Shown piece after piece: positions 1 through 64,000 of a stretch of DNA of 64,000 nucleotides. The stretch comes from Altererythrobacter sp. ZODW24. GTDB lineage: Bacteria > Pseudomonadota > Alphaproteobacteria > Sphingomonadales > Sphingomonadaceae. The notes beneath the pieces are model-generated. The model saw only the letters and a program-made list of their open reading frames with translations, made no database searches and was not told the DNA's origin. Within the stretch, counting starts at the first letter, position 1, and each line of letters starts with the position of its first letter. The translations under genes were made by a program, and so were the position numbers. The stretch covers positions 1,640,001 to 1,704,000 of the forward strand of contig NZ_CP031155.1 of the NCBI RefSeq assembly GCF_003344885.1, given 5' to 3'.

Positions 1-371
1 ACCCCTATTCCGACTTCGGCCGGCTGGGGATGGAACTGTGGAGAGCCTGTCGACTGGTTGTGGATACGGGTATCCATGACAAGCGCTGGAGCCGCGAAGA
101 AGCCATTGCCTACCTGTCCGAAAACACACCCAACCCTGAGGGCGACGTCCGCAAGGCTATCGAGCGCTATATCGTCTATCCGGGCCAAGCGACGGCCTAT
201 ATGATTGGCAAGCTGAAGATCATGGAATTGCGCAACCGTTCGCAGGCCGCGCTGGGCGATGATTTTGACATTCGCGGCTTCCACGATGTGATCCTGAAAA
301 GCGGACCGGTACCGCTCTCGATCATGGAAGAGAACGTCGACGCGTGGATTAACGCGGAAATGGCAGGCTAA
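1..371 (+). CDS. DUF885 family protein, C-terminal part (partial)
   Basis: The frame is open from the window edge, with the first full codon at base 3, and ends at TAA 369-371, leaving 122 residues. The stretch RACRLVVDTGIH followed by WSREEAIAYL, then YPGQATAYMIGKLKI and a C-terminal GPVPLSIMEENVDAW, is the typical C-terminal pattern of DUF885 proteins. These are helical, often secreted proteins related to zinc carboxypeptidases and without a settled substrate. The N-terminal half, including any signal peptide, lies outside the window. It is followed by the suf operon but is separated from it by 114 bp, so it is probably a separate transcription unit. Confidence 0.8.
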   Translation, partial: PYSDFGRLGMELWRACRLVVDTGIHDKRWSREEAIAYLSENTPNPEGDVRKAIERYIVYPGQATAYMIGKLKIMELRNRSQAALGDDFDIRGFHDVILKSGPVPLSIMEENVDAWINAEMAG

Positions 372-389
372 TTGCTCAGGCTAATTGCT
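364..389. repeat. Tandem 13-bp duplication over a stop codon
   Basis: The 13-mer caggctaattgct occurs twice head to tail at 364-376 and 377-389. The first copy contains the stop codon of the DUF885 gene. It looks like a small slippage duplication. No function is implied, although it lengthens the spacer upstream of the suf operon. Confidence 0.85.
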
Positions 390-444
390 AACGACTCGCA
401 ACAGTTTGATTTGCATTGAAAAGCCATTTTCGCGCCCTTAGGTG

Positions 445-469
445 AAATCGGAACGAATTAGTCCGATTT
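445..469. promoter_or_regulatory. Inverted repeat, candidate operator of the Rrf2/SUF regulator
   Basis: Perfect 8-bp arms aaatcgga (445-452) and tccgattt (462-469) flank a 9-bp AT-rich spacer, 17 bp upstream of the regulator's start codon. A 25-bp dyad with an AT-rich centre is the general shape of sites bound by Rrf2/IscR-type regulators. Its position suggests autoregulation of the whole suf operon. That the Rrf2 protein binds here is inference. No convincing -35/-10 pair could be picked in 372-485. Confidence 0.5.
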
Positions 470-485
470 AACTTGAGAGTGCGAA

Positions 486-923
486 ATGCGCCTGTCCAAC
501 CTAGCTGATTACGCCGTAGTCACGATGAGCGCCGCCGCGCGTCATTGCGGCTTTTCGCGCGTGTCAGCAGCGGAATTGGCGGCGGAAACCGGTCTGCCGG
601 TTCCAACAGTACAGAAACTCGTCAGCAAGCTCACGGCGGCTGGCCTGCTGCGCTCGGTGCGCGGGGCGGGCGGCGGTTTGCAGCTTGCGCGTCCCGCAGC
701 GGCGATCACTTTGGCTGATATTGTCGAGGCAGTGGAGGGGCCAATCGCGCTCACATCCTGTGCTGAGCACGGCAAGCATGATTGCCGGCTTGAGGATAGC
801 TGCTCGGTCCGCCCGCATGTCGGCATCGTCAATGAAGCCTTACGCGGCGCACTCGCAAATATTGCGCTGACGCAGCTCGCAAACACACCTGAGAAGACCC
901 CGGAAATGGAAATTGCCCGATGA
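486..923 (+). CDS. Rrf2 family regulator of the SUF system
   Basis: The 145-residue protein has an N-terminal winged helix ([14 protein letters not shown], then [19 protein letters not shown], residues about 25-50) typical of Rrf2 proteins. It carries three cysteines, C92, C100 and C106, in the region that binds a [2Fe-2S] cluster in IscR. Length and layout match the SUF-specific Rrf2 subgroup that heads suf operons in alphaproteobacteria and xanthomonads. It probably senses cluster status and represses the operon through the dyad at 445-469. Its stop overlaps the sufB start as ATGA (920-923), so the two are translationally coupled. A fourth cysteine, C21, lies in the DNA-binding domain. Confidence 0.9.
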
Positions 924-2401
924 ATGAACAGGTCGACATCAAAGATAAGGCAGCGAAAGATGCTGCCAAAGCCCTCGAAACTTACGAGCACGGCTTTTCA
1001 TCCGACATTGAACAGACCTTCGCGCCGAAGGGCCTGAATGAAGACACTGTGCGCTTCATTTCGGGAAAGAAGGGCGAGCCGCAGTGGATGCTCGACTGGC
1101 GGCTGAAGGCGTTCCGCCTGTGGCAGACCATGGAAGAGCCCGATTGGGCCAAGGTCGGCTATCCCAAGATCGATTACCAAGACGCGTACTATTATGCTGA
1201 GCCGACCAAGAAGCCGGAGCTTGGCTCGCTCGACGAGCTCGATCCCGAAATCAAGCGCGTCTATGACAAGCTGGGTATTCCCATTGGCGAACAGGAAGTG
1301 CTCGCTGGGGTAAAGGGCGCGCGCAAGGTCGCCGTCGATGCCGTATTCGATAGCGTCAGCGTGGCGACCACTTTCCGCAAAGAACTGGAAACCGCGGGCG
1401 TTATCTTCCGCAGCATCTCCGAAGCGATCAAAGAATATCCCGAGATGGTCCAGAAGTGGCTGGGCAAGATCGTGCCGCAGCGCGACAATTACTTCGCCAC
1501 GCTCAACGCAGCGGTCTTCTCGGACGGCACATTCGTTTACATTCCGGAGGGCGTTCGTTGCCCGATGGAATTGAGCACATATTTCCGCATCAATGCCGAA
1601 AACACCGGCCAGTTCGAACGCACGCTGATCATTGCCGAAAAGGGCAGCTACGTCTCCTATCTCGAGGGCTGCACCGCCCCGATGCGCGACGAAAACCAGC
1701 TCCACGCTGCTGTGGTGGAACTGGTCGCGATGGAAGATGCGGAGATCAAATATTCGACCGTGCAGAACTGGTATCCCGGTAATGCCGAGGGGCTGGGCGG
1801 GATCTACAATTTTGTGACCAAGCGCGGCCTGTGCCAGGGCGACCGCTCCAAGATTTCATGGACGCAGGTCGAAACCGGCAGCGCAGTGACGTGGAAATAT
1901 CCGTCTTGCGTGCTCAATGGCGAAGATAGCGTAGGCGAGTTCTACTCGGTCGCGGTCACCAACAATCATCAGCAAGCCGATACCGGCACGAAGATGATCC
2001 ATAATGGCAAGGGATCGCGCAGCACGATCATTTCCAAGGGGATCAGTGCAGGCGTGTCCAACAACACCTATCGCGGCCTCGTCCGCGTGGGCGCGAATGC
2101 CGACAATGTCCGCAATTTCACCCAATGTGATAGCCTGCTGCTGGGCGACAAATGCGGCGCGCATACCGTGCCCTATATCGAGGTGAAAAACCCCACCGCC
2201 CAGATCGAGCATGAGGCGACCACCAGCACGATTTCCGACGACCAGCTGTTTTACGCGATGCAACGCGGGCTGGACGAGGAAGAGTCCGTCGCACTGATCG
2301 TCAACGGCTTTGCGAAAGAAGTTCTGAAGCAGCTCCCGATGGAGTTTGCGGTCGAAGCGCAGAAACTGCTCGGGATTTCGCTTGAGGGGAGTGTTGGGTG
2401 A
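920..2401 (+). CDS. sufB: Fe-S cluster assembly scaffold SufB
   Basis: The 493-residue protein is collinear with SufB. It contains [19 protein letters not shown], the SYLEGCTAP segment, and the C-terminal [17 protein letters not shown] region, where C403 corresponds to the cysteine implicated in cluster building in E. coli SufB. SufB forms the SufBC2D cytosolic scaffold on which Fe-S clusters are assembled with SufC ATPase and sulfur from SufS. The start is the ATG of the ATGA overlap with the regulator gene. The stop overlaps the GTG of the next small gene. It is the second gene of an uninterrupted ten-gene operon. Confidence 0.97.
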
Positions 2402-2634
2402 AGACCGCCTACACAGACAACTACGGGATTTATCCGTGGGCCATGCTGTTCGTCGGCGTCCTTAATTTCTGGTGGGCGTGCGAAGGATTGGCAGAATCGG
2501 ACGGGAATCAGCTCGGAGTTCATTTCGGTGCTGGAGTTCTGTTCGCGATCCTCGCGGGCAAGCGATTTTACGATGTGAGGCAAGCGAACCTCGACGGGCG
2601 CGACCCAACGATTCTCAGGAATACGGATAAATGA
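2398..2634 (+). CDS. Small two-TM membrane protein in the suf operon
   Basis: The 78-residue product starts at a GTG that overlaps the sufB stop (GTGA) and ends in an ATGA overlap with the next gene, so it is embedded in the operon by coupling on both sides. Two hydrophobic segments are visible, around residues 12-31 ([15 protein letters not shown]) and 40-54, followed by a charged cytoplasmic-looking tail. I recognise no family. Its coupling argues that it is a real gene and not a chance frame. A role in iron-sulfur assembly is not shown by the sequence. Confidence 0.65.
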
Positions 2635-3110
2635 CCGAACGCAAAAAACTCTCGCTCGGCGCCGTCACTGACCGCGAAGATTCTGACGCTGCCCCGCGCG
2701 GTCGCAAGCATATCTCGTCCGAGCGGCTGGACCGGATCAATGACCGTGCGCGCGATATGAAGCGCAATCCTACCGAGGCTGAAAAGGCGCTGTGGGAAGT
2801 GCTGCGCGATGGGCGGCTGGAGGGCCACAAGTTCCGCCGCAAGATCGTGATCAGTTCGGTCATTGTCGATTTCGGCTGTTCCGACCGGATGCTGGTGATC
2901 GACATCGATTCCGGCGATGTCGGCGCGGATGAACTGACCGCGCTGCGCAACAAAACACTCGCTGAAAAGCACATCCTGCCGATCAGCTTCACCGAAGACG
3001 AAGTGCTGAACGAAATCGAGCATGTGAAGGAATCCATCCTGAGCGCGCTCGAAATGCCTGACTTGGCTTCCGGCGATCCGCGTATCCGCGCCCCACGAAC
3101 AAGAGACTGA
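2631..3110 (+). CDS. DUF559 (Vsr-fold) protein inserted in the suf operon
   Basis: Residues about 37-150 match DUF559. RDMKRNPTEAEKALWEVLRD and LEGHKFRRKI are followed by the core strand VIVDFGCSDRMLVIDID and the closing region ILPISFTEDEVL. The family has the very-short-patch-repair endonuclease fold (PD-(D/E)XK type). The usual active-site segment reads VELDG in the family. Here it is VIDIDS, so the catalytic Glu is replaced by D91 while D80 and D93 remain; nuclease activity is therefore doubtful. A basic 36-residue N-terminal extension precedes the domain. It is coupled by ATGA to the small membrane gene and lies 1 bp before sufC. Confidence 0.85.
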   Translation: MTERKKLSLGAVTDREDSDAAPRGRKHISSERLDRINDRARDMKRNPTEAEKALWEVLRDGRLEGHKFRRKIVISSVIVDFGCSDRMLVIDIDSGDVGADELTALRNKTLAEKHILPISFTEDEVLNEIEHVKESILSALEMPDLASGDPRIRAPRTRD

Positions 3111-3111
3111 C

Positions 3112-3855
3112 ATGCTTAAAATTGAAAACCTCACCGCCACCGTTGCGGATAAGACTATTCTCGATGGCCTCACGCTCGAAGTGAATGCGGGCGAAGTGCA
3201 CGCGATTATGGGTCCCAACGGCGCGGGTAAGTCCACGCTGGCATACGTGCTGGGCGGGCGTCCGGGCTATGAGGTTACCGGTGGATCGGTCGAGTTCATG
3301 GGCAAGGATTTGCTCGATTTGGAACCGCATGAGCGCGCTGCGCTCGGCTTCTTCCTGGGCTTCCAATATCCGGTTGAAATTCCCGGTGTGTCGAACGTCC
3401 AGTTCCTGCGCGAGGCGCTCAATTCGCAGCGCAAGGCGCGCGGCGAAGAACCGCTTTCGGGCGGCGACTTCCTGAAGCTGGCGCGCGAGAAGGCGGGCCT
3501 GCTGAAAATGGACATGGAAATGCTCAAACGGCAGGTCAATGTCGGTTTCTCCGGCGGCGAGAAGAAGCGCGCCGAGATGGTTCAGATGGGCATTCTCGAT
3601 CCGAAATTTGCAGTGCTTGATGAAACCGATAGCGGGCTCGATATCGATGCTCTGCGGATTGTCGGTGACGGTATCAACACGATCATGCGCGGCCCTGATA
3701 AGGCGGCGCTGCTGATCACGCACTATCAGCGCCTGCTCGAAGTGGTGAAGCCCGATTACGTCCACGTTCTCGCGCGCGGCAAGATCGTAAAGACCGGCGG
3801 CCCTGAACTGGCTCTGCGTCTTGAAGAAGAAGGCTATGAGGTGGTTGCAGCGTGA
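3112..3855 (+). CDS. sufC: Fe-S assembly ATPase SufC
   Basis: The 247-residue ABC-type ATPase has Walker A GPNGAGKST at residues 34-42, the SufC-type signature FSGGEKKR at 146-153, and Walker B AVLDETDSGLDID from 167. The PGVSNVQFLREALN segment between Walker A and signature is typical of SufC and of no ABC exporter. It powers conformational change in the SufBC2D scaffold. The stop codon overlaps the sufD GTG start by 4 bp. Length and motifs are fully standard. Confidence 0.97.
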   Translation: MLKIENLTATVADKTILDGLTLEVNAGEVHAIMGPNGAGKSTLAYVLGGRPGYEVTGGSVEFMGKDLLDLEPHERAALGFFLGFQYPVEIPGVSNVQFLREALNSQRKARGEEPLSGGDFLKLAREKAGLLKMDMEMLKRQVNVGFSGGEKKRAEMVQMGILDPKFAVLDETDSGLDIDALRIVGDGINTIMRGPDKAALLITHYQRLLEVVKPDYVHVLARGKIVKTGGPELALRLEEEGYEVVAA

Positions 3856-4631
3856 GCGAGCTAGCCACCCTTCCCACCACCCGAGATGAGGACTGGCGCT
3901 ATGGCGACGGCGAATACCTCGCCGCAGCGGACCTAGCGACCATCGGCCATTGGCGCACGCTAGAAGTGCCCGCCGGCGAAACACGCCGTGAAGTCCAAGC
4001 GCACCAATCGGGCGAAGCCTCTGTAGGCATGACCGACCGCCTGCGCGTGCATGTCGGCAAGGGTGGGCGCTTCGAAGCATTTCACTCCATCACCGGCGGC
4101 AAATACCAACGCGTTGAGATCGAAGTGACGCTGGAAGAAGGCGCGCATTTCGAATTTGGCGGCGTGACCGTTGGCGGCGATGACAAGGTGCAGGAATTCG
4201 TCACTCGCGTGATCCATTCAGAGCCGAATGGCACCTCCAATCAAGTCGTGCGCGCCGTGCAATGGGGCAAGTCGGTCGGCAATTTCCTCGGCCGGATCGA
4301 AGTTGTGCGTGACGCGCAAAAAACCGACGCCGGGCAAAATTTCCGCGCCTTGCTGCTGGAAAAGGGCGCGACTGCAAACACGAAACCGGAACTCGAGATT
4401 TTCGCGGACGATGTGCTCTGCGCTCACGGTGCTGCCATCGGTGCGATGGACGAACAGGCACGCTTCTACATGGCTGCGCGTGGCCTGGCACCCGAAGTCG
4501 CGCAGCGCTTGCTGGTGCAGGCCTTCATCGGCGATGCCTTCGCGGCGATCGAGGATGACGACACGCGCGAGCGGATGGTCGAGGGCGCCTTGGCTGAGCT
4601 TGAAGATGCCCAGATCGAGAACCCGGCATGA
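3852..4631 (+). CDS. sufD: Fe-S assembly protein SufD (short form)
   Basis: The protein resembles the SufB/SufD beta-helical core, for example GAHFEFGGVTVGGDDKVQE, QNFRALLLEKGATANTKPEL and DDVLCAHGAAIGAMDEQARFYMAARG, which is the conserved C-terminal SufD signature. At 259 residues it is well below the roughly 430 of E. coli SufD. Mainly the N-terminal helical region is missing, which is common in sphingomonads. The start is a GTG overlapping the sufC stop. It is expected to pair with SufB and hold the interfacial histidine-containing segment (DVLCAHG) for cluster formation. Confidence 0.93.
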   Translation: MSELATLPTTRDEDWRYGDGEYLAAADLATIGHWRTLEVPAGETRREVQAHQSGEASVGMTDRLRVHVGKGGRFEAFHSITGGKYQRVEIEVTLEEGAHFEFGGVTVGGDDKVQEFVTRVIHSEPNGTSNQVVRAVQWGKSVGNFLGRIEVVRDAQKTDAGQNFRALLLEKGATANTKPELEIFADDVLCAHGAAIGAMDEQARFYMAARGLAPEVAQRLLVQAFIGDAFAAIEDDDTRERMVEGALAELEDAQIENPA

Positions 4632-5857
4632 GCGAGACGGCAACTCTAACGCGCAAAGCCGGCTTGCGCCTTGAATTTCCGGGCATGGTCACGCCGGGCG
4701 GCAAGCCTTGGCACTATCTCGATACCGCCGCGACTGCGCAAAAGCCGCAAGCGGTGATCGACGCGATGACGAACGCCTTGGGCCGTGACTACGCGACTGT
4801 GCATCGCGGCGTGTACGCGCGTTCGGCCAATATGACGCAGGCCTATGAGGCTGCGCGGCAGCGTGTCGCGGACTTCATGGGCGCGAAGGACGCAAACGAG
4901 ATCGTCTTCGTGCGCGGCGCGACCGAGGGCATCAATCTGGTCGCACAAAGTTGGGGCGGAGCGAATTTGAAGGCGGGCGACCGCATTATGCTCAGCCAGT
5001 TGGAGCATCACAGCAATATCGTCCCATGGCAGATGATTGCCGAGCAGACCGGCGCACAGATCGACGTATGTCCGATTACCGAAGACGGTTTGATCGACTT
5101 GGACGCGATGGAGCAGATGCTTACCGCTAGCCACAAGATCGTAGCGCTGGCGCATGTATCGAACGTTCTCGGCTCAATCCTGGGTGCAAAACGCGCTGCG
5201 AAATTGGCGCATAATGTCGGCGCAAAGCTGCTGCTCGATGGCTGTCAGGCCGCACCGCGCATGCGGCTGAATATGCAGGAGCTGGACTGCGATTTTTACG
5301 TCATGTCCGGCCACAAGCTCTACGGGCCAACCGGTATTGGCGTGCTGTGGGCGCGCGAAGAATTGCTCGAAACCATGCCTCCCTATCAGGGCGGCGGTGC
5401 GATGATCGACAAGGTCACTTTCGCAAAAACAACCTACGCCCCGGCGCCGCAGCGCTTTGAGGCGGGCACTCCGATGATCACCGAAGTGATCGCGCTCCAC
5501 GCTGCCGTAGATTATGTTGATGCGCTGGATCCGGAAAAGCTCTTCGCTCATGAAAGTGGGCTGGCGGCGACGCTTCGCAGTGAATTACGCAAGATTAATT
5601 CCATCCGCTTGTTCGGTCCGGAAAAGTCGGCCGGAATTGTGTCGTTTGAGATGGAGGGGGTTCATCCTCACGATCTTGGCACCATATTGGACGAAGAGAA
5701 TGTCGCGATCCGTGCCGGGCATCACTGCGCCCAGCCGCTGATGGAATTGCTCGGTGTACCCGCCACGGCGCGGGCGAGTTTCGGATTATATAGCGATGAA
5801 AGCGATATCGAAGCGCTGCTGCGCGGTATCGAACGAACCAAGAGGATTTTCGGATGA
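4628..5857 (+). CDS. sufS: Cysteine desulfurase SufS
   Basis: The 409-residue PLP enzyme is of the group II NifS/CsdA/SufS type. SGHKLYGPTGIGVLWA carries the PLP lysine K230, and AGHHCAQPLMELLGV carries the catalytic cysteine C367 within the RAGHHCAQP motif. QLEHHSNIVPW holds the conserved His stacking on PLP. It converts cysteine to alanine and transfers persulfide sulfur to the scaffold; a SufE or SufU partner is not encoded in this window. It overlaps both neighbours by ATGA. Confidence 0.97.
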   Translation: MSETATLTRKAGLRLEFPGMVTPGGKPWHYLDTAATAQKPQAVIDAMTNALGRDYATVHRGVYARSANMTQAYEAARQRVADFMGAKDANEIVFVRGATEGINLVAQSWGGANLKAGDRIMLSQLEHHSNIVPWQMIAEQTGAQIDVCPITEDGLIDLDAMEQMLTASHKIVALAHVSNVLGSILGAKRAAKLAHNVGAKLLLDGCQAAPRMRLNMQELDCDFYVMSGHKLYGPTGIGVLWAREELLETMPPYQGGGAMIDKVTFAKTTYAPAPQRFEAGTPMITEVIALHAAVDYVDALDPEKLFAHESGLAATLRSELRKINSIRLFGPEKSAGIVSFEMEGVHPHDLGTILDEENVAIRAGHHCAQPLMELLGVPATARASFGLYSDESDIEALLRGIERTKRIFG

Positions 5858-6336
5858 ACGATCAGGGTAAGATCGCAGTCGAGGAAGTGGACAAGGTTGC
5901 AACGCCGCCCCGCGCCCGTGTCGAGGACGAGACGCCGTCTGAATCGATGGGGGCAAAGCTCGCACGTAAGCGCGACTACCTTGAGGGTTTCCTCGCGAAG
6001 AAGCCCGAAGCCTCGCCGATGGGCGAAGCGGGCAGCGAGTTGCAGCAAGCCGTGATCGACGCGCTCAAGGAAATTTATGATCCGGAAATTCCGGTGAATA
6101 TTTATGACCTCGGCCTGATCTATGGTGTCGAAGTTTCACCTGACGCTGATGTGATCGTGAATATGACGCTCACCACGCCGAACTGCCCGGTTGCCGAAAG
6201 TATGCCGGGTGAAGTCGAGCTGCGCGCAGGGTCCGTGCCGGGCGTGCGCGATGCGGAAGTAATTCTGGTGTGGGACCCGCCCTGGGACCCCGCCAAAATG
6301 AGCGACGAGGCGCGGCTGGAACTCGGAATGCTATGA
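5854..6336 (+). CDS. sufT: SUF-associated DUF59/MIP18 protein SufT
   Basis: Residues about 64-155 are a DUF59 domain: VIDALKEIYDPEIPVNIYDLGLIYGV, then NMTLTTPNCPVAESMPGEV with the conserved cysteine, then DPPWDPAKMSDEARLELGM. It is preceded by a charged 60-residue N-terminal region rich in Lys and Glu. SufT-type proteins help mature Fe-S proteins in bacteria that use SUF. Coupling by ATGA on both sides and the position after sufS match the classical alphaproteobacterial suf operon. Confidence 0.9.
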   Translation: MNDQGKIAVEEVDKVATPPRARVEDETPSESMGAKLARKRDYLEGFLAKKPEASPMGEAGSELQQAVIDALKEIYDPEIPVNIYDLGLIYGVEVSPDADVIVNMTLTTPNCPVAESMPGEVELRAGSVPGVRDAEVILVWDPPWDPAKMSDEARLELGML

Positions 6337-6830
6337 TGGCACCTGCGCCAACTCTAACAGTCGAAATGGCTGATTATGGCGAGGCTCGCGACGCTGGTGA
6401 AGTTGTGCGCCTGCTCGACGCCTATGCCTGCGACCCAATGGGCGGCGGGGAAGCACTTAACGACGATGTGCGCGCAAAGCTCGTATCTGGACTGGCGGCA
6501 ACGCCCGGCGCATTCTCGGTAATTGCCCGGCTCGATGGCGAAGCGGTTGGCCTAGCCAATTGCATGACAACGTTTTCAACCTTCGCTGCGCGCCCGATCG
6601 TGAATATCCATGATATGGTGGTGCTGGATGGCCACCGCGGCCACGGCATCGGTCGTGCGATGTTTGGCGCCATCGAAACCGAGGCGAAATCGCGTGACGC
6701 CTGTAAAGTTACGCTTGAAGTGCTGAGCGGTAATGAGCCTGCAAAAGGGCTCTACGCCTCGCTTGGCTATGGTGATTACCAGCTCGACCCTGCCGCAGGT
6801 TCAGCGCTGTTCTGGCAAAAGGCCCTATGA
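6333..6830 (+). CDS. GNAT family N-acetyltransferase
   Basis: The 165-residue protein has the acetyl-CoA-binding motif of GNAT enzymes, VVLDGHRGHGIGRAMFGAIE (motif A, Q/R-x-x-G-x-G/A form), followed by KVTLEVLSGNEPAKGLYASLGY (motif B). The start at 6333 makes an ATGA overlap with sufT; a second ATG follows directly. The substrate is unknown. Its place between sufT and sufA suggests co-expression with cluster assembly, but GNAT genes are often passengers and no link to iron-sulfur chemistry is seen. Confidence 0.85.
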   Translation: MMAPAPTLTVEMADYGEARDAGEVVRLLDAYACDPMGGGEALNDDVRAKLVSGLAATPGAFSVIARLDGEAVGLANCMTTFSTFAARPIVNIHDMVVLDGHRGHGIGRAMFGAIETEAKSRDACKVTLEVLSGNEPAKGLYASLGYGDYQLDPAAGSALFWQKAL

Positions 6831-7201
6831 CGATGACCGAAGTAAAAACTCCGCCCAAAAAAAGAGCGCTTCCCGCTGCAGTGCAGCTAACACCTGCCGC
6901 TGAGCAGCGCGTGACCGATCTGATGTCCAAGGCGCCTGCAGATGCGATTGGCGTAAAGCTGTCGACCCCGCGCCGCGGTTGCTCTGGCCTCGCCTATTCG
7001 GTCGATTACGTCACCGAAGAGGAGAAATTCGACGAGAAGATCGAAACGCCCGGCGGTGTGTTCTACATCGACGGCGCGAGCGTGCTCTATCTGGTCGGCT
7101 CAATCATGGATTGGGTCGAGGATGACTTCACCGCCGGTTTCACATTCGAAAACCCCAATGCCAAAGGTGCCTGCGGCTGCGGCGAGAGCTTTATGGTCTA
7201 A
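6827..7201 (+). CDS. sufA: A-type Fe-S carrier protein (SufA/ErpA/IscA family)
   Basis: The 124-residue HesB/IscA-fold protein has all three cluster-binding cysteines: C52 in RRGCSGLAYSVDYV, and C116 and C118 in the C-terminal CGCGESF. A Lys/Pro-rich N-terminal extension of about 20 residues precedes the domain. Its role is to receive clusters from SufBCD and deliver them to apoproteins. It is the last gene of the operon, coupled by ATGA to the acetyltransferase gene. The name sufA rests on operon position; by sequence alone it could be another A-type carrier. Confidence 0.9.
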   Translation: MTMTEVKTPPKKRALPAAVQLTPAAEQRVTDLMSKAPADAIGVKLSTPRRGCSGLAYSVDYVTEEEKFDEKIETPGGVFYIDGASVLYLVGSIMDWVEDDFTAGFTFENPNAKGACGCGESFMV

Positions 7202-7213
7202 ATTCGGTGCTCA

Positions 7214-7269
7214 CGTGCTTGATGCACGCTGCGCTCCGGTTCTCGGACGGCACACTTCTCGCTCCGTCC
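7214..7269. other. Two hairpins downstream of the suf operon
   Basis: The dyad cgtgc/gcacg (7214-7218 and 7224-7228) and the dyad ggacgg/ccgtcc (7245-7250 and 7264-7269) lie between the suf operon end and the convergent lipoprotein gene. Neither is followed by a T tract, so they are weak candidates for intrinsic termination. They could be a short intergenic repeat element. The rest of 7202-7294 shows nothing further. Confidence 0.35.
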
Positions 7270-7294
7270 TATCGCAATTCCTCAATTACTGGCG

Positions 7295-7759
7295 TTACCG
7301 GCCTCTTAGTGCCGCCACGCAGGCGGCTCGGTCTACGTCAAAGCCATCGCTGGCGCGTCTGGTGTCGACATATGTGGCCATCGGTTCGCCGCCTGGCCTT
7401 GGCGGGTAGAGATAGACGTCCATCACACAGGATTCGCCGCTGAATTGCAGCTTGCGGGCATCGCCTTCTTTAACGTTGAGGCGCGGCGTGCCGAATTGCT
7501 GCGTTAATGCGCCTTCGTTTGCGCCGATCACGCCCTCCAAGCCGGGCAGGTCCATAACTCTGGCGGTACGGAAGCCGTCAGCGGAGGTCACAGGGTTGGC
7601 GACCGGCCTTTGCGGTTGCTGCCGTGGCGGCGGGCCGGGCGGAACGCCGATGATCGGCCTTTGTGTGCTTGTCGATTTGCCAACGGTTGGCTTCGGCGAG
7701 GCCGCACAAGCGGCGAGCAGAGGGACGGCCATCAAGGCGGCAATTAGTTTAACGTGCAT
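7295..7759 (-). CDS. Conserved hypothetical lipoprotein
   Basis: The 154-residue protein begins with a lipoprotein signal (LIAALMAVPLLAAC, lipobox cysteine C18). A proline-rich linker follows (GVPPGPPPRQQPQRP), then a folded domain with GLEGVIGANEGALTQQFGTPRL and KLQFSGESCVMDVYLYPP. The sequence around the second part resembles small outer-membrane-anchored proteins found across sphingomonads, but I know no function for it. Its start overlaps the end of the upstream EI24 gene by 11 bp, so the two form an operon. Confidence 0.75.
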   Translation of the reverse strand: MHVKLIAALMAVPLLAACAASPKPTVGKSTSTQRPIIGVPPGPPPRQQPQRPVANPVTSADGFRTARVMDLPGLEGVIGANEGALTQQFGTPRLNVKEGDARKLQFSGESCVMDVYLYPPRPGGEPMATYVDTRRASDGFDVDRAACVAALRGR

Positions 7760-8444
7760 TGGCGGTGTTCCGCTTCCTGTGAACTAGATGGGTTGCGCTA
7801 GCGGCCCCGAGGACCGGCGCAAGAAGATTTATGAAGGGCACCAGAAAAAGCGCCGCTACTACGCCGCCCAGCATGAACCGGGCCGGGCCGGAAAGCGGCG
7901 GCGCTTCGGCGGCGTCTGTACGCTGTCTCAGCCAGACCATGTCTTGCAACTCGCGGCCGAGCAAGAACGCGTTGACAGCCCAGAACAGCAGAGGCGCGCC
8001 GATTCCAGTCACGAGTAGAAAAATGGCGAATGGCAGGACCGCGAGGTTCACCAGCACCACGCGCAAGGTCGACTTCAAACTGTTCGAAAGCTCTTCGGCG
8101 AAGGGCATCTTTCGGGCGCTCAGCAAAGCATCGGGGTAGTGCTTTGCTTCAACCGCCATCACGATGTCGTCGGCAAAGAATTGCAGCACCGCCAGAGCCA
8201 CGACGCGGAACAGCACCCATGCGGCAATCATGGTGAGAACTATGGTCAGCAGCATGGCCCCATCGAACCCAAAGAATACCGCAAACTCACCGAGAAAATA
8301 ATCGAGCGCGTAAGAGCCTGCCCAGCCAAGCAGCACGAAGATGCCCAGCGTAACGGCAATCGTCTTGCCCAATACCGCCAATATCAGGCGGTCTGCCAGT
8401 TGACCGGCGGCAAGTGAAAATGCGGTGAGAATTCGGCCCATCAA
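7749..8444 (-). CDS. EI24 domain (CysZ-like) membrane protein
   Basis: The 231-residue protein has four to six hydrophobic segments (near residues 25-50, 60-90, 130-160 and 195-220). It also shows the EI24/CysZ-like pattern, including the long SARKMPFAEELSNSLKSTLRVVLVNLAVLPF segment split by an amphipathic region. EI24 proteins include the sulfate transporter CysZ, but many alphaproteobacterial members have no known substrate. It is the first gene of a two-gene minus-strand unit with the lipoprotein. Confidence 0.75.
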   Translation of the reverse strand: MMGRILTAFSLAAGQLADRLILAVLGKTIAVTLGIFVLLGWAGSYALDYFLGEFAVFFGFDGAMLLTIVLTMIAAWVLFRVVALAVLQFFADDIVMAVEAKHYPDALLSARKMPFAEELSNSLKSTLRVVLVNLAVLPFAIFLLVTGIGAPLLFWAVNAFLLGRELQDMVWLRQRTDAAEAPPLSGPARFMLGGVVAALFLVPFINLLAPVLGAASATHLVHRKRNTANAR

Positions 8445-8567
8445 CTGAGCGATTGCGCGGGCGCGGGCTGCAAGTCAATCTCTCGGGCGCTCACACGGCT
8501 TGGCGTGGGCGCGCTAAGCGGCTAGGCGCGCGAAAACGCCGACAGAATGAGTTTTGAAGGACCATAG

Positions 8568-9563
8568 ATGACCGACCCGAAATTTGATGTGATCGCAATC
8601 GGCAATGCCATTGTCGACGTGATGGCCCCTTGCGAAAATGCCTTGATCGAAGAACTCGGAATGGCGCGAGGCGGCATGAGCCTAGTCGATACGGACGGCG
8701 CCAATCGCCTGTATGATGCCATGGGCCCGGCGAAGGAAATTTCAGGCGGCTCTGCGGCCAACACGCTTGCTGGCCTAGCCGCTCTGGGCGCGAAATGCGC
8801 CTTTATCGGGCAGGTTGCGCGGGATCAGCTAGGCGATGTTTTCAGCCACGATATCCGCGCTGCTGGGATCGACTTCGTCACGCCCTCACGCGAAGGCGAA
8901 CCACCCACAGGTCGCTGCCTGATCTTCGTAACGCCCGATGGCGAGCGGACGATGAACACCTTCCTCGGCGCGAGCCAGTTCCTGCCGCCTGCCGCGCTGG
9001 ACGAAGCCGCAATCGCCGATGCCGCCGTGCTTTATCTCGAAGGCTATCTGTGGGACCCCGAAGAACCGCGCCGCGCGATGCGCAAGGCCATCGGTGTTGC
9101 CCGCGATGCTGGCCGCAAGGTTGCCTTCACTGCATCGGAAAGCTTTGTAATCGACCGCCACGGCGACGATTTCCGTGAGCTTATCGCTGATGGCCTCATC
9201 GACATTCTATTCGTCAACGAACACGAGCTTGCCTCGCTAACCGGCGAGAGTGATTTCGATGCAGGCCTGGCGCAGCTTGATGGCAAAGTACCGGTGATCG
9301 TCGCGACCCGCAGCGCCGCCGGCGCAGTGGCCGTTTCAAACGGAACGCGCGCCGAAGTGGCTGCAGAACCAATCGACAAGGTCATCGACACGACCGGCGC
9401 AGGCGACCTGTTCGCGGCAGGCTTCCTGTCAGGCCATGTGAAGGGCGAAAGCCTTGAAGACTGCCTGACGCGCGGCGCCATTTGCGCTGCCGAAGTCATT
9501 GTGCATTACGGCGCGCGTCCCGAGGCTGACTTGAAAGCGCTGGTAGCGCAGCGGCTGGGTTAG
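8568..9563 (+). CDS. PfkB family sugar/nucleoside kinase (adenosine kinase-like)
   Basis: The 331-residue ribokinase-fold protein has the N-terminal [15 protein letters not shown] motif and the C-terminal [16 protein letters not shown] motif, whose Asp is the catalytic base and whose GAGD loop forms the anion hole. The N-terminus [18 protein letters not shown] is typical of the proteins annotated as adenosine kinase in alphaproteobacteria. The phosphate acceptor (adenosine or a sugar) cannot be fixed from sequence. The gene stands alone, and its stop overlaps that of the convergent purD. Confidence 0.9.
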
Positions 9564-10846
9564 GAGCCCTCCCGCACCACTTCGCGCCAGCCGATGTCGC
9601 GGCGGCAGAAGCCATCAGAGAAATTGATCGCGTCCACTGCTTTGTAAGCAGCGGTTTTCGCTTCGGTGACGTTGCGGCCCTTGGCGGTCACGTTCAGCAC
9701 GCGGCCTCCGCTGGAGGTTAGCTGACCGTCTGCCAGTTTTGTGCCCGCGTGGAAGACTTTTGCGCCGTCTGCTTCGGCGCTGCCGAGATCGATGTGACCG
9801 CCCTTTTTGGGCGTGGCCGGATAGCCTTCGGCGGCCATCACCACTGTCAGCGCGGTTTCGTCTGCGAACTCTGCGGCCGCGCTTTGGGCCAAGGTGCCAT
9901 TCGCGCAGGCGAGCATCATTTCGCCGAGATCGCTGGTCAGGCGGGTCATCAGCACCTGACATTCGGGATCGCCGAAGCGGGCATTATATTCGATCAGCTT
10001 GGGGCCTTCGTCCGTCAGCATCAGCCCTGCGAACAACACGCCTGAATAGGGCATTCCTTCTGCTGCGAGGGTCTTGACTGTCGGCTCAATGATGCGCTGC
10101 ATGACAGCTGCTTCGAGTTCCGGCGTCAGGACTGGCGCCGGGCTATATGCGCCCATGCCGCCGGTGTTGGGGCCAGTGTCGCCCTCGCCCACGCGCTTGT
10201 GGTCCTGGGCGCTGCCGAAGGGCATGATTGCGGTGCCATCGGTAAGGGCGAAGAAGCTCGCTTCCTCGCCCTGCATGAACTCTTCGATGACTACTTCCGC
10301 GCTCGCTTCGCCGAATTGCCCCCCGAACATATCCTCAAGCGCCGCGACGGCTTCGTCGCGGGTTTCGGGGATCAGCACACCTTTGCCTGCTGCCAGCCCG
10401 TCAGCCTTGAGGACATAGGGAGGGTCGAAATCGGCCAGTGCTTCGACGGCTTGGTCATAGGATGTGGTGCGGATGTAACCTGCGGTGGGAATGCTCGCGC
10501 GCTGACAGAGGTCTTTGGTGAAGCCTTTGCTGCCTTCGAGCTGCGCGGCGGCTTTGTTGGGTCCGAAGACAGGAATACTGGCCGCGCGCAAAGCATCGCC
10601 TAGGCCGTCCACCAATGGTGCTTCGGGGCCCACGACGACCAATCCGATAGGTTTCTCGGCACAAAATGCGGCCACTGCCGCGTGATCGCCCGCGTCCAGC
10701 GAAACCAGCTCGGCATGATCCGCGATCCCCGGGTTGCCCGGCGCGGCGTAGAGTGTATCCGTATCACCCGACAGCAGAGAGGATTGCGCCAGCTTCCACG
10801 CTAGCGCATGTTCGCGCCCGCCCGAGCCCAGCAAAAGGATGTTCAT
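9560..10846 (-). CDS. purD: Phosphoribosylamine-glycine ligase PurD
   Basis: The 428-residue ATP-grasp enzyme of purine synthesis joins glycine to phosphoribosylamine to give GAR. It begins [19 protein letters not shown] and carries [11 protein letters not shown], the ATP-grasp lid segments and the conserved [12 protein letters not shown] near the C-terminus. The start at 10846 is preceded by GGAAG 7 bases upstream; the open frame continues further 5' but that part does not resemble PurD. The start codon overlaps that of the divergent xseA, and the 3' end overlaps the kinase stop by 3 bases. Confidence 0.96.
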
Positions 10847-12320
10847 GCCCGCTTCCAATTCCGATGACGACAATGTTGGCGGCTTGGTAGCCAAGGGTAA
10901 GCCCGGCGACAACGCCGAGCCGCTGTCGATTAGTGAAATTTCGGGGATGCTTAAGCGGACGGTCGAGGACCGCTTCGGTTTTGTTCGCCTGCGCGGCGAG
11001 CTTTCGGGCGTCAAACGCGCAGCATCGGGTCACCTCTATTGTTCGCTCAAGGATGAAAAGGCGCGCATCGACGGCGTGATGTGGAAGGGTAATGCCGCGC
11101 GGCTGGGCTTTATGCCCGAAGACGGCGTGGAGGTGATCGCCAGCGGCAAGCTGACGACCTATGCGGGCCGTTCCAGCTATCAGATCGTGATCGATCGGTT
11201 GGAGATAGCGGGCGAGGGCGCGCTGCTGGCGCTGCTGGAAAAGAACAAGGCTCGCTTCGAGGCGGAAGGGCTGTTTGCGCCCGAACGCAAACGTGCGCTG
11301 CCCTATCTGCCCAAGGTGATCGGTGTGGTCACATCGCCCACAGGCGCGGTGATTCGCGATATATTGCACCGGCTGGCGGATCGTTTTCCGAGTCATGTGC
11401 TCGTATGGCCGGTGCTGGTGCAAGGGCAGGGTTCCGCCGAACAAGTGGCCCGGGCTGTGCGCGGCTTTTCCTCTATTCCCGAGGGCGGCGATGTACCGCG
11501 TCCCGACCTTGTGATTGTGGCACGCGGTGGCGGCTCAATTGAGGATCTGTGGGGCTTCAATGAAGAAGTCGTCGTCCGCGCGATTGCCGAAAGTTCCATC
11601 CCGATTGTCTCGGCGGTGGGGCATGAAACCGACACTACGCTGGCTGACTACGCCGCCGACAAGCGCGCACCGACGCCTACAGCCGCCGCTGAATTGGCAG
11701 TCCCCGTGCGCCGCGATCTGGCTGCGATGCTGGACGAAATGGGCCTGCGCCAGCGCCGCAGTGTTGTGCGGCCCGTCACGCTGGGCCGCGAAAGGCTTGA
11801 GGCGCGCATTGGCCGGATGCCGAAACCAGAAGCGCTGCTGCAACCCCAAGCGCAAAAGCTTGATGACCTGTCCGAACGCTTGCGGCGCGGGCTGTCTGAC
11901 CGGGCGGCTCAGGCGCGCGGGGCATTGATGTCGGACAAGGCGCGGTTATCTGCGCCTCTGCTCGCCTCGCGTGTCGAAAGGGCCCGTGACAGGTTGGCTT
12001 CAGCGCGCTTGCTGCCCGCTCTCGTCCAGCGGCCGATTGCAGATTATCGGATCAAGCTGGCCTCGCTCGGGCGGCTGGCTGAGCAGCTCCATCCTGATGG
12101 CCCGCTGCAACGCGGCTATGTGCGCGTGATGGCTGCAGGCGGGCAAACGCTGACTGACAAGAAGCAAGCCGCCAAGGAAGCGGCGCTGACGCTGAAATTC
12201 CGCGACGGCATGCTTGATGTGGCCCCAGCGGACTCGCCTCAGCCTGTAAAAGCCAAGCCTCGGCCGAAGAAACCGCGTCCAGAGCCGGTACAGGGTGCGC
12301 AAGACGATTTATTCGGCTGA
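10845..12320 (+). CDS. xseA: Exodeoxyribonuclease VII large subunit XseA
   Basis: The 491-residue protein has an N-terminal OB-fold ([40 protein letters not shown]). The catalytic region follows, with [19 protein letters not shown], then [19 protein letters not shown] and [23 protein letters not shown]. The C-terminal coiled-coil part is shorter and ends in a Lys/Pro-rich tail. With the small subunit XseB, not in this window, it degrades single-stranded DNA. The ATG at 10845 is preferred over 10839 because AAGG lies 6 bases before it. The start codon overlaps the purD start on the other strand. Confidence 0.95.
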
Positions 12321-12342
12321 AATCCCATGCTAAGGCCCCGCC

Positions 12343-12546
12343 ATGTTGATGTCTTCCAGTGATAAACCCGCCGTTCTGCAATATGGGCCCAATGGCTTCC
12401 GCGTGATCAAGCCCGGCAAATATGTCGAATGCGCTGTCAGCGGCGAACCCGTGCCGCTCGAAGAACTGCGCTATTGGGATGTCGAGCGGCAGGAAGCCTA
12501 TTGCTCTTGTGAGCACGCCACGCGCCGCCTGACCGGAGAAGCATGA
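12343..12546 (+). CDS. DUF2093 family protein
   Basis: The 67-residue protein matches DUF2093, a short family nearly confined to alphaproteobacteria: AVLQYGPNGFRVIKPGKYVECAVSGEPVPLEELRYW, then VERQEAYCSCEHA. Three cysteines in the C-terminal half could bind metal. The start may be 12343 or the ATG 6 bases later. The stop overlaps the M23 peptidase start by ATGA. Function is unknown. Confidence 0.9.
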   Translation: MLMSSSDKPAVLQYGPNGFRVIKPGKYVECAVSGEPVPLEELRYWDVERQEAYCSCEHATRRLTGEA

Positions 12547-13514
12547 TCCGTTTTGCCTCCTTGATGTGTGTCAGCGGCCCTTTGCTGCTGCTCGCGGGCA
12601 GCTGTGTCGGCGATCCGTCGCGTCAGGTCGATAAAGCAGCGGACGTTGCCGTCGTTCAACCGCTCCCAAGCCCTGCAACTGCATCTGTACCCGCACCGGC
12701 GCCGACGCCGCAGCCTGCGCCGGTCCCCATCCGAATTGTCGAAGCTGCGGGTCCAACGACATTTGTTTATGTCGGCCAATTGACGCAGGGCGGCTGGATA
12801 CGCGGACAGGCACCAGGGCGCACAGTTTCGGCAACGCTCAATGGCCAAAAGCTGGATTTGGACCAGGAAGGCCGGTTTTTTGCAGCATTTGACCGCGACG
12901 CAGGAACAAGTGCGACGCTGAGCGCGCAGCTGCGCGATGGAAGAGTCGTCGAAAGTCCGTTGATTGTCTCTAACCGCAGATGGAACATCGAACGCGTCAA
13001 TCTGGCCCGCAATCGCAGTGGCGCGAGCGAGGCGTTCATGCGCCGCCGCCGTCCCGAACTCGCGCAGATTAACGCAGCTCGCAAGGTCGACGCCGACAGT
13101 TCCGGCTGGAGTCAGGATTTCATCTGGCCGGTGACCGGTCGCATCTCGGGCCGTTTCGGCAGCCAGCGCATCTATGCGGGTGTGCCCGGCAGCTATCACT
13201 CGGGCATCGACATTGCGACCGGCCGTAGCGGTACGCCTTATGTCGCGCCTGCTGATGGGGTGGTGACACTCGCCACGCCAACACCATTTTCGCTCGAAGG
13301 CTATCTGCTGATCATCGATCACGGACAGGGGCTCAACAGCGCCTTCCTGCACAATTCGAAGATCGTGGTGAAGCAGGGTGATGAGGTGAAGAAGGGCCAG
13401 TATATCGGTAATATCGGTTCAACCGGTAGTGCCACGGGGCCGCATCTACATTGGAGCCTCAAGTGGCGCGACAAGCGGCTTGATCCGCTGCTGTTCACCG
13501 GCCCGATGAACTGA
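12543..13514 (+). CDS. M23 family metallopeptidase, exported
   Basis: The 323-residue protein starts with a signal (LMCVSGPLLLLAGSC, with a possible lipobox LAGSC). A Pro/Ala-rich linker and a beta-rich middle domain follow, and the C-terminus holds a LytM/M23 domain. Zinc ligands are H219 and D223 (HSGID) and H303, with H301 as the catalytic partner (HLHW). This is a complete active-site set. Such enzymes cleave peptidoglycan cross-links in the periplasm or activate amidases. It is coupled to the DUF2093 gene. Confidence 0.93.
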   Translation: MIRFASLMCVSGPLLLLAGSCVGDPSRQVDKAADVAVVQPLPSPATASVPAPAPTPQPAPVPIRIVEAAGPTTFVYVGQLTQGGWIRGQAPGRTVSATLNGQKLDLDQEGRFFAAFDRDAGTSATLSAQLRDGRVVESPLIVSNRRWNIERVNLARNRSGASEAFMRRRRPELAQINAARKVDADSSGWSQDFIWPVTGRISGRFGSQRIYAGVPGSYHSGIDIATGRSGTPYVAPADGVVTLATPTPFSLEGYLLIIDHGQGLNSAFLHNSKIVVKQGDEVKKGQYIGNIGSTGSATGPHLHWSLKWRDKRLDPLLFTGPMN

Positions 13515-13545
13515 CGCATTTGAGCCTGCGAAAGTAACCGGCGGG

Positions 13546-14517
13546 ATGCGGCGTCTGATCCTTCTAACGTTGGTCGCGGTGGGCCTTGCCCCCGGCACTT
13601 GGGTGCGCTCACCACTGCCGGAATATACGACCAGCCAAGAAATTTCTGTCACTCCGCTTGATGCCCCAAGCGCCGAGAGTGGTGATTTCGAGCTCGTTGG
13701 CGCTTGGCAGATTGAAAGCCGGAACGCGGATTTCGGGAGCTATTCGGCAATGATTTTGCTGGATGATGGCCGGATGCTCGTAGCAAGCGACCGTGGCCGC
13801 ATTCTTGAGTTCTCCGTCCCAGGTGCCGAACAGAGTCCCTCACGCATGGGATGGTTCAGGCCGGGGCGTGAGGTCGACAAGCACCTTGCCGATATCGAAG
13901 CGATGACGCGCGATCCGGACAGCGGGATCATTTGGACGGCGTATGAGGGCAGCAATGCCATTGCGCGGCTTGATCCCGATACGAGCGCCGAAAGGCAGGT
14001 GTTCCCGGCCGCGATGAAGGGCTGGTCTAGCAATGCTGGACCAGAGGCGATGGTTAGGCTTGATGATGGTCGCTTTGCCGTACTGTCCGAAGCGCTTGGC
14101 GGGATGCTGGGAAGAGAAGCGCCTTCGGTAATCTTTGCTGGCGATCCAGTTGATGGCGCGAAAGCCAAGCGTTTCACCTTCAAGGCGCCGGAGGGATATC
14201 GCGCCACCGATATGACTGCCTTGCCCGATGGCAGGGTACTGGTTCTCGTCCGCAAACTAGTCTTCGGACTACCGCCGGGTTTTGCCACCAAGCTCGTGCT
14301 CGCTGACCCGGCTGACATTGCCGAGGGCGAAGCGTGGTCCGGAGAGGAAGTCGTTACGCTGGACGATATCGCTCCGTCAGAGAACTACGAAGCCATCGCG
14401 GTGGAGGCCGGAGATGATGATTCGCTGACTGTCTGGATCCTATCCGACGACAACAATGCGACTTTGCAGCGAACCCTGCTGCTCAAGCTGCGCTACACGC
14501 CGTCAAGCCCGGAATAG
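13546..14517 (+). CDS. Phytase-like esterase domain protein, secreted
   Basis: The 323-residue protein has an N-terminal hydrophobic segment (MRRLILLTLVAVGLAPG). A beta-propeller-like domain of the 'esterase-like activity of phytase' family follows: FGSYSAMILLDDGRMLVASDRG, DIEAMTRDPDSGIIWTAYEGSNAI, GPEAMVRLDDGRFAVLSE and the closing ENYEAIAVEAGDDDSLTVWILSDDN. It is probably periplasmic or outer-membrane attached. The substrate is not known for the bacterial family; a role in phosphate release is only suggested by the family name. A strong hairpin terminator follows. Confidence 0.85.
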   Translation: MRRLILLTLVAVGLAPGTWVRSPLPEYTTSQEISVTPLDAPSAESGDFELVGAWQIESRNADFGSYSAMILLDDGRMLVASDRGRILEFSVPGAEQSPSRMGWFRPGREVDKHLADIEAMTRDPDSGIIWTAYEGSNAIARLDPDTSAERQVFPAAMKGWSSNAGPEAMVRLDDGRFAVLSEALGGMLGREAPSVIFAGDPVDGAKAKRFTFKAPEGYRATDMTALPDGRVLVLVRKLVFGLPPGFATKLVLADPADIAEGEAWSGEEVVTLDDIAPSENYEAIAVEAGDDDSLTVWILSDDNNATLQRTLLLKLRYTPSSPE

Positions 14518-14525
14518 ACGCACGA

Positions 14526-14554
14526 AAAAGCGCGCGAGAAACCCGCGCGCTTTT
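14526..14554. terminator. Bidirectional intrinsic terminator
   Basis: The arms aaaagcgcgcg (14526-14536) and cgcgcgctttt (14544-14554) form a perfect 11-bp stem with a 7-base loop. The A and T runs at the ends give a U tract in both directions. It lies between the convergent phytase-like gene and rpmB, so it can terminate both. Confidence 0.9.
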
Positions 14555-14596
14555 CGAATTCAAAATGTGAAGCTGCCGGTTAGGGCGGCGTCTAGC

Positions 14597-14899
14597 TTAG
14601 GCAGCAGCCGTTTCTTCAGCCTTAACGGCCTTATGCAGTTCGCGCTTAACCTTCAGCGCGTTCGTGCTCAGCTTTTCAGCCTTGGTCTTCAGCAGCCAAT
14701 TGTCGAGGCCGCCAACATGTTCAACCGAACGCAGACCATTGGTCGAAACACGGAACTTGAAGCTGCGGTCCAGCTTTTCGCTCATCAGCGTAACGCGCTG
14801 CAGGTTTGGCAGGAAAACACGCTTGGTCTTGTTGTTAGCGTGGCTGACGTTGTTGCCAGTCAAACGGCCCTTGCCGGTGAGTTCGCAGATGCGCGACAT
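14597..14899 (-). CDS. rpmB: 50S ribosomal protein L28
   Basis: The 100-residue protein begins [29 protein letters not shown] and continues with the [21 protein letters not shown] region, the standard bacterial L28 sequence. The form lacks the zinc-binding CxxC pairs of some L28 paralogs and has an Ala/Glu-rich C-terminal tail. The start at 14899 is chosen because the family begins here; the open frame upstream is not conserved. It stands alone between a terminator and its own promoter, as is usual for rpmB. Confidence 0.97.
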
Positions 14900-14958
14900 G
14901 ATAAATCTCGTTCGAATTGATAGGGGCCCGAAAGCCCGTGTTGTCTCGGAAAGGCGCG

Positions 14959-14987
14959 CGCTTAACCTCCGCATTGCGAATCGTCAA
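14959..14987 (-). promoter_or_regulatory. Candidate promoter of rpmB
   Basis: On the minus strand TTGACG (14982-14987) is followed by a 17-bp spacer and TAAGCG (14959-14964). The -35 element is near consensus and the -10 is weak, as is common in alphaproteobacteria. It sits 60 bp before the rpmB start codon. It is assigned by eye only. Confidence 0.45.
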
Positions 14988-15052
14988 GCAATTGCGCGCC
15001 TGAAACTGCCAGATTGCGGCAGCCGCATGGATGCCTTAGCGCACATTCCATA

Positions 15053-15511
15053 ATGGTGAAATGGCCTCTTCCTGATCCGATGGCGCGCGCGATGGCACTG
15101 GCAAAGGCCGGCGCTGCCGCTGGCGAAGTGCCTGTGGGCGCTGTCGTGGTGCATGAGGGGCGGATTATCGCAGAGGCGCATAACGAGCCGCGGGGCTTGC
15201 TTGACCCCACCGCACATGCCGAAATTCTGGCGATTCGTGGGGCCGCAAAGGCGTTGGGGCAGGAACGGCTCGGCGAATGCGATCTCTATGTGACACTGGA
15301 GCCCTGCCCGATGTGCGCGGGCGCTATCGCTCATGCGCGACTCGGGCGGCTCTATTACGGTGCTAGCGACCCGAAAGGCGGCGCGGTCGAAAACGGTGTG
15401 CGGCTGTTCGACCAGCCTGAATGCTTGCATCGGCCTGAAGTCTATGGCGGCATTGGTGAGAGTGAAGCGGCAGAGCTGTTGCAGGAGTTTTTTCGGGAGC
15501 GGAGGGGATAG
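15053..15511 (+). CDS. tadA: tRNA-specific adenosine deaminase TadA
   Basis: The 152-residue cytidine-deaminase-fold enzyme has zinc ligands H55 (HAE motif, with catalytic E57), C85 and C88 (PCPMCAGA). It deaminates the wobble adenosine of tRNA-Arg(ACG) to inosine. The start MVKWPLPDPMARAMALAKA at 15053 fits the family; an upstream TTG would add an unconserved tail. A structured 104-bp repeat begins at the base right after its stop codon. Confidence 0.95.
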   Translation: MVKWPLPDPMARAMALAKAGAAAGEVPVGAVVVHEGRIIAEAHNEPRGLLDPTAHAEILAIRGAAKALGQERLGECDLYVTLEPCPMCAGAIAHARLGRLYYGASDPKGGAVENGVRLFDQPECLHRPEVYGGIGESEAAELLQEFFRERRG

Positions 15512-15615
15512 TTTTCTCTCGCGCCTAGTTGGCTGCGCCAACGCCTACGCCCATGCTTTGCGGGATGCGGCCTAACCGGCCGGCGGGCGGTCGCTCTTTG
15601 ACTGCCGTGACCAAG
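15512..15615. repeat. Dispersed intergenic repeat, copy A
   Basis: The element starts with ttttctctc directly after the tadA stop codon and ends with ccaag, 19 bp before the end of the convergent RNase T2 gene. It shares both ends and much of its interior with copy B at 48531-48623: the block around gccaacgcct, then ggccggcgg, then ctttgactgccgtg. Internal hairpins include gttggc-tgc-gccaac and ggcc-taacc-ggcc. It resembles a REP-like or small non-autonomous mobile element. No coding potential is seen. Confidence 0.7.
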
Positions 15616-15634
15616 ATTTAGCCGTCCTAAAAAC

Positions 15635-16345
15635 CTACAACCCGCGCCAGACCTTCGCCTTTACCGAATCGCGCGGGCCTAGCTGCCGGCTGGTGCACCG
15701 TGCAGGCATGAAGTTCTTGCCGTAACACAGCCGAACTTCCTCGAACCAACCGCCTCGGTCGAGTTTGACACCGATCTGGTTTGCCTTCCACGCCGGATTG
15801 GCGCGAATGAAGGCCGCGCGGACCATGCCTGCGTTCAAAGCATCGTCGCGGGAGAGCTTGTCCATGTTTGGCAGTTGCAGCGAATCCCACAAAATGCGCG
15901 AGACTTTGAAGTAAGTTGCCGGGCGGCGGGTCATGCAGCTGCCATGCTTGGCCCATTGCTTGGTTAGCAGATATGCCGAAGGGCTCATGCACATTTGCGG
16001 GCGTATTTCGGCGGGGGTCGGGCGGCGCGCCGTATTGCACCATTGCGGCCAACCTCCGCCGCGTCCCTCTGGCCACAGGCCGTGCACCACGAAGCCAAAG
16101 CGTCCGTAATCGCCTGAACATTGCCGCTTCATGGCGGGCCGCGCTTCGCGCCCACGGCAAAAGTCCGGCGACCAGCTAAGCGCGAAAGTATATCCGCTAA
16201 CTGGGAGCCGCCGCGTTTTGCCGTCCTGCTTAATGTTCGGCACGCTGATCCTTGACGGCGCGCTGCATTGATAGGCCTGCGCCATCACAGGCGCGGAACC
16301 GAATGCAAACGACAGCGCCGCGCCGATCAGCGCGCCGAAACGCAT
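15635..16345 (-). CDS. Secreted ribonuclease T2 family enzyme
   Basis: The 236-residue protein has a signal peptide (MRFGALIGAALSFAFGSAPVMA) and the two catalytic segments of RNase T2. HGLWP (residues 88-92, catalytic H88) is in the first. WAKHGSC (131-137, with the conserved Lys and His) is in the second. It also carries several cysteines (for example C63, C76, C103, C119, C137) likely to form disulfides. It should cut RNA in the periplasm or outside the cell to give 2',3'-cyclic nucleotides, perhaps for nutrient scavenging. The ATG at 16345 gives a clean signal peptide 1 bp after the preceding gene's stop; an ATG at 16378 would overlap that gene. Confidence 0.93.
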   Translation of the reverse strand: MRFGALIGAALSFAFGSAPVMAQAYQCSAPSRISVPNIKQDGKTRRLPVSGYTFALSWSPDFCRGREARPAMKRQCSGDYGRFGFVVHGLWPEGRGGGWPQWCNTARRPTPAEIRPQMCMSPSAYLLTKQWAKHGSCMTRRPATYFKVSRILWDSLQLPNMDKLSRDDALNAGMVRAAFIRANPAWKANQIGVKLDRGGWFEEVRLCYGKNFMPARCTSRQLGPRDSVKAKVWRGL

Positions 16346-16346
16346 C

Positions 16347-16775
16347 TTAGTTGAAGACTTCCGGATCAGACGGGCCATCCTTGGAGAACCAGGCCTTGGC
16401 GTCGGGCTGGAAGAGCAAATAGACCATATATGCTTGGATAGCGAAACCGATCAGGCCCAGTATTTTGACAAGACCGAAGCCGCCCATGAACAGTGCGGGC
16501 AGACCGATCAGGCCAATCGCGAACAGGACGATGTAAATCCATTTTGCGATATCAGCGCCTTTACGGGCAATGAAGAACCAAAGCAGCAAGTTGATCGCTA
16601 TCCCAAACAGATACATGCCGATCAGGGCACCGCTACCCATTCCCACAGCAGCCACGTTCGGATCGGCCTGTATTTCGGCAAGCGCCGCATCAAAATTCAT
16701 GAAAAAGCCGACCGCGCCAAGCGCCAAGCCGACAAAGAACAATTGTTCGAATTTGATAATGGAATTGGGTCGCAT
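16347..16775 (-). CDS. Four-TM membrane protein of unknown function
   Basis: The 142-residue protein has about four transmembrane segments (residues 10-28, 43-68, 78-100 and 100-122) and a short hydrophilic C-terminus. I recognise no family beyond similarity of pattern to small sphingomonad inner-membrane proteins. The stop lies 1 bp before the RNase T2 start, so the two are probably co-transcribed; no functional link is evident. Confidence 0.7.
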   Translation of the reverse strand: MRPNSIIKFEQLFFVGLALGAVGFFMNFDAALAEIQADPNVAAVGMGSGALIGMYLFGIAINLLLWFFIARKGADIAKWIYIVLFAIGLIGLPALFMGGFGLVKILGLIGFAIQAYMVYLLFQPDAKAWFSKDGPSDPEVFN

Positions 16776-16834
16776 GGTTGATGTCCCTCCCGTTGAAGGA
16801 GATACAATGCCCTAGCTGATGCAGCGGCGCAATA

Positions 16835-17698
16835 TCACAGCGGGGCGAAATCCAGCCCGATATCGGCTGCGGGTGCGCTCTGCGTCAGGCGACCTACGGA
16901 CACATAGTCGACCCCGGTGGCTGATTTCGCGCCGATAGTTTGCAGATTCACGCCGCCAGATGCCTCGGTAATGGCGCGGCCGGCGACCAGAGCGACGGCC
17001 TCACGCAAAGTATCTGGTTCCATATTATCGAGCAGCAAGTGATCCGCGCCTGCCGATAGAGCTGGTTCGATCTGGTCGAGCCGGTCAACCTCGCAGATGA
17101 TCCGGGCGACACCGGCATTTCGCGCGCGGCGCACCGCCTCGCCGACATCACCGGCGACCAGAACGTGGTTGTCCTTGATCATCGCGGCATCCCACAGGCC
17201 CATACGGTGGTTCTGCGCCCCGCCCATTCGGGTGGCGTATTTCTCGAGGAATCGCAGTCCGGGAATGGTTTTGCGCGTGTCGAGCAGGACCGCGCCGCCA
17301 TCACCAATCGCGTCCACATATTCGCGCGTCATCGTGGCGATGCCGCTCAGATGCTGTACCGTGTTGAGTGCGCTGCGCTCCGCTGTCAGCATGGCGCGCG
17401 CATTGCCCGACAGCCGCATCAAATCGCTACCGGCTGGAACGGTTTGCCCCTCTTCAACCAGCACCTCGATGTCCATGTCGGGATCAAGTGCGAGGAAGAA
17501 CGCAACCGCGACCGGAAGACCAGCGACCACAATCGGATCGCGGCTGTCCATCACGCCGGCAAAGCGCGCATCAGCGGGGATGACGCTTTCTGATGTCACA
17601 TCATGCCCACCGCCCGGCAGCCCCTCACCAAGATCCTCCGCATAAGTCTCACGAATAAATTTATCGAGATCGAAGCCCGGTAGGGAAAATTTGGTCAT
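16835..17698 (-). CDS. nadC: Nicotinate-nucleotide pyrophosphorylase NadC
   Basis: The 287-residue quinolinate phosphoribosyltransferase of NAD synthesis shows the typical EDLGEGLPGGGHDVTSES N-terminus, then ERSALNTVQHLSGIAT, then LLDTRKTIPGLR and EKYATRMGGAQNHRMGL. The last region holds the conserved Arg, His and Lys that bind quinolinate and PRPP. ICEVDRLDQ and TEASGGVNL complete the barrel. It converts quinolinate and PRPP to nicotinate mononucleotide. nadA and nadB are not in this window. Confidence 0.97.
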   Translation of the reverse strand: MTKFSLPGFDLDKFIRETYAEDLGEGLPGGGHDVTSESVIPADARFAGVMDSRDPIVVAGLPVAVAFFLALDPDMDIEVLVEEGQTVPAGSDLMRLSGNARAMLTAERSALNTVQHLSGIATMTREYVDAIGDGGAVLLDTRKTIPGLRFLEKYATRMGGAQNHRMGLWDAAMIKDNHVLVAGDVGEAVRRARNAGVARIICEVDRLDQIEPALSAGADHLLLDNMEPDTLREAVALVAGRAITEASGGVNLQTIGAKSATGVDYVSVGRLTQSAPAADIGLDFAPL

Positions 17699-17743
17699 GG
17701 CGCGCTTGTGACGGGTTTTTCGTGCCGCCTCAAGCGCTACTGA

Positions 17744-18541
17744 TCAATGCACGAAGCGCGCGACCACATCCCGGTAACTGCGGGAGACCTTCACCTCGGC
17801 GCCGCTGTCTAGCACCAGGAAGCATTCTCCATTGGTGTGCGGCTTTACCTGCCGGACTTGGTTCAAGTTCACGATGGTCGAACGGTGCACGCGTTGGAAA
17901 TTGCGCGGGTCCAGGCGGCGTTCGAGATCCTTCATCGTCTCGCGCAGGATCAGCGAATTATCGCCGGTATAGATACACATATAATCGCCTGCGGCCTCGA
18001 TATGCTCAATCGAATCCACTTCCACGCGAAAGATTTGTCCGCGATCTTTGATGTTGATCAGTTTCTCGAAGCGTTCGGCGGTCTCGTCGTCGCCTTCGGC
18101 AAATTCCTCGGCAGCGTTGGGTGCGACTTCTGCCAGAACGGTTTTAAGCTTCTCGGCTTCGCCTGCAGAACCCTTTTCCTTCAGCCGAATGCGGACGCGT
18201 TCGAGCGTGTCGGCCAGCTTATCTTCATCAACTGGCTTCATCAGATAATTGATCGCATTCGCTTCAAAAGCGCGCACTGCATGTTCTTGATAGGCGGTGA
18301 CGAAAACGAACAAAGGCGGCTCGATTTCCATCACGCCCTTTACGACGCTGAAGCCATCGAAACCCGGCATTTGAATGTCGAGGAATACGAGGTCAGGCTT
18401 CATGGTCTTGATCTTGCGGATCGCCTCACGCCCGTTGGCGCAAGTGTCGATGATTTCGACATCCGAAAAAGGCTCGAGCCGCAGTTGCAGCCCTTGGATC
18501 GCTAGTTTTTCATCGTCGACGATAATTGTGCGGATGGTCAT
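17744..18541 (-). CDS. LytTR family response regulator
   Basis: The 265-residue protein has a receiver domain (VDDE at residues 8-11, phospho-acceptor D55 in LVFLDIQMPG, switch Thr in FVFVTAYQEHAVRAFE, K at YLMKPVDED). A linker of about 40 residues follows, then a C-terminal LytTR DNA-binding domain (about 165-262, QIFRVEVDSIEHIEAAGDY and FQRVHRSTIVNLNQVRQVKPHTNGECFLVLDSG). It is encoded immediately after the sensor kinase, with a 4-bp overlap, and forms a two-component pair with it. The regulated genes are not evident here. Confidence 0.95.
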   Translation of the reverse strand: MTIRTIIVDDEKLAIQGLQLRLEPFSDVEIIDTCANGREAIRKIKTMKPDLVFLDIQMPGFDGFSVVKGVMEIEPPLFVFVTAYQEHAVRAFEANAINYLMKPVDEDKLADTLERVRIRLKEKGSAGEAEKLKTVLAEVAPNAAEEFAEGDDETAERFEKLINIKDRGQIFRVEVDSIEHIEAAGDYMCIYTGDNSLILRETMKDLERRLDPRNFQRVHRSTIVNLNQVRQVKPHTNGECFLVLDSGAEVKVSRSYRDVVARFVH

Positions 18542-19794
18542 GTTTCAGATCTCAATGGTCTGCCGGCCCCCGGTTCTATAACGGACGAGGGGGCAAGTTG
18601 TTTCTGGGCAAATATATTTGCTGGGGTGATCGCCGCAGAACTGGCTTCGGGGGGAAGCGCAGCTGGCTGGTCTTCTTTGGCTGTTTCGTAAGGTAATTCG
18701 ATAATTACGGTGAAACCGCCGTCGGGCGGTGTTCTAATCTCGAAAAGATGGTCTTCACCGTAGGCCTGCGCAAGCCGGTCGCGAATATTCGCAAGGCCAA
18801 CGCCGGTTGATTCCATCCTTCCTTCTCCCGTCATCGTCGCAGGGAGGATTGGCCTCTCGCCAGCGGTTGGCAATCCCGGGCCGGTATCGGATACGGTAAC
18901 CCGCAGCCTCTGTCCGACGAGTTGCGCTGTCAGGATAATCTGCGCGCCTTCTTCTTGCGGGCTCACTGCATATTTGATTGCATTTTCGACCAGTGGCTGC
19001 AGCAATAGCGATGGTAAGCAGGCATCTGCGGTTTCCGGCGCGATCCTGAATTCTGTGCGCAACCTCTCCTCAAACCGCATCCGTTCAATATCGAGGTAAA
19101 GCTTCAGGGTCTCTATTTCCTCAGCCAGCGTCACTTTGCCGCCGGGTTCGTTGACCAGCGTATGGCGCAGGAACGAGGATAGCCGTGTCAGCATGGCGTT
19201 GGCGGGGCCGGTTTGCTTCAGCAGAACCAGCGTGCTGATGGAATTGAGTGTGTTGAACAGGAAGTGTGGATTGAGCTGGTAGCGCAGCATCGCGAGCTGC
19301 GCGCTGGTTGCCTGCATTTCGAGCCGTTGAAGTTGATCGTTTTGTTCTTCAACCTGAAGGAAGAAATTGATCGCGTAATATAGCGCTGACCAGCCGCCCA
19401 GCAGGGTCGCTTGCAGAAAGTAGAAACCCAGCATCCGTTGCAGAAACGGTCCGTCACTAGCGGGGAAATAGAGGCCGAGTGTCCACGCCTCCACAAAAGC
19501 ATAGATGCTCACAGAGATGATAAGAGCGACACCGGTTATCGTCCACGTCACAACCGGACGTTGGCTGATGAGCCGCTCATAGAGAACGGACAGTACCAAA
19601 CTGATTGAAAAGCCGGTTATCGCGCCGATCAGCAGCACGACAACGAACGACCATGGTTGCTGATTGGCCAGCGCCGTAACTGTCCTCAGGAGGAAATAGC
19701 CCGCCCAACCGGTAAATTGCAGCGTCCAGAACGCGCGGTTCTTGTTTTGGAAGAACGGCGTCGGGCGGAAAGGGAGAGCGGACAATACAGCCAT
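18538..19794 (-). CDS. LytS-type sensor histidine kinase
   Basis: The 418-residue protein has about four transmembrane segments in residues 23-145. A short coiled coil follows (EEQNDQLQRLEMQATSAQLAML), then a His_kinase domain with phospho-acceptor H177 in LRYQLNPHFLFNTLNSIS. The HATPase domain comes next (N box LVENAIKYAV, G1 box SDTGPGL, later GVGLANIRDRL). A 40-residue tail ends the protein. It signals to the LytTR regulator encoded downstream. No periplasmic sensor domain is seen, so it may sense membrane state. Confidence 0.94.
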   Translation of the reverse strand: MAVLSALPFRPTPFFQNKNRAFWTLQFTGWAGYFLLRTVTALANQQPWSFVVVLLIGAITGFSISLVLSVLYERLISQRPVVTWTITGVALIISVSIYAFVEAWTLGLYFPASDGPFLQRMLGFYFLQATLLGGWSALYYAINFFLQVEEQNDQLQRLEMQATSAQLAMLRYQLNPHFLFNTLNSISTLVLLKQTGPANAMLTRLSSFLRHTLVNEPGGKVTLAEEIETLKLYLDIERMRFEERLRTEFRIAPETADACLPSLLLQPLVENAIKYAVSPQEEGAQIILTAQLVGQRLRVTVSDTGPGLPTAGERPILPATMTGEGRMESTGVGLANIRDRLAQAYGEDHLFEIRTPPDGGFTVIIELPYETAKEDQPAALPPEASSAAITPANIFAQKQLAPSSVIEPGAGRPLRSET

Positions 19795-19892
19795 GGATCA
19801 CCCCTATCCTACCCGATCTTGCAGGCCAAGTCAGACCGGTTTTGCTTGGCAACGCATTATGCGATAACATTATGACGGAAGCGAGAGATTCG

Positions 19893-20486
19893 ATGGCTAG
19901 TACGGCAGAAGTTAAAGAACAGGCGACGTTCCGCGAGATGAAGGAGGGCACAGCAGAAGACTGGGCCACCATCAGTAAGCACTATATGGAATTCGCCTCA
20001 GACCTGCCCGACCGCGTGCTGACCCATTTGAATTTGCTTAAGGGCGATTTCGGCGGCTTTCCGGTTTGCCGGCTCGAACATTCGCTGCAAACGGCCACCC
20101 GGGCGCACCGTGACGGCCGGGGCGAGCGTTATGTCGTCATGGCCTTGCTGCATGACATTGGCGATACGCTGGGCACCTATAATCATCCCGAAGTGGCGGC
20201 TGCGATCATCAAGCCCTTTGTCACCGAAGAAGAGCATTGGATCTGCGAGCATCACGGCGCGTTCCAGGGGTACTACTTCTTCCACTTCCTCGGCATGGAC
20301 CGCGACACGCGTGATCAATTTGCCGGAAGCCCGCATTTCGAGGCGTGCCGCGAATTTTGTGAAAAATACGATCAGGCCGCCTTCGATCCGGACTATAAGA
20401 GCGAACCGCTAGAATTCTTCGAGCCGATGCTGCGCCGCGTGATGGCGAAGCCGCTTAGCTCGATGTATGTGACCGAAACCGAATGA
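19893..20486 (+). CDS. HD domain phosphohydrolase-like protein
   Basis: Numbering from the ATG at 19893 (197 residues), the HD metal site is visible: H63 (RLEHSLQTATRA), H87-D88 (ALLHDIGD), H98 (NHPEV), and the later HWICEHHGAFQGYYFFHFLG segment. The last segment resembles the mixed-valent di-iron HD oxygenases (PhnZ or MIOX-like) as much as plain phosphohydrolases, so the reaction is open. An in-frame ATG at 19872 is also possible; 19893 is preferred for a GGAAGCGAG stretch upstream. It is divergent from the histidine kinase. Confidence 0.8.
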   Translation: MASTAEVKEQATFREMKEGTAEDWATISKHYMEFASDLPDRVLTHLNLLKGDFGGFPVCRLEHSLQTATRAHRDGRGERYVVMALLHDIGDTLGTYNHPEVAAAIIKPFVTEEEHWICEHHGAFQGYYFFHFLGMDRDTRDQFAGSPHFEACREFCEKYDQAAFDPDYKSEPLEFFEPMLRRVMAKPLSSMYVTETE

Positions 20487-20493
20487 TGCGGGC

Positions 20494-21450
20494 TTAACGC
20501 ACGAAGTCTTTGGACCAATCTGCTGAACCGTTTCTCTCGATGGAAGCGGCGATCAACGGTAATTCTGCAGCGATGTTTTCGGCCCGCTCGTCCCAGCCAT
20601 CATGGGACCTAGCGCGGAAAATTCCGCCGCCATGTTTCGGGCCCCAACGCTGCATAAAGCGTAAGGCGGCGGCCGGGTCATACCCAGCGTTGGCGAGCAG
20701 CCATGGCATCATCCGGTCGGCTTCACGCTCTGAAGCGCGGGTAGAAATCTGGCGCGGTTTGGCATCCAGCATCGCCCGGTGACCAAGCAAATTATGGGCA
20801 AATTCATGGGCCACGGCGGCGGCGAATTCGTCATCTGCATAGGCCAGCCCCGGAAACTCCATGCCGATTAAAACGCGTTGCCCATCTGCGCTCGCGCGCT
20901 TGCTATTTGTGAGCATTTCGAAGCGCCCGGTGCAGGCGGGCACGCCAAATATAGATTCGCCGGTTACAGCACCGAAAGGTGATTCCCGCCAAGTGATGTT
21001 GACGTAGCCATCCCGCTGCAAGGCGGCATCGCTTAGGCCATTTAATTGGGCCAAGCGTTCGTATCCGACCTCTGGTGCCGGCAGGGTGCGCACATCGACG
21101 CCGTCCAGCACGAAGATGGACATATTGGCGCTCAAACCAAGCTTGGCAGCAGGCGATTCTGCCGCGACCGCCTGAACGGCGATATCGGTCACGACATTTG
21201 CTGCAGCGCGCATCCGGTCAGCGTTTTTGAAAGCCGCCATATCCTGCAACAATAGGCCGACGGAGGGCTGCGCAACGTCGCAAAAAGGCGCGTTGCCCGT
21301 GGCTAGCGACCAGCCAATCGTATGGAGGCGGGCGTCAGCCAATTGTAGAAGCGCGAGTGTTTCGCGGTCGGCATCCAATTGCTCATCGGCTAGCGCGGGG
21401 CTGGTAATTGCAAGTGAAAGGAACGCCAATAACGCGGAGAACTTGCGCAT
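20494..21450 (-). CDS. Exported M48-like zinc peptidase
   Basis: The 318-residue protein has a signal peptide (MRKFSALLAFLSLAITSPALA). It carries a HEFAHNLLGH zinc motif at residues 215-224 with a downstream EREADRM segment supplying the third ligand. A PDZ-like stretch (AAESPAAKLGLSANM) precedes the catalytic part. Its start overlaps the stop of the DsbA-like gene by one base (TGATG), making it the last gene of a five-gene operon directed at the envelope. The substrate is unknown. Confidence 0.85.
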   Translation of the reverse strand: MRKFSALLAFLSLAITSPALADEQLDADRETLALLQLADARLHTIGWSLATGNAPFCDVAQPSVGLLLQDMAAFKNADRMRAAANVVTDIAVQAVAAESPAAKLGLSANMSIFVLDGVDVRTLPAPEVGYERLAQLNGLSDAALQRDGYVNITWRESPFGAVTGESIFGVPACTGRFEMLTNSKRASADGQRVLIGMEFPGLAYADDEFAAAVAHEFAHNLLGHRAMLDAKPRQISTRASEREADRMMPWLLANAGYDPAAALRFMQRWGPKHGGGIFRARSHDGWDERAENIAAELPLIAASIERNGSADWSKDFVR

Positions 21451-22169
21451 CAGCCTTCCTTGGCAGCGTCTAGCGCATCTTGCAGCACGCCGCGGCCTAC
21501 TGCGCCTTGAAAGACTTTGCCGCCCACGATCCAGCTGGGCGTTCCGTCAAAGCCGAGCTGTGATGCGACGGTTAAATTGCTCTGCAGTTCTGCATCGGCG
21601 ACCTGCGACGCAGCAAATGCACGCGCCTTTTCGATATCGAGGCCCGCCTGATTTGCCGCGGCAAGAATAGTCTGTTCATTTGGTCGTCCGGCATCGAACA
21701 TCGCATGATGGAAGGCTTCAAACTTGCCCTGCGCTGCCGCCGCAAGCGCCATGCGTGCCGCAGCTTCGCTTTCGGGTGCAAGGATGGGGATTTCGCGCAT
21801 CACTACTTTCAGGTCGGGGTTTGCGGCAATCAGCGCTTCAACTTCGGCCACGCTGCTGCGGCAGTATCCGCATGCATAATCGCTAAATTCAACCAGCGTT
21901 ACGGAGCCCTGCGGGTTGCCAAGAACGGCACCGGGAAACGGCTCCAAGACCTGGCTGCCTGCGCTGGCGAGGCGTTGTTCGGCCTCACGCGCCTGATAGC
22001 GCTCCGCCATTTCGGGCAGGATTTCAGGATTTTCGAGCATATATTCGCGAATATTCGCATTGCCGAGGCCCGTAGCGCCGTAGATCGCTGCGCCGCCAAA
22101 GCCGAAAACCAAAGCTGCCACAGCGCTGAGCGCAACTGTTTTACCGCCGATAGAGCTGCTGTCGGTCAA
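21450..22169 (-). CDS. DsbA family thiol oxidoreductase
   Basis: The 239-residue thioredoxin-fold protein is anchored by an N-terminal segment (residues 10-34). The redox motif C100-G-Y-C103 sits in FSDYACGYCRSSV, and a conserved cis-proline loop lies near GTPSWIVGG. The pattern ENPEILPEMAERYQARE before the domain is common in alphaproteobacterial DsbA/Com1-like proteins. It probably handles disulfides of exported proteins, perhaps those of neighbouring peptidases. It is coupled to the downstream peptidase gene. Confidence 0.92.
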   Translation of the reverse strand: MTDSSSIGGKTVALSAVAALVFGFGGAAIYGATGLGNANIREYMLENPEILPEMAERYQAREAEQRLASAGSQVLEPFPGAVLGNPQGSVTLVEFSDYACGYCRSSVAEVEALIAANPDLKVVMREIPILAPESEAAARMALAAAAQGKFEAFHHAMFDAGRPNEQTILAAANQAGLDIEKARAFAASQVADAELQSNLTVASQLGFDGTPSWIVGGKVFQGAVGRGVLQDALDAAKEG

Positions 22170-22207
22170 ATCCTGTCCTTACATGCGCGAATTGAATTAG
22201 CGGACGT

Positions 22208-23572
22208 CTAGCGGCGTTTCTTGTCACGTTCCAGTTCGGACCGCGCTTGCAAGCCAATGTCCTGAGCGCGCAACCAGTCGGGCGAGCCGGTTGGCAGACC
22301 CGCTTCGGCAAAGCCTGCGCTCATCATCGCTTCGGCATATTGCCGCCGCATGATCTGCTGTTCTGCGCTGGCGAGCCGTGCGCGCGGCATGTCGCCTTGC
22401 GCAGCATAGATTTGACCGAGCTGGAACCAGGCAAAGGGGTTCTGCCGGTCGCGTGAAACGGCGGACTTCAAGACATCCTCGGCTTCTTCGAAATGGACGG
22501 GATCTTCTGTCGCAATCAGCGCGTGACCGAACATGCCCGCAATCAGTGAATTGCTTCCGCTGAGCTCGGTCGCGAGTCGCAGCGACTCCAACGCTTCTTG
22601 CGGCCGTCCCGATTCGAGCAACACCTGCCCTTTCAGCTCAAGGAAGTACGGATCCTTCGGCGCGCCAGCGAGCAGCGTGTCCACTTCGTTCAAGGCCAGA
22701 TCGACCCTTGCATCCTTGTGGTGGGCATAAGCGCGCGCATAGCGGGCCGGCACGCCGGTCATGCTTTCGTTGTAGACTTGAAGCGTATCGGAGGGACGCG
22801 ACAGGAAGCCTGCCAGCTTTCCCTTGACCCTCAGGAAACGGCGCTGAAGCTCGGGATCGACAGGCTTTTCCCAGGCTGGATCGACGATGTAACTTTCGCG
22901 CAGCGTGGCAATCCGGTCGCCTGACAGCGGGTGTGTGCGGCCAAACGTCGCTTCATCGTCTTGGCTGTAGCCATAACGAAACTCGCGGTTCTGCAGTTTC
23001 TTGAAGAATGCCAGCGAACCGCGGCCCGATATGCCCGCTTTGGAAAGATATTCGGCGCCGGCTGCATCGGCAGAGGATTCTTGCACGCGGGTAAAGGCGA
23101 GGAATTTGCCCACGGCCGCTTGTTGCCCGGCAGCGAGGACACCTGCTGCCGCATCAGGCGCTCCGGCCACTGCAGCGCCAACAGCGAGGATCAGTGACAG
23201 GATCGAAATGTTGGCCGATTTGCTAAAGCCTTCGCCGTAGCGAATGATGTGGCCGCCTGTAATATGACCAAGTTCGTGAGCGATGACGCCCTGAACTTCG
23301 TCAGCATTATCAGCGGCATCGATCAGCCCGCTATGGATATAGACAATTTGCCCGCCCGCCACGAAGGCGTTGATGCTGGGATCGTTGATCAGGACAATAT
23401 CGACATTGCCGGGCTCCAGCCCTGCTGCCTCGACCAGCGGTGCTGCCAGATCGTCGAGCAATGCCTCGGTCTCCGCATCGCGCAGGACCGATTGCGCCAT
23501 CGCTGGCTCTATCGTGATCGCAAGCAGGGCGACCAGCGCAAGAAGGTGGCGGAGGAGTGGCATTTCTTGCAC
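22208..23572 (-). CDS. M48 metalloprotease with TPR repeats (BepA-like)
   Basis: The 454-residue protein starts with a signal peptide (cleavage near AMA-QS, residues 24-28). The zinc peptidase core has H99-E100-x-x-H103 (IAHELGHITGGH) and the ligand Glu in QESSADAAGAEYL. From about residue 290, TPR-like helical repeats follow, including DPYFLELKGQVLLESGRPQEA and NPFAWFQLGQIYAAQGD. This architecture is that of BepA/YfgC, which checks outer-membrane protein assembly. It lies in the envelope operon 2 bp after the alpha/beta hydrolase. Confidence 0.93.
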   Translation of the reverse strand: MQEMPLLRHLLALVALLAITIEPAMAQSVLRDAETEALLDDLAAPLVEAAGLEPGNVDIVLINDPSINAFVAGGQIVYIHSGLIDAADNADEVQGVIAHELGHITGGHIIRYGEGFSKSANISILSLILAVGAAVAGAPDAAAGVLAAGQQAAVGKFLAFTRVQESSADAAGAEYLSKAGISGRGSLAFFKKLQNREFRYGYSQDDEATFGRTHPLSGDRIATLRESYIVDPAWEKPVDPELQRRFLRVKGKLAGFLSRPSDTLQVYNESMTGVPARYARAYAHHKDARVDLALNEVDTLLAGAPKDPYFLELKGQVLLESGRPQEALESLRLATELSGSNSLIAGMFGHALIATEDPVHFEEAEDVLKSAVSRDRQNPFAWFQLGQIYAAQGDMPRARLASAEQQIMRRQYAEAMMSAGFAEAGLPTGSPDWLRAQDIGLQARSELERDKKRR

Positions 23573-23574
23573 GT

Positions 23575-24546
23575 TTAAGGCGCTGCGGCCTGAACCGGCG
23601 CTGAAGGTGGTTCGGTCGCTGAGCTTGGCTGTGTAACGCTGGCCAAGAATTCTGCGGTTTTGTCGATCACTTTGCGGTCTCCTTCAAACGGGCGGGCATA
23701 GGCCATGATGATCTGCGCGTGGTTCATCTCGGGGTATTCGACCACTTCGCTAACCCCGCCCGCTTCGCGCATCGCTTTGTCCAGATTGACCGAGTTACGC
23801 GGATAGACGGTGGTGTCCATACTGCCATGGAGCAGCAATAGCGGCGGGCCATCGCCGCGAGCGAAACCTATCGGCTGCGTGGACTCAAGCGGGTCAACAT
23901 GACCGAACGCTGCTTTGGTCGAATCGCTGTCCAGCGGCAGGAAGTCGGCAGGTCCGGCAAGGCTAATCACACCCTTGATCGTATCATCCGGCAAACCGGC
24001 CCGGCCCAGCCACTGTCGGTCTAACCCAGTCATAAGGACATTATATGCGCCCGCAGAATGGCCCATCAGTGTGATTGCATCGGCGTTCACACCATGCTTC
24101 GCCGCATTGTCGACGACCCAGCGCACCGACGCCGCGCTATCCTCCAGCATCGCGGGGAATTCACCGTCCGGGACTAGGCGATATCCGACCAGCGCGGTGG
24201 CATAGCCAAGATCACCCAAGGTGCGAGCGATGAAGGTGTATTCTTCTGGCTCGCCAAAATTCCAGCTGCCGCCGTGGACGAAGATGACCACCGGATGCCC
24301 GGTATCTGACCCGGACGCAGTTTCGGGAACATAGAGTTCGATCCGTTGCTGAGCATTATCACCATATTGCACGGCTGCGACCTGGGTCGCACCTTGCCCG
24401 CGCGAATAAAAGCCGTCGAGCCGGTTCAGCGTATCCGCAGACCCGAATGCAAAGGCTGCGCGCCACGCAGCAAATGCGATCACGGCCAGTACCGCGATCG
24501 TTACCAAGATCCAGCCCATGCGGCCCATCCTCTTTGTTTGTGCCAT
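23575..24546 (-). CDS. Alpha/beta hydrolase (carboxylesterase-like)
   Basis: The 323-residue protein has an N-terminal membrane anchor or signal (residues 10-30). The HGGSW oxyanion-hole motif is at 91-95, the nucleophile elbow GHSAG at 162-166 (S164), a likely acid in PLLLLHGSMDTTVYP and the catalytic His in EMNHAQIIM. These mark the BD-FAE/esterase-lipase group. It lies between the App1-like gene and the M48 gene with 2-bp gaps. The substrate is unknown; a periplasmic ester or lipid is plausible. Confidence 0.9.
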   Translation of the reverse strand: MAQTKRMGRMGWILVTIAVLAVIAFAAWRAAFAFGSADTLNRLDGFYSRGQGATQVAAVQYGDNAQQRIELYVPETASGSDTGHPVVIFVHGGSWNFGEPEEYTFIARTLGDLGYATALVGYRLVPDGEFPAMLEDSAASVRWVVDNAAKHGVNADAITLMGHSAGAYNVLMTGLDRQWLGRAGLPDDTIKGVISLAGPADFLPLDSDSTKAAFGHVDPLESTQPIGFARGDGPPLLLLHGSMDTTVYPRNSVNLDKAMREAGGVSEVVEYPEMNHAQIIMAYARPFEGDRKVIDKTAEFLASVTQPSSATEPPSAPVQAAAP

Positions 24547-24548
24547 TG

Positions 24549-25664
24549 TTAGTCGGTAGCTCCTGCTGCATTTCGCTTCTTATCGGTCACCGCGACGATC
24601 CGGGATGTATCCCCCTTTTGTGAAAGTCCGGCGGCTTTGAGGAAATCCTGCCCGATTTCATAGCTTTCGCCAAGCCACAGCGGAACTCCGGCGGCTTCGA
24701 TGGTCGCTTTGGCGGCGCGCTCTTCGGAACTAGGCTCCTCCAGAGCGCTGGTGCGGATGAACACCGCGACAATTCGTCCCGGATTATCGCCGACCACCGC
24801 TGCATAGGCTGGCAAATCGCCTTGCGTATCATCACCGATCAGGGCGAAGCGCATTTCGGGGTATGTGTCGCAAATTGCTTCAATGGATGCGCGTTTGTGT
24901 GCTCCATGTCCGGCACTACCCAGAGTTTCGCGGTCGAAAGACCAATCGCGTAACATCATCGGCCCGAGCGGCAGGTCGCGCGCCCTTTTAAAGGCGACGA
25001 GATAGGAAAACAGGTTCCACGGGCTTGAAGAAACATAAAAAAACGGCCGGTGCATCGCCGGAATGCGGTCTCCCGGAGCAGCTTCGCCTGCGCGTTTAAC
25101 ATGGCCGCCGCCTAGCGCGTTGTAGAACAAATCAGCGCCCGGAACGGCGAGGCGTTCGTCGGGCAACTCTGCCAAAACCCGCCGCCAATTGCGGGCGAGC
25201 GCGCGGAAACTGCCGGTAATGCCGGTTTCTATGATCGTGTCATCAATGTCTGAAATGACGGCGATGTGGCTATCAAGGCCAGGCGCCATGATGTGGCCCT
25301 CGACGCAGTGATCGCCTTCGTCGTTGGACCAGTGCAGTGCGGCAACTTCCCACGCCGTATGCCTTGTAAGTTCCCAGCCATCACTCAGCGCAATGTCCCA
25401 GCGAGCAAATCCTTCACTGTCGGTTGTGACGGGATGCCGCGATTTGCTGCCGTCCTGACGCTCCAATTCCAGTGTGACTTCGAGGCCAGCGACTTCATGT
25501 GAAGCGAATTGTGACAGCATAGTGCGAAATGCGCGCCACTTACCGCCTCCGGAAAAGTCAGCCTCTCGTGCGCGCAAGGCACGGGCAGTCAGGGTCAGCC
25601 GAGTACGGCTGCGATAACCGAAATATGGAAGAATTCGCGCGGGGTGACGAGGAAAAATGTCCAT
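24549..25664 (-). CDS. App1-type phosphatase (DUF2183)
   Basis: Numbering from the ATG at 25664 (371 residues), the HAD-type catalytic motif DIDDT lies at 139-143 within AVISDIDDTIIETGITG. Downstream come PFFYVSSSPWNLFSYLVAF and FALIGDDTQGDLPAYAAV. This is the DUF2183 family typified by yeast App1, a phosphatidate phosphatase. The N-terminal 130 residues form a beta-rich accessory domain. An open frame extends 63 bases upstream but is not family-like. It heads the envelope operon and suggests a lipid phosphatase role. Confidence 0.88.
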   Translation of the reverse strand: MDIFPRHPARILPYFGYRSRTRLTLTARALRAREADFSGGGKWRAFRTMLSQFASHEVAGLEVTLELERQDGSKSRHPVTTDSEGFARWDIALSDGWELTRHTAWEVAALHWSNDEGDHCVEGHIMAPGLDSHIAVISDIDDTIIETGITGSFRALARNWRRVLAELPDERLAVPGADLFYNALGGGHVKRAGEAAPGDRIPAMHRPFFYVSSSPWNLFSYLVAFKRARDLPLGPMMLRDWSFDRETLGSAGHGAHKRASIEAICDTYPEMRFALIGDDTQGDLPAYAAVVGDNPGRIVAVFIRTSALEEPSSEERAAKATIEAAGVPLWLGESYEIGQDFLKAAGLSQKGDTSRIVAVTDKKRNAAGATD

Positions 25665-25748
25665 TCCCGCTATGCTAGCGAGGAAGGGGAGTGCGGGATA
25701 GGCCCTGATCGAGCCGGTCCCGCACACCTAATCTCCATGAACAGTGAT

Positions 25749-27296
25749 TTAGCCGATCAGTTTGCGTGCAGCACGCTCGACCAATGGAATATCGTCGGAT
25801 ATCTCGCCAACCATCACAACCTGTCCATCTGGCAGGCGGCGGATCATGACGAGACCGAATTCGGCGCCCTCAGGATCGATCGCGAGAAGGTCCTTCGTTT
25901 CCAATTCACGCAACTGCTTGGCGATTTTCTCGCGCGGTGCGTCAATCGGATCAACAGTCTTGCCGCTTTCTTCACGGCGAAGCTGGCGTTCAGCCTTCAC
26001 AACGCCCTTCAGGCCGCCTTGCGCTTCCTTAAGGAACTTGGACAGTTGCCCGCGCTCCAGTTCGAGGCGATGCGCGTGGCTGAGAGCCGCGGCATATTCG
26101 GTCAGGCGTGTTTTGTCGTAATCTGCGCCGAAAACCAGTTTTACTACCGGCGTCATCGGTGCGCGATCCTGAACCGTCAGGCCGCTATCGGTGACGAGCT
26201 CTTCGAAATCAGCGGGGCTGTCTTTGGCCGCCAGCGAGAAATCATAGGCCCGGCCAATCGCAGCATAAAGCGCGTGACGGCTGCGATCTTCGTTGTAATT
26301 CGCCGCGTCTGCCAAGGAGCGGGCCGAAGCCAGCCAATCGGACAGTTCTATTTCCGGATCATCGGCAATATCGTCAGATGCCGGCTCGTCGAAACTCTCA
26401 TCTGCACCAAAGTCCCCGTTTTCACTAAAGTCGGGGAATTCTTCTGCGACGGGTTCGTGATCAAACTCGATCTCGGTGGCCATCGGTTTGCTTGGCTCAC
26501 CCGATTTGATTGATGTCAGCGAACCGAAGCTTGGCGCGGGAAGGCCGTCTTCGATGAGCGTCTCCTCTTCCTCATGGACGCCGAGTTCGTAGATGCTGTC
26601 ATCCGAATCGTCTTCGGTTTCTGCAGCCGGACCGTCCGCCCAATCAGTAATTGGGTCGCTTTCGCGCGGATGGATATCTTCTGCTTCCTCTTCATCGTCG
26701 GCGACAAGCGCCTGATCGATTTCGAGCAGCAATTCGTCGGTGGTGATCTGGTCAGCCAGTTCTTTCCAATTGATGACGCCATAGATGAAGTCGATGGTTT
26801 CGTCGTCACTGGAGAATGGCAGCAGAATGCCGCGGTACATAATCGCTGCGCCGCGCTGGTTCACGAATTCGGCTTCGAATCCGATCGGAGCCTGGTTGGC
26901 GATGATCTGCATGTAATGATCGGTGATGCGCGTCAGCAGGCTGCGGCTGGGCACGTCTGAAAGTTGGCCGATATCAGCCGTGGCGTCACATTCTGCCGCC
27001 AACTTGTCACCCAGATACTGGATCGCAGGGTCTTCAATGCCGCCCGTAAAGTCGAGCAGCACGCTATATGGGCCGAAATCAGGCAGGTTCTCGGGGACTA
27101 GGTCCTCGACACCTGGATATTGGCGATCCTGCAGCAGGCTGGCCCAGTGATTATAGGCGCGCACCTGCATGCGGCGCTCGTCCTGTCCAATGGCAGCAGG
27201 CGGCTCTTCGCGGCCTGTATCATCTTCACCGACGTCATAGTCGCGGTCGTCGCCCGAAAGGTCGGTCGGTTCAAAATTGCCGCGTAGGTTGTCCAT
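25749..27296 (-). CDS. PAS-like acidic protein of unknown function
   Basis: The 515-residue protein has an N-terminal domain (residues about 40-180) with the pattern of the PAS variant found in alphaproteobacteria: RAYNHWASLLQDRQYPGVEDL, then VPSRSLLTRITDHYMQIIANQAPIGFEAEF and GILLPFSSDDETIDFIYGVINWKE. An Asp/Glu-rich, probably disordered segment follows (about 185-330). The helical C-terminal part contains a heptad-like region (LERGQLSKFLKEAQGGLKGVVKAERQLRREE). No enzymatic domain is seen. It may be a signalling scaffold. A dyad lies upstream at 27376-27395. Confidence 0.7.
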   Translation of the reverse strand: MDNLRGNFEPTDLSGDDRDYDVGEDDTGREEPPAAIGQDERRMQVRAYNHWASLLQDRQYPGVEDLVPENLPDFGPYSVLLDFTGGIEDPAIQYLGDKLAAECDATADIGQLSDVPSRSLLTRITDHYMQIIANQAPIGFEAEFVNQRGAAIMYRGILLPFSSDDETIDFIYGVINWKELADQITTDELLLEIDQALVADDEEEAEDIHPRESDPITDWADGPAAETEDDSDDSIYELGVHEEEETLIEDGLPAPSFGSLTSIKSGEPSKPMATEIEFDHEPVAEEFPDFSENGDFGADESFDEPASDDIADDPEIELSDWLASARSLADAANYNEDRSRHALYAAIGRAYDFSLAAKDSPADFEELVTDSGLTVQDRAPMTPVVKLVFGADYDKTRLTEYAAALSHAHRLELERGQLSKFLKEAQGGLKGVVKAERQLRREESGKTVDPIDAPREKIAKQLRELETKDLLAIDPEGAEFGLVMIRRLPDGQVVMVGEISDDIPLVERAARKLIG

Positions 27297-27375
27297 GGCC
27301 TAAAAGCCCCCGTTAGAAATTCAGGAGTCCCTTTTGGCGCGACATGGTAAACAACCAGTTAAGTTGTCTGAAAGG

Positions 27376-27395
27376 CGTCATACTTTTTCATGACG
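27376..27395. promoter_or_regulatory. Inverted repeat upstream of the PAS-like gene
   Basis: The arms cgtcat (27376-27381) and atgacg (27390-27395) surround the loop actttttc, 80 bp upstream of the PAS-like start codon and inside the 143-bp gap 27297-27439. A TTGACG on the minus strand overlaps the right arm, so this may be an operator over a -35 element. No good -10 is seen. Confidence 0.35.
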
Positions 27396-27439
27396 TCAAT
27401 TGGTGCAGCGACAGCTGCTGGGCCGTTCACCTAGGTTAA

Positions 27440-27949
27440 TCAGAACATATATCGCATGCGGATTGCCTGAGTTATCGGCGCTTCCGCGACAGTGAAGGCG
27501 GCGGAAGAGAACTTTGGCGGTGACATCACCACCTTGGCGTCACGCGAGAAGCCAAAGCCCTCTTTCGGGATCATCGACAGGGCGCGGTCGGCTTTGCCAT
27601 TGTCGTTTTCATCATGGAGCAGGGCAATTGCGTAAGTGCCGGGTTTGACATTCTTGAACGTCAGCACGGCGTTCGCCTTTGCAGGCACGACAGCAGCATA
27701 GGCGCTGGCATCACCCCGGCATTTCGGGAAACGCTTTTTGTTCTGGGTCATGCAGGCGCGGATGACGCCTTTTACGTTGCGCAAATTGCTGATTGTTACA
27801 GTGACGTCAGTCGTGCCTGGATCCGGCGCAGCTGGAGGAGCGGCACCGGTCAGTGCCGCCGCAGCAGCGAGACATGTCAGGGAGCGGATATGCCGCGATC
27901 CGTGCCGCACAGGTGATCCCAAAACCGGAAGTATAGGCCGTAATTGCAT
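27440..27949 (-). CDS. DUF2141 domain protein (paralog 1)
   Basis: Residues about 47-169 match DUF2141: VTVTISNLRNVKGVIRACMTQ, then FKNVKPGTYAIALLHDENDNGKADRAL, then FGFSRDA and the closing AIRMRYMF. A hydrophobic signal-like segment is at about 22-40. As drawn it overlaps the 3' end of the sterol-desaturase-family gene by 73 bp; a GTG at 27910 would cut this to 34 bp and leave the signal intact. The function of DUF2141 is unknown; members are small exported beta-rich proteins. A paralog lies at 38881-39366. Confidence 0.8.
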   Translation of the reverse strand: MQLRPILPVLGSPVRHGSRHIRSLTCLAAAAALTGAAPPAAPDPGTTDVTVTISNLRNVKGVIRACMTQNKKRFPKCRGDASAYAAVVPAKANAVLTFKNVKPGTYAIALLHDENDNGKADRALSMIPKEGFGFSRDAKVVMSPPKFSSAAFTVAEAPITQAIRMRYMF

Positions 27950-28590
27950 GTGTAACGCTCATGATGTTGATTGTGATGGCTGGCCGTTATCACGTGATTA
28001 CCGAACTTTGAGTGAACGAGCCATTTCGGAAACATCTCCCACCCCATGTGATTGGTCACGCCCATCAGGGTCATGATGGACAGAACGACGCCAAGCATCG
28101 CCACATGGATCGGGATTAGAAATACGAGCGCCGGGATCACAACTGCGCCCGTCAGCGCTTCAATCGGGTGGAAGCTCATGGCAGCCCAAGCGGTTGGTGG
28201 GCGGCTGGCGTGGTGCACGGCATGGGCAAGTTTGAACAGGCGCGGGCGGTGCATCCAGCGGTGGGTCCAGTAGAACCACGTGTCATGAGCGAACAGATAC
28301 GCCAGCACCGAAATCGGCAAATACCAGAGCGAATAATCGTCCCAGCCGGTATAAATCAGCGTCCAGCCCAGATTATTCCAGCCCCATGCAATGATGCCAG
28401 CGGGAACGCCGTAAATCGCGGCGGAGGCCAGCGACCAGAAAATCTCTTTGCGAATCTGCGACTGTTTGCCGTCATATTGGCCGGGCCGCACCTTGGCGGT
28501 CGCCCAGGCAAATGCGCCGCTGGTAATCAGGTAACGCACGGCCACGATGGCGGTCATCGCAAGCGCAGACAGGATGATGGCAGCGAGCAT
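27877..28590 (-). CDS. Sterol desaturase/fatty acid hydroxylase family protein
   Basis: The 237-residue membrane protein has the three His boxes of di-iron hydroxylases: HDTWFYWTHRWMHR, HAVHHASRPPTAWAAMSFHP, and SHHNQHHERYTCNYGLYFRFWD. Four to five transmembrane segments surround them. Members hydroxylate or desaturate fatty acids, carotenoids, sphingoid bases or sterols. In a sphingomonad a sphingolipid or carotenoid substrate is plausible but not shown. It is the upstream partner of the DUF2141 gene. Confidence 0.88.
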   Translation of the reverse strand: MLAAIILSALAMTAIVAVRYLITSGAFAWATAKVRPGQYDGKQSQIRKEIFWSLASAAIYGVPAGIIAWGWNNLGWTLIYTGWDDYSLWYLPISVLAYLFAHDTWFYWTHRWMHRPRLFKLAHAVHHASRPPTAWAAMSFHPIEALTGAVVIPALVFLIPIHVAMLGVVLSIMTLMGVTNHMGWEMFPKWLVHSKFGNHVITASHHNQHHERYTCNYGLYFRFWDHLCGTDRGISAP

Positions 28591-28639
28591 GGCACCTTCT
28601 ATGCAGGAACCGCGAATCGCGCGCTAGTCTTGGTTTGGC

Positions 28640-29182
28640 TTACTCGCCGCCGCCCCATGGTGAGCAAGTAGGATCGGCGGCCACCTGCATCCGGCGCATG
28701 GCGGTGCGGGCGAGCCGTTCCACTTCCACCTTGCGGCGTGCAGCGGCAAGCGAGTGCGAGGGGGCAGGCCGCAGGATTTCAGCATCATAGCCATCGGCGA
28801 CAATAATCCCGCAGCTTTCAGGCTGGAAGTCCTCACCTTCGAGGCATGTGCGGTCGAGCCCGGGCGCGAGGCCCCAATAGAATCGGTCGCAATGCTCAAG
28901 ATAATCGGGCCATTTGCCGTCGCCGAGCAAATCGGCGCGCGACACTTTGATCTCGACAATGATGACGCGGCCCTTCGGATCAACGCCCATCAGATCCGCC
29001 CGCCTACCGCCCCGGAGCGGCATTTCGGAAATGCACCATATGTCGTTACGCGCAAACAGCCGCATGATTCCGCGCGCAACTGCGCCCGAATCTACGGCAG
29101 TCGGGGCTTTGGCGGCCGCCGTAGGAGAATCGGTCGCGTGGTCTATTTCAAGGGAATCAGCCATATCCCTGAATAGGAACAT
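28640..29182 (-). CDS. mmcB: MmcB-like DNA repair protein
   Basis: The 180-residue protein matches MmcB: AVARGIMRLFARNDIWCISEMPLRGGRRADLMGVDPKGRVIIVEIKVSRADLLGDGKWPDYLEHCDRFYWGLAPG. The D...EIK arrangement is that of a PD-(D/E)XK nuclease fold. MmcB was described in Caulobacter as a damage-inducible protein acting with ImuB-type mutagenic repair. Two starts are possible, 29182 and 29164; GAAG sits 8 bases before the first. It stands alone between unrelated genes. Confidence 0.87.
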   Translation of the reverse strand: MFLFRDMADSLEIDHATDSPTAAAKAPTAVDSGAVARGIMRLFARNDIWCISEMPLRGGRRADLMGVDPKGRVIIVEIKVSRADLLGDGKWPDYLEHCDRFYWGLAPGLDRTCLEGEDFQPESCGIIVADGYDAEILRPAPSHSLAAARRKVEVERLARTAMRRMQVAADPTCSPWGGGE

Positions 29183-29209
29183 AGCAGGAACTTCGTCAAG
29201 CTTATATGG

Positions 29210-29638
29210 TCAGGCGCTGCGGCGCGGACCCATTTTCCCCGTTTCAGGTGGCAGCGTTAGCAGCGCAGCGCGTGCGGCATGAAATTCGTGCCACAAAGCC
29301 AGGGCTGGGGCGCTGGCATCTTGTCCGCGTGCATTGACTGCCAAAAGCGCTGCAAGGCCTGGCTCCATAAAGGCAGCGAGATCCTGAATACCGCTTTCGG
29401 CCATTTCCAAACGCCAGCCGCCGGCATCGCGAATCACTGCCGGGAAATTCCGGATTTGCGACGTTGTGGCTTCGGGTATGAGCCCGGCCATCGTCGCAAC
29501 AGCATTGCCTGCATCATTAAGCGCAGCCCAGCGTGTACTCATCGAGCTTGGCTTGGCACGAAACTCGGTACCTTGCTCGGCCTCTGGCGCAGATTTAGCC
29601 GATTTGCCGAAGCTGGATTGGGGAGGTTGCGAAGTCAT
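29210..29638 (-). CDS. Hypothetical protein
   Basis: The protein is 142 residues from the ATG at 29638. The frame remains open further upstream, but that stretch is antisense to tRNA-Arg and is not credible as protein. A disordered N-terminal 35 residues precede a helical domain ([58 protein letters not shown]). I recognise no family. The stop lies 27 bp before the MmcB start, so the two could share a transcript. Confidence 0.6.
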
Positions 29639-29731
29639 AGCGTGGCCAATAGCGCGGCGAGCTTGCCAAATCGCTAATTGCCGCAAAAGCGCTGGCGCGC
29701 CGCGCAACCTCTTGCTAGGCGCGCCCGATTG

Positions 29732-29789
<58 letters not shown>

Positions 29790-29808
<19 letters not shown>

Positions 29809-29942
29809 AGGGAGCCGTCCTCGCCAGAGGGCTGCTCCCTTGGTGCATCAGGGCAGTGTTCGGTTCGGAGTCGGAGCGAAGCGGAGACGGGGCGCCGGTC
29901 CTCAAAGAGGGGCGGCGGCCCAATCCAATCGGGTGCACCAAG
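29790..29942. repeat. Duplicated tRNA-Arg 3' end (possible att remnant)
   Basis: The last 19 bases of the tRNA plus 2 downstream (29790-29810) recur in direct orientation at 29922-29942 with 19 of 21 bases identical, ending tcgggtgcaccaag. In between, tgcaccaagggagc (29802-29815) has a perfect inverted copy gctcccttggtgca at 29834-29847, forming a 14-bp stem that begins in the tRNA 3' end. Direct copies of a tRNA 3' end are what integrases leave behind, but no integrase or cargo lies between them. The remaining gap to 30060 shows nothing else. Confidence 0.55.
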
Positions 29943-30060
29943 CCATGCAGGTGACATTCGTGCTCTGGCTGATAGATCGACCAACATCGCTGTTATCTCG
30001 ACGGACCTCACTGGCGCTGTACCGCTTATTGAGCCAGTGTGTGCATCGATAAGGGAGGCT

Positions 30061-30510
30061 ATGATGAAACAAGCGATACTTATTCCAGCGCTGCTCGCGG
30101 CCGCGACTGCGGGCTGCACTACCGTTCATACCAATCAGGTTGTTGCCGCACCTTCTGCTGAAGAGGCCGCCGTGAAAGCTGCCGTGCTCGACTATTTCCA
30201 AGGTCAGGGCCAGGCGAGCGCAGACCGGCTCAACAAAGCATTCGCCGAGGATGTAGCCGTCATGGTCAGTCCAGCGCGCGAAGGGCCGGGTTTCCAGCGC
30301 CGCGAAATGAGCGAGATTATCCCTGCCTGGGCGTCTAATTCGAACCCCATAGGTGAGCGTTCCGATTACAGCTTTTTGTCAGTCGAGATTGTGGATGATC
30401 GCTTGGCCACGGTGACTTTCCGTTCGACCGACCGGTTTTACGACGCTCTCACACTGATCAAGCACAGCGGTGAGTGGCAGATTGTTGCCAAGGCATACGT
30501 TCCGCAATGA
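30061..30510 (+). CDS. NTF2-like lipoprotein
   Basis: From the ATG at 30061, which has a strong AGGGAGG ribosome-binding site, the 149-residue protein starts with a lipoprotein signal (AILIPALLAAATAGC). It continues as an NTF2-like (lumazine-binding/SnoaL type) domain: AAVKAAVLDYFQGQGQASADRLNKAFAEDVAVM, then SVEIVDDRLATVTFRS and LIKHSGEWQIVAKAYVP. Such domains often bind small hydrophobic ligands, and a few are isomerases. No catalytic residues can be assigned. It is probably anchored to the envelope. Confidence 0.8.
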   Translation: MMKQAILIPALLAAATAGCTTVHTNQVVAAPSAEEAAVKAAVLDYFQGQGQASADRLNKAFAEDVAVMVSPAREGPGFQRREMSEIIPAWASNSNPIGERSDYSFLSVEIVDDRLATVTFRSTDRFYDALTLIKHSGEWQIVAKAYVPQ

Positions 30511-30531
30511 TCCGGCTTCAGTGATCTGGAT

Positions 30532-31008
30532 TCAGGAACCGCGTTGACCGTCATCCAGTTCGACCAACCGGTCTTTCATACGCTGTAAGACGGCGGCAGT
30601 TTCGGCCAGTTCTTCGGCTGAGAAGCCTTCGGTCATCATGCCGTCTAGCTCGAGTGCTGCGGGCAATATTTCGGCCAGTTTTTGCTCACCGGCCTGCGTA
30701 AGGAAGAGGTGTTTCGAGCGGCGATCGCCCGGATCTGCGCGCCTTTCGACTAAGCCGCGTTCTTCCAACCGGTCGATCTGTGTGCCGAGTGCGACCGTGC
30801 CGATATCGAGTATGACCGCCAGATCGACCTGCCGCATTTCACCTTCGTGATTGTCGAGATGAAGTAGCATCCAGCCTTGCGCCCAAGTGATTTCATATTC
30901 GCGCATGGCCCGGTCAGCGACTGTGCGGCGCAGGCGCGACACGTCGTGGATCAGGCTGCCTAATCGTAACCGGGTTTTTCTAGGAATATTGTCTGCCCCC
31001 GCCTTCAA
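30532..31008 (-). CDS. MarR family transcriptional regulator
   Basis: The winged-helix protein has the MarR layout: RLGSLIHDVSRLRRTVADRAM, then EITWAQGWMLLHLDNHEGEMRQVDLAVILDIGTVALGTQIDRLEERGLVERRADPGDRRSKHLFLTQAG, where the DxRxK wing is complete, followed by dimerisation helices. No ATG is available near the conserved start; TTG at 31008 is chosen because longer versions would overlap the M20 gene. It follows the M20 hydrolase gene and may regulate it or the flippase. Confidence 0.85.
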   Translation of the reverse strand: MKAGADNIPRKTRLRLGSLIHDVSRLRRTVADRAMREYEITWAQGWMLLHLDNHEGEMRQVDLAVILDIGTVALGTQIDRLEERGLVERRADPGDRRSKHLFLTQAGEQKLAEILPAALELDGMMTEGFSAEELAETAAVLQRMKDRLVELDDGQRGS

Positions 31009-31045
31009 ATTCTCGCAGTGAATGTCCCTTGAGCAGGCATCTTTG

Positions 31046-32245
31046 TCAATCGAAGCCGCGTTCAAGGAACTGCACGGCGCAGCCTGCCAGCATTGCCGCG
31101 CCATTTGGCAGCACGCTTTCGTCCACCATCATGCGGTTCGAATGGATGCCGCAGCAGCTGCTCCAGTCCGCGCCTTCCTTTGCCACGCCGAGGAAGAACA
31201 TTGCGCCGGGTACTTTTTCGAGCAGGTACGAGAAATCCTCCGCCCCCATGATCGGTGCGGGCAGTGTCTTCCAGCCATCGGCCCCGAAAAGGTTGGTGGT
31301 GACAGTCCGGCCGAGCTCCACGGCCTGGCCGTCGCATATCGTCACCGGAAAACCTTGCGTGATGACGACATCGGCGGCGAGGTCATGCGCTGATGCAATT
31401 CCCTCGGCTATGCGCTTGATCGAAACTTGCACTTCGGCACGGTTTTCAGGCGATAGCGTGCGCATCGTGCCTTTGAGTGTGGCCGTATCAGGGATGATAT
31501 TATGCGCGCTGCCAGCGTCCATTTGCGAGACGGTGACCACTACAGCTTCAGCGGCGTTGAAGCGGCGAGTGACGAGGCTTTGCAGCGCAGTCACAATCTC
31601 GCAGGCAACCGGCACCGGATCGCGCGTGTCATGCGGCATCGAGGCATGACCGCCACGGCCCTTCACGGTGATTTCAAATTGATCGGCTGCGGCCATCAAT
31701 GCTCCGGTTCGCCCGGCGATAACACCGTGCTCGGCATTGGGCATAATGTGCAGTGCAAAGGCGGCATCTGGCAGCGGATCGATCAGCCCGTCGTCGAGCA
31801 TAAAGCGCGCGCCGTGATAGCCCTCTTCGCCGGGTTGGAACATGAATTGGACTTCACCTGATAGCTCCGCCTGCTGCTCGCAAAGAATGCGCGCGGCACC
31901 AGCCAACATCGCCGTATGTGTGTCGTGGCCGCAGGCGTGCATCCGGCCCTCGATGGTAGAGGCGAAGGGCAGGCACGTTTCCTCCTGCATTGGTAGAGCG
32001 TCCATATCTCCGCGCAGCAGAACGCGCCGCGACCCCGACCTAGCACCCCTGAGGATTGCGACCGCACCGGTGGTTTCGCCGCCAACGCGCCATTCGAGCG
32101 GAAGATCAGCCAGCTCTTCGCGGACCTTTGCCATCGTCTTGGGTGTTTGCAGTCCGAGTTCCGGTTCAGCGTGAATCGCGCGCCGCAAGGTGACAATTCG
32201 GTCGGAGATCGAGCGGGCGTTATCGAGTAGGTTTTCTGTCAGCAT
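31046..32245 (-). CDS. M20 family amidohydrolase/peptidase
   Basis: The 399-residue protein belongs to the M20D group (hippurate hydrolase, IAA-amino acid hydrolase). LLRGDMDALPMQE is near residues 77-89, the metal ligands C105 and H107 lie in ACGHDTHTAMLAGA, the catalytic and ligand Glu pair E140-E141 is in QPGEEGYHGA, and a late His lies in MGAEDFSYL. It hydrolyses N-acyl amino acids or similar amides in the cytoplasm. It lies 10 bp downstream of the flippase gene and upstream of the MarR gene. Confidence 0.92.
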   Translation of the reverse strand: MLTENLLDNARSISDRIVTLRRAIHAEPELGLQTPKTMAKVREELADLPLEWRVGGETTGAVAILRGARSGSRRVLLRGDMDALPMQEETCLPFASTIEGRMHACGHDTHTAMLAGAARILCEQQAELSGEVQFMFQPGEEGYHGARFMLDDGLIDPLPDAAFALHIMPNAEHGVIAGRTGALMAAADQFEITVKGRGGHASMPHDTRDPVPVACEIVTALQSLVTRRFNAAEAVVVTVSQMDAGSAHNIIPDTATLKGTMRTLSPENRAEVQVSIKRIAEGIASAHDLAADVVITQGFPVTICDGQAVELGRTVTTNLFGADGWKTLPAPIMGAEDFSYLLEKVPGAMFFLGVAKEGADWSSCCGIHSNRMMVDESVLPNGAAMLAGCAVQFLERGFD

Positions 32246-32255
32246 AATCGGCAGT

Positions 32256-33608
32256 CTAACCGCTTGCTTCGGCGGAGTCCCTACTCGTTTCTTCGCGGGT
32301 CACGCGCTTCAGTGTGATGAGCGCCATCGACCCCATAGCGAGGTACCCCACCGCACCGCCTAATGCGACAGCCCATGCGGCGCCGGGCGCTCCGCCCGAC
32401 TGCACGAAAATCAGCAGCGCCGTCACCATCGCGCACACGGCGATTAACCGGGCGGCAAGCGCATAGCGGGCGCGGCCGGTGGAGTGGAGCACTGGCTCAA
32501 ATGCAACGCTGGCGAGTTCGAAGCTGGCCGCTACGGTTAGAGGGATCAGAACGGTGAAGGCCGGACGGAACTCCTCGCCTGACAGCAGCGCCAGCATGTC
32601 GCCGCCGATGGCAACCGCGATACCGACAAGCAGCATGCCCGCCACACCCGCGATCTTGGTCGTCTGGACGGCGAGTTTGCGAAACTCCTCGACCTTGGCG
32701 GCGACGCGGGCGCGGGAGATTTCGGCATAGGCTGCGCGGGTGAGCAGGCCTGACAGTTTGGAGAGTCCTTGGGCGAGTTGATGTGCCAAGCGGTAGAGAC
32801 CGGCTGCGCTTGTGCCAATGAAGTAGCCAACGGCGAGCAGCGGACCGTGGCGCATCGTCGCTTCGAGTGAGGCGCTGGCATAGGTGATCATGAAGAACCG
32901 CCCGATACCGGGATTTTCCTCAGCGGCGGCTTTCCAGTGGAAGAGGTTTCTGAGGCGAATGGAATCCGGCGCTAGGTACTTCGCCATTGCCCAATAAATG
33001 ACCGATTCAATCAAATCGACTGCGGCCCATACGATCAGGAACTTCACCAGAGTTGGCCCGGTCCACCAGACAGCCAGGCCGCCAAGTAAACGCCCTAGTG
33101 GAACGATTGCTTCGACATAAACCGCCATATCGAAGCGGTCGAGCGCGCGGACGATGCCGGTGGGCGCGGAAACCAATGCCCAAAGCGCCGCGACGACGAA
33201 CCAGAAGGCTGTGTCCATCAGCCTAGGATTGAGGTCGAGCACATCGCCGAACTGATAAATCGCGATCCATGCGATCAGGCAGCCAAGTATTGCGCCAACA
33301 GCGTCGAGCGCCCCGGCGAGCATGCCCAGTCGTCCAAATGCACCCCAGTCTTTCTCATGCACATGCTTCGCGCCGTATCGCACCACCACGCGCCATGTTT
33401 GGAACCCGGCAATCGCGATCAGCGCCTGCGACGTACCGAAGATGAGCGAGAAGTGGCCGAAATCCTTCAGGCCGAGCGACCGCGTCAGAATAGCAAGATA
33501 GGCCAGACTGCAGACTGCGCCGAAGCCTTTACCGCCCAGCAGCCAAGCGACGTTAGCAAACATGCGGCCCAGCAGAGATTCAGGCATGGGTCGGACTTTG
33601 CCAGTCAT
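32256..33608 (-). CDS. Polysaccharide/lipid flippase (MATE/Wzx-like)
   Basis: The 450-residue protein has about 12 hydrophobic segments and the oligosaccharide-flippase pattern: MFANVAWLLGGKGFGAVCSLAYLAILTRSLGLKDFGHFSLIF, and later SASLEATMRHGPLLAVGYFIGTSAAGLYRLAHQLAQGLSKL. It should move a lipid-linked glycan or lipid across the inner membrane. It is divergent from a nucleotidyltransferase gene and next to lipid-head-group genes, which hints at a shared envelope pathway. The Met 7 codons in (33587) is an alternative start. Confidence 0.88.
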   Translation of the reverse strand: MTGKVRPMPESLLGRMFANVAWLLGGKGFGAVCSLAYLAILTRSLGLKDFGHFSLIFGTSQALIAIAGFQTWRVVVRYGAKHVHEKDWGAFGRLGMLAGALDAVGAILGCLIAWIAIYQFGDVLDLNPRLMDTAFWFVVAALWALVSAPTGIVRALDRFDMAVYVEAIVPLGRLLGGLAVWWTGPTLVKFLIVWAAVDLIESVIYWAMAKYLAPDSIRLRNLFHWKAAAEENPGIGRFFMITYASASLEATMRHGPLLAVGYFIGTSAAGLYRLAHQLAQGLSKLSGLLTRAAYAEISRARVAAKVEEFRKLAVQTTKIAGVAGMLLVGIAVAIGGDMLALLSGEEFRPAFTVLIPLTVAASFELASVAFEPVLHSTGRARYALAARLIAVCAMVTALLIFVQSGGAPGAAWAVALGGAVGYLAMGSMALITLKRVTREETSRDSAEASG

Positions 33609-33716
33609 GGCGGGCTATGTGGACGACGCCGCGCGCATTCGCAAGCTGACGCCCGCGATCCCGTGTCGCATTTGCGGTTATTGCGGGTTCAGCTTCGAAT
33701 CCCTATTTGCCCATCC

Positions 33717-34523
33717 ATGATAGAACACGCCATCCTCCTGAGCGCCGGCCAAGGCTCGCGCATGCTGCCGCTCACGACTGAGCGCCCGAAATGTATGATC
33801 GACTTCTCGGGTAAGTCGCTGATCGAATGGCAGGTCGAGATGCTCGCCAAGAACGGCGTGAAGCGGATTGATATTGTCACCGGCTTCATGACCGAGAAGG
33901 TCGAGGCTGTTTTGGACAAGCTCGAATGGCCCGGCGTAACCATTCGCACGCTCTACAATCCCTTCTTCAAGGTCGCGGATAACTTGGGATCTTGCTGGAT
34001 TGCGCGTGAGACGATGGAGGGCGACTTCCTGATCCTGAACGGCGATACGCTGGTTTCTGACGAGATCGTGAAGCGCGTACAGCAGGGTAATGAATGGCCC
34101 ATCGCGGTCACAGTCGATATCAAACCTGCTTATGACAGCGATGATATGAAGGTGACGCGCGAGGGTGACGGGCGGCTGTCACGTATCGGCAAGACGCTGT
34201 CTGCCGCACAGAGCAATTCGGAATCCATTGGCTTCCTGGCATTTCGCGGTGAAGGTGCGGCTCTGTTCAAGGAAAAGGTGCGCGCCACGATGCGCACGCC
34301 GGACGGCGTCAATCACTGGTACTTGAAAGTAATCGATAGTTTGGCGCAGGAATGCGACAAAGTCGGCACGCTTAGCATCGAAGGCCTCGAATGGGCTGAG
34401 GTTGATTTCCTGACCGATATCGAGATTGCGACCGAATTGACTGATCGCTGGGCTGCTAAGGGTGAGGCCGAGGCCCAAGTTGAAGAAAACCCTATTTTAC
34501 GAAGTGTTCCTTTAGCCAACTGA
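33717..34523 (+). CDS. CTP/NTP nucleotidyltransferase, IPCT/LicC-like
   Basis: From the ATG at 33717 the 268-residue protein is a complete nucleotidyltransferase. It has AILLSAGQGSRMLPLTTERPK with G11, G13, R15 and K25 of the nucleotide-binding loop, and FLILNGDTL with the metal-binding Asp at about 110. The short form without an acetyltransferase domain resembles inositol-phosphate or phosphocholine cytidylyltransferases. A CDP-alcohol phosphatidyltransferase gene lies 400 bp away, which supports a CDP-activated head group. Its last 32 bp overlap the convergent HIT gene. Confidence 0.88.
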   Translation: MIEHAILLSAGQGSRMLPLTTERPKCMIDFSGKSLIEWQVEMLAKNGVKRIDIVTGFMTEKVEAVLDKLEWPGVTIRTLYNPFFKVADNLGSCWIARETMEGDFLILNGDTLVSDEIVKRVQQGNEWPIAVTVDIKPAYDSDDMKVTREGDGRLSRIGKTLSAAQSNSESIGFLAFRGEGAALFKEKVRATMRTPDGVNHWYLKVIDSLAQECDKVGTLSIEGLEWAEVDFLTDIEIATELTDRWAAKGEAEAQVEENPILRSVPLAN

Positions 34524-34938
34524 CCAGCTGGTCCAGTTCTTCGCCTTCAAGCGCAACTGCATGGCCGAGGTTTGGCACTTTGGGCCAACCAACATCGACA
34601 AACTCACGGCGTTCATGATCAGGGGCGTTCCATTCGCGTGCACCCTCATAGCGAGGCAATACGTGGAAATGGACATGCGGATCGACCATCATCAGCATCA
34701 AATAATTGATCTTGGCGTAGGACACGGCTTTGGCGAGTGCCGCTTCGATTGCCGCACTGGCGATCTTTAACTCTGCGTGAGCCTCTGCTGGCAACGCGCC
34801 GAACTCGGTCGCATCGGACTTCGCGGCGAGGATCAGGCTTCCCAAGGTTGGTTGTGCGGGCCGTGCGAGCACCACCCAGTGATCAAATTCATGCACCAAG
34901 GTTTGCGGATGGCCGAAATTTCGGATTGTTGCGTTCAT
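34492..34938 (-). CDS. HIT family hydrolase
   Basis: The 148-residue protein has the histidine triad HVHFHVLP with H88, H90 and H92, preceded by the conserved KINYLMLMMVDPHVH helix-strand. HIT proteins cleave nucleotide-phosphate bonds (for example NMP-linked phosphoramidates or sugar nucleotides). The ATG at 34938 overlaps the stop of the CDP-alcohol transferase gene by 4 bp (ATGA), so the two are made together. The 3' end overlaps the NTP-transferase gene on the other strand. Confidence 0.9.
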   Translation of the reverse strand: MNATIRNFGHPQTLVHEFDHWVVLARPAQPTLGSLILAAKSDATEFGALPAEAHAELKIASAAIEAALAKAVSYAKINYLMLMMVDPHVHFHVLPRYEGAREWNAPDHERREFVDVGWPKVPNLGHAVALEGEELDQLVSWLKEHFVK

Positions 34939-36101
34939 GCTGCGCCATCGCCCGAGAGCCATGACGTGATCTTACCGCCGCGGCGACGAAAGGCTTGGGC
35001 TTGGAATATCCGCACGGTGTGAACCGCTAGGCTCACAAGGGTCCATGCCGCGACCACGATCAGTCCGATGTCAGGCCGCGCAAAGATCATCGATACAAAC
35101 AGAATCACCATATTCGGATTGCGCCGCGCAGTGATCAGGCGGAACTGGCTGTCAAACCGCTCCCACACATGGATATGCATCATGCCGTTTTGGCGCATGA
35201 ACACACCTTCGATCACGCGCTGCAGAATGTATCCGCCCTGGATCACAAATTGCACGGCCCAGAACATCGGTTCGGACAGCGGCAGTCCGTAAACCGCCAG
35301 TCCCGTCGCCCAGAACCACCACCAGAACGGCGGGTGGATAAGGTCAATTCCGTGATCGAAGATGTTCCCCCACCAGCTGGAGGTGATGGTGCAGCGCGCC
35401 AGTTTCCCGTCGACAGTATCGAAGACCATGAAGATCAGTCCGACGCCCATGCCCAGCCAATATTGACCGTTTGCGAACAAGAATGTCGCCGCGACAACAC
35501 AGATGAAACCGATGGCCGTGACCATGTTGGGGGTCATGCCGATCTTGGCGGCGATGCGCGTCAGCACCAGCGCCCATTCGGGCCAGAGATATTTCGTCAG
35601 AACATCCGTGACGCCCTTATAGGCGCCGAAATAGCTTGCCCGTTCGAGCGGGCTGATCGTTTCCTTAGTCAGCGGCATCAGAAACGGCGTTTCGCGTTTG
35701 CGCAGCTGCTTATTCTCGATGGTCGGGCCATCTTCATAGGTGAGCACTGTCTGAGCGGCGATGACCGCTGCCGCGCGTTCCTCCGCCATCGCGGCGCGCA
35801 ATTCGGCCGCCTCTGATGCATCTCGCGCATGCCCCAATACCGGCACCCCGCCCAAGGTCAGGACCATACCCGGATTGTCTGCGATATGGCGCAGCCAAGC
35901 GGGGTCGTAAGTGACGGCGTTGTTTGAAACAATCGTGCCGCCGCTGCCATCGCCTTCCAGCCCAAGCGAAACTGCAAGGCGGTGCACGCGCTCGCCCATC
36001 GTCAGGCCCCACAGCCGCACAGGATTACTGCCAACGCTTTCCATATTAAGATCTGGGGCCATCGAGATTTGGGGACCTATATCTGAAGGCGTTTCCTGCA
36101 T
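34935..36101 (-). CDS. CDP-alcohol phosphatidyltransferase with N-terminal extra domain
   Basis: The 388-residue protein has a complete CDP-alcohol phosphotransferase motif: D228, D231, G232, A235-R236, G245, D249 and D253 (DTVDGKLAR and GNIFDHGID), among about five or six transmembrane segments from residue 185 on. The first roughly 170 residues are soluble and unusual (VRLWGLTMGERVHRLAVSLGL, then GMVLTLGGVPVLGHA). They loosely recall the nucleotidyltransferase part of IPCT-DIPPS fusions but lack its motifs. It transfers an alcohol head group to a CDP-activated lipid, or the reverse. Confidence 0.88.
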   Translation of the reverse strand: MQETPSDIGPQISMAPDLNMESVGSNPVRLWGLTMGERVHRLAVSLGLEGDGSGGTIVSNNAVTYDPAWLRHIADNPGMVLTLGGVPVLGHARDASEAAELRAAMAEERAAAVIAAQTVLTYEDGPTIENKQLRKRETPFLMPLTKETISPLERASYFGAYKGVTDVLTKYLWPEWALVLTRIAAKIGMTPNMVTAIGFICVVAATFLFANGQYWLGMGVGLIFMVFDTVDGKLARCTITSSWWGNIFDHGIDLIHPPFWWWFWATGLAVYGLPLSEPMFWAVQFVIQGGYILQRVIEGVFMRQNGMMHIHVWERFDSQFRLITARRNPNMVILFVSMIFARPDIGLIVVAAWTLVSLAVHTVRIFQAQAFRRRGGKITSWLSGDGAA

Positions 36102-36194
36102 CGACTACGCGCATATTATGCCCGGGCTGCGGGCGCAATGGCTGTGCTTGTGCAGAAGTTGCGTGATTCGCGCGGCATCGGGCGCTAGGGGGGC

Positions 36195-37235
36195 ATGATG
36201 GAGCGTGCGAGCCACCCATTTTCCGAGATGTCGGGACCGACAACAAACGCCTCTGGCGGCCCGGTCACTGTGCCGCGGCGCGCGCTCGAAGGTCGCCCGC
36301 TCGTTGGCGTAATCCGCAACCCTCGCAGCCACCGGAACAAAGGTCGGGACTCGTTATTTACGGGCCACCCTGACGTCATTGTCGTGGAGCCAGCCGGGCG
36401 GACAGATCTGCCGCGCGCGCTAACGGAACTGGCCGAGCAGGGGATCAATTATCTCGTCATCAACGGCGGGGATGGCACCATTCGGGACGTGCTGACCAAG
36501 GGGCTGCCGGTGTTTGGCGACGATTGGCCAGCGCTGATCATCCTGCCGAAAGGCAAGACCAACGCCTTGGCAGTTGATCTTGGTGCGCCAACCGGTTGGT
36601 CGCTCCGCGATGCGATGGCCGCGATTGAAAACGGCCGCTTTATTGAGCGCAGCGCAATTCAGGTTAGCCCGAAAGCTGATCAGGGCACCCAAGTGAGCGG
36701 ATTTATTCTGGGTGCTGGCGCTTTCACCAAGGGTATCCGCGCCGGACAAACCGCACATGACTGGGGCGCCTTCAATTCCTTTGCTGTGGGCGCAACATCG
36801 GTTTGGGGCATTGCGCAAGCATTCGCCGGATCGGCCAGTAACCTCTGGCGCAGCGGAACGAAAATGGGGATCTGGCTAGGCGAGAAACGCAAGCCAATGA
36901 AGCATAGTGGTTACGGCGATACGTCACGTCGCTGGCTGCTACTGGCCTCTACGCTGGAATATTTCCCGCTGGGTATGAAGCTGTTCGGCAGGCTGGGTTC
37001 AGGGCTCAAGCTTGCGATTCTGGATGCTCCGCGCCGCCGGATGCTTGGCTCACTGCCGCTTGTACTGACGTTCGGCTGGGACAGGCCGTGGATGCCGTGC
37101 AGCGGATTGCACCGCAGGGTGGCGCATGAATTTGAACTCGAACTCGATGGCGAATTTATTCTCGACGGTGAAGAATTTCCGGCGGGGCATTATGTCGTGA
37201 AAGAAGGCCCCAAACTGCGGTTCGTCGTCCCATGA
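36195..37235 (+). CDS. Diacylglycerol/ceramide kinase family lipid kinase
   Basis: The 346-residue protein has the DAGK catalytic domain: VGVIRNPRSHRN at about 37-48, GGDGT at 91-95 (VINGGDGTIRDVL), and PKGKTNALAVDLG in the place of the usual PxGTxNDxA. The C-terminal beta-sandwich ends with EFELELDGEFILDGEEF. It phosphorylates a lipid hydroxyl using ATP; diacylglycerol, ceramide or a sphingoid base are all possible. It is divergent from the CDP-alcohol transferase and is the first of three coupled genes. Confidence 0.9.
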   Translation: MMERASHPFSEMSGPTTNASGGPVTVPRRALEGRPLVGVIRNPRSHRNKGRDSLFTGHPDVIVVEPAGRTDLPRALTELAEQGINYLVINGGDGTIRDVLTKGLPVFGDDWPALIILPKGKTNALAVDLGAPTGWSLRDAMAAIENGRFIERSAIQVSPKADQGTQVSGFILGAGAFTKGIRAGQTAHDWGAFNSFAVGATSVWGIAQAFAGSASNLWRSGTKMGIWLGEKRKPMKHSGYGDTSRRWLLLASTLEYFPLGMKLFGRLGSGLKLAILDAPRRRMLGSLPLVLTFGWDRPWMPCSGLHRRVAHEFELELDGEFILDGEEFPAGHYVVKEGPKLRFVVP

Positions 37236-38125
37236 GCGCGCTGACACAGCGGATCGAAAAGCAGCTGGATGCGCCGGTCGACGATGCCGTTCGCACTTTT
37301 GCAGAGGCGCTCGGCAGTGAAGTGGGCGCCCTCGGCGTGTTGTTTTACGGGTCCAATCTCAGAACTGGTTCGCTTGAGGGCGTGCTGGATTTCTACGTTC
37401 TGCTGGACGGTCCCAGAGAAGGCGGCATCTGGCCGCGCGTTAGCTATCATGAGCGCGATCATGACGGCGAAACATTGCGGGCCAAGGTCGCAACGATGAC
37501 GCTGGCTACATTCCATGCTGCTGCAGCGGGAAATTTGACGGACACAACCATTTGGGCGCGGTTTGTGCAGCCTTCTGGCCTCGCATGGGGCGGCGATAAG
37601 GAAGCGCGCAGCAAGATCGTGACGGCAATTGCTCAGGCGGCGCAAACGGCCGCGCGCTTGGCGGTCGCACTTGGCCCGAAGGAGGGCCGCGAGGAAGATT
37701 ATTGGCGCGCGCTCTTTCAAGCGACATATGCTGCCGAGTTCCGCGTAGAAAAATCCGGCCGAGAAAACTCTATTCTCGAAATGAACTCAGCCCATTTCGA
37801 TGGCCTATTGCCCGCCGCGCTGGCGGCGCAGAGTATTCCCTATGAGCGAGACGGAAATACACTGCGCCCTCAGTTGGACGACAAGGAACGTTTTGAAGTG
37901 AAGCGCTGGTGGGCGCACCGCCAGCGGCTGGGTAAGCCGCTCAACTTCATGCGCCTGCTAAAGGCCAGCACCACGTTCGAAGGAGCGGCGCGCTATGGTG
38001 CATGGAAGATCGAACGCCACACGGGCGTACCGGTGAAGCTGACGCCTTGGCGTGAAAAGCATCCTGTTCTGGCGGCACCCGGGGTGTTGTTCGATGTTTG
38101 GCGCAAGAAGCGGGCGGGATCATGA
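37232..38125 (+). CDS. Nucleotidyltransferase-fold protein, Tam41-like
   Basis: The 297-residue protein has GALGVLFYGSNLRTGSLEGVLDFYVLLD (G40-S41, D53 and D59), the pattern of the pol-beta nucleotidyltransferase fold. The spacing and the later TIWARFVQPSGLAW recall Tam41, the mitochondrial CDP-diacylglycerol synthase. I am fairly sure of the fold class but not of the function. It is coupled by ATGA to the lipid kinase before it and to the MobA-like gene after it. A kinase making a phospholipid followed by a cytidylyltransferase would be a logical pathway. Confidence 0.6.
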   Translation: MSALTQRIEKQLDAPVDDAVRTFAEALGSEVGALGVLFYGSNLRTGSLEGVLDFYVLLDGPREGGIWPRVSYHERDHDGETLRAKVATMTLATFHAAAAGNLTDTTIWARFVQPSGLAWGGDKEARSKIVTAIAQAAQTAARLAVALGPKEGREEDYWRALFQATYAAEFRVEKSGRENSILEMNSAHFDGLLPAALAAQSIPYERDGNTLRPQLDDKERFEVKRWWAHRQRLGKPLNFMRLLKASTTFEGAARYGAWKIERHTGVPVKLTPWREKHPVLAAPGVLFDVWRKKRAGS

Positions 38126-38880
38126 AAGAGCCGGTCGCAATGGTTCTCGCCGGTTCGCGGGGCGAGCGCGACAGCGTCGCTTTGCAGGAGGACATTTCGC
38201 ATAAGGCGCTGGCATTGGTTGAGGGCGAGACCCTGCTCGCGCGGGTCATCGGCGCATTGCGCGATGCAGGTATCAAACGAATATTGGTGTCCGCAGACGA
38301 TGCGGATGTGATGAAAGAGGCGTTGCGCTTAGAAACAGAGATCGTGCCGCCAGACATCGGTCCCAGCGGCAGCGTAGCGCGGGGATTTACGTTGTCCGGC
38401 GCGCCGCTGCTCGTCACCACAGCGGATCACGCCTTGCTGCAGGGCGCCTGGGTGAAGCAGTTCATCGCTGACCTTCCGCAAGGCGCGGATATTGGCGTTG
38501 CGCTTGCGCCGCGTGCTGCGGTTGAGGCTGCCGTACCCGGCAGCAAGCGCACTTATCTGAAATTTGCTGACGGGGAATGGAGTGGGTGCAACCTCTTCCT
38601 GCTGGCAACACCGGAGGCTGCCAATGCGATTGAAGCATGGCGCTCGGTCGAGGCCAACCGCAAGCGGCCGTGGCGCATTGCAGCTAAGCTCGGCATTTCA
38701 ACTCTGTGGGATTATTGGCGCGGCAAGCTGACGTTGGATCAGGCCATCATTCGGCTGGGTGAACGTCTGAATGTGCAGGCGCGCTTGGTTCCGGCAAAGG
38801 ATGGCCTAGCAGCGGTGGACGTTGATAAGCCGCAAGACCTCGACGAGGTGCGGCAGATCGCAGCCAAACGCGCAGGCTGA
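38122..38880 (+). CDS. MobA-like NTP transferase
   Basis: The 252-residue protein, starting at the ATGA overlap with the previous gene, has an NTP-transferase fold: VAMVLAGSRGERDSVA with a variant binding loop, HKALALVEGETLLARVIGALRDAGIKRILV, and TTADHALL with the metal-binding Asp. The C-terminus keeps VDVDKPQDLDEV, a MobA/GlmU-like ending. It probably makes a nucleotide-activated small molecule for the same pathway as the lipid kinase. It is convergent with the DUF2141 gene. Confidence 0.82.
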   Translation: MKEPVAMVLAGSRGERDSVALQEDISHKALALVEGETLLARVIGALRDAGIKRILVSADDADVMKEALRLETEIVPPDIGPSGSVARGFTLSGAPLLVTTADHALLQGAWVKQFIADLPQGADIGVALAPRAAVEAAVPGSKRTYLKFADGEWSGCNLFLLATPEAANAIEAWRSVEANRKRPWRIAAKLGISTLWDYWRGKLTLDQAIIRLGERLNVQARLVPAKDGLAAVDVDKPQDLDEVRQIAAKRAG

Positions 38881-39366
38881 TTAGCGGTAGCGCATCCGGA
38901 TCGAAATGCTCTTCACACCTCTGACCTGAAACGCAGTCTTCTTGTAACTGGGCTTGCCCAAATTGAAGACATTGATGCTGGGGTTGTTCGACATCCCGCC
39001 GCCATCGCTAAAGATGTCAGTTTTGCGGTTGCCGTTCACGTCGTGACGCACAGCGATGCCGTAAGTGCCGTTGCTCGGCACCGGCATGCAAAATGACATT
39101 GTGCCTGCTTTGGCGGGTACTTCGATCCGGCTGAGCCAACGGCCCTTCTTGAGCCAGTCAGCCTTCGTTCCGCGATAGCTCTGCACGCGAACAGTCCCGC
39201 TGGACGCTTTCACGCCCGAGATTGTGACCTTCACAGCAGGCCCCGACCCGCGGCATTTCGCAGGATTATTAGAGATCTTTTGCTTATATTGCGCCACTGC
39301 TGGCGCTGATATTGCAAGGCCGCCAAGCGCCAGCGCCGCCAATGCGGTGTTCAGCAATTTAGCCAT
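38881..39366 (-). CDS. DUF2141 domain protein (paralog 2), exported
   Basis: The 161-residue protein has a signal peptide (LLNTALAALALGGLAISAPAVAQ) and a DUF2141 domain: VKVTISGVKASSGTVRVQSYRG, then YGIAVRHDVNGNRKTDIFSDG and the closing SISIRMRYR, close to the ending of the paralog at 27440-27949. Function is unknown. It sits directly after the convergent NTP-transferase gene and downstream of the RiPP cluster. Confidence 0.88.
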   Translation of the reverse strand: MAKLLNTALAALALGGLAISAPAVAQYKQKISNNPAKCRGSGPAVKVTISGVKASSGTVRVQSYRGTKADWLKKGRWLSRIEVPAKAGTMSFCMPVPSNGTYGIAVRHDVNGNRKTDIFSDGGGMSNNPSINVFNLGKPSYKKTAFQVRGVKSISIRMRYR

Positions 39367-39450
39367 TTAACTACCTCATTTACCCGCTTCGCACCCGAAT
39401 CGATTGCGTCAGAGAGTTTCTAAATATGCAGGCAAAATACCCGAGTTCCA

Positions 39451-39482
39451 TCACCATATGCCTGAATAGCGCTGAATGGTGA
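39451..39482. other. Inverted repeat downstream of the RiPP exporter
   Basis: Perfect 7-bp arms tcaccat (39451-39457) and atggtga (39476-39482) flank an 18-base loop in the 140-bp gap between the exporter gene and the DUF2141 gene. It could be the 3' hairpin of the RiPP operon or an operator for the DUF2141 gene. It has no T tract. Nothing else is seen in 39367-39506. Confidence 0.35.
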
Positions 39483-39506
39483 CTTAACTTGCGCCAATCT
39501 ATGCAT

Positions 39507-41213
39507 TCAGATTGCAACCGAGACGATCTTGCCATTGTCTAGCCGGACAGTGCGATCAGCGATCTTGGCGAGCGCCCCCCGGTGACTGATAATCAGGATG
39601 GTCAGACTGCCTTTGAGGCCAGATAGCGCCTTCGCGATGGCTTCATCTGATGCGTCGTCCAATGCGCTGGTCGCCTCATCAAGGATCAATAGCTGCGGCC
39701 TCATGATCAGCGCGCGGGCAAGTGCGATCCTTTGTCGTTCACCGCCTGAGAGCTGTTTACCGCCTTCGCCCAACTGACAATCTATCCCGCCCGGCAGATC
39801 GAAGGCGAAACTTGCGGATGCACGGCTTAGAGCGTCCCGGATTGCGTCTTCACTGACATTGGCATCTGCCCAGCGTAGATTGTCCGCCACGCTTCCGCCG
39901 AAGAGCACCGGCTCCTGCTGGACATAGGCGACGGAGCGCCGCCAGCTGTTGCGAAGTGTGCCATCAAGCGGTGTGCCATCAATTAGAACTTGGCCGTCAT
40001 CGGGTGAAATCAAACCGGCTAGCAAATCGGCGAGCGTGCTTTTGCCGCCGCCGGATGGGCCGGTCAGTGCGGTGGAGCTATTCGCGGGCAGGCTCATATC
40101 CAGTTGGTCGAGCACTTCTTGGCCCTCGCGAAAGCAGACCGTGACGCCCGCCAATTCGATTGCTTCGTTCAGCACTGGACTGTCGGCCGACGCCGCGCCG
40201 ACCAGCTCGGCATTCGCTTCGGTCTCTGCGATCATGTCGCGTGCAGCGGTAAGAGCCGGTGAATGGTGCGCCCAAATCTGCCAATTATCCTGCAGGAATG
40301 TGAACTGGCTTGCACCGCGCGCAAACAAAGCGACTAGCGGAACCATGACGATGAGCGGCACGCTCCAATGCGCCGCTGAAAGCCAGACCAGTAGGCCCAA
40401 TGCAGCGGCGGCGAGTACGGTGAAGGCAACGCGGGCCCGCCCGGTCAATCGCAGATATTCACGCTGCGTTGTGCGCAATCCGCCGAAGCTTTCGGCGATG
40501 CCCGACTGCGTGTCAGCCTCTTTGCCGAAGCCTTTAATCACACGCAGCGCGCCGAGCGCTTCTTCCAGCCGGGCATAGATCGTATCATAACCGCTGCGGA
40601 CTTCTTCGCCCAAGACACGAGCCTTGCCGCGCAGATTTGCATAGGCCAGCAGGACGACTATGCCGAGACCGCCAGCGGCCAGGGCGACCAACGGTGAAAT
40701 CACAAATGCAGCAAGTCCGATGGCGGACAGGGTCGCGGTGGCACGGATGATGTTGAAACTTGCATCCAATGCATCGCCTGTCCGATCGATGGTCGAGATC
40801 AACAGCGCACGGTTGTCGCTTTGCCGCATGCCGGACAGCGCTCGCCATTCAGCGGCGAGCAAGGCGGCGGTCAGACGCGAACGGAGGCCATCTACAATCG
40901 CGACCGACAGGTCATGGGCCGCAAGCGCGCGCCAATAATCGGCAACGGCCCGCACAGTGATCAACGCTGCGAAAATTCCCAGCCAGACCCACAGGGAAAC
41001 GCCGCCAATTAGCTCGGCGAGTTTCGGCCCAAGGAATTCAGGTGTCCCGCCTCCCATGCTTGCAAGCAGCGGAACCAGCATGGCGAAGCCGAAGCCTTCG
41101 GTCAGCGCCGCGACCACGCTCAGAAATGCCAACCAACCGATACGATTGCCGCCCGCCAGCCGCAAAACGTCACGAACAACTCCAGACTTGGGCGAGGTAG
41201 GAAGGGTTTCCAT
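39507..41213 (-). CDS. ABC transporter, RiPP exporter (lasso D-type)
   Basis: The 568-residue protein fuses a six-TM exporter domain (about 20-310) to an ATPase domain. Walker A GPSGGGKST is at about 386-394, the signature LSGGERQR from 488, and Walker B LLILDEATSALD with the H-loop SHRG. There is no N-terminal C39 peptidase, as expected where a separate B2 protease exists. It is the last gene of the B1-B2-A-C-D operon, 12 bp after the cyclase gene, and should export the matured peptide and confer immunity. Confidence 0.9.
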   Translation of the reverse strand: METLPTSPKSGVVRDVLRLAGGNRIGWLAFLSVVAALTEGFGFAMLVPLLASMGGGTPEFLGPKLAELIGGVSLWVWLGIFAALITVRAVADYWRALAAHDLSVAIVDGLRSRLTAALLAAEWRALSGMRQSDNRALLISTIDRTGDALDASFNIIRATATLSAIGLAAFVISPLVALAAGGLGIVVLLAYANLRGKARVLGEEVRSGYDTIYARLEEALGALRVIKGFGKEADTQSGIAESFGGLRTTQREYLRLTGRARVAFTVLAAAALGLLVWLSAAHWSVPLIVMVPLVALFARGASQFTFLQDNWQIWAHHSPALTAARDMIAETEANAELVGAASADSPVLNEAIELAGVTVCFREGQEVLDQLDMSLPANSSTALTGPSGGGKSTLADLLAGLISPDDGQVLIDGTPLDGTLRNSWRRSVAYVQQEPVLFGGSVADNLRWADANVSEDAIRDALSRASASFAFDLPGGIDCQLGEGGKQLSGGERQRIALARALIMRPQLLILDEATSALDDASDEAIAKALSGLKGSLTILIISHRGALAKIADRTVRLDNGKIVSVAI

Positions 41214-41225
41214 TGCGGTCAGAGC

Positions 41226-43130
41226 CTAGGGCGCGTTGCGGCCCGAGACAAACCTTGCATAGCGCACCATCATAACCGCGCGGGGGATGGCCATGCCGTA
41301 TTTCAGTGCTGCTTCATGGCCCGGGTCCGGTTCGGTCGGCCAATTGTCGATCAACTCCACCATGCGCGGAATGTCGAGCAGCTCGGCCAGTTCCGGGTCG
41401 CCTTCGGCAGCGAGCAGCTCGGCGCGAAATTGCGGCAATTGCGGTGTCAGCCGTTCGTGCCAGTCGGGTGAATGCAAGCCGGTGCGCCGATCCAGCCGCT
41501 GTGCCTCGGGCATCCGGCCTTTGGCCATTGCGCGCGCGAGCCAGCGGTCTTGCCCATCATGCAGGAACATGTCGGTGGGCAGGCCGAGGCAAAATTCCAC
41601 GAACGGGCGGTAGCTGGTGGGGTCACGCTGGGCGATGCCATAAAGTTGCTCAAAACCTTGCCTCACGTCGCCTGCTTGCATCTCGCCCCGCTCGAACAGC
41701 CCGTGCAGCATCGCCTTGCGGCTGGCATAATGCGGGCGACCAGAAAGCAAATCCGGTGCTACTTTGCCGCGCAAACCATATTTGCGGATGGCGCTGTCCC
41801 TAAGCGGACTGATCAACTCGATCGGAGCTGAATGCTTGCGCCCCAAAATCCGCGCCAACCCCCGCCAAACCGGACTGGGAAGCAGCGGTCCGATGCTGCG
41901 TGTCAGGAAGGTCCTGAACTTGCTGCTCTCGCGGTCGGGATCCCGCGCAATCGCATGGGCTAGCTGTTTCCATTTGCCGCGCAGAAGATACTCGCTGAAA
42001 CCCCAAGAGCCCGCGTTGCTGAAGGTCGCATTGCCAAACTCCGCATCGAATATGACATCGCAGCCCCGCTTCTTCGCTTCGGCATAGAGTGGATGATATT
42101 GCAGCATATTCGGCAGGCCTATTGGGGCGATCCCCGTGGCTAAGAACATATCCTGCAACTTGGTGTCGAAACCGGTCACATCATTAGAAGCATAGGGCTG
42201 CAGCTTCGGATGCATTGCGGCAAACGCTTGCACCGCTGGCCAGTCATCTGCGTAGTTCTGTGCATTGCTTTCCGTCTGATGGGCGGGATGCGGGCGGAAG
42301 GTAAAGCTGGCGAGGGTTTTGCCGTCAGGCAACTCGTCCATCAGTCGCGCGGCGACATTGGAGGAATCGAGACCGCCCGATAGAAAAACGCCCGGACACG
42401 CAAAGCCTCCCGACATTTTTCGGCAGCCTTCCGCAAGTAGCCTTTCGGCCTCTGCGAGGTGTTCTTGCCGCGACGCTTCGGATGTTTTGCGCGGGGCCAA
42501 ATGGTCGTAATATTGCCGCGCTTGCCAGCCGCTGTTTTTGATAAGTACGCTCTGGCCCAGACCAACTTGATGAGAGCCCTCGTACCAGCCAGCCATACCC
42601 TCAAGAACGGCAAACTGGTTGGCTGCAAACTTCGCCGGGTCCAGCTTTGTCGCTAAGCCGCAGGCATGGAAGACTCGCGGCACGGAGGCGGCGCAGATGG
42701 CGTCACCAGACTCCACGAAATGCAGTGGCGGTGCACGCCAAGGGCTGCGGGACAGCCGAATGTCGCCATCAGGAAATACGATCAGCGCGCAATAGTCACC
42801 GACGATGTGCAGGTCAGCGTCTTCGCCCCAATGTTCGAAAGCGGCGGCATAGACTGCGGCGGGCTCTGTTGGGCATTCTTGCGGGACTGCGCGAAGTTCA
42901 GCGCAATTATCAATAAACCCGTTGAAGAGAATGGTGAGGCCATTGGTTGAGCGATAGGGTGACCAGTGTCTGCCTGGCTTCCCGGCTTTCTTGCGGGCGA
43001 GCTGGGCGTAGATTGCTTCGCCGTCTTGCACCCAATCAGCAGGCTGCGCTGCAAATATGCCAAGGCTTTGCGCCATAGCTTTGCCAACCGGAGGGGTATT
43101 GGCCCCAGCGGTGCGGTAGAAAGCTAACAA
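41226..43130 (-). CDS. Asparagine synthetase-like cyclase (lasso C-type)
   Basis: The 634-residue protein has an AsnB-type C-terminal half with the PPi loop FLSGGLDSS at 249-257 and a glutaminase-like N-terminal half. It begins MLAFYR, so Cys2 is absent and it cannot use glutamine in the usual way. Lasso cyclases share this feature; they adenylate a side-chain carboxylate and close an isopeptide ring. The putative start is a TTG. Its neighbours B1, B2 and the ABC exporter confirm a RiPP role. The precursor encoded just upstream lacks an acidic ring acceptor, which makes its actual reaction uncertain. Confidence 0.88.
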   Translation of the reverse strand: MLAFYRTAGANTPPVGKAMAQSLGIFAAQPADWVQDGEAIYAQLARKKAGKPGRHWSPYRSTNGLTILFNGFIDNCAELRAVPQECPTEPAAVYAAAFEHWGEDADLHIVGDYCALIVFPDGDIRLSRSPWRAPPLHFVESGDAICAASVPRVFHACGLATKLDPAKFAANQFAVLEGMAGWYEGSHQVGLGQSVLIKNSGWQARQYYDHLAPRKTSEASRQEHLAEAERLLAEGCRKMSGGFACPGVFLSGGLDSSNVAARLMDELPDGKTLASFTFRPHPAHQTESNAQNYADDWPAVQAFAAMHPKLQPYASNDVTGFDTKLQDMFLATGIAPIGLPNMLQYHPLYAEAKKRGCDVIFDAEFGNATFSNAGSWGFSEYLLRGKWKQLAHAIARDPDRESSKFRTFLTRSIGPLLPSPVWRGLARILGRKHSAPIELISPLRDSAIRKYGLRGKVAPDLLSGRPHYASRKAMLHGLFERGEMQAGDVRQGFEQLYGIAQRDPTSYRPFVEFCLGLPTDMFLHDGQDRWLARAMAKGRMPEAQRLDRRTGLHSPDWHERLTPQLPQFRAELLAAEGDPELAELLDIPRMVELIDNWPTEPDPGHEAALKYGMAIPRAVMMVRYARFVSGRNAP

Positions 43131-43142
43131 GGGATTGCCTTG

Positions 43143-43168
43143 ACCGGGCGTTGTTTCGATCGCCCGGT
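43143..43168 (-). other. Stem-loop between precursor and cyclase genes
   Basis: The arms accgggcg (43143-43150) and cgcccggt (43161-43168) form a perfect 8-bp GC-rich stem with a 10-base loop, 8 bp past the precursor's stop codon. There is no U tract after it on the minus strand. Such loops often protect or partly terminate RiPP precursor transcripts so that more precursor than enzyme is made. Confidence 0.6.
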
Positions 43169-43176
43169 GTCAAAAA

Positions 43177-43308
43177 TCAGGAACGCAGGGGAGTCCCTTG
43201 AGCGCCCGAACCACTTGGTCCGGCAACATCGGCCATCTTGCCGAGCTTCTTGAGCTCTGGCTTGGTCCATTTGCCAATGACTGGCGTGTCTGCACGTATA
43301 TCCGACAT
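43177..43308 (-). CDS. RiPP precursor peptide, lasso-type leader with atypical core
   Basis: The 43-residue peptide starts at an ATG with CGGAG 6 bases upstream. The leader carries the motif recognised by B1 proteins, W14-x-x-P17-x-L19-x-x-x-G23 (lasso consensus YxxPxLxxxG), then MADVA. The predicted core from G30 is GPSGSGAQGTPLRS. No Asp or Glu occurs in it, so the usual ring between the N-terminus and a residue 7-9 side chain cannot form. The usual Thr at leader position -2 is Val. It lies between B2 and C genes in a single operon. Confidence 0.75.
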   Translation of the reverse strand: MSDIRADTPVIGKWTKPELKKLGKMADVAGPSGSGAQGTPLRS

Positions 43309-43454
43309 GGCTTGCTCCGCGAGTATCAATCTGGCTGCTCGCGAATGTGCGAAACTGCAGATAATTGAGGACGTAACTATCGAAAACCTTGCTATTTCGC
43401 AAGTGCAACATGGTAAGGATGCGCATTGCCGGGGTTTGATTACTACTCCGCATC

Positions 43455-43871
43455 TCAAATCAGTTTGAAGAGCGGCGTGTGGATGCCGCCGGAATCGCCC
43501 CATATAATTTGCTCGTCCAGCTCCACCCAAGCGTGGAGGTCATCCAATGTCCCGCGTTTGTTACCGGGCAGAGCTCCGACCACCAATTGAGTGTTGATTC
43601 CGCGGCGACGGGCCATTTTGTGTGCCGAGATTGCCTGAGGAAGACAGCGTGAGCCGGGCAGGCGCAATGCTGCGCGGGCGACTGCGCTGATGATCTGAGC
43701 GCTTTCGGCGGGTAAGCTGTCTTTAAGGCCTGCGGGCGACGGGCCGGCCGTTACCGGCTGCCCCAACCATCCTCGCCACCGGCCAAACGGCGCGAAGCGT
43801 ATCAGCAGCCGCGCCAGCACCATTAGTGCAGCAGCCTCCAACACACGCAGCCAGTGGCGCGTGTTGCTCAT
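43455..43871 (-). CDS. Lasso-type leader peptidase B2
   Basis: The 138-residue transglutaminase-like protein has C76 (GSRCLPQAISAHKMARRRGI), H113 (LDDLHAWVELDEQ) and D126 (IIWGDSG), spaced 37 and 13 residues apart, close to the catalytic triad of McjB. It removes the leader from the precursor with help from B1. The N-terminal half (about 1-60) is short and helical as in stand-alone B2 proteins. It overlaps B1 by ATGA. A 146-bp gap then separates it from the precursor gene; in that gap cttgc/gcaag forms a small dyad (plus strand 43389-43404). Confidence 0.93.
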   Translation of the reverse strand: MSNTRHWLRVLEAAALMVLARLLIRFAPFGRWRGWLGQPVTAGPSPAGLKDSLPAESAQIISAVARAALRLPGSRCLPQAISAHKMARRRGINTQLVVGALPGNKRGTLDDLHAWVELDEQIIWGDSGGIHTPLFKLI

Positions 43872-44134
43872 CGGGACTTAATGAAGCCGTTTAGCTCCAA
43901 ATCAGAAAGGAAGGTCTGAACGTCTTCGGCAATCTCAACCTCTGGTGCCCCACACTTACTCGCCAAAGTGCTGATGAGGGACGCTTCATCGCGCGTCCCA
44001 TCAATCGCCTGCCAGATGGCGAGGCCCGTGTCTTTCAGGGAATAGAACTCGCCATTCACTAGGCTCACAATCACAAGTTCGTCATCGACTTGCGTCTCGA
44101 TCAGATCGGCCTGCTGTTTGATGATCGCGTTCAT
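43868..44134 (-). CDS. PqqD-like leader-binding protein B1
   Basis: The 88-residue protein is a stand-alone RiPP recognition element: IIKQQADLIETQVDDELVIVSLVNGEFYSLKDTGLAIWQAIDG, then helices ASLISTLASK and VEIAEDVQTFLSDLELNGFI. It should bind the precursor leader and present it to B2. The ATG at 44134 is preferred; an open frame reaches a TTG at 44179 but adds unconserved residues. It is the first gene of the operon. Confidence 0.92.
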   Translation of the reverse strand: MNAIIKQQADLIETQVDDELVIVSLVNGEFYSLKDTGLAIWQAIDGTRDEASLISTLASKCGAPEVEIAEDVQTFLSDLELNGFIKSR

Positions 44135-44250
44135 GGGCTGGTTGTCGTTGCCATCCCTCACGAAAGCAAGGGCTGCCAATTACAATTATCGGCGGATCAA
44201 CTTGGGACAATATCGAAAAGGGGGTGGAAAAGGGTCGCCCGGTAACTTGT

Positions 44251-44268
44251 AGGCGGGACTCGCCGCCT
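44251..44268. other. Hairpin in the B1/rpe intergenic region
   Basis: The arms aggcgg (44251-44256) and ccgcct (44263-44268) with a 6-base loop lie 55 bp before the rpe start. The 188-bp region 44135-44322 must hold divergent promoters for the RiPP operon and for rpe. On the minus strand TTGTCC and TAATTG are spaced 16 bp near 44170-44200, a weak candidate for the RiPP promoter. The region is AT-richer than its surroundings. Confidence 0.35.
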
Positions 44269-44322
44269 GTAGTCGCGAGACTTTCAAGGGATACGTTCCT
44301 TTCATAGAGCCTTAGGCCCGAT

Positions 44323-44985
44323 ATGACCGCACCGCTGATTTCCCCTTCGATCCTCTCTGCCGATTTTGCCCGGTTGGGAGAAGAAGTGCGCGCCATCGAC
44401 GAAGCGGGCTGCGACTGGATCCACATCGATGTGATGGACGGGCATTATGTGCCGAACATCACTATCGGCCCCGATGTCGTAAAGGCGCTGCGCCCGCACA
44501 CAAAGAAGGTCTTCGACGTCCATCTGATGATCTCGCCGGTCGACGCCTATCTCGAAGCGTTTGCGGGTGCCGGCGCGGATATTATTACCGTTCACCCCGA
44601 AGCCGGGGCACATACCCACCGCACGGTTCAAGCCATCAAGGGTTTGGGCAAGCAGGCGGGTATCTCGCTCAATCCGGGCACCGCGGTGGACGAGCTGGAT
44701 TATCTGATCGACGATATTGATCTGGTGTTGGTGATGAGCGTCAATCCCGGTTTCGGCGGGCAGAGCTTTATCTCCAGCCAGCTGCGCAAGATCGAAGTGA
44801 TCCGCAAAATGATTGATGCCACTGGCCGCGATATCCGGCTGGAAGTCGATGGCGGAGTAAACCCTGAAACCGCACGCCAATGCGTTGCGGCGGGCGCCGA
44901 TGTGCTGGTCGCCGGATCAGCCACGTTCAAGGGTGGTCCCGGTCAATATGCCGCCAATATTTCTGCGCTAAAGGGCCACGGTTGA
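44323..44985 (+). CDS. rpe: Ribulose-phosphate 3-epimerase
   Basis: The 220-residue TIM-barrel enzyme shows [17 protein letters not shown] at the N-terminus, [19 protein letters not shown] with the metal-binding His and Asp, [19 protein letters not shown] and [12 protein letters not shown]. It interconverts ribulose-5-phosphate and xylulose-5-phosphate in the pentose phosphate pathway. Its stop overlaps the start of the heparinase-like gene by one base (TGATG). Confidence 0.97.
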
Positions 44986-46907
44986 TGGTCGATGCGGCAA
45001 CCTCCGATCGGCTGGTTGCCTCCGGCCCCGATACTCAAGGCCCAAGCGACCAAGACGGTGGCGAGAATTCTGAGAATATGGCCATACCGCTTGATGACCT
45101 TGAAGCCGATCCATTGGTGACCAGTGCTGCTGCCAATAATGGTGCCCAGACTCACGAGAGTGAATTGATCGAGCCGGGCCGCGCATTGGCGCTGGCCGAT
45201 TTCCAGCCCCCAAGGTTGGGCGCTGGCGAGAAATTGATCCGGCTGGCGTACCGGCTAGGCGTGCCGGGATCGACGCTGGCTGCTCCGCTTAAGAAGCCGG
45301 GCAAGCCGCGCCTGCTGGCGACGGTCGAAAGCCCTCTGGCTGGCGAACGGGCCGCAGGTGTTGCCCTTCGTGCCGGGCATTTCCTGATCCACGGCGTTAA
45401 GGCGCCCATCGCTCAGATGGACTGGAGCTCCAAGGCGCTGCTGACCCCGCCATTTGAGCTCGCGGTTCACGGCTTTACCTGGGCCCGCGATCTGGCCGCC
45501 TGCGGGCCGCGCGAACAATGCACTGGTACGGCCGAGCGGGTGTTGTCTTCATGGCTTGATGCCAATCCGAAACCGGCCAAGGGCGCTGCGTGGACGGTCC
45601 GCGCTGCTGGTCACAGGCTGCTCAATTGGCTGGTTCATGCGCCTTTGCTGCTTGGCGGGCAGGACAAACATTTGCGAAACCGTACCTTGGCCGCGGCCGC
45701 GCAAACCGCGCGCTGGCTCGACCGCAATGTCAGCAAGGCTGATGACCGGTTGGCGGAAGTTGCTGGCTGGACCGCGATCACCGCTGCCGGGTTGCTTTTG
45801 CCCGATGGCAAACCGCGCCGCTTGTTTGGCGAGGCGGGGCTGATGCGCGCGCTGGGCGAGCTGGTCGGCGAAGACGGCGGCGTATTGTCGCGCTCTCCGC
45901 TCGATCAGATGGAAGCGATCACGCTGCTGACGGAGCTTTCGGCCTGCTACAAGGCGACCCGCCGCGATGCGCCTGACGCGATTGATGCCATGCTGAACCT
46001 GCTGGTTCCGCCGCTCCTCGCAGTGGTGCATTCGGACGGTGCGCTTGGCAGCTGGCAGGGTTGTAATGCTGTTCCAGGAGAGCGGATTTCGGCGCTGATC
46101 GAGGCGAGCGGCGTTCGCACGCGGCCTCTGCGCGATGTGCGCCAATGGGGATATCAGCGGGTCAATGCGGGCAAGGGCCTGCTGCAATTTGATGCCGCTC
46201 CGCCTCCGCTCGCGCGCCACACACGGTCGGGCTGTGCCTCTACACTGGGCCTTGAATTTTCGCATGACGGGCAGCGGATAATCGTCAATTGCGGCGGCGC
46301 AGGTGTCGCTGGCGGGCAGACTCCCGTTCGCATCGAACGCGGCCTTCGCGCCAGTGCCGCGCATTCGACGCTGACCCTCGACGATGCGAATTCCACTGCG
46401 GTTCTTATCCGGGGCAAGCTTGGCAGCGGCGTTGGCGAGGTTGAAGTCGACCGCCGCACGCAGATGCTCGACAGCAGCACCGGCAAGGGTGGCAGCGCAA
46501 CCCGGATCGAGGCGAGCCATGATGGATATGCCGCACGCTACGCTCTGATGCATCGCCGGATCGTGATCTTGCGCGATGAAGGCACGGAACTGCGCGGTGA
46601 AGATCTACTCGTGCCATCGGGCCGCAAGCCCAAGCGCGGCAAAGTCGGCTATGCGATCCGGTTCCACATTGGGCCGGGGATCGAGCTGGGCTTGTCGGAA
46701 GACAAGCGCGGCGCGGGTCTTGCGCTCCCCGACGGCAGTTATTGGCAAATGCGGATCAGCGGCGACGACAAGGGCAAGCTCGCTATCGAGGAAAGCCTTT
46801 GGGTCGACGGCGAAGGCCGCCCGCAACCGATCCAGCAATTGGTGCTGCAAGGCATGGTGTCGCGCGGCGGGGCTAACTTTACCTGGCTGCTCAAGAAGAT
46901 GGGTTGA
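44985..46907 (+). CDS. Heparinase II/III family protein
   Basis: The 640-residue protein starts at 44985, overlapping the rpe stop. An alpha-helical toroid-like region (about 100-370) precedes a C-terminal heparinase II/III domain (about 395-610) with HTRSGCASTLGLEFSHDGQRIIVNCGGAG and SAAHSTLTLDDANSTAVL. No signal peptide is evident; the first 70 residues are acidic and disordered. Sphingomonads commonly place this gene between rpe and purH, so the context is conserved, but the polysaccharide it acts on is unknown. Confidence 0.9.
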   Translation: MVDAATSDRLVASGPDTQGPSDQDGGENSENMAIPLDDLEADPLVTSAAANNGAQTHESELIEPGRALALADFQPPRLGAGEKLIRLAYRLGVPGSTLAAPLKKPGKPRLLATVESPLAGERAAGVALRAGHFLIHGVKAPIAQMDWSSKALLTPPFELAVHGFTWARDLAACGPREQCTGTAERVLSSWLDANPKPAKGAAWTVRAAGHRLLNWLVHAPLLLGGQDKHLRNRTLAAAAQTARWLDRNVSKADDRLAEVAGWTAITAAGLLLPDGKPRRLFGEAGLMRALGELVGEDGGVLSRSPLDQMEAITLLTELSACYKATRRDAPDAIDAMLNLLVPPLLAVVHSDGALGSWQGCNAVPGERISALIEASGVRTRPLRDVRQWGYQRVNAGKGLLQFDAAPPPLARHTRSGCASTLGLEFSHDGQRIIVNCGGAGVAGGQTPVRIERGLRASAAHSTLTLDDANSTAVLIRGKLGSGVGEVEVDRRTQMLDSSTGKGGSATRIEASHDGYAARYALMHRRIVILRDEGTELRGEDLLVPSGRKPKRGKVGYAIRFHIGPGIELGLSEDKRGAGLALPDGSYWQMRISGDDKGKLAIEESLWVDGEGRPQPIQQLVLQGMVSRGGANFTWLLKKMG

Positions 46908-46940
46908 GCTGCTTAAGCTTGGCCAAAAAGGAATAGAATT

Positions 46941-48530
46941 GTGAGTGATGTGACGATCAAACGGGCGCTGCTATCGGTGTCCGACAAATCCGGTTTGGCT
47001 GAACTTGGCAAAGTGCTTGCCGCAAATGGCGTGGAGCTGGTTTCGACCGGCGGAACGGCCAAGGCGCTGCGCGATGCAGGCCTCGAAGTGCGCGATGTGT
47101 CGGACCTCACCGGCTTTCCTGAAATGATGGATGGCCGGGTGAAGACGCTGCATCCGATGGTTCACGGCGGCTTGCTGGCTGTGCGCGACAACCCTGAACA
47201 CGCTGCCGCCATGGAAGCCCATGCGATCGGCGCCATCGACCTCGTTGTGGTCAATCTCTACCCCTTTGAAGCCACTGTGGCGAAGGGCGCGACGCGCGAC
47301 GAAATAATCGAAAATATCGATATTGGCGGCCCTTCGATGGTTCGCTCGGCGGCCAAGAACCACGCTTTTGTAACCATTGTGACCGACCCTGCAGATTACG
47401 CCACGCTAACCGGCGAACTCGAAGCCAAGTCCGGCGCGACCTCAATGGACTTTCGAAAAGCGATGGCGGCTAAGGCGTTTGCAGCAACTGCCGCCTATGA
47501 TTCCATGATCAGCCAGTGGTTTGCCTTTGCCGATCAGGGCAAGATGTTCCCTGATATGCTGGCGGTAAATGGCAAGGCTCCGGTTGAACTTCGCTACGGT
47601 GAAAACCCGCATCAGAAGGCGGCGCTATACACCCCTGTCGGCCCGCATATTCACGGCATCGCGCAGGCTGAACAGCTGCAGGGCAAAGAGCTCAGCTACA
47701 ACAATTACAACGATGCAGATGCAGCGTTCGAGCTGTGCGCGGAATTCGCGGGCGGCGATCCCGCGGCGGTTATCGTGAAGCATGCCAACCCGTGCGGCGT
47801 GGCGCAGGCCCCGACCTTGATTCAGGCGTGGGAAGATGCGCTGGCGTGCGACAGCGTTTCGGCTTTTGGCGGGATCGTGGCGGTCAATGTGCCGCTGGAC
47901 GGTCCGACTGCAGAGGCGATCTGCAAGATCTTTACCGAAGTGGTGATTGCACCCGCAGTTGATGATGCAGCGCGCGAAGCATTTGCGAAGAAGAAGAACC
48001 TGCGGCTGCTGCTGACTGGTGAATTCCCAGATGCGCGGCGTGGGGGTCTGCAAGTTAAGCAGATCACCGGCGGTTTGATCGTTCAGAGCCGTGACAATGG
48101 TGCAGTGTCCTTGGACGACCTTAAGATCGTCACAAAGCGTGAGCCAACTGAGCAAGAGCTCAAGGACTGTCTGTTCGCATGGACCGTCGCGCGGCATGTG
48201 AAATCGAATGCGATTGTCTATGCCAAGGACGGCGCAACGGCAGGCATCGGTGCCGGTCAAATGAACCGCCGCGACAGTGCACGGATTGCGGCGATCAAGG
48301 CCTCGGAAGCTGCCGAAACCTATGAATGGGCAGAGGCGAAGACCGTTGGAAGTGCCGTGGCATCAGATGCATTCTTCCCCTTTGCGGACGGCTTGCTGTC
48401 AGCAGCGGAAGCGGGCGCAACCGCCGTGATCCAGCCGGGAGGTTCGATCCGCGATGATGAGGTTATCGCAGCGGCGGACGAACGCGGCCTCGCCATGGTC
48501 TTCACCGGAATGCGGCACTTTAGGCATTGA
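46941..48530 (+). CDS. purH: Bifunctional AICAR transformylase/IMP cyclohydrolase PurH
   Basis: The 529-residue protein has an N-terminal MGS-like IMP cyclohydrolase domain ([35 protein letters not shown]). The C-terminal AICAR transformylase domain contains [15 protein letters not shown], the K280-H281 catalytic pair in [24 protein letters not shown] and the closing [19 protein letters not shown]. It catalyses the last two steps of IMP synthesis. The start is a GTG with GGAA about 7 bases before it. A dispersed repeat begins right after its stop. Confidence 0.97.
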
Positions 48531-48623
48531 TTTTCTCTCCCGGCTAGTCGGCTTTGCCAACGCCTCCGAGAGGCGGCCCAATAAGGGCCGGCGGCCAGTC
48601 GGCCTTTGACTGCCGTGGCCAAG
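48531..48623. repeat. Dispersed intergenic repeat, copy B
   Basis: The element begins with ttttctctc at the first base after the purH stop and ends with ccaag, 7 bp before the end of the convergent oxidoreductase gene. It matches copy A (15512-15615) at both ends and in the blocks gccaacgcct, ggccggcgg and tttgactgccgtg. Internal dyads gcctc-cga-gaggc, ggccc-aataa-gggcc and cagtc-ggccttt-gactg suggest a folded RNA or terminator function. It is 11 bp shorter than copy A. Confidence 0.7.
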
Positions 48624-48630
48624 GTTCTGG

Positions 48631-50211
48631 TTAGGATCGCCACCACTTTTTTTGTTTCAGGATTGCTGCTGCGCAGTTGTGCCCTGGTGCGCCGGTTACG
48701 CCGCCGCCCGGGTGGCTGCCCGCGCCGCATAGCCATAGACCGTTCAGCGGGGTCCGGTAGCTGCCTGCGCCCATTACGGGACGCGCCGCCCAGAGTTGGT
48801 CGATGCTCATCCGGCCGTGGAAGATATCTCCGCGATAGAGGCCGAACTTTGCCTCCAACGCGCGCGGTGTGTGGACTTGCTTGTGCAATATCAACTTGCG
48901 GAAACCTGGTGCGTGATGCTCGATTGTATCGAAGACTGCCTCGACCGCTTCGGCCTCGCGGTCTTCGGGCAGATCAGGATCGACATGCTGGCAAAACAGG
49001 CTGGCGACGTGCTGGCCCTGCGGTGCGAGGCTGTCATCGACGAGGCTCGGGATAAGAATTTCGACAATCGGGTTTGTGCTGAAGCCATTTGCCTTCGCCT
49101 GATGAAAGGCGCGGTCCATGTAATCGAGATCGGGCGCGATGATGATGCCGGCTTTCAGGTGATCATCGGCCGGAGGCCGGTCGCGGAATTGCGGCAAGCC
49201 GGACAGTGCGATGTTCATCCGCAGACTGCCCGATCCGGCGCGGAAGCCGTCCATGGCTTGGCTGAAGTCTTCGGGCAGGGCATCACGCGGGACCAGCCTA
49301 TCGAACAACGGCTTTGGCCCCATGTTGGATATTACTCGCTTGGCCCGAACTTCCTCGCCGCTGACTAATTTCAGGCCAACAGCTTTACCGCCTTCGATCA
49401 GCACACTCTCAATCGGTGCATCGGTGACAATCTCCACGCCAGCTTCGCGCGCAGCTTCTGCCATCAACTCCGTAATCCGGCCCATTCCGCCGATGACGTG
49501 GCCCCACGCGCCCGGCTTCCCGTTCACTTCGCCAAATACGTGATGAAGCAGAACATAGGCGCTGCCCGGCTCGTCAGGCGACGCGAAATGGCCGACGGTT
49601 GCATCGAAACCGAAGGCTGCTTTCACCGGCTCACTTTCAAACCAGTCGTCGAGCAATTCGCGGGCTGAGCGGGTGAACAAAGTCAGCACCTCGCGCTTGG
49701 CCGATAACGGCAGTTTGGCCACTCCGCGCGCCTGCATGGCGGCATCTACCAGCGCAGGAAGCCCGCCGTCAGGCGCTGGCGGAATGCGCAACGCCAAGTC
49801 CCGCAGCACGTCGGCAACCCGTTCCAGCATCGCATACCATTCGGGCAAAATAGCCGCGTCTTTCGCGGAGAAGCGCGCGAACTCAGTCTGCGTTGCTTCG
49901 TCACCGCCGCCAACCAGCAGATGGCCACCCTCAAGCGGCAGGAAGTTTGAATAAGGCCGTTCGATCACGCGATATCCGCGCTCCACCAGTCTCATGTCCG
50001 CGATGACCTTCGGCTGCAGAAGGCTGACGGTGTAACTCGCCGTAGAGTTGCGGAAACCGGGTGCGAACTCTTCGGTCACTGCGGCCCCGCCGACGACATG
50101 GCGTGCCTCGAACACTTTCACTTTCAGCCCGGCACGCGCGAGATAGAACGCGCAGGTCAGCCCGTTGTGACCGCCGCCGATTAATACTGCATCCAATTCA
50201 GGAGTCGCCAC
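48631..50211 (-). CDS. FAD-dependent oxidoreductase, phytoene-desaturase-like
   Basis: The 526-residue protein starts at GTG 50211 (AAAGGT 6 bases upstream). It has the dinucleotide-binding motif GGGHNG near residues 12-17, an FEA acid residue closing the Rossmann fold, and the C-terminal flavin segment [26 protein letters not shown], typical of the CrtI/NAD(P)-FAD amine oxidase superfamily. The substrate is unknown; it is not a clear carotenoid desaturase. A longer frame from a TTG at 50256 lacks support. Confidence 0.87.
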
Positions 50212-50335
50212 GTAACTACCTTTGTAACCTTTTTGCCAGTTGCCCCGAATGAACAAATGGAAGCCGCGCTATTCACCTAATTGCAAGTGGCAGTGGGTTA
50301 GTGGCGATGGCAAGCTAGATTCGAGAGAAAGTATC

Positions 50336-50473
50336 ATGGGCCTTTTCACATCTGACCTCTATCGCAACTTCGCCATTGGCTTTGCCATTGGCGCAATCGC
50401 TATAGCTGTGCAGATCGGCCCGGACATGCTGGCAGACAGCGCCGCTGCTGCCATCGCCTCAATCTTCAGCTAA
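50336..50473 (+). CDS. Small single-TM protein
   Basis: The 45-residue peptide starts at an ATG preceded by GAGAGAAAG. It has one hydrophobic stretch, FAIGFAIGAIAIAVQIGP, and a C-terminal Ala-rich amphipathic segment. No family is recognised, though short sphingomonad proteins of this kind are frequent before exported-protein genes. The stop lies 10 bp before the msrA start, suggesting co-transcription. The region 50257-50335 before it holds no other feature. Confidence 0.6.
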   Translation: MGLFTSDLYRNFAIGFAIGAIAIAVQIGPDMLADSAAAAIASIFS

Positions 50474-50483
50474 GGCAGATCAT

Positions 50484-51164
50484 ATGAAACGAGTATTTAT
50501 TCCGCTCATCGCCGGGGCGCTTGCCCTGTCAGCCTGTCAGCAAAGTACCGCTGCCGCGGCCGAAAACGTCGTCCGCGCGCCGGTTGCTGAACGCCCTGCC
50601 AAAGAAGGCAAGGGCCTCAAGACTGCCGTTTTTGCCGGCGGATGTTTCTGGGGTGTCGAAGCCGTATTCAGCCACACGAAGGGCGTTTCGAGCGCCATAT
50701 CCGGCTATCATGGCGGCAGCGCTGCAACGGCCACTTATGCGCAAACCAACACTGGCGTGACCGGCCATGCAGAGGCGGTGAAGGTTACGTATGACCCCTC
50801 CGTCATTCGCTACGACCAGTTGTTGAGGATCTTCTTCTCCGTTGTCGCCGATCCGACATTGAATAACCGCCAAGGCCCCGATGTCGGCCCGCAATACCGC
50901 GCTGCACTTGTTCCGCTGAGCGCAGAACAGCGCACGGTTGCCGCTGCATACCTCAAGCAGATGAAGGCGTCGGGCAAATGGAAGCGGCCGATCGTGACGC
51001 CGATCGAAAAGTACCGGAAGTTCTACAAGGCCGAAGTGAAGCATCAGGACTTTGCGGCGAAGAATCCCAATCATGGCTACATCCGCCGGTGGGATAAGCC
51101 CAAGGTTGCGGCGCTCAAGCGGCTCTATCCGGTCGTTTATCGGGCAAATTTCAAGCGCAACTGA
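50484..51164 (+). CDS. msrA: Peptide methionine sulfoxide reductase MsrA, lipoprotein form
   Basis: The 226-residue protein has a lipoprotein signal (IPLIAGALALSAC, C18). The MsrA domain carries catalytic C54 in GGCFWGVEAVF, followed by GVSSAISGYHGG, GVTGHAEAVKVTYDP and DVGPQYRAA. It reduces methionine-S-sulfoxide in envelope proteins. The lipobox implies a membrane-anchored periplasmic enzyme, unlike the usual cytoplasmic MsrA. Resolving cysteines after the domain are not obvious. Confidence 0.93.
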   Translation: MKRVFIPLIAGALALSACQQSTAAAAENVVRAPVAERPAKEGKGLKTAVFAGGCFWGVEAVFSHTKGVSSAISGYHGGSAATATYAQTNTGVTGHAEAVKVTYDPSVIRYDQLLRIFFSVVADPTLNNRQGPDVGPQYRAALVPLSAEQRTVAAAYLKQMKASGKWKRPIVTPIEKYRKFYKAEVKHQDFAAKNPNHGYIRRWDKPKVAALKRLYPVVYRANFKRN

Positions 51165-51200
51165 TTGCAGTTTGCCCCGCGCCGTCCCTATATGGGGGGA

Positions 51201-51656
51201 ATGAGCGGGCACTCCCATCACGAACACTCAGGCAGCGGGCTGGTCGAAGCAGCGCGCAAGTCGCTGACTGCATCGGGTGAGCAATGGACTGCTCTGCGTG
51301 CAGATGTGTTCGGCGCGCTGGCCAGCCGCGACAAACCCGCCTCCGCCTATGACATTGCCGAGGCCCTGTCGGACAAGCGCGGCAAGCGGGTGGCCGCAAA
51401 CAGTATTTACCGCATTCTCGACCTGTTCGTGCGCGAAAATCTGGCGAACCGGATCGAAAGCGCGAACGCCTATATCGCCAACACGCACCCAGGTTGCCGG
51501 CACGATTGCATCTTCCTGATCTGCGATGAATGCGGCGCTGTTACCCACTTCGATGATGACAGCCTGACATCTGCCCTAAAAACGGCCGGTGAGGGCGCAG
51601 GTTTTGCCGATGTGCGCCCCGTGGTCGAACTGCGCGGACGCTGCGATAATTGCTAG
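51201..51656 (+). CDS. Fur family transcriptional regulator, Zur-like
   Basis: The 151-residue protein has a His-rich start (SGHSHHEHSGSG), a winged helix (QWTALRADVFGALASRD, KRVAANSIYRILDLFVRENLANRI), and two structural zinc CxxC pairs: C108-x-x-C111 and C148-x-x-C151 at the very end. The early His cluster and C-terminal CDNC are typical of alphaproteobacterial Zur rather than Fur. The start is ATG 51201 or 51192. Targets are not visible here. Confidence 0.85.
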   Translation: MSGHSHHEHSGSGLVEAARKSLTASGEQWTALRADVFGALASRDKPASAYDIAEALSDKRGKRVAANSIYRILDLFVRENLANRIESANAYIANTHPGCRHDCIFLICDECGAVTHFDDDSLTSALKTAGEGAGFADVRPVVELRGRCDNC

Positions 51657-51719
51657 TGCGCCAAATCTGCCTAATTCCGTTCATCGACAGGCGATAATTA
51701 CCGTTGTAAGTGTCCCTAT

Positions 51720-53645
51720 ATGAGTGAACGTCCCGATACTCCGCTGCTCGACACAGTCGATGTGCCTGCTGATCTCCGCAAGCTGAAGCCGGAGCAATTA
51801 CGGCAATTCGCCGATGAGCTGCGCGCTGAAATGATCAGCACTGTGGGTTCAACCGGCGGGCATCTGGGCTCGGGCCTTGGCGTGGTAGAGCTCACCACCG
51901 CGATCCACTACGTCTTTAATACACCGGACGACCGCTTGATCTGGGATGTGGGCCATCAGGCCTACCCGCATAAGATCATCACGGGCCGGCGCGACCGTAT
52001 CCGTACTTTGCGTCAGGGCGGCGGGCTTTCCGGCTTCACCAAGCGGGCAGAAAGCGAATATGATCCGTTCGGTGCGGCGCATAGCTCGACCTCGATTTCG
52101 GCAGCGCTGGGTTTTGCGGTTGCTAACAAGCTGAATGATAAGCCGGGCAAAGGCATTGCGGTAATCGGCGACGGCGCGATGAGTGCTGGCATGGCCTATG
52201 AGGCCATGAATAATGCCGAACAGGCAGGCAACCGCCTCGTCGTGATCCTCAACGACAACGATATGTCGATTGCGCCGCCTGTTGGCGGACTGTCAGCATA
52301 TCTCGCGCGGATGGTGTCCTCCAGCGAATATCTCGGTCTGCGTAGCCTTGCGTCCAAAATGGCCAAGAAGCTGTCGCGCCGGGTGCATTCAGGTCTCGAG
52401 AAAGCTGAGGAATATACCCGCGGCATGGTTACTGGCGGGACGTTGTTCGAGGAGCTTGGCTTCTATTATGTTGGGCCAATTGACGGCCATAACCTCGACC
52501 ATTTGATCCCTGTGCTCGAAAATGTTCGCGACACCGCTCAGGGCCCGATCCTGATCCATGTCGTGACGAAAAAGGGCAAGGGTTATGCGCCTGCGGAAGA
52601 CAGCGCCGACAAATATCACGGTGTTGCGAAGTTCGACGTAGTCTCGGGCAAGCAGGACAAGGGGCCCGGCGGCGGCCCGCCCAATTATCAGAACGTATTC
52701 GGTGAAACTCTGGCGAAACTGGCCGAGACCGATGACAAGATTTGCGCGATTACGGCTGCCATGCCGAGCGGCACGGGCGTCGATAAATTTGCGACTGCCC
52801 ACCCGGACCGCGCCTTCGATGTTGGCATTGCCGAACAACATGGCGTGACCTTTGCTGCCGGCCTTGCCGCGCAAGGCATGCGGCCGTTCTGCGCAATTTA
52901 TTCGACCTTCTTGCAACGCGCATTTGATCAAGTCGTACACGACGTGGCGATCCAGAATCTGCCAGTCCGCTTCGCGATCGACCGCGCAGGCCTTGTCGGT
53001 GCCGATGGCGCGACCCATGCAGGCAGCTTCGACGTCACTTATCTCGCAACGCTGCCGAACATGGTGGTGATGGCTGCGGCTGACGAAGCTGAACTAGTGC
53101 ATATGACCTATACTGCCGCGCTGCATGACAGCGGGCCAATTGCCTTCCGCTACCCGCGCGGTGCGGGTACCGGCGTGGCAATGCCGGATGTGCCGTTGCA
53201 GCTTGAAATCGGCAAAGGCCGCATTGTGAAGGAAGGCAGCAAGATTGCGCTGCTCTCGCTCGGCACGCGCCTTGCCGAAGCGATGAAGGCGGCTGACGAG
53301 CTGGAGGCCAAGGGGCTTTCTACTACCGTTGCTGATCTGCGTTTTGCCAAGCCGCTCGACAGCGAGCTGATCGAGAAGCTGATGCGCACGCATGAAGTGA
53401 TCGTCACCGTTGAAGAAGCCGCCATTGGCGGTCTCGGCGCGCATGTTCTGACTTTGGCGAGTGATAAGGGCCTGATGGATGCTGGTCTGAAGATCCGCAC
53501 ATTGCGCCTGCCAGACGCGTTTCAGGATCAGAACTCGCCAGACAAACAATATGAAGAGGCGGGGCTGAATGCTCCGAACATCGTCGACACAGTGCTGAAG
53601 GCGCTGCGCCATAATAGCGCAGGCGTAGAAGAAGCGCGGGCTTGA
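51720..53645 (+). CDS. dxs: 1-deoxy-D-xylulose-5-phosphate synthase
   Basis: The 641-residue TPP enzyme of the MEP isoprenoid pathway has [41 protein letters not shown], the TPP Mg-binding [34 protein letters not shown], and [22 protein letters not shown]. It condenses pyruvate and glyceraldehyde-3-phosphate. Its stop overlaps a TTG that begins a broken hydrolase gene (TTGA). Confidence 0.97.
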
Positions 53646-54470
53646 ACGAAAAGCCGGGAAAGCGGCGCGGGAGAGTGATTCTGAGTGTAATCATCGCGGT
53701 CGTCGCGATTTACGTTGCAGGCGTTTTGGCGCTGGCTCTGATGCAGCGCTCGTTCATTTATCCTGCACCCACCGATAACGCCGGTGTTCCAGCGAGGTTC
53801 TAGCAGGCAACCTACACCACCGCTGATGGGTTAGGGCTAACGTCAGGCTATCACCGCGCCGATGAAGGCATGCCAACGATTCTGTTTTTCCACGGCAATG
53901 GCGCGCGTTGGCAGGATGCTGAGACCGTGGCGTATCTAGCCATGGAGCGCGGATACGGAGTGATGGGCAGCGAGTATCGCGGCTATCAAGAAAATGGGCG
54001 GTAGCCCGACTGAGGAGGGCCTATATCAGGACGGCCGCGCGGCGGTTGCCTATCTTGGGCAGCAAGGCGTGGCGCCCAGCGATATAGTGCTGATCGGTAA
54101 CTCGCTCGGTTCAGGCGTTGCAACGCAACTGGCGACCGAGATTGATGCGCATTCGCTTATCCTTATTTCACCCTTTGCCAGCCTCACTCGTGCAGTGCAG
54201 GAAAAGGTCCGCTGGGCGCCGGTCAGCTTGGTGCTGCAGGATGATTTCGACAATATTGGCAAGATCGGCAACGTGACTGCACCGATACTGATCATTCACG
54301 GCGTTCGCGACGATTTGATCGTGCTGCGCCATGCGCTTGATCTGAAAGACGCCAATACGTCTGTACGCCTCGAAATGATCGAGGGTGCCGGGCACGAATT
54401 GGCCTATCTGCCTGTGGCGCAGAACCCGCTATATGATTTCCTGTTAGCGGTGGAAGCACAGGTGGATTAG
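53642..54470 (+). pseudogene. Alpha/beta hydrolase gene broken by a stop and a frameshift
   Basis: From TTG 53642 the frame encodes an N-terminal membrane anchor (VILSVIIAVVAIYVAGVLAL), then SFIYPAPTD, and hits TAG at 53801-53803. The same frame continues with TYTTADGLGL, TILFFHGNG and SEYRGY to a second stop at 54002. The family continues one base later, from about 53994 (GGSPTEEGLYQDGRAAVAYL), with the nucleophile elbow GNSLGSG, ISPFASL, IIHGVRDDLIV and catalytic His in GAGHELAY. So one nonsense codon and one extra base, probably in the ggg run at 53996-53998, inactivate it. Its coupling to dxs implies a former operon. Confidence 0.85.
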
Positions 54471-55153
54471 CCGATCCAGCGCCACAGACCTGCTGGCAAA
54501 CTGCCCATCCAGATGTGCAGCCACGTCAGCCCCATCCAAACGGCGACCGCGACAATCCAAAGTACGGGGCCGACGCTGAACAGGCGGCCAAGCTGCGGGA
54601 TGAAGCTGGTCTTCGATTCCCACTCTACCCATGCCTCACCCATCAATGCTTCTTTTTTGCGATCTTGCATGCGCGCACCCAGCAGCGCGAGGAGAAAGAT
54701 TGCGCCAGCGAAAATCACTGTGCGCGGCGTCGGCATCACCAGAATGTGTGATGCGCCCCAGATCGCGAAGCCCCACATCATGGGATGACGGGTAACGCGG
54801 AACGCGCCGTGCGGCTCCTTGCGAGCTAGCGCTTCAGCGCCTGGCTGCGGCATGGCCGGATTGCCGATGTAGGCGCCAAGAAACATAACCATCGCGACGA
54901 GCGTAAGCACGCTGCCAATCGCCCACATTATATCGCCGGTGCCATTCCACAGCGGCACTCCGCCTGCGGGGACCTGTGTAAATGCCCAGATCATCCAGAC
55001 AAAGAAGGCGAGGTTGATCAGCGAATAGACGCCGAGGAACCCGTTCTCACCCAGTTTCGCGACCATCGGTGCGCGAAGCGGATGCGATAATGCGAAATGT
55101 GATCCGACGAGCGCAGTGCTGGCCGCGAGCAATGATGTCAGTTCCGGTCCCAT
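54467..55153 (-). CDS. NnrU family membrane protein
   Basis: The 228-residue protein has six hydrophobic segments and the NnrU/methyltransferase-like pattern: VGSHFALSHPLRAPMVAKLGENGF, LGVYSLINLAFFVWMIWAF, GAFRVTRHPMMWGFAIWGASH and the isoprenylcysteine-methyltransferase-like ending. NnrU was named in nitric oxide metabolism, but function in most alphaproteobacteria, including 15-cis-zeta-carotene isomerase-like roles, is not settled. Its 3' end overlaps the pseudogene's by 4 bp. Confidence 0.88.
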   Translation of the reverse strand: MGPELTSLLAASTALVGSHFALSHPLRAPMVAKLGENGFLGVYSLINLAFFVWMIWAFTQVPAGGVPLWNGTGDIMWAIGSVLTLVAMVMFLGAYIGNPAMPQPGAEALARKEPHGAFRVTRHPMMWGFAIWGASHILVMPTPRTVIFAGAIFLLALLGARMQDRKKEALMGEAWVEWESKTSFIPQLGRLFSVGPVLWIVAVAVWMGLTWLHIWMGSLPAGLWRWIG

Positions 55154-55209
55154 GCCGATCCTCCGTATTCCTGCGCGAAAGTTAGCACAGTGGCTGCCTT
55201 CGCGACAAA

Positions 55210-55647
55210 CTACCGGCCCGTCGGAATGATTGTCGCCTGGGCGACCGCGACCAACACCGGTTCCTCGTCAGCGCTTTCGGACCAGACATCAGCGCGCACC
55301 ACCGCTTGGCGTTTGCCGGCCTTCATTACCGTGCCTTTGGAGCGCAAGTGGGTGCCGCGCGCGGGGGCCAAGAAGTTGATTGTGTAATTGCCTGTCACAA
55401 CGTCGCCGACTGCGCTTGCCCCGGCCCAGGCGCAGGCATTGTCCGCCATCAAACCGACGATCGCGCCGTGGGCAAAGCCGTGATGCTGGGTCAGGTCGCC
55501 GCGCATCTCCAACAGTAACTCGGATTCGCCCTTCCAGACTTTGACCGGTTCCACGCCAAGCCAATTCGAGAAGCCGGATCCTTTAACGGCGACCTCTCTC
55601 ATATAGGCGAGTGACTGTTCTTCACTTTCGAAACGGGAATTTGACAT
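55210..55647 (-). CDS. Hotdog-fold thioesterase (PaaI-like)
   Basis: The 145-residue protein has the hotdog catalytic region LTQHHGFAHGAIVGLMADNACAWAG (conserved His-Gly and Asp) and the beta-strand NYTINFLAPARGTHLRSKGTVMKAGK. It probably hydrolyses an acyl-CoA. The start has AGGAG 6 bases upstream. It is divergent from the HxlR regulator and its start is 15 bp from the first HxlR-type operator, so it is the likely target of that regulator. Confidence 0.9.
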   Translation of the reverse strand: MSNSRFESEEQSLAYMREVAVKGSGFSNWLGVEPVKVWKGESELLLEMRGDLTQHHGFAHGAIVGLMADNACAWAGASAVGDVVTGNYTINFLAPARGTHLRSKGTVMKAGKRQAVVRADVWSESADEEPVLVAVAQATIIPTGR

Positions 55648-55661
55648 GCGAATCTCCTATA

Positions 55662-55678
55662 AGTCTGTAAAGCAGACT
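55662..55678. promoter_or_regulatory. HxlR operator candidate 1
   Basis: The palindrome agtct-gtaaagc-agact lies between the thioesterase and HxlR genes. It shares 15 of 17 bases with a second site 44 bp away. Its position close to the thioesterase start suggests repression of that gene. Confidence 0.7.
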
Positions 55679-55705
55679 ATAGACAGCTTGCATCTACGAC
55701 TCACA

Positions 55706-55722
55706 AGTCTAAAAAGCAGACT
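55706..55722. promoter_or_regulatory. HxlR operator candidate 2
   Basis: The palindrome agtct-aaaaagc-agact ends 1 base before the HxlR start codon, where a ribosome-binding site would normally be. Binding here would block initiation of a possibly leaderless transcript, giving tight autoregulation. Four helical turns separate it from site 1. Confidence 0.7.
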
Positions 55723-55723
55723 A

Positions 55724-56062
55724 ATGAAGAAATATACTGCCTCCCGCGCACCATGCCCTGTCGGCCGCGCCTCTCGCTTGCTGGGTGACCGCTGGGTCAT
55801 TTTGATCCTGCGCGAGGCATTTCTGGGTGCCGACCGGTTTGAGCAATTTATGGACCGGCTTCCGATCAGCCGAGCCGCGCTAACATCGCGTCTCGCTATT
55901 TTGGTGGAGGCAGAGGTGCTTCAGCGTGATCCAGCCGAAGGCCGCCGTGCGCGCTATGCGCTGACAGCGGCAGGCGACGAGTTACGCCCGATGTTTACGG
56001 AAATGTGGCGGTGGGGCGAAAAGCATTTGTTCGAGCCGGGCGAATATTCGCCTGATTTCTAG
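55724..56062 (+). CDS. HxlR family transcriptional regulator
   Basis: The 112-residue winged-helix protein has the family pattern APCPVGRASRLLGDRWVILILREAFLGADRFEQFMDRLPISRAALTSRLAILVEAEVLQRD, then the wing RRARYALTAAGDEL. C11 is the conserved cysteine that acts as an electrophile or redox sensor in several HxlR proteins. The ATG at 55724 is chosen because the family begins here; no Shine-Dalgarno precedes it. Its twin operators flank the divergent thioesterase. Confidence 0.92.
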   Translation: MKKYTASRAPCPVGRASRLLGDRWVILILREAFLGADRFEQFMDRLPISRAALTSRLAILVEAEVLQRDPAEGRRARYALTAAGDELRPMFTEMWRWGEKHLFEPGEYSPDF

Positions 56063-56063
56063 T

Positions 56064-56558
56064 TCAGCGCCCCTCGATGCCGACCAGCTCGACCTTGAAC
56101 AACAGCGTTGCGCCGCCGGGGATCGATCCCCGGCCTGCAGTTCCATAAGCGAGGCGCGAAGGGGTGACGATTTCGATTGTGTCGCCGACCCCCATCTTGG
56201 GAATGGCCAACTGCCATGCCTTTACCAGTCGCGTGAGCGGGAAGGTAGCAGGCACCCCGCGATCAAAGGAGCTGTCGAAGGTCGTGCCATCCACAAAGGT
56301 GCCAGCGTAATGGACGGTGACCGTGTCTGTGACCAAAGGCTTCGCGCCGCTGCTGTCACCTGCGACGCGCCGCCAATATAGGCCGTCAAGATATGTCCAA
56401 TCCGGATCGGCAGCCAGTTTGGTGAGCGCCCATTGCTGGCTGTTATGCCACGCGCTGCTTTGCGATGTATCTTCGACCGTCGAGAGGTCGAAATCTTGGG
56501 CAGCCACGGAGGTTGAAACCGACAGAGCAGCAGCGGCCAAAAGTATCTTATGCATCAT
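56064..56558 (-). CDS. Exported FKBP-type peptidyl-prolyl isomerase
   Basis: The 164-residue protein has a signal peptide (ILLAAAALSVSTSVAA) and an FKBP domain from about residue 75: VHYAGTFVDGTTFDSSFDRGVPATFPL, then LAIPKMGVGDTIEIVTPSRLAYGTAGRG and the ending ATLLFKVELVGIE. The active-site positions are close to consensus but the usual TGW is MTRL-like (PLTRLVKAW). It is the last gene of the peptide-use operon and acts in the periplasm. Confidence 0.92.
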   Translation of the reverse strand: MMHKILLAAAALSVSTSVAAQDFDLSTVEDTSQSSAWHNSQQWALTKLAADPDWTYLDGLYWRRVAGDSSGAKPLVTDTVTVHYAGTFVDGTTFDSSFDRGVPATFPLTRLVKAWQLAIPKMGVGDTIEIVTPSRLAYGTAGRGSIPGGATLLFKVELVGIEGR

Positions 56559-56560
56559 AA

Positions 56561-57862
56561 TTACCAGTCATAAGCTTTGGGTAGATCGCTCTCGTCAAGG
56601 TCGCGGTAGCGTTCGCGGAGGCGGGATTGATGGCTGTCGAGCGGCTGTTTTACGCCGTCGATATAGACGCTGACGGGCGCGGTGGAGACCTCAAGTGGAT
56701 CGCCGTCCCAAATCACAATATCACCGACTGCGCCAGCTTTCAGAACACCAGCCTTTCCGCCAATTCCAGAGATCTTGGCAGGGACCGAGCTGATGGTTGC
56801 AAACGCCTCGCCCCATGTCAGGCCGGTCGCACCCGGTACGTTGTTCAGTGCCACAAGATTTCCGGCATATTGGGTGACATAGGCAGGGATTTCCTCGCCG
56901 AAGATACGCCCGATGGAAACTTCGACCCCTGCATCGACCATGCGTCCAACATTGCTTTGCGTCGCGCCAAGTTGTTCGAAATTTTGCGGCAGATCGTCCA
57001 GCGCATCGGCGATAACCGGAACTCCGGCTGCGGCTATGTCATTCGCCACCATCCAACCTTCGCTGGCGCCGACCAATACGATGTCGAGTTTCGGAAACTC
57101 CCGGCCCAGTCCAAGCACAATGCGGATGTCTGAGGCGCGTTCGACTTCGACATAAAGGCGTTGTTTGCCCGAGACGACTGCGCCCAGTGCTGCTGCATCC
57201 GCGCGGGTCAGCATGGCTTCCTCGCCTTCCCATGTTCCGGCCGCAAAGGCGCGGGCTTCGCGCATGGCGTTGCGCAGATACACATGGGCAGCGACACGGC
57301 TGCCGCCGGCTAGGCGCGCTCCGCCTTCGCCGAGTTCGACATATTGGAAAGCGCGCGCTTTCATCACGGCGTCTGGGTCAGCGCCCGTATCAACGACTGC
57401 GCCTTGCCCGGCAAAGATCGACCCGCGCGCGTTCGTCACGACGCTTGCCCGGGTCACGCCGCCCGCACGGGCTAGCTTCATTTGTTGCGCCTCGGGATTG
57501 ATGGCGGGCGCAATATCGAGCGCGGCGTTGAATGGCCCGCTACCGCCCGACGTATCATTGCTGCCCGAGACCGCGCCGACATCATAGATGCCGACATCGG
57601 TTAGCGCGACGACAAGGCCTGGTGTGATCCACCGTCCAGCGACGTCGGTGTAAGGAATGTCCGCGGGCACTGTAACATTCGCGCCTGCTGCCACGACTTT
57701 ACCGCCACGGACGACAACGGTGCCACCGCTGATCGGTTCGCTGCCATCGCCAATCACGACGGTCGCATTGGTGAAGGCCAGATCCTGAGCGTTTGCAGAT
57801 GCTGCAGTGCTGGCAAGAAGTCCGGCGAAGAGAGTGGCGGTGAATGTCCGTGCGATGTTCAT
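56561..57862 (-). CDS. Exported amidohydrolase (paralog 2)
   Basis: The 433-residue protein has a signal peptide (TFTATLFAGLLASTAASANA) and an amidohydrolase-superfamily layout: VIGDGSEPISGGTVVVRGGKVVAAG, WITPGLV, then the C-terminal IGGKAGVLKAGAVGDIVIWDGDPLE. The HxH metal motif normally after WITPG is replaced by VVALTDVGIYD, so the metal site is degraded and hydrolysis is doubtful. It follows and overlaps (57859-57862) the paralog that keeps the motif, suggesting a heteromeric complex. Confidence 0.88.
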   Translation of the reverse strand: MNIARTFTATLFAGLLASTAASANAQDLAFTNATVVIGDGSEPISGGTVVVRGGKVVAAGANVTVPADIPYTDVAGRWITPGLVVALTDVGIYDVGAVSGSNDTSGGSGPFNAALDIAPAINPEAQQMKLARAGGVTRASVVTNARGSIFAGQGAVVDTGADPDAVMKARAFQYVELGEGGARLAGGSRVAAHVYLRNAMREARAFAAGTWEGEEAMLTRADAAALGAVVSGKQRLYVEVERASDIRIVLGLGREFPKLDIVLVGASEGWMVANDIAAAGVPVIADALDDLPQNFEQLGATQSNVGRMVDAGVEVSIGRIFGEEIPAYVTQYAGNLVALNNVPGATGLTWGEAFATISSVPAKISGIGGKAGVLKAGAVGDIVIWDGDPLEVSTAPVSVYIDGVKQPLDSHQSRLRERYRDLDESDLPKAYDW

Positions 57863-59250
57863 TTCACATCTCCTTCACCGGGCTGTCCGAGTTCGAAATC
57901 ACTCACCGGACGGCGTTTGCTGTCGGAGGAATCAAACAACATCGCACCATCGACCCACACTTTCTCGGGCCGCGAGTAAACACTCAGCGGATCACCATTC
58001 CACAGCACCATATCGGCCATCTTGCCGGCCTCCAGACTGCCTGTCTGACCGTCAATGCCCATTGCCTTTGCAGGGTTAAGCGTGAGCCAGCGAATGACCT
58101 CGGCATCGGCAATATTGATACCCATGCGGGCCCCGGAAGCTTGCGCCTTGGCCGCTTCCTGATTGAGGCGCTGGATACCGTTTGCGCTATCCGAGTGGAC
58201 GATCACGCAGGCACCGGCCTGATGGATCAGTGCAGCGTTCTCGGGAATGCCGTCATAGGCTTCCATCTTGAAGCCCCACCAGTCGGCCCAGATTGCGCTG
58301 CAGACATCTGCCTCGCGCAGCAGATCACCGATCTTGTAGCTTTCGACGGCATGATGGAAGGCTGTGACTTTATAGCCCGCTTCCTTGGCCATATCGAGCA
58401 CCTGCGCCATCTCGTCAGCGCGGTAGCAGTGATTGTGAACTAGGATATCACCATCGAGAACACCGGCTAGCGTCTCCTTGGCGAGGTTGCGGTTCTCGCG
58501 GTCACCATCGGCATATTCCTTGGCGTCAGCCCATGTCTGGCGATTGACTGCGAAGTTGCCCATGCGGGTTGAAGGGCCGCGGCTGGAATACACCCGTTTG
58601 GGATTCTCGCCGCAGGCCATCTTGAAGCCGTAAGGGGCGCCGGGGAATTTCATTCCCTGCACTGTGCGGCTCGGCACATTCTTCAAAGTAACTGAGCGGC
58701 CACCCATAAGGTTTGCGGAACCGGGCAGGATCTGCAGACTGGTCACACCGCCATTGGCCAGCGCTCGGCTGAATCCGGGATCTTGCGGCCAAACCGAATG
58801 CTCGGCCCAGACTTCGGGGGTGGTCGGGCTGGTCGCTTCGTTACCATCCGCATGGGCTGCAACTGAGGGTGTCGGATAGTCGCCGAGGTGGCTGTGAATG
58901 TCGATGATCCCGGGCGTTACATATTTGCCGGTGCCATCAATGCGGGTGTAGCCATCGGGAATGGCGAGGCTTGCGCCGCCGACCTCGACAACTTTGCCGT
59001 CCGCAAACAGCACAGTGCCATTGTCAATCCGGTTGCCTGCACCGTCGAAAACGGTCGCGCCGACCAATGCGGTGGGCGCTCCGGGATAGGCACTGTAGGT
59101 CGAAGCGAAGGGCACTGCGGGAGATGCCGTTTCTGTACCTTCGTCAGAGGCACTGGCAGGGCCCGCACCCCCAGTGGCCGAACAAGCAGCGAGCGCCGCC
59201 GCGCTCCCAAGAGTTAAGAGAGCGCGGTAATGCATCGGCAGTTTTCCCAT
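57859..59250 (-). CDS. Exported amidohydrolase (paralog 1), lipoprotein
   Basis: The 463-residue protein has a lipoprotein signal (ALLTLGSAAALAAC, C18 or near) and a complete amidohydrolase N-terminal metal motif, VTPGIIDIHSHLGDYP (HxH). LVHNHCYRADEM, FHHAVESYKIGDLL and VIVHSDSANGIQRL follow with further ligands, then LEAGKMADMVLWNGDPLSVYSRPEKV. It resembles imidazolonepropionase/prolidase-like enzymes that cleave dipeptides. It lies 15 bp after the POT transporter gene, so a role in peptide use is likely. Confidence 0.9.
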   Translation of the reverse strand: MGKLPMHYRALLTLGSAAALAACSATGGAGPASASDEGTETASPAVPFASTYSAYPGAPTALVGATVFDGAGNRIDNGTVLFADGKVVEVGGASLAIPDGYTRIDGTGKYVTPGIIDIHSHLGDYPTPSVAAHADGNEATSPTTPEVWAEHSVWPQDPGFSRALANGGVTSLQILPGSANLMGGRSVTLKNVPSRTVQGMKFPGAPYGFKMACGENPKRVYSSRGPSTRMGNFAVNRQTWADAKEYADGDRENRNLAKETLAGVLDGDILVHNHCYRADEMAQVLDMAKEAGYKVTAFHHAVESYKIGDLLREADVCSAIWADWWGFKMEAYDGIPENAALIHQAGACVIVHSDSANGIQRLNQEAAKAQASGARMGINIADAEVIRWLTLNPAKAMGIDGQTGSLEAGKMADMVLWNGDPLSVYSRPEKVWVDGAMLFDSSDSKRRPVSDFELGQPGEGDVK

Positions 59251-59265
59251 GTTTCGGTTTAGTCT

Positions 59266-61101
59266 TTAGTCGCGTGTAGCAGGGTGGATACCGGCAGCGC
59301 CTGGCTCACCGAATTCGCCCTGACCAAGCAGATCGTCCGTAACGTTGTCGTCCTGCAGCGTGTCGAGGTGCATCAAGCGCTTGATGAGCGGGCTGATGAC
59401 CATGACCGCGATACCAATGCCAACGGCGTACCAACCGACGGTGCTGTAAACGTCGAGTACGACCTGCTTGCCAGCCGTTTCGCCGACACCCTCGCCGCCA
59501 GTTGCAGCGGCGATCAGGCCAGCTGCGAAGTTACCAGTCGCCGAGGCAAAGAACCAAACACCCATGATTAGCGACGCCATATGGGTCGGCGTAAGCCGGT
59601 TCATCGCGCTTAGGCCAACCGGGCTAAGGCAGAGTTCGCCAGTTGTGTGAAGCAGATAGATCAGGAAGATGAAGATCACCGGGGTTGGAACATCAATACC
59701 AACTGTACCGGCACCCCACACGAGGACGAGGAAACCAAGGCCAACCTGAATTACCGCAAGGCCGAACTTCATGGGAGCTGACGGTTCTGCACCTTTTCGG
59801 GCGAGGCCCTGCCATAGCATCGCGAAGACGGGGGCTAGCAAGACAATGTAGATCGCGTTGATCGATTGGAACATCGAAGCGTTGACGCCCGCTGTGTCGA
59901 CATGACGATCTGTGAACAGGTTCAAGCTGGAACCTGCCTGCTCGAAGAGCGCCCAGAAAACGATGGACACAGTAATCAGGAACATGGCGGCTACGATCCG
60001 GTCGCGTTCATGACTGACGTGTCCGAACATTTGCATGATCAGGACCGTCAGCACAGTACCTGCACCAATTCCTGCAGGAAGCCTCCACGCTTCATTGCCT
60101 TGTGCTACAAACAGCATCGAGACGATGAGTAGAAGGCTACCGGCACCGAAAGTCAGTAGCGCTGCTCGAGGCGAATTTTCGTAACTGCCGTATGGTAGCT
60201 TGAACGTCGCAATCGAAAGCACATAGCAGAACAGTGCCGCACCGAATGTGCCAAGGAATACGCCAACAGCGTCTTGATACTGGATGGCAATCCAGCAGAA
60301 GCCAACCATGGCCAGGCCAACACCGTAGATTCCCCATTCGCGGCCACCGGCCAGCTTGGCAGGATCTTTTGGTTCGCCTTTACCAAGCAAGAGAGGCTTG
60401 CCGAGAACGAAGAAGATCAGGCCGATCAGCATACCGAGGCCGGCAAGACCAAAACCATATTCCCAGCCATGGGTTTGACCGAGATAGCCGCAGATAATTG
60501 CTGCCGTGGCCGCGCCGACGTTAATGCCCATGTAGAAGATCGTGTAGGCTGGATCGCGGCGGATATCAGTTCGTGAATAGAGCTGTCCGACGATTACCGA
60601 GATGTTTGCTTTCAAGAATCCTGAGCCCACAATAATGAGCGCCAGCGCCAGCCAAAAAACATTGATCATAGGGTTCTCTTGCCCAAGCGATCCGTCACCT
60701 TCAAATGCCATCATAAAGTGGCCGAAGGTGAGCAAAACAGCGCCGAACAAAACAGCTTTGCGCTGACCAAGATAACGGTCGGCCAAATAGCCGCCGATTA
60801 CGGGCGTTATGTAAACGAGCGCCGTATAAGCGCCATATATGACTGACGCGTCGCCATCGGAAAATGCCCAGTGTTGGACCAAGTAAAAGATGAGTAGAGC
60901 GCGCATGCCGTAATAGGAAAAGCGCTCCCACATTTCGGCAAGAAAGAGCAAAAACAGACCCTTGGGGTGCCCGGCAAATTCGGGCTGTGGCCGAGTAACG
61001 ATATACGTCCCGCCAAGCAGAAAGCCAGCTAGGGCCACTACTGCTACCCAGAACGCCCAAAGTTCGAACAAAGAGTCGAACTTAAAAATAAACTCATACA
61101 T
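59266..61101 (-). CDS. POT family proton-coupled peptide transporter
   Basis: From the ATG at 61101 the 611-residue protein has about 14 transmembrane segments and the POT signatures: the ExxERFxYYG motif in FLAEMWERFSYYGMRALL, GGYLADRYLGQRKAVLFGA, and the FYMGINVGAATAAIICGYLGQ segment. It imports di- and tripeptides with protons. It heads an operon with two amidohydrolases and an FKBP protein. The annotated open frame starts 63 bases earlier, but GAGGGAGGG before 61101 and family alignment favour this start. Confidence 0.93.
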   Translation of the reverse strand: MYEFIFKFDSLFELWAFWVAVVALAGFLLGGTYIVTRPQPEFAGHPKGLFLLFLAEMWERFSYYGMRALLIFYLVQHWAFSDGDASVIYGAYTALVYITPVIGGYLADRYLGQRKAVLFGAVLLTFGHFMMAFEGDGSLGQENPMINVFWLALALIIVGSGFLKANISVIVGQLYSRTDIRRDPAYTIFYMGINVGAATAAIICGYLGQTHGWEYGFGLAGLGMLIGLIFFVLGKPLLLGKGEPKDPAKLAGGREWGIYGVGLAMVGFCWIAIQYQDAVGVFLGTFGAALFCYVLSIATFKLPYGSYENSPRAALLTFGAGSLLLIVSMLFVAQGNEAWRLPAGIGAGTVLTVLIMQMFGHVSHERDRIVAAMFLITVSIVFWALFEQAGSSLNLFTDRHVDTAGVNASMFQSINAIYIVLLAPVFAMLWQGLARKGAEPSAPMKFGLAVIQVGLGFLVLVWGAGTVGIDVPTPVIFIFLIYLLHTTGELCLSPVGLSAMNRLTPTHMASLIMGVWFFASATGNFAAGLIAAATGGEGVGETAGKQVVLDVYSTVGWYAVGIGIAVMVISPLIKRLMHLDTLQDDNVTDDLLGQGEFGEPGAAGIHPATRD

Positions 61102-61129
61102 CGGGCTGCGCCCTCCCTCAAAATTCACG

Positions 61130-61147
61130 CCGACCTCTATGGGTCGG
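61130..61147 (-). other. Hairpin in the POT gene leader
   Basis: The arms ccgacc (61130-61135) and ggtcgg (61142-61147) form a 6-bp stem 29 bp upstream of the transporter start codon. It could be an operator half or a weak RNA structure. The rest of the gap 61148-61301 shared with the divergent GntR gene has no clear motif. Confidence 0.3.
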
Positions 61148-61301
61148 TCCCATGACGCGCACACTAACGCCAGATTTGTCGTTGTGAAGCGGTTGTTTCA
61201 ATCGAAACTGCCTGAATGAAGGCTGTCTTCCAAATTCGCGCACCACTTGACCTGACGCGCTGTATTATGGCACTGATGCACTTAAATCACAGGATTTGAT
61301 T

Positions 61302-61643
61302 ATGAGCCAGCAGTCCCGCCCCGTTTACCTCCGTCTGCGCGATTTGATCGCTGCGGCGATTATCGAAGGCCGCTATGCCGAGGGCGCGATGCTCCCTTCT
61401 GTTCGCGCATTTGCTGCGCAGCAGGGTGCCAACCCGCTGACCGTGGCGAAAGCTTACCAGCAATTTCAAACAGATGGGCTGGTTGAAGTGCAGCGCGGCG
61501 TGGGCATGTATGTCGTTGCAGGTGCGGCTGAAAAGCTGCGCAAGACTGAGCGTGACAGCTTCATCGCCGAAGAATGGCCTGAAATCCGCGCCAGAATGCG
61601 CCGATTGGGCATTCAAACCGCAGAACTTCTCGATGACGCCTGA
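61302..61643 (+). CDS. GntR family regulator, YtrA type
   Basis: The 113-residue protein starts at an ATG with AGGA 7 bases upstream. It has the GntR winged helix (VYLRLRDLIAAAIIEGRYAEGAMLPSVRAFAAQQGANPLTVAKAYQQFQTDGLVEVQRGVGMYV) and only a 40-residue C-terminal helical tail, as in the YtrA subgroup. It is divergent from the POT operon and could regulate it. No ligand domain is present. Confidence 0.9.
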   Translation: MSQQSRPVYLRLRDLIAAAIIEGRYAEGAMLPSVRAFAAQQGANPLTVAKAYQQFQTDGLVEVQRGVGMYVVAGAAEKLRKTERDSFIAEEWPEIRARMRRLGIQTAELLDDA

Positions 61644-61837
61644 AAAAGAAGTTCTATAATAAAAATCTGATATTTAGCGCATTGGCGCAAAATTGTTATG
61701 CGCGTGCGATTGCGAATTGAAGAAATCTTTGGCACACACCTCAGCAGGGGTCGTAAATTCGGGCTATGTCGGGATTTGCGAAGTAGCTTTATTATTGAAC
61801 CAAGTCGTAGAAGCGACTGGTTTCGAAAGGCGGGAAC
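61644..61837. promoter_or_regulatory. AT-rich leader region of ihfB with a consensus -10
   Basis: This 194-bp gap contains a perfect TATAAT at 61655-61660, rare in this GC-rich sequence, within the AT-rich run up to 61675. No matching -35 is seen 17 bp before it. It may be the promoter of ihfB with a long leader. No RNA gene is recognised in it. Confidence 0.35.
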
Positions 61838-62116
61838 ATGATCAGGTCCGAACTGCTGCAAGAAATTGCCAGCGAAAATCCGGAGCTTCGTGCTGAAGAA
61901 GTTGAGCGCGTGGTAGATATTTTCTTTGAAGAAATTGCTGCGAGGCTGTCCGATGGTGGCCGCGTAGAACTGCGCGGTTTTGGTGCATTCTCAACGCGTG
62001 AGCGCGATGCCCGTAAGGGCCGCAATCCGCGCACTGGTGAATCGGTCAACGTACCGGCCAAGCGCGTGCCTTACTTTAAGCCGGGCAAGGAAATGCGCGC
62101 TTCGCTTAATAAGTAA
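61838..62116 (+). CDS. ihfB: Integration host factor beta subunit
   Basis: The 92-residue DNABII protein begins [34 protein letters not shown]. It has the DNA-bending arm [27 protein letters not shown] with the intercalating Pro, and the ending [16 protein letters not shown]. The pattern fits IhfB better than HU. With IhfA, encoded elsewhere, it bends DNA at promoters and recombination sites. It is convergent with the antiporter gene. Confidence 0.93.
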
Positions 62117-62144
62117 GCACAGGGTTTCAGAATATGGACGCTTT

Positions 62145-63809
62145 TTAGGCGGCCTTTCGGGGCGTAACCGCTGGGCGGCTGCGCCCCAACTGTTCGAACA
62201 CCATGTCGAGTAATGCCTCGGTTCCGTCCTGTCCGCCGACATGGACAGGGATCGCTCCGTCCTGCTTGATTTTCGGCGCGTGCTTCTGATCGTCGACCGT
62301 GATGATGCGCTTGACCTGGGGCAGACGCTCCTCCGCCAGCGGTGCCAGTTCGTCCACCCGCGACATTTTCGCGCCCGTTACCACGACAACTTGGCGTTGC
62401 CCCATGCTTAGTACGTCCCACGTGCGCGGATCGTCGGTCATCGCGTGATGTACGTGATAGCCATCCGCTACCGCGTTCTCGAACAGCCTACTGTCGGCCT
62501 CGACTGCGACATATTTGATAGATGCCAGCTGCAGCTCGTCCGCAAGCGCGCGGCCTGTCGAACCCAGGCCGAGAATAACAATCGGTGCATCATCCTCGTG
62601 AGACAGCTTCTGGTCTGCCGGCCCGCGCCGAAGTTTGCCCGCTAAAGTTCGGCCAAAGTTGGAGATTGCGGGTGTAACAGCCAGGCTGACTGCGATGGCA
62701 GTGACGAGAATGGCGCTAAGCTCCTCGCCCATCAACCCTGCCAGCGCAGGGATCGAGAAGAGCACCAGCGCAAATTCAGAGCCCTGCCCCAACAAGAAGC
62801 CGAGTTGAATGGAGCCCGGTGCCGACCACTGATTGGCGAGGCCAGCAGCGATATTGAGTGCGCATTTGACCACGATCAGCACAATCGCGGTCAGGATAAT
62901 GGTCGGCCATTTGTCTGCGAGAATGGCAGGATCAATCCCCAAGCCCACCGAGATGAAGAAGAAGCCGAGGAACAAGCCGCGGAATGCCTCGATCTCTGTC
63001 TGAACCATCACCCTATGGCGCGAATCTGCGATCGCCACGCCGCCAAGAAATGCGCCCAAGGTAAGCGACAGCCCAGCTATGCCCGTTGCCCAGCCAGCGG
63101 CCAGAGCCAGGAACAGTGCGGTGGCGGTATAGACTTCGGAGCTACGCGCCCGCGCAATCAGCCCGAACAAGGGTTCGGTTAAGTAACGCCCGAAGAGCAC
63201 AGCGACGAAAAACGCAGCAACGGCCTTCACGCCAGCAATGGCCAGAGCAGGCCCCATAGCGCCGCCCGTTCCCAGCGCACCTGCGGCGACCAGCAGCATG
63301 ATTGCAGCGATATCCTGAAAGATCAGGATCGACTGAGCGGCCCGGCCGACGGGACAGTCCTGCTGGTCCCGCTCACGGATCAGGCCGATTACGACGGCCG
63401 TGGATGATAATCCCATGGCAAAGCCGCCGATAATCGCAGCTGCTGGTGGCAAGCCCAGGGCAAAGCCAGCCAAACAGAAGCCGCCGCCTGCGACGGCCAT
63501 CTGCAAACTGCCGAAACCGAAGATGTTGCGCGCTTCCTCGCGGATGCGGGTGAGTGAAAAATGCATGCCTAAATTGAACAGCAGGAACATTACCCCGGCC
63601 TCCGCCATGGCCGCCACGACTGGACTGCTGAAATTATCCGCCTGTCCGAATGCGGCGAGCAAAGCGCCGAGCGCGAGATAGCCAACGATCGGGCTGAGCC
63701 GCAGAGCCTTAGCGGTGAGAGCTGCCACCAAACCCAGGCCAAGCAGTGCGATGGCTGGCTGGATTGTAGCGACTACATCGTGTGCTCCATGCGCGCTTTC
63801 GGCAGACAT
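62145..63809 (-). CDS. Kef-type cation:proton antiporter
   Basis: The 554-residue protein has 12-13 transmembrane segments of a Na+/H+ exchanger domain (residues 15-385, with SPIVGYLALGALLAAFG and IGGFAMGLSSTAVVIGLIRERD and ILIFQDIAAIMLLVAAGAL). A cytoplasmic Rossmann (TrkA-N) domain follows, VILGLGSTGRALADELQLASIKYVAVEAD, about 408-520. It resembles KefB/KefC or YbaL. A second N-terminal variation, no KefF-type partner nearby. It exchanges potassium or another cation for protons in the inner membrane. Confidence 0.9.
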   Translation of the reverse strand: MSAESAHGAHDVVATIQPAIALLGLGLVAALTAKALRLSPIVGYLALGALLAAFGQADNFSSPVVAAMAEAGVMFLLFNLGMHFSLTRIREEARNIFGFGSLQMAVAGGGFCLAGFALGLPPAAAIIGGFAMGLSSTAVVIGLIRERDQQDCPVGRAAQSILIFQDIAAIMLLVAAGALGTGGAMGPALAIAGVKAVAAFFVAVLFGRYLTEPLFGLIARARSSEVYTATALFLALAAGWATGIAGLSLTLGAFLGGVAIADSRHRVMVQTEIEAFRGLFLGFFFISVGLGIDPAILADKWPTIILTAIVLIVVKCALNIAAGLANQWSAPGSIQLGFLLGQGSEFALVLFSIPALAGLMGEELSAILVTAIAVSLAVTPAISNFGRTLAGKLRRGPADQKLSHEDDAPIVILGLGSTGRALADELQLASIKYVAVEADSRLFENAVADGYHVHHAMTDDPRTWDVLSMGQRQVVVVTGAKMSRVDELAPLAEERLPQVKRIITVDDQKHAPKIKQDGAIPVHVGGQDGTEALLDMVFEQLGRSRPAVTPRKAA

Positions 63810-63874
63810 CGTGAATTCCCCATGGCTTGATGCCCATAAGTAGGCCGAAATCGCCTGTGGTCTATAGCAATACT

Positions 63875-63888
63875 TCGCCGATCGGCGA
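63875..63888. promoter_or_regulatory. Perfect 14-bp palindrome upstream of the antiporter
   Basis: tcgccgatcggcga is a perfect palindrome 66 bp upstream of the antiporter start and 45 bp before tRNA-Leu. It may be an operator for the antiporter. A second dyad, agccgc/gcggct, follows at about 63892-63923. Confidence 0.35.
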
Positions 63889-63933
63889 TTGCAGCCGCGC
63901 GAGGGCCTCGCTAGTGCGGCTCGGATACAATGT

Positions 63934-64000
63934 GCGGGTGTGGCGGAATGGTAGACGCCGGGGACTTAAAATCCCCTGATCATTGATCGTGCTGGTTCGA
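63934..64000 (+). tRNA. tRNA-Leu (anticodon TAA), truncated by window end
   Basis: The acceptor strand gcgggtg starts at 63934, followed by the D arm (tggcggaatggtagacgc), the anticodon stem gggga/tcccc with loop ctTAAaa, a long variable arm (tgatcattgatcgtg), and the start of the T arm (ctggttcga). The long variable arm and TAA anticodon mark tRNA-Leu(TAA). The 3' end lies outside the window. Confidence 0.93.

Follow-up and report, generated by a model that had tools for sequence, protein, structure and literature searches.

A lasso-type gene cluster of Sphingomonadales with a conserved glutamine in the predicted ring-acceptor position

The window, the whole stretch of 64,000 nucleotides analysed here, is part (1640001-1704000) of a complete 2.81-Mb genome. 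Its minus strand contains a lasso-type operon at 44134-39507, with five genes in the order B1-B2-A-C-D (Table 1). A first-pass annotation had described the same five genes as one minus-strand operon, with a PqqD-like B1, a peptidase B2, a precursor of 43 residues and an AsnB-like cyclase without Cys2. All of them were found in their places, and the domain matches agree with the assignments of B1, B2, C and D.

The operon lies between a DUF2141 gene and a gene which we take from its sequence to be related to ribulose-phosphate epimerases. Many related clusters in several genera have the same neighbours, which suggests that the operon is vertically inherited and long established. Its gene order had been called unlike the usual, precursor-first order; this is correct, and B1-(B2)-A-C is the norm in the clade. 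Cyclase C of this type occurs once in the genome. No plasmid match was obtained in a search with B1. An HprK-like kinase is absent from the window cluster, and an unlinked homologue is encoded elsewhere in the same genome (G000:C1:691369). The genome also carries an unlinked NTP_transf_5 gene (G000:C1:1781862).

Table 1. Genes and features of the operon and its flanks, in window coordinates
Feature	Position	Strand	Basis and remarks
DUF2141 gene, one flank	38881-39366		
D, ABC exporter (permease and ATPase), no peptidase domain	39507..41213	-	PF00005 E 5e-31, PF00664
C, AsnB-like ATP-dependent cyclase	41226..43130	-	Asn_synthase PF00733; SGGLDS PP-loop; TTG start; no Cys2
A, precursor peptide of 43 aa (position includes stop codon)	43177..43308	-	WxxPxLxxxG leader; orthologues in the same place
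Core GPSGSGAQGTPLRS (predicted)	43180..43221	-	no Asp/Glu; Gly1 conserved in 31/41
Gln8 codon CAA, ring-acceptor slot	43198..43200	-	Q8 in 49/57 clade precursors
Leader MSDIRADTPVIGKWTKPELKKLGKMADVA, ending Val(-2)-Ala(-1)	43222..43308	-	D-[VI]-A conserved across clade; Ile(-2) precedent
B2, leader peptidase, transglutaminase-like fold	43455..43871	-	lasso_biosyn_B2 NF033537 68.8 bits (cut-off 33); PF13471 (Transglut_core3) E 1e-17
B1, PqqD-like leader-binding RRE protein	43868..44134	-	PF05402 E 3e-15; lasso_PqqD_Bac E 2e-12; ATG at 44134
Ribulose-phosphate epimerase-like gene (presumed), other flank	44323-44985	+	name from sequence

The precursor consists of the leader MSDIRADTPVIGKWTKPELKKLGKMADVA followed by the core GPSGSGAQGTPLRS. 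It is not a chance open reading frame, because orthologous precursors occupy the same place in the operon in dozens of genomes, and because comparison with the precursor of a congener (L071) gives, from the Trp onwards, 13 synonymous codon differences and one non-synonymous difference. Judged from this comparison, the peptide is evidently under purifying selection. The leader contains WTKPEL and a Val at position -2, and so has the aromatic-xxPxL form expected of a lasso leader; the W-x-x-P-x-L-x-x-x-G pattern had already been recognised in the first-pass annotation.

Apart from a few exceptions, leaders of the clade read W-x-x-P-x-L-x-x-[LVI]-G-x-x-x-D-[VI]-A; Val or Ile is followed by Ala in nearly all precursors, and the next residue is usually Gly. 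The leader is taken to end at Ile/Val(-2)-Ala(-1), and the residue after Ala is numbered as core position 1. There is precedent in a Bradymonas lasso precursor, whose leader is cleaved with Ile at -2, and Ile or Val at -2 has been noted in lasso precursors of Sphingomonadales (PMC10368454). If the cut were predicted one residue earlier, with the core starting from Ala, the Gln would become residue 9. With either core start, the Gln falls at one of the positions 7-9 at which known lasso rings close.

Lasso cores are expected to have Asp or Glu at position 7, 8 or 9. The core GPSGSGAQGTPLRS has neither at any position, as had been claimed, but the slot is not empty: it holds a conserved Gln8, which the first-pass annotation overlooked. 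No second precursor is present in the window, and a search of the rest of the 2.81-Mb genome gave one real hit overall, so the acidic second precursor that could have made this peptide a degenerate case was not found.

The peptides of related clusters were obtained by searching 398 Sphingomonadaceae genomes with the cyclase. Some match was found in 157 genomes and about 70 matches were strong; the peptide adjoining each strong match was read and aligned. This gave 42 precursors of the window's cyclase clade, with Gln8 in 35, Gln9 in two, Asn9 in two, Glu8 in two and Asp8 in one. An order-wide search with a precursor profile added 15 species (14 Gln8 and one Glu8); since Gln8 peptides made up most of the input to this profile, the search has a mild bias, but the score comes largely from the leader and a Glu8 peptide was recovered. 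Altogether, the 57 precursors comprise 49 Q8, 2 Q9, 2 N9, 3 E8 and 1 D8, and an amide residue occupies the acceptor slot in 53 of them.

The first-pass annotation had proposed aligning the peptides encoded between B2 and C, where a conserved acid-free core with small residues would support a new class. The aligned cores vary, and Gln8 is the residue that stands out. Gln8 is the best-conserved core residue (34 of the 41 cores aligned first), with an entropy of 1.09 bits at position 8, compared with 1.40 at Gly1 and 2.2-3.4 at the other positions. Both Gln codons are in use (CAG 25, CAA 10). A degenerate single case is ruled out by the 49 clade precursors with Gln8.

Some loci deserve separate mention. 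L039 has a tandem pair of precursors upstream of a single cyclase, both with Gln8. In the long-branched L052 and L056, Asn9 replaces Gln8, which mirrors the Glu8 and Asp9 ring sizes of known lasso peptides. A single-protein scan of contigs gave two named loci, from Pontixanthobacter luteolus and Actirhodobacter atriluteus. Precursors were found neither at L076, which lies at a contig end, nor at L162, whose cyclase is the best-matching one from outside the family (E 3e-155) and which has B1 as well as B2 downstream.

The cyclase clade with the amide types has 42 rows in the tree (aLRT 100). With L097 included, these rows comprise 38 amide types, three acid types and L076. The acid members L072 (Asp8), L075 (Glu8) and L083 (Glu8) are on three different branches. 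Outside this clade the precursors have Asp8 or Asp9, L049 excepted, and precursors beside cyclases of other alphaproteobacterial families have Asp8 or Glu8. All the residues found (D8, E8, Q8, Q9, N9) obey the 7-9 ring rule. The simplest inference is that Gln replaced an acid at the root of the clade and that the acid came back a few times at this position, as would be expected if residue 8 were the acceptor. Orthologues with Asp or Glu at the equivalent core positions had also been named as a sign of degeneracy. Only four of 57 have an acid in this slot, and these belong to the Gln clade on separate branches; by position, they appear to mark Gln8 as the acceptor slot rather than a degenerate case.

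The exception, L049, belongs to a sister clade that otherwise uses Asp, and has an independent Gln8 precursor, GTSGFNSQNAGRSFKSGGQS. Three genomes (G221, G179 and G258) contain a second A-C pair with Asp9 (L032, L034 and L043) in addition to their Gln8 clusters (L089-L091). No B1 or B2 is detectable near these second pairs, and the Gln8 and Asp9 pairs may share B1 and B2.

Cyclase C has the features of an AsnB-like macrolactam synthetase, namely an intact SGGxDS motif and a residue other than Cys at position 2. The NCBIfam lasso-cyclase model is narrow and scores it at 59 bits, against a cut-off of 525. Its AlphaFold2 model is confident (pLDDT 92.4, pTM 0.93). Along its entire length the predicted fold resembles those of beta-lactam synthetase, asparagine synthetases and the hydroxyamidotransferase TsnB9 (Z 24-28; 25-27 for beta-lactam synthetase and AsnB, 26.6 for beta-lactam synthetase 1jgt), and its C-terminal domain more weakly matches the XMP-bound ATPPase of GMP synthetase (Z 11.5). 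None of the solved structures listed is a lasso cyclase. Beta-lactam synthetase and asparagine synthetase B (1jgt, 1ct9) share the PP-loop and the predicted fold with C, but act on small-molecule substrates, and the Cys2 glutaminase activity of AsnB is absent from C.

SGGLDS, N367, R529, D556 and D586 (numbered as in the window protein) are near-invariant in the amide and acid types alike, and no cyclase position cleanly splits one type from the other. This is compatible with a shared mechanism, and would also fit a pathway that makes no use of Gln.

The pathway also has the RRE protein and leader peptidase expected of a lasso system, and the Cys and His of B2 are invariant in 64 of 64 aligned stretches. 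B2 is not always needed within the cluster. In roughly half of the Gln clusters the 12-kb locus contains no B2 and consists of B1-A-C-D or B1-A-C alone; L096, L098, L031 and L084 are among the main loci without B2, some of which also lack D. All 27 cyclase genomes tested nevertheless encode a B2-family protein, including 24 without a local B2. The distant B2 is mostly a solitary gene for a protein of about 150 aa. Among relatives without the cyclase, 5 of 36 gave a B2-family match, and these were long proteins or a fragment.

This retention supports the view that the leader has to be removed, which would free the N-terminal amine, and the distant B2 presumably serves the Gln pathway. In one genus (g3) the distant B2 mostly lies beside another B1, so supply in trans is only presumptive. 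In Pontixanthobacter luteolus (G222) and another genome of the same genus (G259), the main locus lacks D, and the distant B2 adjoins an ABC exporter and an NTP_transf_5 gene, as well as a sulfotransferase in G259 (L187 5245-9014, L189). This suggests that one lasso cluster has been split in two.

Apart from the missing acidic acceptor, every feature tested is that of a lasso pathway. Since B1, B2, C and the leader all have lasso enzymes and leaders as homologues, there is no need for the distinct RiPP class considered in the first-pass annotation; the cyclase may, as was also considered there, make a different bond. On balance we favour, with some reserve, a lasso-type pathway with an amide in place of the usual Asp or Glu, in which the ring closes on Gln8. 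The analysis establishes the conserved operon and leader, Gln8 and the predicted cyclase fold; cleavage, cyclisation, linkage and threading are expectations. Judged from homology, B1 would bind the WxxPxL leader. B2 would cut after Val(-2)-Ala(-1), as the Ile(-2) precedent suggests, freeing Gly1. The PP-loop cyclase C would then use ATP to activate the side-chain carbonyl of Gln8, the amine of Gly1 would attack it to form an eight-residue ring, and the product would be exported by D.

Carboxamides are poor acceptors without activation, and lasso cyclases are not known to use them. In PP-loop ATP pyrophosphatases of other families, such as GMP synthetase, argininosuccinate synthetase and TilS, an amide-like carbonyl is adenylated, and an amine then displaces AMP to give an amidine or a similar product. 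If C acted directly on the amide, AMP would be the better leaving group, so a macroamidine would be expected through loss of water (-18.011 Da), with the side-chain nitrogen kept. Deamidation of Gln8 or loss of ammonia would instead give an ordinary lactam (-17.027 Da), and the calculated difference between the two products is 0.984 Da. The calculated [M+H]+ is 1271.634 for the linear core, 1253.623 for the amidine and 1254.607 for the lactam. A family of lasso-like peptides with a side-chain macroamidine, formed when the N-terminal amine takes the place of AMP on a Gln8 carboxamide adenylated by the cyclase, is proposed only tentatively. The macroamidine of bottromycin would be a precedent, since it links the N-terminal amine of a RiPP with the carbonyl of an amide; in that case, however, the enzyme is a YcaO protein and the amide belongs to the backbone, rather than an AsnB-like enzyme acting on a side chain.

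Ring closure on Gln8 has to be weighed against other uses of the same enzymes. The cyclase might join another carboxylate, most simply that of the C-terminal Ser, or the peptide might stay linear, with Gln8 serving recognition or activity. The C-terminal carboxylate is the sole free carboxyl in 23 of 41 cores, and the last residue is Ser in 40 of 41 (Thr in the other), even in clusters without an HprK-like kinase; the Ser codon of the window is 43180-43182. But kinase-linked cores of the acid type also end in Ser, an amide or acid always stands 8-9 residues into the predicted core, and the acid reappears at the identical slot in separate branches. We consider this explanation rather unlikely.

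Alternatively, Gln8 could first be converted to Glu, by an unlinked deamidase or by the transglutaminase-like Cys of B2, and C could then make a Gly1-Glu8 lactam. Glu8 or Asp8 does stand for Gln8 in four members, and B2 combines a transglutaminase-like fold with its invariant Cys and His. Against this, the minimal clusters B1-A-C(-D) contain no extra conserved deamidase, many Gln clusters have B2 only elsewhere in the genome, and if the pathway required Glu, it is hard to see why 49 species should encode Gln. Prior deamidation seems a little less likely still.

A different core start or ring residue, with Gln8 a mere neighbour, is improbable. Asp7 stands beside Gln8 in 9 of 41 cores, where a seven-residue ring is possible, and Asp9 occurs in four; but positions 7-9 are free of acid in 26 of 41 cores, and 23 cores, that of the window included, lack Asp and Glu altogether. 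Decay of the pathway, to which only the missing acid points, is hardly credible given the intact five-gene operon, the selection on the precursor and the chromosomal neighbourhood kept in many genera.

Lasso peptides are both defined and searched for by their Asp or Glu acceptor, and finders requiring an acidic residue would overlook the Gln group, as the first-pass annotation suggested. An amide found throughout a clade leaves two possibilities: carboxamides can serve as substrates of a lasso cyclase, which would be a new enzymatic macrocyclisation and possibly give an amidine, or a further step produces the acid beforehand. The open-access literature searched yielded no paper on a lasso peptide with a Gln or Asn acceptor or with an amidine. 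On this basis, a Gln-acceptor lasso peptide would provisionally be new.

Several known systems resemble the window cluster in part. Phosphorylated lasso peptides have in their clusters the HprK-like kinase that is lacking here. Metanodin is likewise a lasso peptide with an unusual ring-forming residue, but this is Asn1, on the amine side, and its acceptor is a normal Asp; the 2025 paper treats even an unusual residue 1 as without precedent (PMC12670498). The bsf cluster of Bradymonas is alike in Ile/Val(-2), Gly1 and a ring size of 8, with the BsfA ring assigned to Asp8 and a Gln acceptor unmentioned in the main text (Duan et al. 2023, PMC10368454).

The split B1/B2 lasso systems of the paeninodin and fusilassin/fuscanodin type share with the window an RRE protein B1, a peptidase B2, an AsnB-like C and an exporter D, together with the aromatic-xxPxL leader and a ring size of 8-9. 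The window system differs in having A between B2 and C, Trp for the usual Tyr in the leader, and Gln where their cores have an acceptor Asp or Glu at position 7-9.
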